From positions 1-40,627 of the forward strand of contig JAHJMN010000121.1 of assembly GCA_018821305.1 (NCBI GenBank): DNA of 40,627 nt, given 5' to 3'. Source of the stretch: Myxococcota bacterium. GTDB lineage: Bacteria; Myxococcota_A; Polyangia; HGW-17. The translations under genes were made by a program, and so were the position numbers. The notes below the pieces were generated by a model. It saw only the letters and a program-made list of their open reading frames with translations, ran no database searches and was not told the origin of the DNA. Numbering within the stretch: position 1 is the first letter of the stretch; the number at the start of each line of letters is the position of its first letter. Positions 1 to 40,627 of this stretch are shown piece after piece.

Positions 1-141
1 ATTCAATTTTTGTCAAAATTGAGCATGTTTACGAAAACATGCTATTCAGAACACTACAATAATTTCAAGGTCTTCATTCTTAATGTCCTGTGATAAAAAT
101 AGTCGTTACCTTGAAAAGATCGTATTACAGGACATTAACTA
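1..141 (+). repeat. Type A intergenic element, copy A1 (left end outside window)
   Basis: This stretch is nearly identical to 6040-6183. It contains a short AT hairpin (AATTTT/AAAATT), then a 9-bp perfect hairpin (AGCATGTTT / AAACATGCT, 4-nt loop) at about 23-44. An inner 12-bp inverted pair follows: TTAATGTCCTGT at 80-91 against ACAGGACATTAA at 127-138. The right end is CAGGACATTAACTA (128-141), a variant of the family terminal motif. The matching left terminus should lie just outside the window. No reading frame is conserved between the copies, so this is probably non-coding. Confidence 0.85.
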
Positions 142-362
142 AATAGACGAAGTATGTCCCGGACTTGAATCTAAGTTTCCAAAGTTATTGAAACTAAATC
201 ACTAATTGAAAAATTCCAATTTTAAAAATCAATTGAAAGCCTTCAGTGATAAGGTTCCGCGTTAATTTTTAGTAATCTTTTTTTAATAATTTTGAAATTT
301 TCGGTGGATGTATTTGGCAATTAGGATATAATCTTTTGACTCTTATTGACCGGGGGTAAATA
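142..362 (+). promoter_or_regulatory. AT-rich leader of the DUF4215 gene, with a -10-like TATAAT
   Basis: This is the gap between element A1 and the lipoprotein gene at 363. A perfect TATAAT lies at 327-332, about 30 nt before the start codon. The region 17 bp upstream of it (GTGGAT) is a poor -35 match, so the promoter call is weak or would need an activator. A purine-rich GGGGG run about 8 nt before the ATG could serve as the ribosome site. I see nothing else in this gap. Confidence 0.35.
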
Positions 363-2936
363 ATGTACGTAATTAAAAAAATTATCTTTTCAGCAACAGT
401 TATTCCGGCCTTCATTTTTGCATCCTGTGTGGAAACTAAAAATGACGACAATAATGCCAATAATAACACGGAACTTTGCGGTAATGGCACCGTTGATGTC
501 GGTGAGCAGTGCGATGACGGCAATACTATGAATCACGATGGCTGTGATTCCAGTTGTCGTTGGGAGCCCATGTGCGGTAACGGTCGCATCGACATTGGCG
601 AAGAATGCGATGATGGCAATTTCGCAAACGGTGATGGATGCAACATTTCCTGCGAAGTCGAAACCGGTTGTGGTAACGGCATCCTTGAAGTGGGAGAGCA
701 GTGTGACGATGACAACCTGAATGATGGCGATGGCTGCAGTTCAAATTGCATCGTTGAAGGCACGATCACATGCGGTAATGGTATTCTCGAATATACCGAA
801 GGATGTGACGATGGTAACACCGTTGACGGTGATGGTTGTTCATCAACATGTATGAAAGAAAACGGCTGTGGTGATGGCAATCTCGTAGCCCCGGAACAAT
901 GCGACGATGGCAATGCCATTTCCGGTGATGGTTGCTCTTATGACTGCCTTGTTGAGTTTATTTGCGGTAACGGGCAGTGTAACCCCGAGCAGGGCGAAAA
1001 CTGCGAACTTTGTCCTCAGGACTGTTGCGATGATTGCGGCAATGGGATACTGGACGACGGGGAAGAATGTGACGATGGTAACAATACTTCCGGCGACGGG
1101 TGCTCAAGGGGATGCGCTGACGAAGATGGTGTTCAAACTTGCGGTAACGGCATCTGGGAAGAAGGCGAAGAATGTGATGATGGCAATATGACAAATCACG
1201 ATGGTTGTTCTGACGATTGCGTCAAAGAATACGTTTGTGGTGACGGTCAATGCTTCACTACCGAGGGAGAATCCTGTGAGGTTTGCCCTCAGGACTGTTG
1301 TCCGTCTTGCGGTAATGGTTCACGTCAGCCCGGGGAAGTTTGTGATGGTCTTGATCTGAATGAAGTAACTTGTGAGGATCTTGGCTACACTGGTGGAACC
1401 CTCGCTTGTTCTACTTATTGCCAGTATGATACTGCCGCGTGCACTGGTGAAGGCCCCGTTTGTGGAAATGGCGTCGTAGAAGTCGGTGAGGACTGTGACG
1501 GCTCTGCCATGAATGATTCTATGTGCGAAAATACAGGCTATCTCAGCGGGTTGCTTCTCTGCAATGCGAATTGCACGTTTAACTATTCAGGATGCCGTGA
1601 TCAATACCGATATATGTATGAAAAATTTGATAAAATTTTACCTCCAACTGACTGGCAATTCTCTTATCCCTTCGAATGGGGAAAAGTTTCCATAGCAGGT
1701 CCCTCTGCGTGTTTCAGCGGAGACAGTTGTGTCGGTACTGTTATTAAAGGCTGGTCCCCGGCGGTTTCTGCATATGGGGCAAATTATGTTGTTACGCCTC
1801 CCATTGATCTGACTGATGCAACAAATCCAGTAGTTTACTTCTGGGGTTGGGTTGATCTTTCAACGTCAACATATGATGAAGACTGGTGGCGCGTTGAATA
1901 TTCTCTGGACGGCACTACCTGGAATGCCCTCACCAATGCTGATCCTGCTTACAACGGTACGCGGAATGCCTGGACTATGGCTGAAAGTTCCGCATCCTGG
2001 ACTCCGTATCTGGTAAATGCTTCTGCTGTTATTGGAAATGCAAATGTGCGATTCCGCTTTGTTTCAAATCTTGACCATTCTTCATATACTGACGAAGCAG
2101 GAATCTATGTCGACGATGTTATGATTGTTGAAAGTCAGTATGTGCCGGTAGCCATTACCAATCCTTCAAATCTTGGCGTTTCAGTCGTGGGATATCCCTT
2201 CAATCGACAAGTCGATGTTTGGGGAGGCAGCGGTGATTTTACATACAGTATCACCGGCGCTCCTACCTGGCTTTCAATAGATTCTTCCACAGGTGAGCTC
2301 TCAGGTACTCCCGGAGCGGGAAATATTGGTCAGGTTAATATTACAGTTGTAGTTAATGACAATGTAAATCCGCTAAACAGTTCAACGAAGGCCTTCACAA
2401 TTGAAGTCATGGATGCCTTCTACTTCAATGATCTAGAAGGAGCAACTATTCCTTCAGGTTGGTCAATTTCAGGAACACTGTGGCAGTTTGGTACCGCTAC
2501 TTCCGCAGGTGGGCCTTCCGCTTGTGCAAGTGGTACAAAATGTTTTGGTACTAATCTTTCCGGGCAATATCCCAACTATATGGAGATGGAAACAAACTGC
2601 GTTACTTCCTCACCAATCAATCTTACTTCTGCGTCATCAGCGGTATTGGTTTTCAATCATTGGCAGGCCGTTGAAAACACCTACGATGGCGGAACTGTTC
2701 AGGTATCTACCAATGGGACGACCTGGGAAAATACAGCAAGTGTGACACCTGCATACAATGATACCTGTGATGGATTCCCATGCTGGACCACAGATTTTAC
2801 AAGTTGGTCCGAAGTTGAAATCGATATCACACAATGGGTTGGTAACAATGTTCACATCAGGTGGTGTTTCTTCTCTGAAGTATCTGGAACAGATCTTGGT
2901 TGGTTTGTTGATGATATTATGATTCTGGGCAATTAA
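363..2936 (+). CDS. Cys-rich DUF4215-repeat surface lipoprotein with two adhesin-like domains
   Basis: A probable outer-membrane or surface lipoprotein of 857 aa. The N-terminus is a lipoprotein signal ending in the lipobox IFASC (Cys22), followed by an Asn-rich linker. Residues ~38-420 hold eleven Cys-rich units starting CGNG or CGDG. Seven are canonical DUF4215 repeats (GExCDDGN...DGC...C); two are shorter (ENCELCPQDCC type) and two longer (GExCDG...) variants. The C-terminal half has two similar beta-sandwich segments ending in 'VDDVMI' and 'VDDIMI', typical of cleaved-adhesin/choice-of-anchor J (MAM-like) domains. They flank an Ig-like putative-Ig segment (WLSIDSSTGELSGTP). The Cys-rich array is likely disulfide-bonded and metal-binding, and the protein probably adheres to a surface or polysaccharide; both points are inferred from the families. 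The ligand is unknown. It is a single gene with no obvious terminator. Confidence 0.85.
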   Translation: MYVIKKIIFSATVIPAFIFASCVETKNDDNNANNNTELCGNGTVDVGEQCDDGNTMNHDGCDSSCRWEPMCGNGRIDIGEECDDGNFANGDGCNISCEVETGCGNGILEVGEQCDDDNLNDGDGCSSNCIVEGTITCGNGILEYTEGCDDGNTVDGDGCSSTCMKENGCGDGNLVAPEQCDDGNAISGDGCSYDCLVEFICGNGQCNPEQGENCELCPQDCCDDCGNGILDDGEECDDGNNTSGDGCSRGCADEDGVQTCGNGIWEEGEECDDGNMTNHDGCSDDCVKEYVCGDGQCFTTEGESCEVCPQDCCPSCGNGSRQPGEVCDGLDLNEVTCEDLGYTGGTLACSTYCQYDTAACTGEGPVCGNGVVEVGEDCDGSAMNDSMCENTGYLSGLLLCNANCTFNYSGCRDQYRYMYEKFDKILPPTDWQFSYPFEWGKVSIAGPSACFSGDSCVGTVIKGWSPAVSAYGANYVVTPPIDLTDATNPVVYFWGWVDLSTSTYDEDWWRVEYSLDGTTWNALTNADPAYNGTRNAWTMAESSASWTPYLVNASAVIGNANVRFRFVSNLDHSSYTDEAGIYVDDVMIVESQYVPVAITNPSNLGVSVVGYPFNRQVDVWGGSGDFTYSITGAPTWLSIDSSTGELSGTPGAGNIGQVNITVVVNDNVNPLNSSTKAFTIEVMDAFYFNDLEGATIPSGWSISGTLWQFGTATSAGGPSACASGTKCFGTNLSGQYPNYMEMETNCVTSSPINLTSASSAVLVFNHWQAVENTYDGGTVQVSTNGTTWENTASVTPAYNDTCDGFPCWTTDFTSWSEVEIDITQWVGNNVHIRWCFFSEVSGTDLGWFVDDIMILGN

Positions 2937-3037
2937 GCTATCTTTCTGATTTTACTTCCTGAATTTTTCTCCTTTTAAACTTTATATACTGATATTCAAT
3001 ACCGGGGTAACAAAAGTAATAAAAAGCACTACAAAAG

Positions 3038-3066
3038 TTGACATTGTCCTACATGTGGGATAATGT
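3038..3066 (+). promoter_or_regulatory. Sigma70-like promoter of argS
   Basis: A perfect -35 TTGACA (3038-3043) is followed by a 17-bp spacer and a -10-like TAATGT (3061-3066). Transcription would start near 3073, placing GAGGT (3076-3080) just upstream of the ATG at 3089 with a leader of only about 16 nt. The promoter lies inside the longest open frame of argS, which rules out the upstream TTG start at 3038. Confidence 0.7.
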
Positions 3067-3088
3067 TGCATATGTGAGGTTAAGTGAT

Positions 3089-4852
3089 ATGAACTACTGC
3101 ATGGCTCAAATTAAAAAAGAATTTGTAAAAATAGCGAATGAGATCAGTGTTGAAAATGGTTTGGAAATAATTTTTTCCGATAGCGACATCATGCTGAGTC
3201 CTCCAAAAATTAAAGAACATGGAGATCTTTCAACGAATTTTGCCATGATGAACTCTAAAAAATTTGGTATGCCGCCAGTGAAACTTGCAGCAGAGATCGT
3301 GAAGCGCTTAGGCAGCCACACTGACATTTTTTCTGCAGTTACAACTGCCGGACCAGGTTTTATAAACTTCACTCTTTCTGATAGTCAAATATATCAGGGT
3401 CTTGGTCGGATTCTGGATGCTCAAACCGCTTGGGGTAGAGGAACTACAAAGCCAGGTCGCATTAATCTCGAATACGTCAGTGCTAATCCCACAGGTCCGA
3501 TGCACGTAGGGCACGGCAGGGGTGCTGCTGTGGGCGATAGTATTGCCCGGATAATGCGTTTTGCCGGTTATGATGTCACTTGTGAGTATTATCTCAACGA
3601 TGCTGGAAAACAGGTGGAAAATCTCGCTGAATCCATCAAAGCAAGATATCTGGAACTGGTTAAATCTGAAGTTGGAAATGTTCAAACTATAGAATTCCCG
3701 GAAGATGGTTATCATGGTGCGTATGTTATAGATATGGCAAAGAGTTTTCGTGATATTCATGGAAACAAGCCTGCACTTGAAGGAATTGATATGGAGACCC
3801 TGAAATCCTTCGCAGTTGCTGAAGCGTTAAAGGGAATAAAGAAAACTCTGGCAGATCTTGATATTACTTTTGAAGTCTTTTACTCCGAAAAAGCCCTTCA
3901 CGAAAGTGGCGCACTGAAGAAAGCTCAGGATATTCTCGCACAAAGAGGCCATATTTATGAGCAGGACGGTGCTGTTTTCTTTCGTTCTTCCAACTTTGGA
4001 GACGAAAAAGACAGAGTTCTTGTCAAAAGCGATGGAGCTGCCACATATTTTGCCGCAGATATTGCCTATCATCTGGATAAATTCAATAGAGGCTACACTC
4101 ATTTGATCGATCTCTGGGGTGCTGATCACCACGGCTATATACCTCGCATGAAAGCTTCCATCGAAGCATTTGGTCATGAACGGGATGATCTCGAAGTCCT
4201 GCTGGTTCAGTTTGTGAGTCTTGTAAAAGGAGATGAAAAACTGGCAATGGGTAAAAGAAGTGGAAACTTTGTTACTCTGGACGACCTTATTGCAGAGACC
4301 GGTGCTGATGTAACCCGCTGGTATTTTGTTGCCAAAAGTCATGATGTAGCAATTGATTTTGATCTCAGCGAAGCACTTTCGCAGGATCCTCGAGAGAATC
4401 CTGCCCGATATGCTCAGTACGGACATGCCAGAGCGTGTTCCATATTAAAGAAGGGAAGCTCTTTATTCGGCGACAATCTGCCTGTTGTAAATGAAACGGT
4501 TTTTACTCATTTATCTTGTCCTGAAGAGATTGAGATTTCCAAGGTTTTAATGCAGTTTCCGCAGGTTGTTTCCGACGCTGCAGAATCACGCAGTCCCCAT
4601 AAAATTGCAAACTTCCTTACAGAAATTTCAAGGATGTTTAACAGTTATTACACGAGATATAAAGATGATCCGGTTCTTCCCAAACCTACTCAGCAGGTAG
4701 AAAACTGGGAAGAAACATGGGATTTGCATAAAACCGCCGCGAGACTGGCTTGGATAGAATGTTTTAAAACAGTAACCGGTAATGCACTTAATCTACTTGG
4801 CCTTAACGCACCAGAATACATGGTATCACCTGAGGAGGCTGGCAATGAATAA
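3089..4852 (+). CDS. argS: Arginyl-tRNA synthetase
   Basis: A class I aminoacyl-tRNA synthetase charging tRNA-Arg with arginine, cytoplasmic, 587 aa, normal for the family. Visible motifs are the N-terminal ArgS additional domain (EHGDLSTNFAM), the HIGH signature as GPMHVGHGRGA (HVGH at residues 139-142), the GADHHGY segment, and a KMSKS-like loop (MGKRSGNFVTLDD near residue 385). A DALR anticodon-binding domain occupies the C-terminus (ENPARYAQYGHAR onward). The frame is open upstream to a TTG at 3038, but that codon is part of the -35 box. ATG 3089 has a GAGGT 8 nt upstream, so it is preferred; ATG 3101 is a possible alternative. The gene overlaps the next gene by 8 nt, so the two are cotranscribed. 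Confidence 0.95.
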   Translation: MNYCMAQIKKEFVKIANEISVENGLEIIFSDSDIMLSPPKIKEHGDLSTNFAMMNSKKFGMPPVKLAAEIVKRLGSHTDIFSAVTTAGPGFINFTLSDSQIYQGLGRILDAQTAWGRGTTKPGRINLEYVSANPTGPMHVGHGRGAAVGDSIARIMRFAGYDVTCEYYLNDAGKQVENLAESIKARYLELVKSEVGNVQTIEFPEDGYHGAYVIDMAKSFRDIHGNKPALEGIDMETLKSFAVAEALKGIKKTLADLDITFEVFYSEKALHESGALKKAQDILAQRGHIYEQDGAVFFRSSNFGDEKDRVLVKSDGAATYFAADIAYHLDKFNRGYTHLIDLWGADHHGYIPRMKASIEAFGHERDDLEVLLVQFVSLVKGDEKLAMGKRSGNFVTLDDLIAETGADVTRWYFVAKSHDVAIDFDLSEALSQDPRENPARYAQYGHARACSILKKGSSLFGDNLPVVNETVFTHLSCPEEIEISKVLMQFPQVVSDAAESRSPHKIANFLTEISRMFNSYYTRYKDDPVLPKPTQQVENWEETWDLHKTAARLAWIECFKTVTGNALNLLGLNAPEYMVSPEEAGNE

Positions 4853-5387
4853 TCTTGAGAGACTTGAAGAAAAAACTGAAATAGTTCTCAACACTAAACA
4901 GATTGCAATTCTTGCTCTCGGACTTCTGTTCGTTACCATATTGGCATTCATGACTGGCTTTATCAGTGGAAAACGAACACAAAAGAGAGAAAAATCCGTT
5001 GTAATGAAGGAAGATACAAAAGATCTTCTCAGCCGGCTGGATGAACTTGAGAATAAAAGTCGTGCATTTATTGCAAAAAAAGAACTCACAGTGACTAGAA
5101 AAAGGGCAGTAAATGTTGAGGAATTCAAAAAGGCTTCTGATGAAGAAACTAAAAGAGTTCAGCCAGTTAAAGCGACTTCAGGTGTTAAAATTGCCCTGGC
5201 CGCAAAAAGCACCAGTGCACGAGAAGTAAAAATTACGAAGAAATCCAACGGAAAATCAAAGAAGATCGCTAAAAGGACAAAATCAGGAAGAACCCGCATC
5301 GCTGGAATCCGGAAGAGCAATAAAGGCAGAAGAAAAGGATCTCTTTCAAAGAAAATGTCCAACAATAGCCTTGCAAGTCGAAACTGA
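4845..5387 (+). CDS. Small membrane-anchored, Lys/Arg-rich protein in the argS operon
   Basis: This 180-aa protein starts at ATG 4845 after a strong GAGGAGG and overlaps the end of argS by 8 nt. Residues ~1-16 are polar (LERLEEKTEIVLNTKQ), and one transmembrane helix follows (~17-40, IAILALGLLFVTILAFMTGF). A short coiled-coil-like stretch (LLSRLDELENK) comes next, and then about 100 residues of very basic, low-complexity sequence (KKSNGKSKKIAKRTK...). In many deltaproteobacteria argS is followed by a SPOR-domain protein with a similar N-terminal 'EEKTEIVL...RQ' plus helix. This one keeps that part but shows no recognisable SPOR domain. It may bind an anionic polymer such as nucleic acid or cell wall. 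Function unknown. Confidence 0.8.
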   Translation: MNNLERLEEKTEIVLNTKQIAILALGLLFVTILAFMTGFISGKRTQKREKSVVMKEDTKDLLSRLDELENKSRAFIAKKELTVTRKRAVNVEEFKKASDEETKRVQPVKATSGVKIALAAKSTSAREVKITKKSNGKSKKIAKRTKSGRTRIAGIRKSNKGRRKGSLSKKMSNNSLASRN

Positions 5388-5471
5388 TTCCGTTTCTGAC
5401 CTTCCCATTCCCAATCCTCAAAAAAATAATCTAATAATTCAAAAAAAGTTTCGAAGAATATCAATTGTTAA

Positions 5472-5514
5472 TATTGTGAAAATGATTAACTTTTTCACAA
5501 TAAACAAATTTTTT
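5472..5514 (+). terminator. Intrinsic terminator after the argS operon
   Basis: An 11-bp perfect inverted repeat TATTGTGAAAA (5472-5482) / TTTTCACAATA (5492-5502) has a 9-nt loop and is followed by AACAAATTTTTT. The stem is AT-rich, but its position 85 nt after the operon and before a separately promoted gene fits a terminator. Confidence 0.6.
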
Positions 5515-5546
5515 CCCATGGAAAGCAATTTTTAATTTAAAAGCTA

Positions 5547-5573
5547 TTTACAATCGGCAATTTTGTGTACAAT
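5547..5573 (+). promoter_or_regulatory. Candidate promoter of the receiver-domain gene
   Basis: TTTACA (5547-5552) and TACAAT (5568-5573) are separated by 15 bp, about 27 nt before the ATG at 5600. The two hexamers match sigma70 boxes at five of six positions each, but the spacer is shorter than ideal. Confidence 0.45.
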
Positions 5574-5599
5574 ATATAACTCAGTTTTGGTGGTTTATT

Positions 5600-6025
5600 A
5601 TGAGAATTGCTGTTGTAGATGACGAATCCTTTATACTTCGATTGATGAAAAAAACTCTTGAGAGAGAGGATTATATCGTTAGAACCTATAAAAACGGTTT
5701 TGACTTTCTGGAAGATTATTCAGAGTTTAACCCTGAGGTAATTTTCCTTGATATACTGATGCCTGGGATGAATGGGATTCAAGTGTATGAATCCGTCAGG
5801 GATATAAATCCTGAACAGACAGTTATTTTCATCAGTGCATATGATTTTACTGGCAAATTGGAACAATATCTCCAACCAGGTAAAGTCGTTTATTTGCCAA
5901 AGCCATTTGGAATCAAAGAACTTCGCGAAATATTAAAAAAAACGGTTGATTCTTATAACCGTGCCAGACGATGTCAGTCAACAGAGTTTGTAGCCGTTGA
6001 TGAAGATGCGGATATCGAGAAATAA
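5600..6025 (+). CDS. Stand-alone response-regulator receiver protein (CheY-like)
   Basis: A 141-aa protein consisting of one receiver domain. The acidic pair is Asp7-Asp8 and the phosphoacceptor is Asp51 (FLDILMPGMNG). The switch residue Ser79 (FISA) and Lys101 in the KPF motif are present, so the domain should be phosphorylatable. There is no output domain; about 25 charged residues follow. It probably relays phosphate or controls a partner by contact. Two hybrid kinases elsewhere in the window could be partners, but nothing links them directly. The terminal motif of a type A element starts one base after the stop codon. Confidence 0.9.
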   Translation: MRIAVVDDESFILRLMKKTLEREDYIVRTYKNGFDFLEDYSEFNPEVIFLDILMPGMNGIQVYESVRDINPEQTVIFISAYDFTGKLEQYLQPGKVVYLPKPFGIKELREILKKTVDSYNRARRCQSTEFVAVDEDADIEK

Positions 6026-6026
6026 A

Positions 6027-6183
6027 TAGTTCGTGTCCTGAAATTCAATTTTTATCAAAATTGAGCATGTTTAGGAAAACATGCTATTCAGAACACTATA
6101 ATAATTTCAAGGTCTTCATTCTTAATGTCCTGTGTCCAAATTTGGTGTAAACTTGAAAAGATCGTATTACAGGACACGAACTA
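6027..6183 (+). repeat. Type A intergenic element, copy A2, with 14-bp perfect terminal inverted repeats
   Basis: This is the one complete type A copy in the window. The ends are TAGTTCGTGTCCTG (6027-6040) and CAGGACACGAACTA (6170-6183), a perfect 14-bp inverted repeat bounding 157 bp. Inside are the AT hairpin, the AGCATGTTT/AAACATGCT hairpin and the inner TTAATGTCCTGT motif (6122-6133), in the same order as copy A1. No open frame of useful length is present. It starts one base after the stop codon of the receiver gene. Confidence 0.9.
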
Positions 6184-6203
6184 AGTAATTTAGCGCAGCG
6201 GAG

Positions 6204-6387
6204 TCCCTGTTAAAATATTTCAGATAAACAGGAAATCAGTAGCAGTAACAGGAAAACAGGGGGCTCGCTACTGAGGCATTTCTTAAAACCGAGCCACAAT
6301 CGTATTACTCAGGAAACGGTATAGATGTTTTTTCTGAAGCTTGTCTTTAGACCGAGTCACTATCTTTTTACTCAGGAAACGGTCCAG
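6204..6387 (+). repeat. Type B intergenic element, copy B1 (CAGGAA-rich), with an internal 33-bp duplication
   Basis: The stretch aligns with 35290-35400 and with the reverse complement of 29798-29900. Shared marks are repeated CAGGAA/CAGGG, 'GGGGCTC', 'GAGGCATTTCTT', and 'ATCGTATTAC' near the right end. The terminal part ACCGAG..ACTCAGGAAACGGT occurs twice (6288-6320 and 6351-6383; period 63 bp). The end lies about 10 nt from the stop codon of the leftward ABC gene. With A2, this explains the whole 6026-6397 gap. Confidence 0.75.
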
Positions 6388-6397
6388 TTTCTTTATT

Positions 6398-7312
6398 TTA
6401 AAGAGGAAAATGGCATCTGACTCTGGAAGATCCGCTTACTGACCAACTGGGAATTTGAGTACTGCACAGTACCTGACGTTTATCGCACCTTGAATAAAAT
6501 GGACACCCGGTAATTTCGTCACTGCCTGGCATATCGCCAGGGATACTATATAAAGGTTTGGAAAATTCAGGTCTTGAATCAAGAAGTGCTTTTGTATATG
6601 GATGAGAAGGGGATTTCTTTATATCAGCAACGAGACCATTTTCAACTGTGTATCCCGCATACATGACAGACAGAAAACCTCCAAGTCGAATGACATTACC
6701 GAAATCGTGTGTGATAAAAATCAGACTGTAACCGCTATTTGCCAATCCTTCGAACTCGTCAAGAAGTTGGGCGGAAGTCTGAGGGTCAAGTGCAGTTGTA
6801 GGCTCGTCACAGATTAAGACTTCAGGGTTTGATGCAAGAGCAATGGCTATTTGACCACGTTGCTTCATCCCTCCAGATAACTCATGAGGATATTTTTTCC
6901 CGTATTTCCTATGCAAGCCTGATTTGTTTAAAAGCTCGACAATATGGTTTTCTATTTTGTCACGGGGGCAGATTCTGTGGTAAACAAGGAGCTCAGTAAT
7001 TTGCTTTTCGAGTGTCATAAGAGGATTCAACGCCCCTGAGCTCTCCTGAAAAATCATCGAAAGTTTTTTTCCACGCAGCAATTCTAGTTTTTGTTTTGAA
7101 AGTTCCACTCCGTTAAATTTGATGATGCCTGAGTAATTAAAAGCTTCAGGTAAAACCGAACAGAGTGCTTTTACAGAGAGACTTTTTCCGCTTCCACTTT
7201 CCCCAATTATATTAAGTATGCTGCTGGAAGGTAGTGAAAACGTACAATCGTGTATTAGACGATTGTGTTGAGTCGAAATCTCAAGGTTATTTACTTCAAT
7301 TTTAAGCTCCAA
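6398..7312 (-). CDS. Oligopeptide/dipeptide ABC transporter ATP-binding protein (OppD/DppD type)
   Basis: A 304-aa ATPase that would energise uptake of peptides or similar solutes at the inner membrane. Walker A is GESGSGKS, the Q-loop is MIFQESSGALNP, the signature is LSGGMKQR, Walker B is VLICDEPTTALD, and the H-loop is ITHDFG. The C-terminal Opp/Dpp extension is present (PSHPYTKALL, IPGDMPG), with four cysteines (GCPFYSRC...LC...RC) as in family members proposed to carry an iron-sulfur cluster. Translation must start at TTG 7312, because an in-frame stop lies two codons upstream and there is no early ATG; GGGGTG precedes it. The gene is 45 nt behind the HIT gene and probably cotranscribed. 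No permease, binding protein or second ATPase is nearby, so it is an orphan subunit or its partners are elsewhere. Confidence 0.88.
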   Translation of the reverse strand: MELKIEVNNLEISTQHNRLIHDCTFSLPSSSILNIIGESGSGKSLSVKALCSVLPEAFNYSGIIKFNGVELSKQKLELLRGKKLSMIFQESSGALNPLMTLEKQITELLVYHRICPRDKIENHIVELLNKSGLHRKYGKKYPHELSGGMKQRGQIAIALASNPEVLICDEPTTALDPQTSAQLLDEFEGLANSGYSLIFITHDFGNVIRLGGFLSVMYAGYTVENGLVADIKKSPSHPYTKALLDSRPEFSKPLYSIPGDMPGSDEITGCPFYSRCDKRQVLCSTQIPSWSVSGSSRVRCHFPL

Positions 7313-7357
7313 TTTTCACACCCCAAAAAAAACGATTGATATTCTTTGTCCTGAGAA

Positions 7358-7705
7358 TCAACCAGGAGGCCAGGTAAGTTTTCTACCACCTATTAAATGG
7401 AAATGTATATGCGGTACCACCTGTCCAGCATCGGGGCCAGTAGAAATGATAACTCTGTAATTTTTTTCAAGTTCTTCGATGGTTGTTCCAAGTTCCCGTG
7501 CTACTCTGAAAACATCACCCATCAGATGTGCATCCTCTCCTGAAAGATCATTTATTGAAGGAATGTGTTTCTTTGGTACTATCAACAGGTGAACGGGAGA
7601 TACCGGATTGATGTCTTTAAAAACGACAATATTCTGAGTCTCGTGGACTTTTTCAGATGGAATGCTTCCACTGATTATTTTACAAAAAATGCAGTTATCT
7701 GACAT
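7358..7705 (-). CDS. HIT-family nucleotide-binding hydrolase (HINT type)
   Basis: A 115-aa histidine-triad protein with the catalytic motif VPHIHFHLIGG near the C-terminus and the N-terminal zinc-type CIFCKI of bacterial Hint proteins. Hint proteins hydrolyse nucleoside phosphoramidates such as AMP-lysine; the physiological substrate is unknown. The length is normal. AAGGAG lies 11 nt before the ATG. It is divergent from the penicillin-binding protein gene and is followed after 45 nt by the ABC ATPase. Confidence 0.93.
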   Translation of the reverse strand: MSDNCIFCKIISGSIPSEKVHETQNIVVFKDINPVSPVHLLIVPKKHIPSINDLSGEDAHLMGDVFRVARELGTTIEELEKNYRVIISTGPDAGQVVPHIHFHLIGGRKLTWPPG

Positions 7706-7779
7706 GATCTGGAATACTCCTTTTAGATTAATAAGTTCCTACATGCAGATTTTACTACAAACAGGTTATTAGGCAAGCA

Positions 7780-10191
7780 ATGAGTCCCATAAGAAAGAAA
7801 AAAATTCAAAAAGCAATAACTTCTCCTGTTTCTCCAAGAAAGGCTCTCATAAAAAAAATATTAATATGGGGTGGATTGATTACTGCAGGGTCTATTGCTC
7901 TGGGAACATTAACTATTCTCTCTTTATTTTTATATTACAGCAATAGTTCCGATTTACCATCTGTCGAGAAATTGAGGAATTATAAGCCAAATCAAAGCAT
8001 ACGCATAGCAGACCGAAATGGGAATTTAATCGGCTATCTTGGTAAACAGCGCAGGACTGTGGTGCCATTTAACAAGATTCCCAACGTTCTTGTTCATGCC
8101 GTGATTAGCGCTGAAGATGCTAAGTTCTACAGCCATAGCGGGCTGAATTTTTTGGGTATGTTTCGAGCTTTTTGGGTAAACCTTGCAGCAGGTCGCTACA
8201 AACAAGGTGGCTCAACAATAACGCAGCAGGTTGTAAAAGGGTTGTTACTTTCTCCTGAGCGGAAGTTAAAAAGAAAGTTTCAAGAAGTAATTTTAGCAAG
8301 AAGGCTTGATCAAACCCTTACAAAGGACGAAATCCTCAGTATATATTTAAATGAAATATATTTTGGACACGGACGCTATGGGGTGGAAGAAGCCAGTTTA
8401 CTATATTTTTCTAAGCATGTTTGGGAAATAAATGCTGCAGAAAGTGCACTGCTTGCAGGCCTTCCACAGGGACCAGAGTATAATAGCCCGATCAGGCATC
8501 CCAAGCGAGCACGCACGAGACAATTATATGTTCTGGGGCAGATGCGCAGGCATAACTATATAAGTGAAGAGGAGTATCAGAAATCTATCAAGATGCCTCT
8601 ACCTTTGTCAGTGAAACGTGAGGCCCATGAAGGTGCTCCAGAGATCATTGAGTTGGTGAGAAAAAGTGTAGATAGCAATAAACTTGATGCTGTGGGGAAA
8701 CAAATCCGGACTACGATAGATATGGATTTTCAGGCAGCAGCTCGAAAAGCTCTTATAAAAGGTTTAATAGAGTACGACCTCAGGAAAAAAGTGACTAATC
8801 TTAAAACACTTGATTCCAGAAAACTTAAAAAGCATATGGAGAAACTGAAATCAATAAAGAAACTTTCAAAAGGCAAAGTCTACGAAGGCGTAGTGGCTGG
8901 GAAACAAAATGATCATATTATAGTAGATCTCGGGCTTGAGAAAGGAATTATTGAAGAGGGAACTGAACGGTACTGGCCAAATGGTTTTGATTGGAATCGC
9001 TTGAGAGCTAAACCCAAAAAGAAAAACAACCGGAAAAGCAAACAAAAATCTGAGAATACCAAACCTGTGATTAACCCCGGTGACATCATCAGGGTAAGGA
9101 TTCTGGAAGGAAAAACCGATGATCCTGATGCACCTTTGCGGTTGAGAGTCGAATTGGGACCACAGGGTGCTGTTGTTCTTTTGGATGCTAGAAATGGGGA
9201 TATTCTTGCTCTCGCTGGCGGAACAAGTCAGTCCCCCGGTGGGTTTAATCGTGCTACAATGGCTAAAAGGCAACCGGGAAGCTCTTTCAAACCCTTCATT
9301 TATGCCCAAGCCATTTCATCAAGAAAATTCACCGCAGCAACACTCTTGAACGATGGTCCGGAAGTATACAAAAAGTGGATCCCTCGTAACCATGGAAAAT
9401 TCAGAGGCAATATAACTCTTCGCGAGGCTGTAACACATAGCGTGAACTCAATTGCCGTTCATGTACTTAGTAAGGTAGGAATTGAACCTGTACATGCTCT
9501 TGTAAGGAAAGCTGGAATTACAAGCAAACTTGGAAAAGAGTTGTCTTTAGCACTTGGGACCAGCGAAGTCAGTCCTCTGGAGATGGCTCAGGCTTATATG
9601 ATATTTGCCAATGGTGGATTCGTCTATGAGACCGGTTTTATAAAATCTGTCGGTGAGAAAAATATGGAAAGAAGAGTTTCTCAACGAGTAATCGACAGGG
9701 ATTCCGCCTGGATTGTAGCGAACATTTTGAAATCTGTAGTCTTGAAAGGAACAGGCTGGCGGGCAAGGTCATTGAACGTTCCTGTTGCTGGAAAAACAGG
9801 GACTACCAATCAGAGTAAAGATGCCTGGTTCATAGGATTTACGCCGGATTTTGTTTGTGCTGTTTATATTGGCTACGATGATCATAAAACACTTGGCTGG
9901 GGAGAGGAGGGTGGTCGAACTGCTGTGCCTGTTTTCACATATTTAATGAAAGAAGTGATCAAGAAGAATAAAATTCGTCGTGATTTCCCCATTACTGACG
10001 GTATCGTGACCAGACATATTAACCCTAAAACAGGCGAATCTGTAAGCGAATCTGCACCGAATTCTGTGAAAGAATATTTCCTTCGGGGGACTGAACCTGA
10101 GCAACCTGCAATTCCTGTTATTCCTGATGAACCTGCGGAACCGGGAAGCGGCAAAGAACCCCAGGCTCCGGAAGACCTTCTCACCCAATAA
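7780..10191 (+). CDS. Class A penicillin-binding protein (PBP1A-like)
   Basis: A bifunctional peptidoglycan synthase of 803 aa, polymerising glycan strands and cross-linking stem peptides. A basic cytoplasmic N-terminus precedes one transmembrane helix (~31-53). The GT51 glycosyltransferase (~75-250) has catalytic Glu in SAEDAKFYSH and the GGSTITQQ and RKFQEVILARRL motifs. An OB-like insert with a very basic loop (KPKKKNNRKSKQKSE, ~407-421) lies between the two catalytic domains. The transpeptidase has SxxK as SSFK (near residue 501), SVN (near 554) and KTGT (near 671). The C-terminal tail is Pro/Glu-rich (PAIPVIPDEPAEPG). All catalytic motifs are intact. The gene is transcribed alone. Confidence 0.95.
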   Translation: MSPIRKKKIQKAITSPVSPRKALIKKILIWGGLITAGSIALGTLTILSLFLYYSNSSDLPSVEKLRNYKPNQSIRIADRNGNLIGYLGKQRRTVVPFNKIPNVLVHAVISAEDAKFYSHSGLNFLGMFRAFWVNLAAGRYKQGGSTITQQVVKGLLLSPERKLKRKFQEVILARRLDQTLTKDEILSIYLNEIYFGHGRYGVEEASLLYFSKHVWEINAAESALLAGLPQGPEYNSPIRHPKRARTRQLYVLGQMRRHNYISEEEYQKSIKMPLPLSVKREAHEGAPEIIELVRKSVDSNKLDAVGKQIRTTIDMDFQAAARKALIKGLIEYDLRKKVTNLKTLDSRKLKKHMEKLKSIKKLSKGKVYEGVVAGKQNDHIIVDLGLEKGIIEEGTERYWPNGFDWNRLRAKPKKKNNRKSKQKSENTKPVINPGDIIRVRILEGKTDDPDAPLRLRVELGPQGAVVLLDARNGDILALAGGTSQSPGGFNRATMAKRQPGSSFKPFIYAQAISSRKFTAATLLNDGPEVYKKWIPRNHGKFRGNITLREAVTHSVNSIAVHVLSKVGIEPVHALVRKAGITSKLGKELSLALGTSEVSPLEMAQAYMIFANGGFVYETGFIKSVGEKNMERRVSQRVIDRDSAWIVANILKSVVLKGTGWRARSLNVPVAGKTGTTNQSKDAWFIGFTPDFVCAVYIGYDDHKTLGWGEEGGRTAVPVFTYLMKEVIKKNKIRRDFPITDGIVTRHINPKTGESVSESAPNSVKEYFLRGTEPEQPAIPVIPDEPAEPGSGKEPQAPEDLLTQ

Positions 10192-10243
10192 CCCCAACCC
10201 TTGGTGGTAGTTGCTATCATGCAGCGATTACTAAGGAATCGGT

Positions 10244-10723
10244 CTAATTCTCTGATTTGTCTTGATAAAACATCCGAACTAGACTTTCCCCTTTTTCCGG
10301 GTCAAGTTGATATGCTCGTTGTGCCCATTTCTTTGCTTCGTTGAATCTCCCAGCTTCAAGAAGGATAACCGCGAGATCATGATGGGGATCGAAAAAAGCT
10401 GGATCAAGTGCTATTGATTGGAGTAGTGATTTGATGCCATCTTCAAGTTGACCCAGTTTCGCAAGGCAGATCCCACGACCCTTCAGGGCATAAGAATTAT
10501 CTGGTTTAAGAGCTAAGGATTTATCACACCAATCTAGAGCTCCATTTATGTTTCCGGAAAAATACGTTAGAAACCCGAGATTATCGTATATCCATATGCG
10601 AAATTCTTCATCAATTTCATTGCTTAAAGCCGAACTAAGAAGGGCGGTGGCTTCAGTGAAATTACTTTCCTCGATGAGCTTGTTAAAATTGTCGGTAATT
10701 ACTTTTTTTTCTATAGTTGACAT
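10244..10723 (-). CDS. Small TPR-repeat protein
   Basis: A 159-aa soluble protein. After an N-terminal helix pair, three tetratricopeptide repeats can be read (WIYDNLGFLTYFSGNINGAL, YALKGRGICLAKLGQLEDGI, FDPHHDLAVILLEAGRFNEA), each ending with the typical LxLxPxN/D turn. No signal peptide or transmembrane segment is seen. TPRs are protein-binding scaffolds; the partner is unknown. GGAGG lies 6 nt before the ATG, which fixes the start. It converges on the PBP gene and is divergent from the next lipoprotein gene. Confidence 0.85.
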   Translation of the reverse strand: MSTIEKKVITDNFNKLIEESNFTEATALLSSALSNEIDEEFRIWIYDNLGFLTYFSGNINGALDWCDKSLALKPDNSYALKGRGICLAKLGQLEDGIKSLLQSIALDPAFFDPHHDLAVILLEAGRFNEAKKWAQRAYQLDPEKGESLVRMFYQDKSEN

Positions 10724-10760
10724 TCCTGTCCTCCAGTATTATTCATCAGGTGAAATTTAC

Positions 10761-10790
10761 TTGACAGGAACCCTAATATTTCAATAGATT
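10761..10790 (+). promoter_or_regulatory. Sigma70-like promoter of the Cys-rich lipoprotein gene
   Basis: A perfect TTGACA (10761-10766), an 18-bp spacer and TAGATT (10785-10790) lie 28 nt before the ATG at 10819. CAGGAG at 10808-10813 is the ribosome-binding site. Confidence 0.6.
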
Positions 10791-10818
10791 TCTAACAAGT
10801 GTTTTTCAGGAGAAAAAA

Positions 10819-11403
10819 ATGATTTTAAAAAGAAACTTTATTGTAACAATGTCCATGGTCGCAGTACTCACAATTTCATGTAAAGATAACAGGACTTCGG
10901 AATGCGCTAAAGCATATGATATGATTAAAAAATGTCTTCCATCTCTTGCAGTTCAAACTAAGGAGCATGGTCGAATATGCGTTGAAACATATAATAAAAG
11001 TTCGACAAGAGGCAGCATCCTCTGTGCAAAGCAATTTTCCAACTGTGAACAGTTCAAAAGTTGTCTTAATTACAGTTCCATGTGTCGCGATTTTACCGGG
11101 AAGCAGTTTGAACCATGTTTGAAATCTGCCGATAAGTGCGCAAATTATAAAGGGATGGAGTTTAAAAACTGCATAAAGTGTATCAATGAAAAGAACAAAT
11201 CCGGTGATGAACTGAACCAATGTATAAAGAGTTCATCAAGTGACAACCTTCCTGTTGCTCCTGTCACTCCCAAAGATAATGCTCCGGCAATGAAACCCGC
11301 TACTCCTGATAATATGACCGCTCCAGCTGCAACTCCCGATAATATGACCGCTCCGGTTGCAACTCCCGATAATATGACTGCCCCCCCACCAGCAATGAAT
11401 TAG
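10819..11403 (+). CDS. Small Cys-rich lipoprotein with TPDNMTAP repeats
   Basis: A 194-aa predicted lipoprotein with lipobox LTISC (Cys21). Residues ~28-140 contain about a dozen cysteines in short helical-looking units (CAKAYDMIKKC, CEQFKSC, CRDFTGKQFEPC, CANYKGMEFKNC), likely paired as disulfides in the periplasm or at the surface. The tail is three near-perfect copies of ATPDNMTAP followed by PPPAMN, probably a flexible wall-spanning linker. I do not recognise a family. The stop codon directly abuts a type C element at 11404. Confidence 0.8.
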   Translation: MILKRNFIVTMSMVAVLTISCKDNRTSECAKAYDMIKKCLPSLAVQTKEHGRICVETYNKSSTRGSILCAKQFSNCEQFKSCLNYSSMCRDFTGKQFEPCLKSADKCANYKGMEFKNCIKCINEKNKSGDELNQCIKSSSSDNLPVAPVTPKDNAPAMKPATPDNMTAPAATPDNMTAPVATPDNMTAPPPAMN

Positions 11404-11670
11404 TTAGTTAATGTCCTGAAATACCGAAAATCAAATTTTTCGCCCGATTTTTGCTCAGGACAGTAACCGCAAGGTGTTGAATTTATTATAGTGGCCTGTT
11501 AGGATTTTTCAAAAATAACGTCGATTTTTCACTCAGGACAGTAACCGCAAGGTGTTGAATTTATTGTAGTGGCCTGTTAGAGATTTTATTAAATTTCTTC
11601 GTGAAGCGAATTTCAGGACACGAATTAGTTCGTTACTATCTTGAAATACGCGAAGTGAATTTCTGCTGGC
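11404..11670 (+). repeat. Type C intergenic element, copy C1, with an internal 78-bp tandem duplication
   Basis: Left end TTAGTTAATGTCCTG (11404-11418) starts at the base after the stop codon. Right end CAGGACACGAATTAG (11614-11628) is its imperfect inverse. The core CAGGACAGTAACCGCAAGG occurs twice (11456 and 11534; period 78 bp). A right-hand palindromic module resembling TTCGCGAAGCGAA is present as TTCGTGAAGCGAA. A decayed second terminus (TTACTATCTTGAAAT, GCGAAGTGAATTTC) extends to about 11670. The element matches 40487-40627 and the reverse complement of 19150-19290. The rest of the 343-bp gap (11671-11746) holds only the ribosome site of the next gene. Confidence 0.85.
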
Positions 11671-11746
11671 AAATGAACGAAATATTGTGTTTTTTGAGAC
11701 ATGGAGAAAATCATGATATGAAGATCTGATCTGATCGGAGTCTATT

Positions 11747-13543
11747 ATGGTCTATGTTACAAGTGATGAACTAAATCAGAGGATCCCCCTTCTCAGTTCC
11801 GTTGAGTGTGTAGCTGGTGAAGATCTGCCTTCAAGAGTGCTTTCAATGCTTGATCTCGGTACTGGAGGCGTTTTCGTTCAGACATCATATCCTTTGCCCG
11901 TTGGAGCCAGTCTGAAAATTAAATTTTACCCAGGGGATGGCCCAGACCCTGTGGAATCTACCACAGAAGTCACCTGGAGTAGACCCGGGCCAGAAGGCAC
12001 TTATCCACCACCAGGAATGGGATTAAAATTCATTGATTTAAAAGTTGAAGATCAAGAACGCATAAGGCATATTATAAAAATACATAATGATTTTGCCCAA
12101 TATTATGAGAAATATGATGTTCTTCCTGAGGATGCCATGAAATTTCAACCTCCTGTCATAAGGTTGGAAGCAAAGGATGGGACCCAACTATCAGGAAAAT
12201 TGAACAGCCACTGTGCGACTAATATGAATGTAACGATAGCGTTACCTTTTTTACAGGAGAATAGCCGAATCAGTTGTCAGATACCCGACAGAGGGGTTGA
12301 AGAAGGCCGGATAAGTTGGTTAAGATTCGAACAAGATGAACTTTCAGGCACGCCACAGGTCAGAATGGGACTGGAGTTTTCTCTTCAGAGTTGGGGAGAG
12401 GAAAGGATAAAACGCTCTACCATGCCACTTCACTGCTGGCAGGAAACGTCAGATGGCGAGTTTGGCGAAGAAAGCGGATTACAAGATAATTCGCATAACT
12501 CAGGCAGCTTACAGGTGATTGGAACTGTTAACACCCCCAAAGTGCGCAACCTTACTGGGGACCAGATAATTGGTAACAGTGAAATTGGCATCCCAGAGGC
12601 GTGCAACCTTACTGGGGACCAGACATCTGGTGACGTAGTTGAACCTCTTCCTCCGCAGGAAATGGAGCCAATTTGTGATTTAAAAAATACTCAATCGGAT
12701 AGTTTTATTCCGCCAAAAAATGAAATTGTTGCCGATATAATAAATAAAAACAACTATATTGAGTTCGCAGAAAAACCAGTTTTGGTTAAAAAAGATAAGA
12801 ATATTGATGAAATGCCGGAATTCAAACGTCCTCAGACAATTCCGGACTTGAGCTCAGAAATAAATTTTCCACCTCCAGTTTACAGAAAAGACACATTCCC
12901 CGCTCTGGCCACGGGGGCCAGTACGTGGCCACTCACAAAAATTGCAACAGTTGGCGTGTTTGTAATTCTGGCTGCAGGGTTTGGCATAGTAGCATTAAAA
13001 AATAAGGGAGAAAGTCAAAAAACATTAGAAAATCAATCTGATGATAAATTGAAAGTCCTTTTACAGGGCGACCCTGTATATGAACACCAGAAGGGGAAAG
13101 CCATTGAGTCAGTCAAGACAAAACATGTTCCCACTTTGCCTGCTACAGATAACATTAATAAAAAAGAGACTATTAAAGAAATTGCAATAAACAAAGGTGA
13201 TTTGTCCACAAAAGAGGAGAGCGAAAACTCCGTCGATAAACCAGAGAAAAATCTATCTTTACGGAAAGATGGGAAGTATAATAAACTATCAATTCAATTA
13301 GGTGAAAAAGGTACTAAAAGCTCCTGGTATGCCCTTGCATCTCCTCCAGGTATCGTTGTTGATCTTGAATCTCAGACATCTATGACCAAAGGAATCCATG
13401 TTCCTGGGAAGAAAATCCTGAGAAAACTCAAAGTAATAAAAAGAGCGAACAACAGGGAACGAATAATTCTATATACATGGAAAAAACCTGAAAAAGTAAG
13501 TGTAAGCTCAAAAAGCGAGATCCTGACGGTTAAATTTTTATAA
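11747..13543 (+). CDS. PilZ-domain protein with one transmembrane helix and a C-terminal AMIN-like domain
   Basis: A 598-aa protein. Residues ~20-125 match the TIGR02266-type PilZ domain (LDLGTGGVFVQTSYPLPVG ... GMGLKFIDL), a c-di-GMP-related fold; the second motif is DLGTGG rather than the canonical D/NxSxxG. Residues ~135-230 look like a second, degenerate PilZ-like barrel. A linker contains two NLTGDQ repeats, and one transmembrane helix follows (~398-418). About 90 charged residues lead to a C-terminal segment (~510-598, KLSIQLG...SPPGIVVDLES...) resembling AMIN domains that bind peptidoglycan or outer-membrane machinery. The layout suggests a cytoplasmic signal sensor tied to a periplasmic wall-binding module. 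Start ATG 11747 has CGGAG upstream. Confidence 0.78.
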   Translation: MVYVTSDELNQRIPLLSSVECVAGEDLPSRVLSMLDLGTGGVFVQTSYPLPVGASLKIKFYPGDGPDPVESTTEVTWSRPGPEGTYPPPGMGLKFIDLKVEDQERIRHIIKIHNDFAQYYEKYDVLPEDAMKFQPPVIRLEAKDGTQLSGKLNSHCATNMNVTIALPFLQENSRISCQIPDRGVEEGRISWLRFEQDELSGTPQVRMGLEFSLQSWGEERIKRSTMPLHCWQETSDGEFGEESGLQDNSHNSGSLQVIGTVNTPKVRNLTGDQIIGNSEIGIPEACNLTGDQTSGDVVEPLPPQEMEPICDLKNTQSDSFIPPKNEIVADIINKNNYIEFAEKPVLVKKDKNIDEMPEFKRPQTIPDLSSEINFPPPVYRKDTFPALATGASTWPLTKIATVGVFVILAAGFGIVALKNKGESQKTLENQSDDKLKVLLQGDPVYEHQKGKAIESVKTKHVPTLPATDNINKKETIKEIAINKGDLSTKEESENSVDKPEKNLSLRKDGKYNKLSIQLGEKGTKSSWYALASPPGIVVDLESQTSMTKGIHVPGKKILRKLKVIKRANNRERIILYTWKKPEKVSVSSKSEILTVKFL

Positions 13544-13553
13544 AACTAATCAG

Positions 13554-13582
13554 TTACTGTCATGAATTTCGCTTCGCGAAAA
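13554..13582 (+). repeat. Remnant of the repeat family terminal motif with a TTTCGC/GCGAAA hairpin
   Basis: The sequence TTACTGTCATGAATTTCGC lies 10 nt after the PilZ gene stop and continues into TTCGCGAAA. It resembles the two ends of a type C element joined together with the middle deleted. The small hairpin TTTCGC-ttc-GCGAAA could also act in the mRNA 3' end. Confidence 0.5.
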
Positions 13583-13671
13583 CAGTGAGATTCATAAACT
13601 TATAATCAACAGAAACTTAAGCAATCCGTAATTTTCAGAAATCGGATTTCTTTATCCGTCTGGAGGCTTCA

Positions 13672-14349
13672 ATGTCATTCTTAAAAGAAAAAGATCGTCA
13701 GGCTGTAATAAAAGAATTCAGTAAAATAACCAAGGATTTAAAAGTCCTTCTATTTACCACAGACAAAAACTGCATTTTATGCAAAGAGACACAGAGCCTG
13801 CTTGAGGAAGTCACTTCATTGCATCCACGTATAAAAATAGAATCCTATAATGAATCTGATCAAGAAAAGACTGCAAAATTTAAAATTGATAAATATCCGG
13901 CTCTTGTTGTGACTGACATGGACGAGTCAATACTTGGTATTAGATTTTTCGGAATTCCCGCAGGTTATGAATTTGTCAGTTTGCTGAGTGCTTTAGTTGA
14001 AGTAGGAACAGGTAAGGTTGAGCTCAAAAAAGAGACTATTGATATTGTGAACTCAATAAATAAGCCAGTTCATATCCAGATTTTTGTAACCCCATCATGC
14101 CCGTACTGTCCGGGCGCAGTGAGAACTGGACACCAGATGGCTTTATTGAATCCCAATATTACAGCAGATATGGTCGAGGCTCAGGAGTTTGCAGCGTTGA
14201 GTAATAGGTATCATGTGATGGGTGTACCTAGAATTGTAATTAATGAGAATTCGTATTTTGAAGGTTCATTGGCAGAACAAGTATATGTAGAACGCGTCTT
14301 GAAGGCTTTAAATGGTCAGAGTGGGAATCTTTCCATCGATCTGAAATGA
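13672..14349 (+). CDS. Glutaredoxin/protein-disulfide oxidoreductase-like protein (two thioredoxin folds)
   Basis: A 225-aa cytoplasmic protein with two thioredoxin folds, as in protein disulfide oxidoreductase (PDO/TIGR02187) and the AhpF N-terminus. The N-terminal fold has Cys-Ile-Leu-Cys (~34-37). The C-terminal fold has Cys-Pro-Tyr-Cys (143-146) after the typical IFVTPS strand and a cis-Pro loop in GVPRIVI. The CPYC pair is probably the redox-active site, taking electrons from a thioredoxin reductase; no reductase is encoded here. No signal peptide is present. TGGAGG lies before the ATG. Confidence 0.85.
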   Translation: MSFLKEKDRQAVIKEFSKITKDLKVLLFTTDKNCILCKETQSLLEEVTSLHPRIKIESYNESDQEKTAKFKIDKYPALVVTDMDESILGIRFFGIPAGYEFVSLLSALVEVGTGKVELKKETIDIVNSINKPVHIQIFVTPSCPYCPGAVRTGHQMALLNPNITADMVEAQEFAALSNRYHVMGVPRIVINENSYFEGSLAEQVYVERVLKALNGQSGNLSIDLK

Positions 14350-14373
14350 GGAGAACAGTTGCCAAGTAAAAAG

Positions 14374-14431
14374 AATGTTTTCGTAAACATGCTCAATTTT
14401 GAAAAAAATTGAATTTCCGGACACGAACTAA
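14374..14431 (-). repeat. Type A intergenic element, truncated copy A3
   Basis: Read on the minus strand, this is the left third of a type A element: TTAGTTCGTGTCCGG (14417-14431), the AT hairpin (CAATTTT/AAAATTG, 14394-14411) and the AAACAT/ATGTTT hairpin (14375-14390). The similarity stops there. The terminal motif abuts the stop codon of the leftward kinase gene (14432-14434). Confidence 0.8.
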
Positions 14432-17041
14432 TTATTGGATTTTTGTCTTTAAAATAGACCTGATTTTTTCCGACAGGGCTTGAGGGGTATATGGTTTGGG
14501 TAAAAAGGAAACGCTGGGATATTTCAGTTTTTCATTGAGAGCATCGTTGTCGGCATAACCGGATATCAGAAGTATTCTGGTATTTTCATTTTTCTTGAGT
14601 ATCAATTCTGAAAACTCAATGCCACCCATTCCCGGCATTACGATATCACTGATTATGAGATTAAATTCGTTTCCGGAAGAAATCAGATCCCACGCATCTT
14701 CAGAATTTTCGCACACTGTAGTTTCATAGCCCAATCTTTTGAGAATTTTGGTTGTAATTCCTCTAACCTGAACATCATCTTCAACCAGTAGGATTTTTTC
14801 ATTTCCTCCACTGAGTGGGCCTGCTGGTGACTTTTTATTGGTGTTGCCAGTGGAAATGTGTGTGGAAAACGGTATGTAAACATTGAATGTAGTGCCATGC
14901 CCCGGCTCAGATTCGACATCAATAAACCCGTTGTGATTCTGAATTATGCCTTTTACAGTGCTCAAACCAAGACCCGTGCCCTGATTTTCATTTTTAGTTG
15001 TAAAAAATGCTTCAAAAATATGCTCTAAATCAGACTTAGTTATTCCACAGCCGGTGTCAGATATGGAAAGCAGGGAAAATCTGCCGTTTTTCATGTTTGG
15101 CGGGAGGCGACGGGAGCCATTCTCAATATAAACCCTGGATGTTTTTATCGTTATAACTCCAGAACCACTGATTGAATCCTTTGCATTAATAAGAAGGTTT
15201 AAAATTACCTGCTCCAGTCTGTTTTTATCTGCTTTGATAAGAACTGCCTCATTATGAAGAGTGAAAATCAGTCGAATTCTCTCCCCGATTATGCGCTGAA
15301 GGGTCTCCTGCATTTCAATAATTATTTCATTTAAGTCAATAGGCCTGAAAACTGATTCATGGCGACGGCTGAAGGAAAGCAGTCTGGAAATTAAACCCGA
15401 TGAAGAATCCGTGGCTGTTTGAATATCTTTTAAATATTGCCTGATGTTGGAACCTTCCGGCTCTAGAAGTGCCAATTCAGTATTGCCCGAGATTGTTGTT
15501 AGTATGTTTTTGAAATCATGTGCAATTTCGCCCACGAGCATTCCTATGCTACTTATTTTCTGTGCTTGCAGAAGCTTTCTCTCAAGATCTTCTCGCGCTT
15601 TAGTTGCAGAAATCTGGTTTGATATATCACTGATAACTGTACATATCAAGTCAGGCTTGGAATAGTAAGAAGATTTTATCAGCCTGCATTTCATGATATA
15701 ATTATGCTCTCTATTGTCATTTTTTACAAAAGTGTGACTACTTTCCCATTCCCCGTTTTCAAGGGTCAGTTTGAAAATTTCCTTATTGGCTGCAAACGAA
15801 AAAGTATCAGGAAGAACGCTTGATAAATTTAAACCTGCGGGATGTTTTGAAATATCAAGCAGATTCATTGCGCTCTGGTTAATATATACAATGTTGGAAT
15901 TGATATCACTTACTATGACATTTTCGGAAATCTGATCCAGCAGAGTGTTTTGAAAACTAATTTCGGATTCTTTTTTTAATAAAGTTTCTTCAAGAAGTTT
16001 AAGTGACGTCACATCATAATGAATTCCTACAGCTTTTATTGCTCTGTTTTCAGTCCATTCTACAACTTTTCCGCGAGTGAATATATATTTCCAGTGACCA
16101 TCAGCACTATGCATTCTGTATGTATCTTCGAAAATGCTTGATTTACCTGCAAAATGGTCAACCCATTTCATTTTGACTCTTGGAAAGTCAAGTGGATGAC
16201 AAAGACTCAGCCAGCCCTGCGATGTGTAGGGTATAAAATCCGGTTTATATCCTAGAATTGTCAACCATTTTTCACTGACCTTAACATTTGACGTGACTAT
16301 GTCCCATTCCCACAACACACTGTCCGTTGATTCCGAAATTAACTTAAGAAGTTCCCCTGTCACCCAGGTGTCTGATTTGGCTTCTCCAGTCTTGGCATAT
16401 CCTGGTTCAATCTCAAGTTTTAAAAATTCCAGACCATTAAAGTGCAATTTTTCCTTTTTTATGCCAAATGAAAAGCTTGCTCCTGAATGGTCGAAATTTA
16501 AAATAAAATTATTTTCAGTAGATTCAAGAATTCTATCCATTTGACCTGAAAGTGTTTCTTTAAGGTTTACCTCTTGGTTGGTTCCATCAATGATAACTTT
16601 GTCAGGATTGCACTTGATGATCATACTTTGATGAATTAGAGCAACTCCAAGTTGTGATTTGGAAAACGGTTGGCTCGTGATCACAAAATCGGATATATTT
16701 TGAATCGGAGTTGAAGGAATAAAAAAAAGCAATGTCGTAATATGGATATCACTGGAAATGGTTTGAAGGAAGACTTTATATATCAATAAGTTTTCATCAT
16801 TTCCGAATGTGATCCATGTCGTATTCTTATTGGGATTACCACTTTTAAATGATTTTAAAAGATTGGTTATTTTTTTATGGGATGTCTCATTGAATATATT
16901 CAGTAGTTCATCGATGTTGCCCGGTTGGGACAGAAAATGTGAAGCGAAGGCCCGATTGGGAGAAAGAGAATTATCCAGATATAATTGGATAACTGGAAAA
17001 ATACTTTGCTCAAAAACAATATTCAATTGTGAATCGGTCAT
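14432..17041 (-). CDS. PAS-domain hybrid sensor histidine kinase
   Basis: An 869-aa soluble hybrid kinase with no transmembrane segment. An N-terminal ~220 residues of unrecognised sequence are followed by a PAS/PAC domain (VLWEWDIVTSNVKVSEKWL ... VGIHYDVT) and a second PAS (VIVSDINSNIVYINQSAM). HisKA has the phosphorylatable His in GEIAHDFKNIL. The HATPase_c domain has an N-box (ILNLLINAKDSI), a G1 box (DTGCGI) and a G2 box (GTGLGL). The C-terminal receiver has phosphoacceptor Asp in IISDIVMPGMGG and Lys in KPYT. The His-Asp-Phe-Lys-Asn form of the H-box is common in soluble PAS kinases. The signal and downstream partner are unknown. The ribosome site before ATG 17041 is weak. Confidence 0.92.
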   Translation of the reverse strand: MTDSQLNIVFEQSIFPVIQLYLDNSLSPNRAFASHFLSQPGNIDELLNIFNETSHKKITNLLKSFKSGNPNKNTTWITFGNDENLLIYKVFLQTISSDIHITTLLFFIPSTPIQNISDFVITSQPFSKSQLGVALIHQSMIIKCNPDKVIIDGTNQEVNLKETLSGQMDRILESTENNFILNFDHSGASFSFGIKKEKLHFNGLEFLKLEIEPGYAKTGEAKSDTWVTGELLKLISESTDSVLWEWDIVTSNVKVSEKWLTILGYKPDFIPYTSQGWLSLCHPLDFPRVKMKWVDHFAGKSSIFEDTYRMHSADGHWKYIFTRGKVVEWTENRAIKAVGIHYDVTSLKLLEETLLKKESEISFQNTLLDQISENVIVSDINSNIVYINQSAMNLLDISKHPAGLNLSSVLPDTFSFAANKEIFKLTLENGEWESSHTFVKNDNREHNYIMKCRLIKSSYYSKPDLICTVISDISNQISATKAREDLERKLLQAQKISSIGMLVGEIAHDFKNILTTISGNTELALLEPEGSNIRQYLKDIQTATDSSSGLISRLLSFSRRHESVFRPIDLNEIIIEMQETLQRIIGERIRLIFTLHNEAVLIKADKNRLEQVILNLLINAKDSISGSGVITIKTSRVYIENGSRRLPPNMKNGRFSLLSISDTGCGITKSDLEHIFEAFFTTKNENQGTGLGLSTVKGIIQNHNGFIDVESEPGHGTTFNVYIPFSTHISTGNTNKKSPAGPLSGGNEKILLVEDDVQVRGITTKILKRLGYETTVCENSEDAWDLISSGNEFNLIISDIVMPGMGGIEFSELILKKNENTRILLISGYADNDALNEKLKYPSVSFLPKPYTPQALSEKIRSILKTKIQ

Positions 17042-17190
17042 GCCAAATCATTTCTACTGTGGGGATCAAACCCGCATGGACTATATTTCGGCCATTTGAA
17101 AGAAAATTTATACAGGTTATCAGTTTAAGTAAAATTAATTTTTTGTAAATTACTGAAAGAAAAAAGAAGAATCAGTGAGCGGCAGGTGGT

Positions 17191-19122
17191 CTACTCAAGA
17201 TAAGTATATCCATCCATTCCTTCATCGAGAAACTTAATGATTTTGGCACTTTCTTTTATAGAAATGGTTTTATTTTCGATGGAATCTTCAATGCTTTTTC
17301 GGATCATATTCATCATAGTACGTTTTTGATATTGCATGTATTGAAGAACGTCTTTAACGGTATCACCTTCAACGATTTTATCAATCTTATAGGTGTTTTT
17401 TCCAGTGATACTCACATGGATAGTATGGGAATCACCAAACAGGTTGTGTAGGTCCCCAAGAACTTCCTGATATGCTCCAACCAGAAAAGCCCCAAGAAGA
17501 TATTGTTTTTTATCGGAAACATCGTGAAGTTCAAGAATGTCCTTAACATCACGCAAATCAATGAATTGATCAATTTTTCCATCACTATCACAGGTAATGT
17601 CTGCGAGAGTACCTGTTTTCGTGGGTTTTTCTTTCAATCGGTGTATGGGCATAATAGGGAATAACTGTTTTACAGCCCAGTGATCCGGTAAGCTCTGAAA
17701 AACACTGAAGTTGCCGTAATAAATGGTTGAAACAAATCGGTCAAGATCTTCCAATTCATCAGGAACATAATCAAGAGTACTGATGATTTTTGCGATTTTC
17801 TGACATATCGCCCAGAAAAGTTGCTCTACCTTGGCTCGATCTTCCAGTGTAAGCATTCCAACATTGAAAAGAGTCAGACTTTCTTCACGAATTTGGATTG
17901 CATCATGGTAACTTTCCTGAAAGTTTTTTATCGAAAGATCCGAAAGGACTTCATTCATTGCCTGAACTGTATCCTGATCCTCGGAGTTAATCTTCGGAAT
18001 TTCCGCCGAAGCCATAAATTCACTCGAACCAAGAACGTTAAATACAAGCACGCTATGATAGGCAACCAGAGCTCTTCCACTTTCAGAAATTATATCAGGA
18101 TGAGCAAGACTTGTTTCATCGCAGATGTCCTTTACAGCGCTTACGATATCCGCAGCGTACTCATTCAGACTGTAATTTTTAGAGGAAGAGAAGTTAGATT
18201 GGGAGCCATCATAATCAACGGCGAGCCCCCCACCAACATCAAAGTATTTGATAGGAACGCCAAGTTTGCCTAGTTCCGAATAAATCCTTGTACTTTCCCT
18301 GAGGGCTTCCTTAATAGACTGGATTGATGTAATCTGAGAACCGAGATGAAAATGCAGGAGTATAAGACTGTCCAGCATATTAATTTCTTTGAGCTTATTG
18401 ACAACAACAAGTAACTCAGATGGGAACAAACCGAATTTAGAACGATCACCACCGGAAGATTCCCATTTTCCTCGGCCACGTGCAGCGAGTTTGCTTCGAA
18501 CCCCGATGAGTGGTTTAACATCAATCTGACGTGAAACTTTAATTATTGTGTCGAGTTCCGAAAGTTTTTCTACAACAATAATAACTTTCTTTCCAAGCTT
18601 AACTCCCCACAGCGCAGTTTTTATGAACTCTTCATCCTTGTAGCCATTACAGATTATCGGTGCCTCGGGATTATCCAGAGTTGCAAGGCAAATTAGTAGC
18701 TCTGGTTTAGACCCCGCCTCAAGGCCGTAATTGTAGGGTCGACCAAATTCGATAATATCTTCAACAACTTCTCGAGCCTGATTTACTTTAATCGGGTACA
18801 CTCCATGATAACGACCTTTATATTCATAATCAGAGATTGCCTGCTTAAAGGCTGCCTGTATTTCCTCGATTCTTTTTTTGAGTATATCAGTAAAGCGAAG
18901 GAGAAGTGGCGGATGAATCTCCCGTAGAGCAAGTTCATCTACTAGAGCTTTAATGTCGAGAAACTGCTCTTTATTTTTCTCAGGGTAGACACACACATTG
19001 CCTTGAGGTGTGATGTCAAAAAATCCCCGCCCCCAGTTCATTATATTGTATAGTTCGCGCGCTTCGTTTATGGACCAGTTTTTCAGGGCTGTTCTTTCTT
19101 TCAGTTTTATCTTCTGTCTCAA
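17191..19122 (-). CDS. speA: Biosynthetic arginine decarboxylase
   Basis: A PLP-dependent enzyme converting arginine to agmatine, the first step of putrescine synthesis by the agmatine route. It is 643 aa against about 658 in E. coli. The fold-III (alanine racemase-type) barrel has the PLP lysine in PIKVNQ (Lys112), the GLEAGSKPELL segment, the HFHLGSQ motif and DVGGGLAVDYDGS. The typical N-terminus WSINEARELYNIMNWGRGFF is complete. The start is TTG 19122; AGAGGAAGG precedes it and no ATG is near. It ends about 150 nt upstream of the hybrid-kinase gene. Type C element C2 lies immediately upstream. Confidence 0.95.
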   Translation of the reverse strand: MRQKIKLKERTALKNWSINEARELYNIMNWGRGFFDITPQGNVCVYPEKNKEQFLDIKALVDELALREIHPPLLLRFTDILKKRIEEIQAAFKQAISDYEYKGRYHGVYPIKVNQAREVVEDIIEFGRPYNYGLEAGSKPELLICLATLDNPEAPIICNGYKDEEFIKTALWGVKLGKKVIIVVEKLSELDTIIKVSRQIDVKPLIGVRSKLAARGRGKWESSGGDRSKFGLFPSELLVVVNKLKEINMLDSLILLHFHLGSQITSIQSIKEALRESTRIYSELGKLGVPIKYFDVGGGLAVDYDGSQSNFSSSKNYSLNEYAADIVSAVKDICDETSLAHPDIISESGRALVAYHSVLVFNVLGSSEFMASAEIPKINSEDQDTVQAMNEVLSDLSIKNFQESYHDAIQIREESLTLFNVGMLTLEDRAKVEQLFWAICQKIAKIISTLDYVPDELEDLDRFVSTIYYGNFSVFQSLPDHWAVKQLFPIMPIHRLKEKPTKTGTLADITCDSDGKIDQFIDLRDVKDILELHDVSDKKQYLLGAFLVGAYQEVLGDLHNLFGDSHTIHVSITGKNTYKIDKIVEGDTVKDVLQYMQYQKRTMMNMIRKSIEDSIENKTISIKESAKIIKFLDEGMDGYTYLE

Positions 19123-19149
19123 TTCCAGGACCTTCCTCTTTACTCCAAT

Positions 19150-19291
19150 TTAGTTTCCGGAAATTCGCTTCGCGATGAATTTTGTTAAAAATTCTATCCG
19201 GACACTAGTAATATTTTCAGCATCTTGCGGTGTCTATCCGGATTTTAATATTTACCGAAAACCTCGAATTTTCGAATTTCCGGATAGGCAC
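19150..19291 (-). repeat. Type C intergenic element, copy C2 (reverse orientation)
   Basis: The reverse complement closely matches 40550-40627: CCGCAAG.TG.TGAAAATATTACTAG, CCGGATAGAATTTTTAA, and the GCGAAGCGAATTTCCGG tail. The terminus at 19150 is TTAGTTTCCGGAAAT, which lacks the four bases (NNTG) seen in the other copies. It fills most of the 304-bp gap between divergent speA and tldD, so promoters of one or both may lie within or against it. Confidence 0.8.
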
Positions 19292-19378
19292 CAATTAAAA
19301 ATCCGAGTAAACTCCGGGTGAATATAGATTCTGTATGTAAAATTATCAATAAAGTTTTTTAATTTCTTATGTGGTCCC

Positions 19379-19407
19379 TTGACTTTGCATATTAATTGAC
19401 GTTAAAG
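19379..19407 (+). promoter_or_regulatory. Weak candidate promoter of tldD-tldE
   Basis: TTGACT (19379-19384) with a 17-bp spacer to TTAAAG (19402-19407), 20 nt before the ATG at 19427. The -35 is good and the -10 is poor. An overlapping GACGTTAAAGTC near-palindrome (19398-19409) might bind a regulator. Confidence 0.35.
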
Positions 19408-19426
19408 TCGTTCAGGGGATAAAAAC

Positions 19427-20974
19427 ATGACTGCAAATAAAAAAAATATTGATTTATCAAGAAGATCGTTTCTTGGAGCATCTGCCGCTGGAATAGCAGC
19501 ATCCGTATTTTATTCCGGATGTGACAGGAATTCCGGAACGACTCAACCGGAAAAAGTTATGGATGATTCAACATTTGGTGTATCTGATGCTGTTATTGGG
19601 AAAATTATGTCAAAGGCACTATCTACAGGTGGTGATTTTGCCGATCTTTTTTTCCAGAAGAAAAGACGAGTCTGGCTTGGGCTTGAAGACTCAAATGTAA
19701 ACAAGGCCTACACCCGGATAGATATGGGGCTTGGCGTCAGAGTAGTAAAAGGTGAACAGACGGGCTATGCATTTACTGAGTCACTTGATGAAGAAAGTAT
19801 GATTCAAGCTGCGGAAATTGCATCAAGTGCAGCTGTTGGTTCATTTGTTTGGAACCCCAAAGAATTTAAAGTTCCAACGACTAAAAAAGGATTCTATCCA
19901 TCTACGCCGTCCTGGGAGAATGTGAGCATTCTTGAGAGAAAGAAAATTCTAGATAAAATCAATGAGAAAGCACGCTCCTCCGATAAGAGAGTTATCAATA
20001 TAAAAGTCTGGTTTGAAGATGAGGACAGTTTTAATACAATTATCACCTCAGAAGGTTTGAAGTATTCGGATCACCAGCCTCTTACAAGGACTTATGTCAG
20101 TTGCGTGGCTCAAAAAGGCTCAATCCGTGAATCAAACATGGTTAATATTTCGTCTCGAAGTGGTATTGATTATTACACTGACGAACGCGTTTCCGCCCTT
20201 TCAGGAGAAGTCGTAAAAAGAACCGTGAAACTGTTTGATGCGGTGAATGGCCCTGTTGGGGAGTTTCCCGTCGTGATGAGCCCTGGAAGTAGCGGTATTC
20301 TTCTTCATGAGGCTATCGGACACGGCATGGAGGCGGATTTTGCAAGAAACGGTACCACGATATACTCCGACAAAGTTGGCACCCGAATTGCTCCGGAGCA
20401 TGTTACAATTGTCGATGATGGATGCCTTCAGAATATGAGGGGCAGTATAAACAGGGATGACGAAGGTCTTTCTTCCCAGCGTACAGTGCTCGTTGAAAAA
20501 GGAATTTTGAAAACTTTCATGCATGATCGTATCAGTTCATCCCATTTCAAGGTAGCCGCCACGGGGAATGGACGCCGGGAAAGTTTTAGACATATGCCAA
20601 TTCCACGTATGAGAAATACTTATATGCTTGCAGGGCCTCATAAGCCTGACGAAATAATTAAAAGTGTTAAAAACGGAATATATGCGGAAACATTTACTAA
20701 CGGACAGGTCGCTATTGGTGCCGGAGATTTTACTTTCTATATTAAAACCGGTTATTTAATTGAAAATGGAAAGCTCACTTCTCCCATTAAAGATTTGAAT
20801 ATAATTGGGAATGGGCCCAAAGTCCTTGATAATGTTGCAATGGTTGGTGATGATTTCAAATTAGATGATGGTGGGTGGACTTGCGGAAAACGAGGGCAGG
20901 GTGTCCCCGTCGGATTGGGAATGCCCACGTGTCTGGTTAGTAAAATCACCTGTGGTGGGACTGGTAAGAGGTAG
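19427..20974 (+). CDS. tldD: TldD-family metalloprotease with a Tat/lipoprotein signal
   Basis: The catalytic subunit of a TldD/TldE-type zinc protease, 515 aa. The active-site motif HEAIGHGMEAD (His294, Glu295, His299) is intact. Family core segments (GVRVVKGEQTGYAFTE, ALSGEVVKRTVKLFD, GTRIAPEHVTIVDDG) are readable. The N-terminus is unusual: NIDLSRRSFLGASAAG is a twin-arginine signal, and the hydrophobic stretch ends in FYSGC, a possible lipobox (Cys33). E. coli TldD is cytoplasmic and has no such extension. An exported, membrane-anchored protein is inferred. Downstream tldE follows after 4 nt. GGGGAT lies 8 nt before the ATG. Confidence 0.9.
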   Translation: MTANKKNIDLSRRSFLGASAAGIAASVFYSGCDRNSGTTQPEKVMDDSTFGVSDAVIGKIMSKALSTGGDFADLFFQKKRRVWLGLEDSNVNKAYTRIDMGLGVRVVKGEQTGYAFTESLDEESMIQAAEIASSAAVGSFVWNPKEFKVPTTKKGFYPSTPSWENVSILERKKILDKINEKARSSDKRVINIKVWFEDEDSFNTIITSEGLKYSDHQPLTRTYVSCVAQKGSIRESNMVNISSRSGIDYYTDERVSALSGEVVKRTVKLFDAVNGPVGEFPVVMSPGSSGILLHEAIGHGMEADFARNGTTIYSDKVGTRIAPEHVTIVDDGCLQNMRGSINRDDEGLSSQRTVLVEKGILKTFMHDRISSSHFKVAATGNGRRESFRHMPIPRMRNTYMLAGPHKPDEIIKSVKNGIYAETFTNGQVAIGAGDFTFYIKTGYLIENGKLTSPIKDLNIIGNGPKVLDNVAMVGDDFKLDDGGWTCGKRGQGVPVGLGMPTCLVSKITCGGTGKR

Positions 20975-20978
20975 TCAC

Positions 20979-22316
20979 ATGGCAAACAAAAAAGAAAAAA
21001 TAAATTTATCCAGAACAGTTGATTTTGCTATCGAGAAAGCAAAAAAATATGGTGCAGATTCAGTATCTGTAACTGTTTCAAAGACTTCAAGAAATAAAGT
21101 TGTATGTCGGGATAAAAAATGGGAAGAAATAAGCGGTAGTACATCCCAGACCCTTGATATTAAAATCTTCGCTGATGGGCGATATGCTTCCCATAGCACT
21201 TCGGATCTCAACGAGGATTCGATGAATAAATTCATAAAGGATGCCGTTGCTCTCACTGGTTTTCTGGTCAAAGATCCTCATCGGAAATTGCCCGATAAAT
21301 CCTTGTATTCAGGCCGACTTAAAACGGGGCTGGATCTATTTGACTCTTCCTACTCTTCAATAACTCTTGATAAACGAAAAGAAATTGCCCTCAAAGCATG
21401 TGAAAGCGCATCGAATGAGGTTGGTAAAAGTCTCATATCCGCTTCTGGTACATATTCAGATTCTTTCAGTGAGTTTGTCATGGGGCAGAGCAATGGGTTT
21501 TCAGAACAAGAAAAAGAAACCTTTTTCTATTTTTATGCTGATGCAAGTGTAAAAGATCCGAAAGGTGGCAGACCTTCTGATTATGAAATATCTGGTTCAA
21601 GATTCTCAGGAAAGTTGGATTCCCCTGAAATAATTGGCAAGAAGGCGGCTCAGCGTGCCTTGAAAACAATTGGAGCAGAAAAACTGGACAGTGGGACTTA
21701 TGACATAATTATTGAGAACAGGTCTGTCGGACGAATCATGGGTGGGTTGCTAGGGCCGTTACATGCGGGAAGTATTTATAATAAGACAAGTTTTTTGGAA
21801 GATAAAATTGGCAAAACCATTGCTTCAAAAAACCTTACAATTACAGACGATCCACTAATTGCGGGAGGGTTTGGGTCATTCAGGTTTGATTCCGAGGGAA
21901 TTACCGCCAGAAAAAGGAATCTGATTGAAAATGGAGTACTAAAAACCTGGCTTGTTGACACTTATTACGGTTCAAAACTTGGTATTCAAACCAATTCTGG
22001 GTCCACAGGTAATATTGTTATCAGTTCCGGGTTAAAATCAGTTGATGAAATACTTAAGTCTCTGAAAAAAGTTATTTATATCACAAGGTTTATTGGTGGA
22101 AATTCCAATTCGACTACAGGTGATTTCAGCCATGGAATCGCGGGATTTCTATTTGAGGATGGAAAACTTTCTAAGCCATTGATAGAAATGAATATTTCTG
22201 GAAACCATTCGAGTTTCTGGACAAACCTGACTGATACATCAAACGATGTGTACCTTCTTTCCAGATACAGAACCCCCTCTTTACTTCTGAAAAACATCAC
22301 AATTGCCGGCAAATAG
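20979..22316 (+). CDS. pmbA: TldE/PmbA-family protease partner
   Basis: The non-zinc partner of the TldD/E heterodimer, 445 aa, forming the substrate tunnel with TldD. It shares the family fold (DIKIFADGRYASHSTSD, DIIIENRSVGRIMGG, LTITDDPLIAGGFGSF, GSTGNIVI, TTGDFSHGIAGFLFEDG) but lacks HExxxH, as expected for TldE. An open frame extends upstream into tldD, but ATG 20979 has AAGAGG 8 nt before it and lies 4 nt after the tldD stop. No signal peptide is present, although TldD has one. Confidence 0.9.
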   Translation: MANKKEKINLSRTVDFAIEKAKKYGADSVSVTVSKTSRNKVVCRDKKWEEISGSTSQTLDIKIFADGRYASHSTSDLNEDSMNKFIKDAVALTGFLVKDPHRKLPDKSLYSGRLKTGLDLFDSSYSSITLDKRKEIALKACESASNEVGKSLISASGTYSDSFSEFVMGQSNGFSEQEKETFFYFYADASVKDPKGGRPSDYEISGSRFSGKLDSPEIIGKKAAQRALKTIGAEKLDSGTYDIIIENRSVGRIMGGLLGPLHAGSIYNKTSFLEDKIGKTIASKNLTITDDPLIAGGFGSFRFDSEGITARKRNLIENGVLKTWLVDTYYGSKLGIQTNSGSTGNIVISSGLKSVDEILKSLKKVIYITRFIGGNSNSTTGDFSHGIAGFLFEDGKLSKPLIEMNISGNHSSFWTNLTDTSNDVYLLSRYRTPSLLLKNITIAGK

Positions 22317-22377
22317 TCAGAGGTCAGAGATTTAAAATTCTATCTACTGCAGTATATAAATTCATAATTTTAACCAT

Positions 22378-22405
22378 TTGAAATATCGTCTAATTGCAGT
22401 ATACT
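22378..22405 (+). promoter_or_regulatory. Sigma70-like promoter of the MopE-type lipoprotein operon
   Basis: TTGAAA (22378-22383), a 16-bp spacer and TATACT (22400-22405), 26 nt before the ATG at 22432, which has AGGAGA in front of it. Both boxes are good matches. Confidence 0.6.
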
Positions 22406-22431
22406 ATTAAACGCCAACCAGGAGACCTGTC

Positions 22432-24546
22432 ATGAATACTAAAAACAGATTATCAATACTGATTTGTGCTCTCATTTTTGTTATATCCTGTGAGGGCAAA
22501 TCTGGCGTTTACGATAATAATAATACAAACAATAATACTCAGGACGCTGGAGAGGATGTGGGCCCCGACATAACCATTCTGTGCCCAAATGGGACCGACC
22601 TTGACAATGATGGATATGGAGACGGATGCACTGCCGGGCCAGACTGCAATGACTCTAATCCATTTGTTAACCCTGGCGCTCAAGAACGATGTAATGGCAT
22701 TGACGACAACTGTGATGGACAGACTGATGAAGGTGTCCTGAATGCTTGCGGAACATGTTCAAGCAGGTGTGATGTTAATGAGCTTGGCACAGGTCCCTTT
22801 CCAATTGAAAGTGAAGATCCAAATGTTGAAACTGAGGGAACAGGCCGAGATGAAAATGGCGATATAGTTCTCTCAAAAGAAGATAATAATTACAATTTTA
22901 TGTATATAGCCAATACTAATGACCTTGCTCGTGGTACCGTAAGTAAGATTGATACGCGAAACGTTAAGGAAGTTGCCAGGTATTTATCCGTTACTTGTTG
23001 GAGCAAGCCAAGTCTTTATCTCCAGCAGGGACTTTGCAGAGATGTTAATAATACTAATGTTCAGACGACTGCTAATTCTCCATCAAGAACATCCGTTGAC
23101 TTTAACTTTGATGTGTTTGTAGCAAACAGAGCATTCAGTGGGCAAGCCAGTGTAACAAAAATCGCCAGTAAACTTTCAAACTGCGTTGATCGAAATGGTG
23201 ACGGAATTATCCAGACATCTTCTGATCAAAACAATGACGGTGTAATTGATACAGACTGCAATGATGATGGTCTTGGAGACGATATTGCTACAATCTGTAC
23301 TAACGGTCTGCCTCCTGAGTTCTATGGTCTTGATGATGAATGTATCATATTTACTACAAACTACGGTACGACAAATCAATTAGGCCGCAATGTTTGTCTG
23401 GATAAGGGCGATCTTGAAGTAGGAGCCTCAAATGTTTGGGTTGGTACGTATAATCCAAGTAGTGCGAATCCCATCTCACCCGACAGAAATGTTTACTATA
23501 AAATTGATGGAACATCGGGGGCGTTTTTAGGTTATCAGATACTCCCTGCTGGGGTTTCACCCTACGGTTGTGCCATCGATCAGGACGGAATCCTGTGGGT
23601 CAGTTCCTGGGGTGTCACAACGTTTATTGATACAGTAAATCCTGCATTTCCTGTTGGCCCTGTTTTAGCTGTTTCCTCTCAAATAGCCGGTTCTCATTCC
23701 ATGTACGGTATTACAATAGATGATCTTGGTAACGTTTGGTTTGGGGGATGGGGAAGTTCCGCAATTTATCGTTACAGGCCTAACAGGATCACTTATGGCG
23801 ATCCTGATTATTACAACCAACTTGCATCTGGAACGTGGACAAGGGTTCAATACTCCGCAAATACTGCTGGTGTCGCTGCGGATACCCGTGGACTTATCTG
23901 GGCAGCTGATAACAATAATGGCCTGATCTTAAGAATGGAACAATCTCTTCCCGATGGCGACCACGGTTCGGGTGTAATTACAGTGATGAATGCTGGTCAG
24001 GGGTTTGGTGGTAATATGCGTGGTGTTGGAATCGATTTCGATGGCCATGTATGGGGTGTAAGTCATGATATTTCCAGAGCGTCCCGTATTGAACTGGACA
24101 GTTCCGGGAATATGATAAACACAATTCAGACTACTCCCGTAGGGACGAATCCTTATACATATTCAGATTTTACAGGCTACGGCCTTCATAATTTCACGAG
24201 GCCTCAAGGCGTTTACAGTTACACTTTTACAGCATGTGAAGGAACTCCTCTTCCACCAAAATGGCACGGAGTAGAATGGACTTCTACTGAACCTACAGGA
24301 ACAGACATTTCTTTGTATGTGCAAGTTGGGGATAATCCTTCAGTTTTTGCTACGTCAGAACAATATGGACCCTGGGAGAATTCTATTGCATATCTTGATG
24401 ATCCTCCTGGTCCTGCGGCTCCCAACCCGTCCTGGTACATAAAAGTTATTTTCTTATTGACAACTGAAGCAAGGGATATAACACCAATTCTTCATGATTT
24501 CAATGTTATATATGAATGTCAAAACGAAGTCCCTGAAAAAAAATAG
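22432..24546 (+). CDS. Lipoprotein with MopE-like metal-binding motif and a beta-propeller-like domain
   Basis: A 704-aa predicted lipoprotein. Lipobox FVISC (Cys20) is followed by an Asn/Thr linker. Residues ~60-110 carry the MopE-type motif (DCNDSNPFVNPGAQERCNGI, then DDNCDGQTDEG), known in the family for copper or calcium binding. A middle Asp-rich segment (DRNGDGIIQTSSDQNNDGVI) looks like calcium-binding thrombospondin-3-type repeats. From ~330 onward, repeated blades such as GCAIDQDGILWVSSWG, GITIDDLGNVWFGGWG and GVGIDFDGHVWGVSH suggest an NHL/SMP-30-type propeller. The C-terminal segment is beta-rich. Substrate and role are unknown; a surface binding protein is likely. It is cotranscribed with the next gene (28-nt gap). 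Confidence 0.82.
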   Translation: MNTKNRLSILICALIFVISCEGKSGVYDNNNTNNNTQDAGEDVGPDITILCPNGTDLDNDGYGDGCTAGPDCNDSNPFVNPGAQERCNGIDDNCDGQTDEGVLNACGTCSSRCDVNELGTGPFPIESEDPNVETEGTGRDENGDIVLSKEDNNYNFMYIANTNDLARGTVSKIDTRNVKEVARYLSVTCWSKPSLYLQQGLCRDVNNTNVQTTANSPSRTSVDFNFDVFVANRAFSGQASVTKIASKLSNCVDRNGDGIIQTSSDQNNDGVIDTDCNDDGLGDDIATICTNGLPPEFYGLDDECIIFTTNYGTTNQLGRNVCLDKGDLEVGASNVWVGTYNPSSANPISPDRNVYYKIDGTSGAFLGYQILPAGVSPYGCAIDQDGILWVSSWGVTTFIDTVNPAFPVGPVLAVSSQIAGSHSMYGITIDDLGNVWFGGWGSSAIYRYRPNRITYGDPDYYNQLASGTWTRVQYSANTAGVAADTRGLIWAADNNNGLILRMEQSLPDGDHGSGVITVMNAGQGFGGNMRGVGIDFDGHVWGVSHDISRASRIELDSSGNMINTIQTTPVGTNPYTYSDFTGYGLHNFTRPQGVYSYTFTACEGTPLPPKWHGVEWTSTEPTGTDISLYVQVGDNPSVFATSEQYGPWENSIAYLDDPPGPAAPNPSWYIKVIFLLTTEARDITPILHDFNVIYECQNEVPEKK

Positions 24547-24574
24547 GGCTTTAAACCATACCAAGGAGGAGAAT

Positions 24575-25468
24575 ATGAGGGTCAAGTTTTTAATAATAGT
24601 AGCTTTTTTGTTGATAGTGGCTGGGTGTGATGATGATAAAGCTTCATCAAACAATCAAACCAATAACACGAACAACACAAACACCAATAATATCAATAAT
24701 ACGAACAGCAACAACACCAACAATATCAATAACACTAACACTAATAACACTAATAACACTAATAATATCAACCCCGCTGATATCGTAGCAGACCACACAA
24801 TTATTTCGGAATTTGAATATATTCCAAACGCTTATATTCAAGATATAATTGATAATTTCAATATCTATTATGGACATACAAGTCACGGTAGCCAACTTAT
24901 TACCGGAGCTGAAATGCTGCAGAGTGAGACATACGATTTCGCTTCTGTAAACATTACTGAACCTGGTGGAGACTTAGGTCATAATGGTGACTTGACATGG
25001 GAAACCACAACCAGAGCCTATCTGGCAGAGCATCCTGAAACAAATCTCGTTATATGGTCATGGTGCGGGGGTGTCAGTGATAATACCGCCGATGGTATCC
25101 AAATCTACCTTGATGCAATGAATCAACTGGAACTTGATTTTCCTGACATTATTTTTGTATATATGACTGGTCATACTGATGGTTCTGGTGAAAATGGCAT
25201 TCTTCGTACAAATAACCGACAGATAAGGAATTTCTGTAATCAGAATAATAAAATCCTTTTTGACTTCGAAGACATTGAAAGTTGGGACCCAAGTGGTAAT
25301 TACTATCCTGACATAAGCGATGATTGTGCATGGTGCAGTTCATGGTGTGAATCAAATACTTGTACTGATTGCGCAGGCAGTTGCGCTCACAGCCATTGTT
25401 TTAATTGTTATCAAAAAGGAAAAGCATTCTGGTGGATGCTTGCCCGTATTGCCGGATGGGAAGGATGA
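24575..25468 (+). CDS. Asn-linker lipoprotein with a HTSHGSQ domain and a Cys cluster
   Basis: A 297-aa predicted lipoprotein; AAGGAGGAG directly precedes ATG 24575, which excludes the longer upstream frame. Lipobox IVAGC (Cys18) is followed by a linker of about 45 residues that is almost only Asn, Thr and Ile. The globular part starts near residue 70 and has motif IYYGHTSHGSQL, a strand LVIWSWCGG, and FVYMTGHTDGSG followed by LRTNNRQIRNFC. It reads as an alpha/beta hydrolase-like or SGNH-like fold, but I cannot assign it. The C-terminus has ten cysteines within about 33 residues (CAWCSSWCESNTCTDC, then CAGSCAHSHCFNC), probably a metal site or disulfide knot; no CXXCH haem motif is present. 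Confidence 0.75.
   Translation: MRVKFLIIVAFLLIVAGCDDDKASSNNQTNNTNNTNTNNINNTNSNNTNNINNTNTNNTNNTNNINPADIVADHTIISEFEYIPNAYIQDIIDNFNIYYGHTSHGSQLITGAEMLQSETYDFASVNITEPGGDLGHNGDLTWETTTRAYLAEHPETNLVIWSWCGGVSDNTADGIQIYLDAMNQLELDFPDIIFVYMTGHTDGSGENGILRTNNRQIRNFCNQNNKILFDFEDIESWDPSGNYYPDISDDCAWCSSWCESNTCTDCAGSCAHSHCFNCYQKGKAFWWMLARIAGWEG
24650..24771 (+). repeat. AAC/AAT trinucleotide low-complexity tract (Asn/Thr linker)
   Basis: The coding DNA is a run of AAC, AAT, ACC/ACA/ACG and ATC codons, encoding the Asn/Thr/Ile linker after the lipobox. Such tracts can change length by slippage. Shorter Asn runs follow the lipoboxes of the proteins at 363 and 22432. Confidence 0.8.
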
Positions 25469-25494
25469 GTTCTACTGGCTCATCCGCGCTTTTT
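25463..25494 (+). terminator. Intrinsic terminator overlapping the stop codon
   Basis: GGATGAG (25463-25469) pairs perfectly with CTCATCC (25479-25485) across a 9-nt loop and is followed by GCGCTTTTT. The TGA stop codon lies inside the left arm. Confidence 0.7.
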
Positions 25495-25590
25495 GAAGGT
25501 TGATTGCTGAAATATCAACTTATTTGTGTTTTTTACTTTCCTAAAATCCATCCAAGGCCTATAAAATCAAAAACGGGATAAATTAAAGGC

Positions 25591-27756
25591 ATGAGAGAGA
25601 TTAAGAAAAATTTTTTAAGGTTATTTTCTCCTCTGGATAGGCAAGGAATTGACCCGGAAGAAACCTTGAAACGGTCTCTTCTTTATTATTTTTTTATTTT
25701 TTCCTGTTTTCTATTAACGGTCTTTTCTGTATTTCATATTCTTAAATCACGCCCTTATCAGTTTGCGATCAATGCGGGTTTTTTGCTGGTATTGATTTTC
25801 ACCAGGTTATCAATCAGTTTTATTACTAATGTAAAAACAATTTTTCGTATACATGTCGTACTGCTACTTCTTTTAAATATATATCACATACTCGCTGGTA
25901 GTGAGTGGGGTAGTATGTTCTTCTGGCATTTTCTATTTCCTCTTGTCGCTTTTTTTCTTCTAGGCAGAAAAGAGGGGGTTGTCTGGATTGCTATGGAATT
26001 GGTAATTGTGTCTTTCTTCATTTTCAATCCGTTTAATCTCCGAATTCAGGCATTCCCAGTGCCTTTTATTATAAGATACTTACTCAGTTATTGTCTGTTC
26101 AGTACAATGGCCTATATGTTTGAAACTATACGAATGCAGTTTCAGGAAACTTCTCAACTCAGACAGCGAGAACTAATTGAAAAATCAGAAAAACTTGAGA
26201 AGGCTAAGATTGAAGCAGAGCTGGCCCATAAAGCTAAAACACGGTTTCTGGCAAATATGTCACATGAGATCAGAACGCCGATGAATGGTCTGATTGGAAT
26301 GTCAAATCTCCTCTTGGAAACCGAGATGACGGATGTTCAGCGAGAATATGCTGAAACAATCAAGGAAAGCAGCGAAGCATTACTTTCAATTATTAATGAT
26401 ATTCTTGATTTATCGAAAATCGAAAGCGGAAAGCTTCAACTTGAGAATATTGAATTTATCCCGGAAACAATTTTTGAAGATGTATCTTCTCTTAGTTCGC
26501 CCAGAGCTTTTTCAAAAGATCTGAACTTGACATATAATATTGGAGCGGAAGTTCCCGATATTCTTAAAGGAGATCCTTTCAGAATTCGACAGGTTCTTTT
26601 AAATTTGGTCAACAATGCTTTGAAATTCACCCAGGTTGGGCATGTCCATTTTGAGATTGATTTATTGGAACGTTTCAAAGATGAGTGTACTGTTAAATTT
26701 TCAGTTTCCGACACGGGAATTGGTATTCCTGCTGAGAAATTGCAAGAGATATTTTCACCCTTTACTCAAGTTGATTCAACAACGACTAGAAAGTACGGCG
26801 GTACTGGTCTTGGTCTGAGTCTCTCAAGAGCAATCGTAAAAGCGATGGGTGGTGAACTTACAGCGGAGAGCAGCCTGGGAAAAGGTAGTGAGTTTTCTTT
26901 CATTCTCAAAGTAGAAGCAGGGAGTGAAATAAGTAATATCAATGATATTCAACTTATTCCTGAAATAACAGGAAAAGAGATACTCCTGATAGAAAAGAAC
27001 GTATTTCAAATAAAAAGCCTCAAAACGATCCTTGGGGCCTGTGGGACGACCGTTTGTGTTGTGAATACGCTGGAGCAGGCGAAAAAGAATCTTCAAGAAA
27101 CCGAGTACGCATTAATTATATCAGAATACTCTATATTTTCTTCCTGCATCCGAAACAGTATTTATGATATTAGAAATTCAGGCATAAAAACTCCGCTTCT
27201 GCTTCAGGTTCCGAGGGAGATTCATCCATCAATTGCAGCTCTGAGGAATGCTGGAATAGATGGTTATATAACGCGACCAACAAAAAAGGGCGCATTAATG
27301 AAAATGATGTTTCAAACTTTTAACCGTGATATTGTTATCAAGGATGAAAAAAGAATAACAAGTCAGATGAAAGTTATTAAAAGAAAGTTGAGAGTTCTGT
27401 TAGCAGAAGATAATGCCGTAAATCAAAAATTGGGAATTCGGATTTTAGAGAAGTCAGAAATTGAAGTTGTTGCTGTTAATAATGGGCTGGAGGCTGTCAA
27501 AATGCTTTCCAGAGAAAACTTTGACTTTGTTTTAATGGATATTCAAATGCCTGAGATGGATGGATATGAAGCAACAGAAATCATCAGGGATCCAACTTCA
27601 AGTGTGCTGCAGCATGACATTCCCATCGTGGCACTTACAGCTCACGCATTTCCTGAGGACCAGCAAAAATGTCTGGATGCAGGTATGAATTTTTATCTTT
27701 CCAAGCCAATTAATCCCTCAGATCTTTTTCGTACAATTAAAAGAATGTTTCCCTGA
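25591..27756 (+). CDS. Membrane hybrid sensor histidine kinase with a pseudo-receiver and a receiver
   Basis: A 721-aa protein. About five to six transmembrane helices occupy residues ~30-180 with no large periplasmic domain. A coiled coil ([20 protein letters not shown]) leads to HisKA, with His226 in [11 protein letters not shown]. The HATPase_c domain follows (N-box [27 protein letters not shown]). The first receiver-like domain (~465-575) is degenerate: the acidic pair is lost (LLIEKN) and the phosphoacceptor position is Glu512 (IISEYS). The second receiver is intact ([11 protein letters not shown], Asp650 in [11 protein letters not shown], Lys in LSKPI). The layout resembles BarA/LuxQ-like hybrids. 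The signal is unknown. No cognate regulator lies next to it. Confidence 0.92.
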
Positions 27757-27896
27757 GAAATCCACACTTAAAAATAATTACAAACAGTCGATCAGAGAAT
27801 AAATACGCTATCGGGATTACTGAGCAACGGCTGATTATCGTTTCTCAGGTCAATCCGAGAGGGCGGTGGAATTGGTTGAATTAAATGGAGGATATA

Positions 27897-29801
27897 ATGA
27901 ACAGTCAGGTAGACATTTCAAAAGAACTTCTGGAGCTTAACATTGCTCGCTTTATTGATTCCGGAACAGATTTACCTGATAAACTGAGGACCTACGAGGT
28001 AAATGATGGTTTTGAACTTCTGTACTCCAAAACAGGAAAACCTGTTATCAAAAAAGATGGTCTGGCTCTGCAAAGTACTTATGATCCGGAAAAAGAAGCT
28101 TCAAAACGAATAGATGATGTAGATATAGAATTTGTTGAATATTTTGTTGTTTTTGGGTTAGGGATGGGGTACATGCTGAAAGAAATTCGACGTCGTAGTC
28201 CTACTTCGAAAATAATGGTTCTTGAGCCCGATTTAGATGTCTTGTATTTTTCACTTTCGGCAATTGACTATTCTGAATTTGCTCCGGGAGAAGTAATTAT
28301 TCATCATCATCCTGAGGATTTTAGGGCAAATTGTTTTTTTGCCTACCGAACTTCACGTCCCATAACTGTCGTTACGGATCCTCTCTGGATACGTATGTAC
28401 CCTGAAATGCTTTTGCAACTTAGAAAGGAACTTGAGCAGTTTGTTGTTTTTTCAAAAATTTCAGAAAATACAGCAAACTCGAGAATGAGGCAATGGATAG
28501 ACTTTCTTCTTAATAATTTACGATTTGCCGGGAAATATCCATCACTTGGCGACCTGAAGGATAAATATAAAGGAATTCCTGCTGTCATCTGCAGTGCCGG
28601 GCCGTCTCTTAATAAGAATGTTGAAATGCTTAAGGGTTTTGAAGACAATCTCCTGATTATTTCAGTGAATACCGCTTACAGGGCTTTGCATCGTCACGGA
28701 GTACGACCACATCTGGTTAGTGCTATTGAATCATACAATATTAAGAGTCTGTTTGAAGATCTTCCCACAAAGGAAACAAACTTTATTACTACATTGACAA
28801 CCAACCCTGAACTTTTCGAGCTTGATTTCAACAGGACAGTATTTTTCGTTGATTCATATCCCGTCTATAGTCTCTGGCTTGAAAAAGAACTCGGGCAACA
28901 AGCATTTCTTGATGTTGGTGGTTCTGTTGCCTGTGCATCCTTTAGTATCGCTAAATATCTCGGAGCGGATCCAATTATATTGATTGGTCAGGATCTGGCT
29001 TATACAAATGGTCAGTACTATGCAAAAGGGACAAGTTTCGAAGACATTAAACTGGATTTTGATTCAGATACAGGTCGAATAAGAATGAAGAATCTTGAAT
29101 CAAAAGAACGAATATATAAAGATACCGGTACTGATGAAAAAGTTCGCAGTTTGCTGGAAAAGAGAATGGTTCCCGGGTGGTATGGCGATATGGTACCCAC
29201 AAGTGAAGATTTAAACTTCTTCAGGACTTGGTTTGAGTCTATGTCAAGGGTTATGAAAAGGGAAGGGCGGATAGCGATTAATTCAACCGAAGGTGGCGCA
29301 TATATCAATGGTTTTGAACATATCTCACTGCAAGAAGCCCTTGACCGTCATGTCGAAAGAAACAACACGCACAAGTTTGATGATGATTTAAATAAAACAG
29401 CTCCTGCTCCAGATTATTCAATTGAATTACAGGGGGCAATTACCCGAACCCAGAAGGAATTACACGAGATTATTTCTCTTTGCGAAAATATACAGAATCA
29501 ACATAAAATAATTGAGGCTAATGGAATAGAACCCGACAACCCTAATTTTATGAGAAGAATCAAAGAACTGGAAAAACGGGAAAAAAGAATGAACGAGAAA
29601 TCCCACGAATTAAGTCTTCTGCAGGGGTATGCCAGAGAGTTGGTTACAGCAATAAAAACAGATCCTAAGGCTGTGATGGACCTTCCTGCAGAGGAAGGAT
29701 GGGCAATGAATCTTCTACAATCAAAACTTGTGGCAGAAGCCGTTATGATAAGCGCAAAAGATCTTATCTCCAGTATGGATAATGTTTTGAGAAATATTTA
29801 G
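27897..29801 (+). CDS. DUF115 / MptE-like protein (Maf-type glycosyltransferase relative)
   Basis: A 634-aa cytoplasmic protein. The central domain (~200-440) is DUF115/MptE-like, with ICSAGPSLNKNVEML, IISVNTAYRALHRHGVRPHL and GQDLAYTNGQYYAKG. That domain is found in archaeal 6-hydroxymethylpterin pyrophosphokinase and in Maf flagellin nonulosonic-acid transferases. The N-terminal ~190 residues (FGLGMGYMLKEIRRRSPTSK, then VLEPDLDVLYF) resemble the Rossmann-like half of Maf proteins. The C-terminal ~120 residues are helical with coiled-coil potential. Maf-like sugar transfer to a surface protein is the better guess; no flagellin or sugar-synthesis genes are near. ATG 27897 is chosen because GGAGG sits 5 nt before it, overlapping the earlier ATG 27885. 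The stop codon TAG is part of a repeat-family motif. Confidence 0.82.
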   Translation: MNSQVDISKELLELNIARFIDSGTDLPDKLRTYEVNDGFELLYSKTGKPVIKKDGLALQSTYDPEKEASKRIDDVDIEFVEYFVVFGLGMGYMLKEIRRRSPTSKIMVLEPDLDVLYFSLSAIDYSEFAPGEVIIHHHPEDFRANCFFAYRTSRPITVVTDPLWIRMYPEMLLQLRKELEQFVVFSKISENTANSRMRQWIDFLLNNLRFAGKYPSLGDLKDKYKGIPAVICSAGPSLNKNVEMLKGFEDNLLIISVNTAYRALHRHGVRPHLVSAIESYNIKSLFEDLPTKETNFITTLTTNPELFELDFNRTVFFVDSYPVYSLWLEKELGQQAFLDVGGSVACASFSIAKYLGADPIILIGQDLAYTNGQYYAKGTSFEDIKLDFDSDTGRIRMKNLESKERIYKDTGTDEKVRSLLEKRMVPGWYGDMVPTSEDLNFFRTWFESMSRVMKREGRIAINSTEGGAYINGFEHISLQEALDRHVERNNTHKFDDDLNKTAPAPDYSIELQGAITRTQKELHEIISLCENIQNQHKIIEANGIEPDNPNFMRRIKELEKREKRMNEKSHELSLLQGYARELVTAIKTDPKAVMDLPAEEGWAMNLLQSKLVAEAVMISAKDLISSMDNVLRNI

Positions 29802-29955
29802 TTCGTGTCCTTAGTAATACGATAGTGACTCGTTTTAAAGAAATGCTTCAGGAAGGAGCCCCTGATTATCCTGTTCCTGTTCCTGTTCCTGATTCCCTGC
29901 GTTCCTGAAATTTTAAACAGGGAAGCAGGTATTCAGGAAAACAGGTTCAGGATCA
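29798..29955 (-). repeat. Type B intergenic element, copy B2 (reverse orientation), joined to the common terminal motif
   Basis: It begins TTAGTTCGTGTCC (29798-29810), whose TAG is the stop codon of the DUF115 gene, followed by TTAGTAATACGATAGTGACTC. Its reverse complement matches 35257-35400 over most of its length: GATCCTGAACCTGTTTTCCTG, the CAGGAACAGG repeats, and GGGGCTC.TTCCTGAAGCATT. A short tandem TTCCTG run (CCTGTTCCTGTTCCTGTTCC) lies inside. The remaining bases to the hairpin at 30030 show nothing recognisable. Confidence 0.8.
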
Positions 29956-30029
29956 GCGGTTAAACATTCAACATCAATGCATAATTACAAAGGGCAGAAT
30001 GAAAACATTCACTTTTAACGTTTCGATCC

Positions 30030-30073
30030 TTTTATTCCGAAAGCGGTATAGTTCGCTTTCGGAATAAAATTTT
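30030..30073. terminator. Strong bidirectional hairpin terminator between convergent genes
   Basis: A 16-bp perfect inverted repeat: TTTTATTCCGAAAGCG (30030-30045) against CGCTTTCGGAATAAAA (30054-30069), with an 8-nt loop. A T-run follows on the plus strand, and the A/T-rich arm ends give a T-run on the minus strand too. It separates the convergent DUF115 and Ser/Thr kinase genes. Confidence 0.85.
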
Positions 30074-30129
30074 GGTAACTTCATAAAAACAATTTTAATT
30101 TCGCGCGTTTGCAAACGGATTGACTAAAA

Positions 30130-32421
30130 TCAATTGGTAGGATCTGGCTTTTTAAGATCAGCAATCAAATCACTTATATCAACTTGTATCGTTTCCTGAT
30201 CCGAGTTATTTAAACGATTCGCTAAATCACTTATTTCTTTTGGAATCATAAACTCTCCGCTCATCGTTGTCGTATGCCCCACCGTTGAAGGTGATAAGAC
30301 ACGGTCTTTCTGAAAATTAATGATAAAGCTGTCATCCTCATGAATTTCCTGAGGATCCAAATCGACAGAATCACTTACCATTTCATCAGGAAGGCTTTCA
30401 AAAAGTGAGTCACCTGAATTTTCCAATGGGGGTGGTGGACTGTCAAGGCTCAAATTGGATATATCAAATGAACCGCTTGTTACATAGCTTCTTGAATTTT
30501 TATTTTTATCAGGAAGGTTTTTGGGAGGTGGATTTAAAGAAAAAATGAAGTCTTCTTCGGAATGAGAGGAGTTATCAGTATTGTCATCAGGATCGGGAAT
30601 AAGTGGCAATTCAGTGGTTTTAGATACCTGCCCAGTATTACTGTTTTTGCTGCTTCCGATTTTGTTATTGAAATCCGGGATGTCGTCACCGGGGGAAGAA
30701 GGGAGCGCTTCAAAATCCGGGATGTCGTCACCGGGGGAAGAAGGGAGCGCTTCAAAATCGGGGATGTCGTCACCGGGAGAAGAAGGGAGCGCTTCAAAAT
30801 CCGGAATACTTTCGCCAGGTGAAGTATCAGGAGTCTTTTTAATTTTTTTCAGTTCTGCCTGATCAGTGTCACTGCTTTGGATATCACTAATTGCAGCCTG
30901 ATCAGTATCGGGTCCTGTCGCCTTAAATTCAATGTGGGCTTGATCCGTATCTATTTGTTTCTTATTAGCATTATCAGTATCTTTGTTGACATTATTAAGG
31001 TTGAAAGTGACTGCAGTATCTGTATTCTTCTCAGGCTTTTGTTGATTCTGCTTGTCAGTATCCATCCTCTCTCTATTTGTTTTTGATTTTTGAGCGATAG
31101 ATTCGTTGTTAATAAAATCAGTTTCAATTGAGTCTGAAACAGGGTTGCTGTCTTCTATTTCTCCGGTGGGGGCGTCATTAAATGATTCATTGAAAAGGGG
31201 AGAATTCACTTCGTCTGAGTTGTCACTTGTTAAAAGATTCTGTTCTGAAGGAGATTCATCTCTGATTTCTCCTGTAACTTCCACGTGGATTGAGTTGTTA
31301 TTTCCATCAGGTGGAGGCGGTGGCGGCGGTGGTGGCGGTGGTGGAGGTGGTGGCGGCGGCGGCGGCGGCGGTAAGTCGTTAGAAGAGTAAAACCCTCCGC
31401 TGTCTGGGCTATCAATCAGGTTGATACCAACGTCTGTGGGATCTGCGGTGTCAAAAATAAATTGATTCATAAGCCGGACATCCTCTTGAATGTCATCAGC
31501 GAAAAGATCATTCATTCTTTTACTTACTTTTTCAGTTGAAAATCCCGGGGCACTTATCTTCAGGTAGTGACCGAGAGCTTTTGAAAAATCCTCAGCAGAT
31601 TGGTATCTGTGGATTCGATCCACGGACATGGACTTTATAATAATTGTCTGAAGCATCGCGGGGATTACAATACCATGTTGCTTTATTGGTTTAAATCTAC
31701 CAGCTTTTGCGGCTTCGAGAAGATCTGAATCTGGTATATGAGCATAAGGAGAAATTCCGGTAACCATCTCATATAAAACACAGCCCATCGAAAATATATC
31801 AGTTCGTCTGTCGAGCTCCCATGCTCGGGCCTGTTCTGGGCTCATGTACCTTAATTTGCCTTTGACGACACCACTTCGAGTTTGAATTCTTGAGAATTTG
31901 ACTTTTGCAATTCCAAAGTCGCATAGTTTTACCGCACCATCAAAACCGATGAGAATGTTACTTGGACTGATATCTCTATGTACTATATTAAATGGGTCGC
32001 CCTTTTCATTAACGGCATTATGAGCTAAAGCAAGAGCATCAAGAGCTTTTTGGATAATATATGCACTGTGGAAAAAGCCAAGGGGATGCCCCAGTTCTTT
32101 TATGCGGGAAACAACAGTCTTGATATCGCGGCCATTTACAAGCTCCATTGCCATGATATATTCATTGGAAAGCTCATTGAATTCAAGGACCTGAACGATA
32201 CCCTCATTGTCGAGAATCCGACTGATTCGCCCCTCAATGATAAGTGATTCAACAAGATCAGGGTTTCCTTTGGGGATTCTTTTTATTGCGGCAAATTTCT
32301 GCTCGCCATTAGAATCCCTGTAGATTCCTTTATAAATCTCGCCCATGCCGCCAACAGCAATAACGTTAAGTAGTTGATATCTACCTAGTCTTTTTAAATT
32401 GTTATGTTCAGTAGAATTCAT
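30130..32421 (-). CDS. Hanks-type Ser/Thr protein kinase with polyproline and tandem-repeat tail
   Basis: A 763-aa kinase. The catalytic domain spans ~10-290: glycine loop AVGGMGEIYKG, Lys in FAAIKRI, catalytic VHRDISPSN, DFG as LCDFGIAK, activation loop to LRYMSPEQA. The long C-terminal half is disordered and acidic. It has an uninterrupted run of 21 prolines, repeated DTDQA/DTDK/DTDN motifs, three near-identical 14-aa units (DDIPDFEALPSSPG) plus flanking diverged copies, and a Ser/Asp-rich end. No transmembrane helix is present, unlike many bacterial PASTA-type kinases. The repeats may be docking or autophosphorylation sites (inference). ATG 32421 has AGGAAAAG upstream; the longer TTG start at 32469 would lie upstream of the probable -10 box. 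Confidence 0.9.
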   Translation of the reverse strand: MNSTEHNNLKRLGRYQLLNVIAVGGMGEIYKGIYRDSNGEQKFAAIKRIPKGNPDLVESLIIEGRISRILDNEGIVQVLEFNELSNEYIMAMELVNGRDIKTVVSRIKELGHPLGFFHSAYIIQKALDALALAHNAVNEKGDPFNIVHRDISPSNILIGFDGAVKLCDFGIAKVKFSRIQTRSGVVKGKLRYMSPEQARAWELDRRTDIFSMGCVLYEMVTGISPYAHIPDSDLLEAAKAGRFKPIKQHGIVIPAMLQTIIIKSMSVDRIHRYQSAEDFSKALGHYLKISAPGFSTEKVSKRMNDLFADDIQEDVRLMNQFIFDTADPTDVGINLIDSPDSGGFYSSNDLPPPPPPPPPPPPPPPPPPPPPDGNNNSIHVEVTGEIRDESPSEQNLLTSDNSDEVNSPLFNESFNDAPTGEIEDSNPVSDSIETDFINNESIAQKSKTNRERMDTDKQNQQKPEKNTDTAVTFNLNNVNKDTDNANKKQIDTDQAHIEFKATGPDTDQAAISDIQSSDTDQAELKKIKKTPDTSPGESIPDFEALPSSPGDDIPDFEALPSSPGDDIPDFEALPSSPGDDIPDFNNKIGSSKNSNTGQVSKTTELPLIPDPDDNTDNSSHSEEDFIFSLNPPPKNLPDKNKNSRSYVTSGSFDISNLSLDSPPPPLENSGDSLFESLPDEMVSDSVDLDPQEIHEDDSFIINFQKDRVLSPSTVGHTTTMSGEFMIPKEISDLANRLNNSDQETIQVDISDLIADLKKPDPTN
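30679..30804. repeat. Three 42-bp tandem repeats in the Ser/Thr kinase gene
   Basis: Units start at 30679, 30721 and 30763, each beginning GATGTCGTCACCGGG on the plus strand, and are nearly identical at DNA level. A diverged copy follows to about 30830. Each encodes 14 aa of the kinase tail. The DNA identity points to recent expansion, so copy number may vary between strains. Confidence 0.9.
31309..31371. repeat. GGN trinucleotide tract encoding 21 prolines
   Basis: Sixty-three bases of GGC/GGT/GGA (plus strand) encode an unbroken polyproline run in the leftward kinase. Such runs normally need elongation factor P for translation and are prone to length change. The mirror Gly-run frame on the plus strand is an artefact. 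Confidence 0.9.
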
Positions 32422-32449
32422 CTTTTCCTGATGCAACGAAACAGAAATT

Positions 32450-32476
32450 AGTATATTCTGAATTACCAAATGACAA
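32450..32476 (-). promoter_or_regulatory. Candidate promoter of the Ser/Thr kinase gene
   Basis: On the minus strand, TTGTCA (32471-32476) and TATACT (32450-32455) are separated by 15 bp. Transcription would start near 32443, about 22 nt before the ATG at 32421. The spacer is short, so this is tentative. Confidence 0.4.
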
Positions 32477-32571
32477 CGCTTCTATTATATATGAAAAGTG
32501 GAAAATTTGATCTAAAAATATTCCTTTATCTGCCGATTTGGAGTAAATAGTTTGATTCAGCAGGTTTTTAT

Positions 32572-34329
32572 ATGCGCTATATTTTAATAATACATTTTTT
32601 ATTTTATTTTTATGGTAATGCCAATGCCAATGCCAATTCAGTTCAGGGTAAACAATTTTTATCAGGAATTGATCCTCAAGTTAAAAAAGTTTGGGATCGT
32701 GGCGTCATTGTATTAGCGGATAAGCTTCTGAAAAAAAACGATAAGTTTAACACAAAACTTAGTGTGACGGTTGAACTTATGTTTACAGCGCAAGGGACTC
32801 TGGCCAAAATCAATACTGTTGCTTCATCCGGATATGAACCTTTTGATTTCACTGCAATTGATGCGATGAAAAGTATAAAAAATTTTAATAAACCAGGAAC
32901 TTCATTGATTTCCGATGATGGATATGTTCATGTTTTCTGGACTTTGAATCGGAATAAACCTTACAGCCCGATGACCACAGCTGAAATTCGATACGTTCGC
33001 TGGAAACCAGAGCGGGCAATTAAAAGTTACATTTCTTCCGGGCTTTTCTCCAAAGCAATTGAAAAGTTATTATCTACAAGAGAGGGTCAGAATATTTCGA
33101 AATCCGCTTCAGTTGCTTTTATTAAAACTTATCTGGAAAAGAAACAAACTGAGTTCGAGTCCGCTTCTTTTATTTCTGAAATTTCCAGATACCTCAATTT
33201 TTCAGGGTTTGATGCCACTGTTTTTTCAGGATATTTTTCGAATATGAGTACCAACGAAAAAAGAATATTTCTGAAAAAAACCAGCAGTGAAGGATTGTGC
33301 AGTACACTCAGGGATTTAGTTGCAGAAAGTGATATAATTCCCGTAATAACAACGCTCTATTTGCGAAAGTATTCCTGTAAAGACACATCTGTTTTGAAAA
33401 AAGCACTGTCATACTGCGCTGGAACCAGCAGTTTTCTGAAAGTCATTGAAAAGGGATTTTCAGGAAAGGCTCTCAACAGTTCTGATATCGCATTATTTGA
33501 AAAGTTTGTTCTCTCAGATAAAAGAGAACTTGATTATCCTGTTTCAAAAAGCGGTTTTAATGAACTTGTGCCTTTTTATGCTCGAATCCTTCGTGGAAAA
33601 TACTCCATTTCTATTAAAAAATCTGTAATTTCTGCCCTATCTCATTCAACTGCTGCCGATTCAGGGAAACTTCTACTGGAAGCTATCAGGAGAAGAGAGG
33701 GAGAGTTAAAGAAAACTGGGATAGTCAATTTGAAGAACTATCATGGAAATGATGCCCGAATAATTTTCCGAAACGCTTCATGGGAATATGATACTCTAAT
33801 TAAGAAAACAAATGATTTAAGTATAAAAGGCCTTGCGGTTCGGTCTATCATTGAAATTGCCCAATCCAGATTGGATAATCCTAATTTTAAGCACTACTAC
33901 AATATTCTGCTGCGAAACGCCAATGAACACACACTTTTAAGTGCTGTGTCTGGACTCAATCCGGAGAATTCGGAATCAAAAAAGCGACTTGTTTTATTTT
34001 TAAAAAATCCAAATGCAAAGGTAAGACAGCTTGCCCTGAAATTATTACTGTCAATTTCCAACGATGCTGAAATTGAAAAAGAGATAAAATCGTTGAACCC
34101 CAAACTTTTTCCTGATTTTATTGATTATATCAATGCCAGGAAATTGAGCTCCTCTGAGTTAAAGAGTCTTTCAAAAACATCCAACTTCAAAGGTTTTCTT
34201 TATACCTGGGCATGGGGGCGCTCAGAACCATCAGCCTTTCTTAATGATTTTAAAAAGCTCTTTAGTAAAAATGATACTGGAAAAGATGCTTTTCCATTTC
34301 TCTTTGCCATCCTGAGTGTTAGTAAATGA
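32572..34329 (+). CDS. Secreted protein with a TonB C-terminal-like domain and HEAT-like repeats
   Basis: A 585-aa protein. The signal peptide is short and hydrophobic (MRYILIIHFLFYFYG), followed by NANANA from four AATGCC repeats. Residues ~55-125 resemble a TonB_C-type domain: LSVTVELMFTAQGTLAKI, then ASSGYEPFDFTAIDAMKS, then a final strand HVFWTLNRN. The remaining ~450 residues are helical; toward the end, units such as NPNAKVRQLALKLLLSI look like HEAT repeats. Periplasmic location is inferred. The stop codon overlaps the mazG start (ATGA), so the two are translationally coupled although their functions seem unrelated. I do not recognise a named family. Confidence 0.72.
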   Translation: MRYILIIHFLFYFYGNANANANSVQGKQFLSGIDPQVKKVWDRGVIVLADKLLKKNDKFNTKLSVTVELMFTAQGTLAKINTVASSGYEPFDFTAIDAMKSIKNFNKPGTSLISDDGYVHVFWTLNRNKPYSPMTTAEIRYVRWKPERAIKSYISSGLFSKAIEKLLSTREGQNISKSASVAFIKTYLEKKQTEFESASFISEISRYLNFSGFDATVFSGYFSNMSTNEKRIFLKKTSSEGLCSTLRDLVAESDIIPVITTLYLRKYSCKDTSVLKKALSYCAGTSSFLKVIEKGFSGKALNSSDIALFEKFVLSDKRELDYPVSKSGFNELVPFYARILRGKYSISIKKSVISALSHSTAADSGKLLLEAIRRREGELKKTGIVNLKNYHGNDARIIFRNASWEYDTLIKKTNDLSIKGLAVRSIIEIAQSRLDNPNFKHYYNILLRNANEHTLLSAVSGLNPENSESKKRLVLFLKNPNAKVRQLALKLLLSISNDAEIEKEIKSLNPKLFPDFIDYINARKLSSSELKSLSKTSNFKGFLYTWAWGRSEPSAFLNDFKKLFSKNDTGKDAFPFLFAILSVSK

Positions 34330-35099
34330 ACAAAAACAAAAATTTGAAAGATGTTATCATCGCCCTTAATGGCGAAGATGGATGCCCATGGGATAGAAAA
34401 CAGACAATTCGAACTATTCGCCAGTTTTTGCTTGAGGAATCGTATGAGCTGCTTGAAGCCATGGAGAATCCCGGGAGCATCAAGCATCGAGATGAACTTG
34501 GGGATCTACTATTTCAGATATATTTTCAAGCTCATATAGTTGAAAAATCCGGGGGATTTAATATAGAAGATGTCGAAACGAGCATATGTACCAAGCTTGT
34601 AGAGCGTCATCCTCATGTATTTTCCAGTATTCAGTCTGATATTACAGAGAGTATATGGGAGAAAAATAAAATGAAGGCCAGGGGGTCTTCAAGTATTATG
34701 GATGACCTACCGAAAACACTCCCGGCGTTGACTGCTTCCGAGAAGATTCAACGGCGTGCGGCCAGTATTGGATTTGATTGGCCGGATTATCATGGACCCA
34801 GGGGAAAAGTGGATGAGGAACTGGCCGAACTGGATGATGCCTTCGCAAGTGGTGAGGACAATCGCATCGAGGAAGAAATGGGAGATCTACTTTTTTCCGT
34901 TTCAAATCTTGCCCGCCATCTTGGCTGCCATCCTGAGATAACTCTGCACAAGACCAACAATAAATTTCGGCAGAGGTTTCAGTTAATGGAAACTCTTGCG
35001 AAGGAAGATGGGATTGACCTTGGGAGTCTTGACCTGGATGCCCAGGATGAGTACTGGGTAAGAGCCAAAAATATACTGAAATCGGCAAAAACCACCTGA
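34326..35099 (+). CDS. mazG: Nucleoside triphosphate pyrophosphohydrolase MazG
   Basis: A 257-aa all-alpha NTP pyrophosphatase that hydrolyses (d)NTPs to NMP and pyrophosphate, a house-cleaning activity. Both MazG domains are visible: the N-terminal CPWDRKQTIRTIRQFLLEE, then YELLEAM and RDELGDLLFQI (EExxE/ExxD metal motif), and the C-terminal VDEELAELDDA and RIEEEMGDLLFSVSNLAR. Length is normal. It starts in a 4-nt ATGA overlap with the preceding gene. Confidence 0.95.
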   Translation: MNKNKNLKDVIIALNGEDGCPWDRKQTIRTIRQFLLEESYELLEAMENPGSIKHRDELGDLLFQIYFQAHIVEKSGGFNIEDVETSICTKLVERHPHVFSSIQSDITESIWEKNKMKARGSSSIMDDLPKTLPALTASEKIQRRAASIGFDWPDYHGPRGKVDEELAELDDAFASGEDNRIEEEMGDLLFSVSNLARHLGCHPEITLHKTNNKFRQRFQLMETLAKEDGIDLGSLDLDAQDEYWVRAKNILKSAKTT

Positions 35100-35159
35100 G
35101 TCCCAGTTTGAAAATCAGGAATGCAGATAAGCAAAATCAGGGATTTTTCCAGATGTCAA

Positions 35160-35402
35160 CTGGACCGTTTGCGTAATAAAAGGCTCGAAATCTGGAAATT
35201 GAATTAAAAATTACGTTATTTTTAATTATTAATTGCTATTGAATGGTTACGACCTGATCCTGAACCTGTTTTCCTGACTTCCTGCCTTCCTGTAAAAATC
35301 AGGAACACAGGAAATCAGTATCAGAAACAGGGCAATCAGGGGCTCATTCCTGAAGCATTTCTTTAAAAAGAGTCATAATCGTATTATTGGGGAAGCGGTA
35401 TA
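35160..35402 (+). repeat. Type B intergenic element, copy B3
   Basis: The core (35257-35402) matches copies B1 and B2: GATCCTGAACCTGTTTTCCTG, repeated CAGGAA/CAGGG, AATCAGGGGCTC, TTCCTGAAGCATTTC and AATCGTATTA..GG.AAGCGGT at the right end. The left end at 35160 (GGACCGTTTGCGTAATAAAA, then GGCTCG) is an imperfect inverse of the right end, suggesting terminal inverted repeats for type B. It fills most of the 311-bp gap between mazG and the leftward membrane-protein gene. Confidence 0.75.
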
Positions 35403-35410
35403 TTGGGAGA

Positions 35411-36700
35411 TCAGTGGGCTTCAGTTTCAGGCTGGGCTTTAAATAGACCCCATTTTGCAAAGAACCAATCATTCCAGAGAAGGGGAATAATCCACCAGAA
35501 GTTCCATATCAGGGATTCCCCATGAATAAAACGATTTGGCATGCTTGTCATATGACTATTTCCAAGAGCCCACTTACCGAAATTGCCATAATAGTAGATG
35601 ATGTACAGAACTGCAGCTGCAAGGAGGACTCCGACAGTTCTAAAGGCAAAGGCTGACCACGAGTCAGTATCTTTAACTGGAGAGCGGTCTTCAAAATAAT
35701 GATGCCAGATCAGGAAGGGGATCAGTGTGAAACCCGCAATTTCCGCCGCATGATACCAGAGGAATCGAATATATTCCGCATCACCCTTTGATTTAAGAGC
35801 AGCAATCGTGTCACTTCCAATCCATAATGGAGCCAGTTTTACACAGATAATTGCCATTAAGTATCCAATGGCGAATACACCTATCAGTGAGATAAGACCT
35901 TTGAGTGGTTGACCTATTTTAATTAAATTCCAGGGTTTTCCTCGCCATACGTTTGCGGTCATAAAAAGGGCAATGATGGACCATTCCCACCAACCGAAAA
36001 CCCAGTGGAGATGTGCTGTTCCATTGATCTTTCCCCACCATGGAGTTCCCATCCCAATGGATGCTCCATATACTTCCGAATAAATATATCCCCAGAATGG
36101 AACTATAAAGGGGACAAAGAAAAACAGTGTTACCAGTGAAGTCCAACCTAATTCGGCGGTTCCTGCTTGAGGTTGCTCAAGATTACTTGGGCGTATGGGC
36201 CACTTGCCAAAAAGAATTGTGATTACAGGATATGTAAAGAAACCAATAAGAACAAAGGAAACAAGTGCTCTTTCTGCCATGTGACTGGTCTTTAGTCCTT
36301 CAAGGGACATTGATTTACCCGCAATTACAAAAGATTTGCCAGATGCGATAAGTGAATCGATGTTTGATTGACTAAGGAAATTAAATCCAAGGCCGAGAAT
36401 CCGATAAAAAACAACGTGAATGACGAATAATGTGAGAAGGAGATTCATGACTGTCATAACAACGCCCTTAACAGGTTGTTTGAGCTTATGAAATGGCCAA
36501 TCTCCGAAAAGCATATGCTGCCATAAACCCACGAGGATCATTACTGCAAGATACATAACGAATGGATATGGAAAAAGCTTAACTAATCCTCTGGGATCAC
36601 TGAAAATGAACCAGGAAATCATCGCCAGTGCTAGAAATACGAAAAACGAGATTATTCCTGTCAGTGGCTGACCAAACCGCGAAACAGAATTGTGGGACAT
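35411..36700 (-). CDS. Polytopic membrane protein with four QPxxG repeats
   Basis: A 429-aa integral inner-membrane protein with about ten hydrophobic segments. A unit beginning near GxW/P...QPxxG followed by a helix recurs at residues 11 (QPLTGIISF), 75 (QPVKGVVMT), 176 (QPQAGTAEL) and 264 (QPLKGLISL), so the protein probably arose by internal duplication. Membrane-embedded histidines and aromatics (HLHWVFGWWEW, LWYHAAEIAG, LIWHHYF) could bind metal or haem, but this is speculative. I do not recognise the family. ATG 36700 has AAAGGAG 8 nt before it, so it is preferred over the longer frame to 36730. It is transcribed alone, divergent from the subtilase. Confidence 0.75.
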   Translation of the reverse strand: MSHNSVSRFGQPLTGIISFFVFLALAMISWFIFSDPRGLVKLFPYPFVMYLAVMILVGLWQHMLFGDWPFHKLKQPVKGVVMTVMNLLLTLFVIHVVFYRILGLGFNFLSQSNIDSLIASGKSFVIAGKSMSLEGLKTSHMAERALVSFVLIGFFTYPVITILFGKWPIRPSNLEQPQAGTAELGWTSLVTLFFFVPFIVPFWGYIYSEVYGASIGMGTPWWGKINGTAHLHWVFGWWEWSIIALFMTANVWRGKPWNLIKIGQPLKGLISLIGVFAIGYLMAIICVKLAPLWIGSDTIAALKSKGDAEYIRFLWYHAAEIAGFTLIPFLIWHHYFEDRSPVKDTDSWSAFAFRTVGVLLAAAVLYIIYYYGNFGKWALGNSHMTSMPNRFIHGESLIWNFWWIIPLLWNDWFFAKWGLFKAQPETEAH

Positions 36701-36726
36701 AGTGGAACTCCTTTGAAAGTTGCCGC

Positions 36727-36755
36727 ACAATACTTGTGTGTTTGCTGCACATCAA
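36727..36755 (-). promoter_or_regulatory. Candidate promoter of the QPxxG membrane-protein gene
   Basis: On the minus strand, TTGATG (36750-36755), a 17-bp spacer and TATTGT (36727-36732) lie 26 nt before the ATG at 36700. Each box matches consensus at four of six positions. Confidence 0.4.
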
Positions 36756-36819
36756 GCTGAAATATCAATTGCATGTACGTTTTAGTGAGCATTATTTCAC
36801 AATTGGGGTGGAGATAAAG

Positions 36820-36836
36820 ACGAACAAATTGTTCGT
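36820..36836. promoter_or_regulatory. 17-bp perfect palindrome, possible operator
   Basis: ACGAACAA-A-TTGTTCGT is a perfect 8-bp inverted repeat around one base, in the 402-bp divergent gap between the membrane-protein gene (36700) and the subtilase gene (37103). Size and symmetry fit a dimeric repressor site, but no regulator gene is adjacent. Apart from this and the promoter at 36727-36755, I see nothing in the gap. Confidence 0.45.
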
Positions 36837-37102
36837 GCCATGTAATTCGTGTAGAGAAGGATTTGGTTAAACTGTTTTCCTGATACACAGTATTTTTAAT
36901 TTTGGCCGGTGCGGTGACACAGTTTTTCCAGTAAAAAGAAATCCTCGTCACAAAACAGGGTCATTTTCTTTACTGATTTTTCGATTCATGATCCCTTGCC
37001 TGCACAGATATGCTACTTTTCTATATGTGTTTTGCTCTTTGCCACCAGTTTGAAAGTCAATAGCCAGGTACGAATGAACCGGGATTAACGAAAGGACTTA
37101 TA

Positions 37103-39691
37103 ATGAATTACTTTTTTCTGATTTACTACATTTTTACTGTTACATCGGCAAGTCCTGAACGAATTGACCCACGAGTCAATCTTTATCTCGAGAATTCTTC
37201 TCTTCGCCATCTTATTTACAATCCTTTTCATTTTACTTCTGACCTCAGGCACCAAACTCATGCCCCGGTAACAATTCGGATTTCCTCTCTTGATTACGAG
37301 AGAAAATTATTGGAATCAGCGGATAAAAATTTAATTATTAAAATAAATAAAAATAAAAAGCCGGCTCGCATAGGAAGGGTTTTTCTGGGATATTTGAATT
37401 CTGAAGGACTTGAAAAGATTAGAAAATTGTCATTTATTGAGAGAATTGAACTTGACAGGCCTTCCGGGAGTGTCAGACCTCTCCATGTTACACGTAAGTT
37501 GATTGGAGCGGATGTCGTAAATGATCTCATATTTGAGATGAATCGCGTTACTGGTCACGGAGTTAAAGTTGCGGATATAGACAGCGGGCTTGATATATAT
37601 CAACCGACTTTTTTCAGAGCAGACGGCGGTTATTACTCATGGATTGATGCTGACTCGAATGGCACTTTTGATCCCGGAACTGATTGTGTGGATCTGAATA
37701 ATGACAGCGTTTGTCAGAACTCAGAAATTCTTCACCTGGTCGATGCCCTTTTTAATTCCTATTTCGGACAGATTGACTCCATTGGCGGAATCAGCATGGG
37801 ACGAGGAAGTTTTCAGCCTGGTCAGGACTACCTCTTCGCTGATACTAATGAAAACGGACGAAGAGATACTGATGGCGAGCTTGGTTCAAATAGTGATAGC
37901 CCCGGTCTTGGCGAACCTTTCTTTATCGCCGATGACGTGAACAAAAATGGTGTCCTGGATCCAGATGAAAAAGTTATTATGCTTTCCACAAGTAAGGTTC
38001 AATCTATTTATCAGAACAATCGAACCCGTCGTCGAGGACTTGATCTCCGTGAAACTGAAGTTGACTCTTATGCAATGCATGGCACCGGTGTTTGCTCGAT
38101 TCTGGCAGGGGGCCAGTCAGGTCTTAATCGGTACACGGGCATCGCTCCTGATGCTGATATCATTTTTATTCAAGACACAGTTTTAGGACTTTTTGAAGCG
38201 TTTGAAATGGCCACTTTTGAAGGAGCTAATGTTGTTTTACATGAATACGCTCCATGGACTGGATATTTCCTTGATGGAAGCTCCAATCAAGAACTGGCAA
38301 TGGATGAGAGTGCCGCTCAGGGCGTTGTAAATGTGAATCCGGCGGGAAATCTTGGTGGTTCTTCCAAGGGATGGGCAATCAATCTTTCTTCCGGCGCATC
38401 CCATGAAGCATCTCTGACGCTCCCGGGGGGAACTTCCGCTGCTCCTTATATTCAGATGACACTTTTATGGAGAACTGAGGAAGAACTCACTGCAACGCTT
38501 ACAATGCCCGGAGGTGCAGTTCTTGATCTCAATACTCCAACAGCCTGGCAGTCCGCTGGCACGAGTATTTATTATGCCGTTATTAATGACACATCTATTC
38601 GAGGCACAAAAATGATTGATGTAATTATTGCTGCCTGGAATGATCAGACCGGTAACTATGAGAATCTTACGGGAGGGGATTTCACTCTGAATATAACGAG
38701 TGGAGGTCTGGTTACTGAAAGTACCTATATTGCCGGATTCGTAATGGATTCCGATTCGGGTTGGGGGGAAGGATTTAAATGGAATTCCGATGTTACAGAA
38801 GCTCACTTGATTGGGTTTTCCGGCACAGCTGATACTGCCATCGCTCTTGCAGCCTACACCGGAAGAGATGAAGTAGAAATTGAGTACTATGGTAATTCAC
38901 AGGGTGAACTTTATGACTATTCTGGTCGTGGACACCGCATTGATGGCGAAAAAATTATGCACATTGCCGCTCCGGCAAATCCTCTTTCCGCCATGGCAGG
39001 CCCCTATGTTTCCGAAGGCAATTACTACAATCAATTCATGGTTTTTGGTGGCACCTCCGGAGCGGGTCCCCACGTAGCTGGTGCGGCAGTTTTGCTAAAA
39101 CAACTGTATCCTGATGACTCCGGAACCGAAATCCGAGACAGGATCCGCTCCGGAGCGCTTGTGGATTCCGATGTTCTGACTCCTGGGAATTTACCTCAGG
39201 ATGAATTATGGGGTGCTGGAAAACTGAGAATCTATCAGAGCGCATGGAATGAAGATCCCCCTGAAAATACACCTCCATTGATAACCGCAGATATTATCGA
39301 AGGGTTCTCCAATTCGGACATTTCATTGACTGTAAATGTGTCAGATAGCGAAACCGTCACCGAAAATCTTCAGGTTCGCTGGGATTTAAATTACGATGGT
39401 GACTGGGATACGGACTTCTCGTTGGACCATTCAACCACGTACCGATGGATTCTTCCCGGTAATTATATAGTAAAAGCTCAGGTGATGGATGAAATGGGTT
39501 CTGTTTCCTCCATTCTGTTAAATGTCTCAGTTTCAGAATATGTAGCTCCTCCGGACGAAAAAGAGGACGAGGGCTGCTCCTGTTCAATTGCAGGATCCGG
39601 CAAACCCTCCACAGGGTTATTTATTGTCTTTATTGGATTGGCAATACTTGTATTGCGTCGTCGAAAACATATGAAAAGGTCTGGAACTTGA
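37103..39691 (+). CDS. Secreted subtilisin-like (S8) protease with MYXO-CTERM-like anchor
   Basis: An 862-aa serine protease. A signal peptide (MNYFFLIYYIFTVTSAS) is followed by a probable I9-like propeptide (~20-130). The catalytic Asp is in ADIDSG (Asp160), His in MHGTGV (His326) and Ser in GGTSGAGPHVAG (Ser652); the triad is complete. The Asp-His spacing is large because of an insert with EF-hand-like Asp-rich loops (DADSNGTFDPGTD, DTNENGRRDTDGE, DDVNKNGVLDPDE), likely calcium sites. A jelly-roll-like insert lies between His and Ser. After a PKD-like domain (~740-825) the C-terminus is CSCSIAG, a hydrophobic helix and RRRKHMKR, matching MYXO-CTERM sorting tails. Outer-surface display or release is inferred. 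AAAGGA precedes the ATG. Confidence 0.9.
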   Translation: MNYFFLIYYIFTVTSASPERIDPRVNLYLENSSLRHLIYNPFHFTSDLRHQTHAPVTIRISSLDYERKLLESADKNLIIKINKNKKPARIGRVFLGYLNSEGLEKIRKLSFIERIELDRPSGSVRPLHVTRKLIGADVVNDLIFEMNRVTGHGVKVADIDSGLDIYQPTFFRADGGYYSWIDADSNGTFDPGTDCVDLNNDSVCQNSEILHLVDALFNSYFGQIDSIGGISMGRGSFQPGQDYLFADTNENGRRDTDGELGSNSDSPGLGEPFFIADDVNKNGVLDPDEKVIMLSTSKVQSIYQNNRTRRRGLDLRETEVDSYAMHGTGVCSILAGGQSGLNRYTGIAPDADIIFIQDTVLGLFEAFEMATFEGANVVLHEYAPWTGYFLDGSSNQELAMDESAAQGVVNVNPAGNLGGSSKGWAINLSSGASHEASLTLPGGTSAAPYIQMTLLWRTEEELTATLTMPGGAVLDLNTPTAWQSAGTSIYYAVINDTSIRGTKMIDVIIAAWNDQTGNYENLTGGDFTLNITSGGLVTESTYIAGFVMDSDSGWGEGFKWNSDVTEAHLIGFSGTADTAIALAAYTGRDEVEIEYYGNSQGELYDYSGRGHRIDGEKIMHIAAPANPLSAMAGPYVSEGNYYNQFMVFGGTSGAGPHVAGAAVLLKQLYPDDSGTEIRDRIRSGALVDSDVLTPGNLPQDELWGAGKLRIYQSAWNEDPPENTPPLITADIIEGFSNSDISLTVNVSDSETVTENLQVRWDLNYDGDWDTDFSLDHSTTYRWILPGNYIVKAQVMDEMGSVSSILLNVSVSEYVAPPDEKEDEGCSCSIAGSGKPSTGLFIVFIGLAILVLRRRKHMKRSGT

Positions 39692-39704
39692 AAAACCCGA
39701 ATTA

Positions 39705-39718
39705 CAGGACAGTAACTA
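39705..39718 (-). repeat. Isolated copy of the repeat-family terminal motif supplying a stop codon
   Basis: On the minus strand TAGTTACTGTCCTG; its first three bases are the TAG stop of the leftward 183-aa gene. Only this end is present, in a 24-bp gap between convergent genes, 13 nt after the subtilase stop codon. Confidence 0.7.
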
Positions 39719-40267
39719 TTTATCTTCAGGATCATCTTCAGGGGGCTTGGGAGGTTTGCGACCTTTTTTGGGGCGTGGGGGCTTTTTAGGTTCTGGAAAA
39801 TCTACAATATCTTCAAGACTGAAATATTCTCCCGTTTGAGAGTTCTTGGGAAAAGATAAAATTGATGCATTTTTGGCATCCAATACAGTTCTGGACGAGG
39901 TTGTTTTTCCAGAACTTCTTGCGATTGTCAGAAGCCGATGGTTCAGATCCGGCAGATCACGGATGATGATGTCTTTAACTTCTTCTTTTAGTATAAGGTT
40001 TTCAACGCCATCAAATAAAGTCAGCAGTGAAACAGCGTCAGGTGGAAGTCTTTCTTTTAGCCATAGCCAGCCCATTGGTGCGCTCAGTGAGACATCTTCC
40101 CACTTGATCCAGTTGCCTTCCTGACCAGTAACAGGATCTTTACATTTGAAGGTTCCGTCTTCGTCCACATATGCAATAATATAAGCTTTTCCAATAATGT
40201 AGCTGTGCCCGTTGGAGTTGCGAACGGGATAAATGATTGTTCCTTCTTCTTGAGGAGGTATTGCCAT
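39716..40267 (-). CDS. Unknown soluble 183-aa protein with Lys/Pro-rich tail
   Basis: No family recognised. The N-terminal ~60 residues look like a beta-rich fold (GTIIYPVRNSNGHSYIIGKA, then AYIIAYVDEDGTFKCKDP), and a short helical middle follows (PPDAVSLLTLFDGVENLIL). The last ~30 residues are PEPKKPPRPKKGRKPPKPPE followed by an acidic DDPEDK, a charged extended tail. No signal peptide or transmembrane helix is seen. AAGGATC lies 9 nt before the ATG. The stop codon is formed by the repeat-family terminal motif. Confidence 0.65.
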   Translation of the reverse strand: MAIPPQEEGTIIYPVRNSNGHSYIIGKAYIIAYVDEDGTFKCKDPVTGQEGNWIKWEDVSLSAPMGWLWLKERLPPDAVSLLTLFDGVENLILKEEVKDIIIRDLPDLNHRLLTIARSSGKTTSSRTVLDAKNASILSFPKNSQTGEYFSLEDIVDFPEPKKPPRPKKGRKPPKPPEDDPEDK

Positions 40268-40486
40268 AAATCAAGATCCTTTCGAAAAATTCGGAGAGAA
40301 ACCGAAATCCTGATGCCAAAATCAGGGTTTACTTTTTAACAGCAAACCAAAACTAAAAAAAGCTGAATTTTAAAATCATCTCGATTCAATGTGATTTCAG
40401 AGTGATCATGATCTGTATAATTTTGACTTGAAGTAATAAAGGAACGAATAAAGCAGAAAAAAGAACCCTCGATTGGTAAAGAATAC
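40268..40486. other. Intergenic stretch without recognised features
   Basis: AT-rich sequence upstream of the leftward 183-aa gene. Its promoter must lie here, but I see no convincing -35/-10 pair. No open frame of note. The gap continues into the repeat at 40487. Confidence 0.6.
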
Positions 40487-40627
40487 TTAGTTACTGTCCT
40501 GAAATACCCAAAATCAAATTTTTCGCCGATTTTTTGTTCAGGACAGTAACCGCAAGGTGTTGAAAATATTACTAGTGGCCGGATAGAATTTTTAATAAAA
40601 TTCTTCGCGAAGCGAATTTCCGGACAC
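40487..40627 (+). repeat. Type C intergenic element, copy C3 (right end at window edge)
   Basis: Left end TTAGTTACTGTCCTGAAAT (40487-40505) leads into CAAATTTTTCGCCGATTTTT, CAGGACAGTAACCGCAAGG (from 40539), ATTACTAGTGGCCGGATAG and the palindromic tail TTCGCGAAGCGAATTTCCGG, ending CCGGACAC at the window edge. The next bases are expected to be GAACTAA. Compared with C1 it lacks the internal 78-bp duplication. Confidence 0.85.

Follow-up and report, generated by a model that had tools for sequence, protein, structure and literature searches.

Systems comparable to the repeats analyzed here have been described both as MITEs and as IS. Correia/NEMIS, RUP and the ERIC-like RU-1 are A+T-rich MITEs of <200 bp with inverted repeats, TA ends and target duplication, and for RUP the passages of PMC2229807 that deal with it propose a co-resident IS as the mover. 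For MITEAba12 and its co-resident parent ISAba12, part of PMC6382973 reports common ends and a common duplication length. Among the IS, a passage of PMC10194956 assigns ISRm17 to the ISDol1 group of ISNCY. Rhizobial copies of the ISRm17/ISRle10 type have TAGTGCC ends and mostly TA-GWC-TA flanks, and several of them lie in tandem.

The repeats of the Myxococcota genome studied here share their length, A+T-richness, inverted repeats, TA ends and target duplication with the Correia/NEMIS, RUP and RU-1 type. Unlike these, they have 2 bp (NN) between the TAs and are linked to another transposase family, and their terminal TAG regenerates stop codons, which is not described in the relevant passages of PMC2229807. 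The MITEAba12/ISAba12 pair differs by its 9-bp duplications, and the gene-end case in that part of PMC6382973 involves truncation instead of a preserved stop. The likeness to ISNCY/ISDol1 consists in TAGT-starting ends, outer TA on both sides, tandem copies that share a short spacer, and a transposase that shares about 28% identity with rhizobial ISNCY transposases; the difference lies in the spacer, which is 3 bp (GWC) in most of the rhizobial copies read and 2 bp (NN) here. The repeats have a stop-safe property, and ends, duplication and target are now given for an ISNCY-like IS and its MITEs. We consider it very probable that the repeats are non-autonomous MITEs which an ISNCY-like DDE transposase moves in trans into TA-NN-TA targets, and that stop-safe insertions have been enriched by selection.

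Repeat anatomy and target site

Our sample covers 2.28 Mb of the 5.22-Mb draft genome, with every terminus oriented and 1708 genes called by our own simple hexamer-based caller; the draft assembly breaks at these repeats. The window, i.e. the whole stretch of 40,627 nucleotides that was analyzed, breaks off within repeats at both ends (1 and 40627), as do many other contigs.

The terminus, TAGTTNNTGTCCTGWAAT, is arranged as inverted pairs, and copies have discrete lengths of 65, 145/146 and 157 bp. Genome-wide there are 527 exact 18-bp termini, versus 1 for the reversed pattern. The repeats are short, non-coding and multi-copy with inverted-repeat ends, as expected for MITEs, and a 2-bp target-site duplication is present in 42 of 52 intact pairs (3 bp in one pair). 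TA is found beyond the duplicated bases on both outer sides in 36 of the 52. This 2-bp identity and the outer TAs define the target as TA-NN-TA, of which NN (2 bp) is duplicated; the first-pass annotation had proposed insertion at a TA-, TAG- or TAA-containing site, which was right and can now be given in this exact form. A 6-bp duplication of the entire TANNTA is rejected, a 6-bp match being present in only 1 of the 52 pairs. About one third of the outer termini are without TA at -4/-3. The TAG in front of 348 element bodies is almost fixed (T in 300, A in 305, G in 321) and therefore belongs to the element. In 31 of 33 pairs of neighboring copies the spacer is exactly 2 bp, as would follow if every junction, reading TA-NN-TA anew, regenerates the target. 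The repeat family was looked for in 19 relatives and not found, and contig scans for close relatives found none.

Candidate transposase

The sole DDE_Tnp_1 match in the genome is a 478-aa open frame at the beginning of contig C216. The model that fits this transposase best, by a wide margin, is NCBIfam ISNCY_1 (NF033593, E = 1e-87), with a score of 294.4 bits that stays below the curated cut-off of 325. An exact terminus, followed by TT-TA, lies 186 bp past its stop, and its 5' end recurs at six other contig ends; all five whose sequence was inspected have TAGTTCGTGTCCTGAAAT, preceded by TAAC or TATT. The MITE ends are common to this autonomous element, both at the right end on C216 and at the five left ends read. 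About seven junctions represent the IS with the same 18-bp ends; no single assembled piece contains the full element, and the assembly has collapsed it to one copy. One of the recurrent left ends is immediately preceded by the TAA of a gene that we take, from its C-terminal sequence, to be flgG-like.

Distant relatives of the same class end in TAGTTCCCGTCCC or TAGTTGGCGGTCC and are flanked by TA-GG-TA or TA-GC-TA. TAGT is invariant over the six aligned ends, and the terminal TAG is therefore older than the present genome. TAGT termini combined with TA-2/3 bp-TA flanks are likewise the arrangement of ISRm17/ISRle10 in the ISDol1 group. On these sequence features, the mover is likely a co-resident ISNCY-like IS of the ISDol1/ISRm17 type.

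Other candidates were rejected. A search among the assembled genes for a terminus-flanked transposase gave ten candidates, which are ordinary genes or have no Pfam match, and a search for rve-type transposases gave no match. Three Y1_Tnp genes are present and the copies contain internal hairpins, as would suit REPINs with a Y1 (IS200-like) transposase as mover, i.e. repeats without target duplication. Here 2 bp are duplicated, which does not fit a Y1 mover (Y1 transposition is not known to yield a 2-bp target duplication), and the repeats have the same ends as the DDE element; Y1 is already contradicted by these two observations, and we give it practically no probability.

Element termini at stop codons of the window

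Five termini had been reported in the first-pass annotation to supply or abut stop codons, at 29799, 39716, 6025, 11403 and 14432, and all five are as claimed. The features concerned are the following.

27885-29801, plus strand: MptE-like / Maf glycosyltransferase gene, terminated by the element TAG
29799-29812, plus strand: relic terminus TAGTTCGTGTCC(TT), which with its TAG provides the stop of gene 27885-29801; runs on into the body of another repeat family (family 2)
39716-40267, minus strand: gene without Pfam match, terminated by the element TAG
39692-39718, minus strand: truncated terminus of 27 bp, whose TAG is the stop of gene 39716-40267
6027-6183, plus strand: complete 157-bp MITE with target TAAATA, 1 base past the TAA (6023-6025) of a response-regulator gene
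11405-11627, plus strand: composite copy with GT duplicated, 1 base past the TAG (11401-11403) of gene 10819-11403
14369-14430, minus strand: half copy, 1 base past the TAA (14434-14432) of a histidine-kinase gene
1-141, minus strand: copy cut by the contig start, away from stop codons
40488-40627, plus strand: copy cut by the contig end, away from stop codons

The in-frame stop is the TAG of the terminus itself at 29799-29801 (plus strand) and 39718-39716 (minus strand). At 6025, 11403 and 14432 the stops are TAA, TAG and TAA, each followed by exactly 1 base and then the TAG of the element, this spacing being reckoned with TAG as the element start. The window termini at 141 (minus), 6183 (minus) and 40488 (plus) have no contact with any stop. 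The copy at 29799 is an odd hybrid, in which the exact 12-bp terminus of the first family is fused to a second-family body. The C-terminus of gene 10819-11403 contains three 30-bp repeats (11299-11388) that code for ATPDNMTAP-like units.

Registers and enrichment at stop codons

For 207 exact outer termini, the same-strand stop lies at offset -4 in 12 and at offset 0 in 15, with none at -3 to -1. Offset -4 means that the stop begins 4 bases upstream of the T in TAG, with 1 base between stop and element; at offset 0 the stop is identical to the element's own TAG. Unoccupied TANNTA sites that are non-coding or at stops are found in the same two registers (49 at -4, 44 at 0, none at -3 to -1), and the register is therefore a target-site effect. 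There are only two registers because TAA and TAG contain TA.

According to our model, a transposase of the same genome would cut TA-NN-TA with a 2-bp stagger, and the element TAGTT...AACTA would insert such that both junctions read TA-NN-TAG. A stop formed by the first TA (register -4) is left intact, one base before the element, and a stop formed by the second TA (register 0) is restored as TAG at the same codon by the G of the element, in either orientation. Insertions at stops are silent because this G restores TAG. The rule for sitting harmlessly on a last codon is simple: the target provides TA, and the next base of the element restores TAG.

Free non-coding TANNTA sites lead to an expectation of 3.9 termini at -4 and 3.5 at 0; against all non-coding sites, 27 are observed where 7.5 are expected, an approximately 3.6-fold excess (combined p = 1e-8). 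The expectation under which the first-pass annotation would have given up its proposal, no enrichment at stops beyond intergenic placement, does not describe these data, and much of the excess is common to the first 40 bp after stops. Per TANNTA site, occupancy reaches 0.25 and 0.34 at stops, compared with 0.17 in the zone 10-40 bp beyond them and 0.05-0.07 at greater distances. When stops are compared with the 10-40 bp zone, the difference is not significant for exact termini (OR 1.7, p = 0.11) and is significant with one mismatch allowed (OR 2.1, p = 0.011). We infer that tolerance of silent insertions close to gene ends accounts for most of the stop excess, though this is not a full explanation. 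Most insertions within genes would be purged by selection, leaving the protein-neutral ones at stops over-represented.

One could also suppose that the transposase is actively directed to stops by more than the DNA sequence, e.g. via translation termination. TANNTA at stops shows a 3- to 5-fold higher occupancy than other non-coding TANNTA, an excess that is also present when the duplications are intact (10/66 copies, p = 0.02). Against this, the 10-40 bp zone is likewise enriched and differs little from the stops, and unequal tolerance of insertions accounts for the pattern without a new mechanism; active direction thus appears very improbable to us. Somewhat less improbable, though still unlikely, is the broader proposal that stops are a preferred niche, with TAG kept for silent insertion or targeting coupled to translation termination, and that the family is adapted to gene ends and reshapes stop usage.

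Protein ends

Protein ends were compared with those of a same-genus genome in which the repeat family was not found. In 14 element-stopped genes with element-free orthologues, the stop position is mostly identical to the codon and otherwise differs by a few residues. The ends of gene 27885-29801 and its same-genus orthologue are one residue apart. For gene 39716-40267 the unaligned tails measure 35 versus 42 residues, and both close with an acidic stretch, K and TAG (...DPEDK-TAG versus ...DDDDK-TAG in the orthologue). Empty sites were reconstructed for 16 paired stop-supplying copies: the junction has TAA or TAG in 12 and a non-stop codon in 4. Ten of these 12 adjoin non-element sequence; the other two precede another copy and are uninformative. 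The earlier suggestion that an element-made stop implies a C-terminus different from that of orthologues was wrong for the cases tested, in view of the 14 orthologues and of empty sites that are usually TAA or TAG.

These comparisons also bear on the possibility that the stop association is an artefact, in which elements interrupt genes and their TAG truncates them. Clear interruptions do occur, i.e. C105:24099 (a paired stop-supplying copy also classed in this way), three cases at offset +4 and about 11 arrays within ORFs. With 14 orthologues whose stops coincide or lie only a few residues apart, and TAA or TAG at the junction of 10 of 14 informative empty sites, truncation is largely refuted as a general account, and its probability is very small. 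A stop supplied by an element need not signal a truncated gene.

In the preferred reading, silent insertion at a stop, the TAG would be required from then on, and the outer bases may persist while the remainder decays. Degraded termini with two mismatches are commoner among stop-supplying termini (13/37 versus 20/249, p = 3e-5), an excess that is consistent with selection holding TAG during this decay.

Gene context

A role as 3'-end module selected to sit at mRNA ends had also been considered in the first-pass annotation. This reading, with the repeat retained at transcript ends as terminator or mRNA stabilizer, could appeal to the peak occupancy at stops and 10-40 bp beyond, and to certain copies that fold well as RNA, e.g. 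6027-6109 (z -3.9). It is unsupported because copies are as dense in divergent regions as in convergent ones: by type of gap, element clusters per kb amount to 0.82 (co-directional), 0.67 (convergent) and 0.68 (divergent), and divergent gaps are without any gene 3' end. Furthermore, a facing stop is absent within 400 bp for 110 of the 207 termini, and the stop-associated copies at 14369 (z -0.9) and 29799 (z -0.7) fold no better than shuffles. An Rfam search of the repeat gave no match, and together with the RNA folding this leaves a terminator role unsupported. We regard a 3'-end module as very improbable.

Second repeat family and stop-codon usage

A second MITE-like family has ACCGCTT ends, YTAR-like targets and a 4-bp duplication that is often CTAG; the window contains copies at 29799-29991, 6220-6396 and 35219-35412. 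Among second-family copies in a TAG context, 16 of 98 lie exactly at stops, and in this family the duplication itself preserves the stop. For the first family, exact TTNNTGTCC follows the stop in 28 of 333 TAG, 0 of 732 TAA and 0 of 627 TGA cases (p = 7e-21), i.e. 8.4% of the sampled TAG stops are formed by element ends. With at most one mismatch, TAG stops at the end of either family number 68 of 333 (about 20%). Mobile DNA measurably shapes stop-codon usage in this genome.

Repetitive sequence of other kinds is also present. Gene 363-2936 contains repeated cysteine-rich CGNG...GEECDDGN motifs at 476-1528, and gene 30130-32469 (minus strand) has internal 42-bp tandem repeats at 30671-30824. 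Outside the window, about six tandem flagellin-like genes are clustered on contig C22 (L156, 1-7134).
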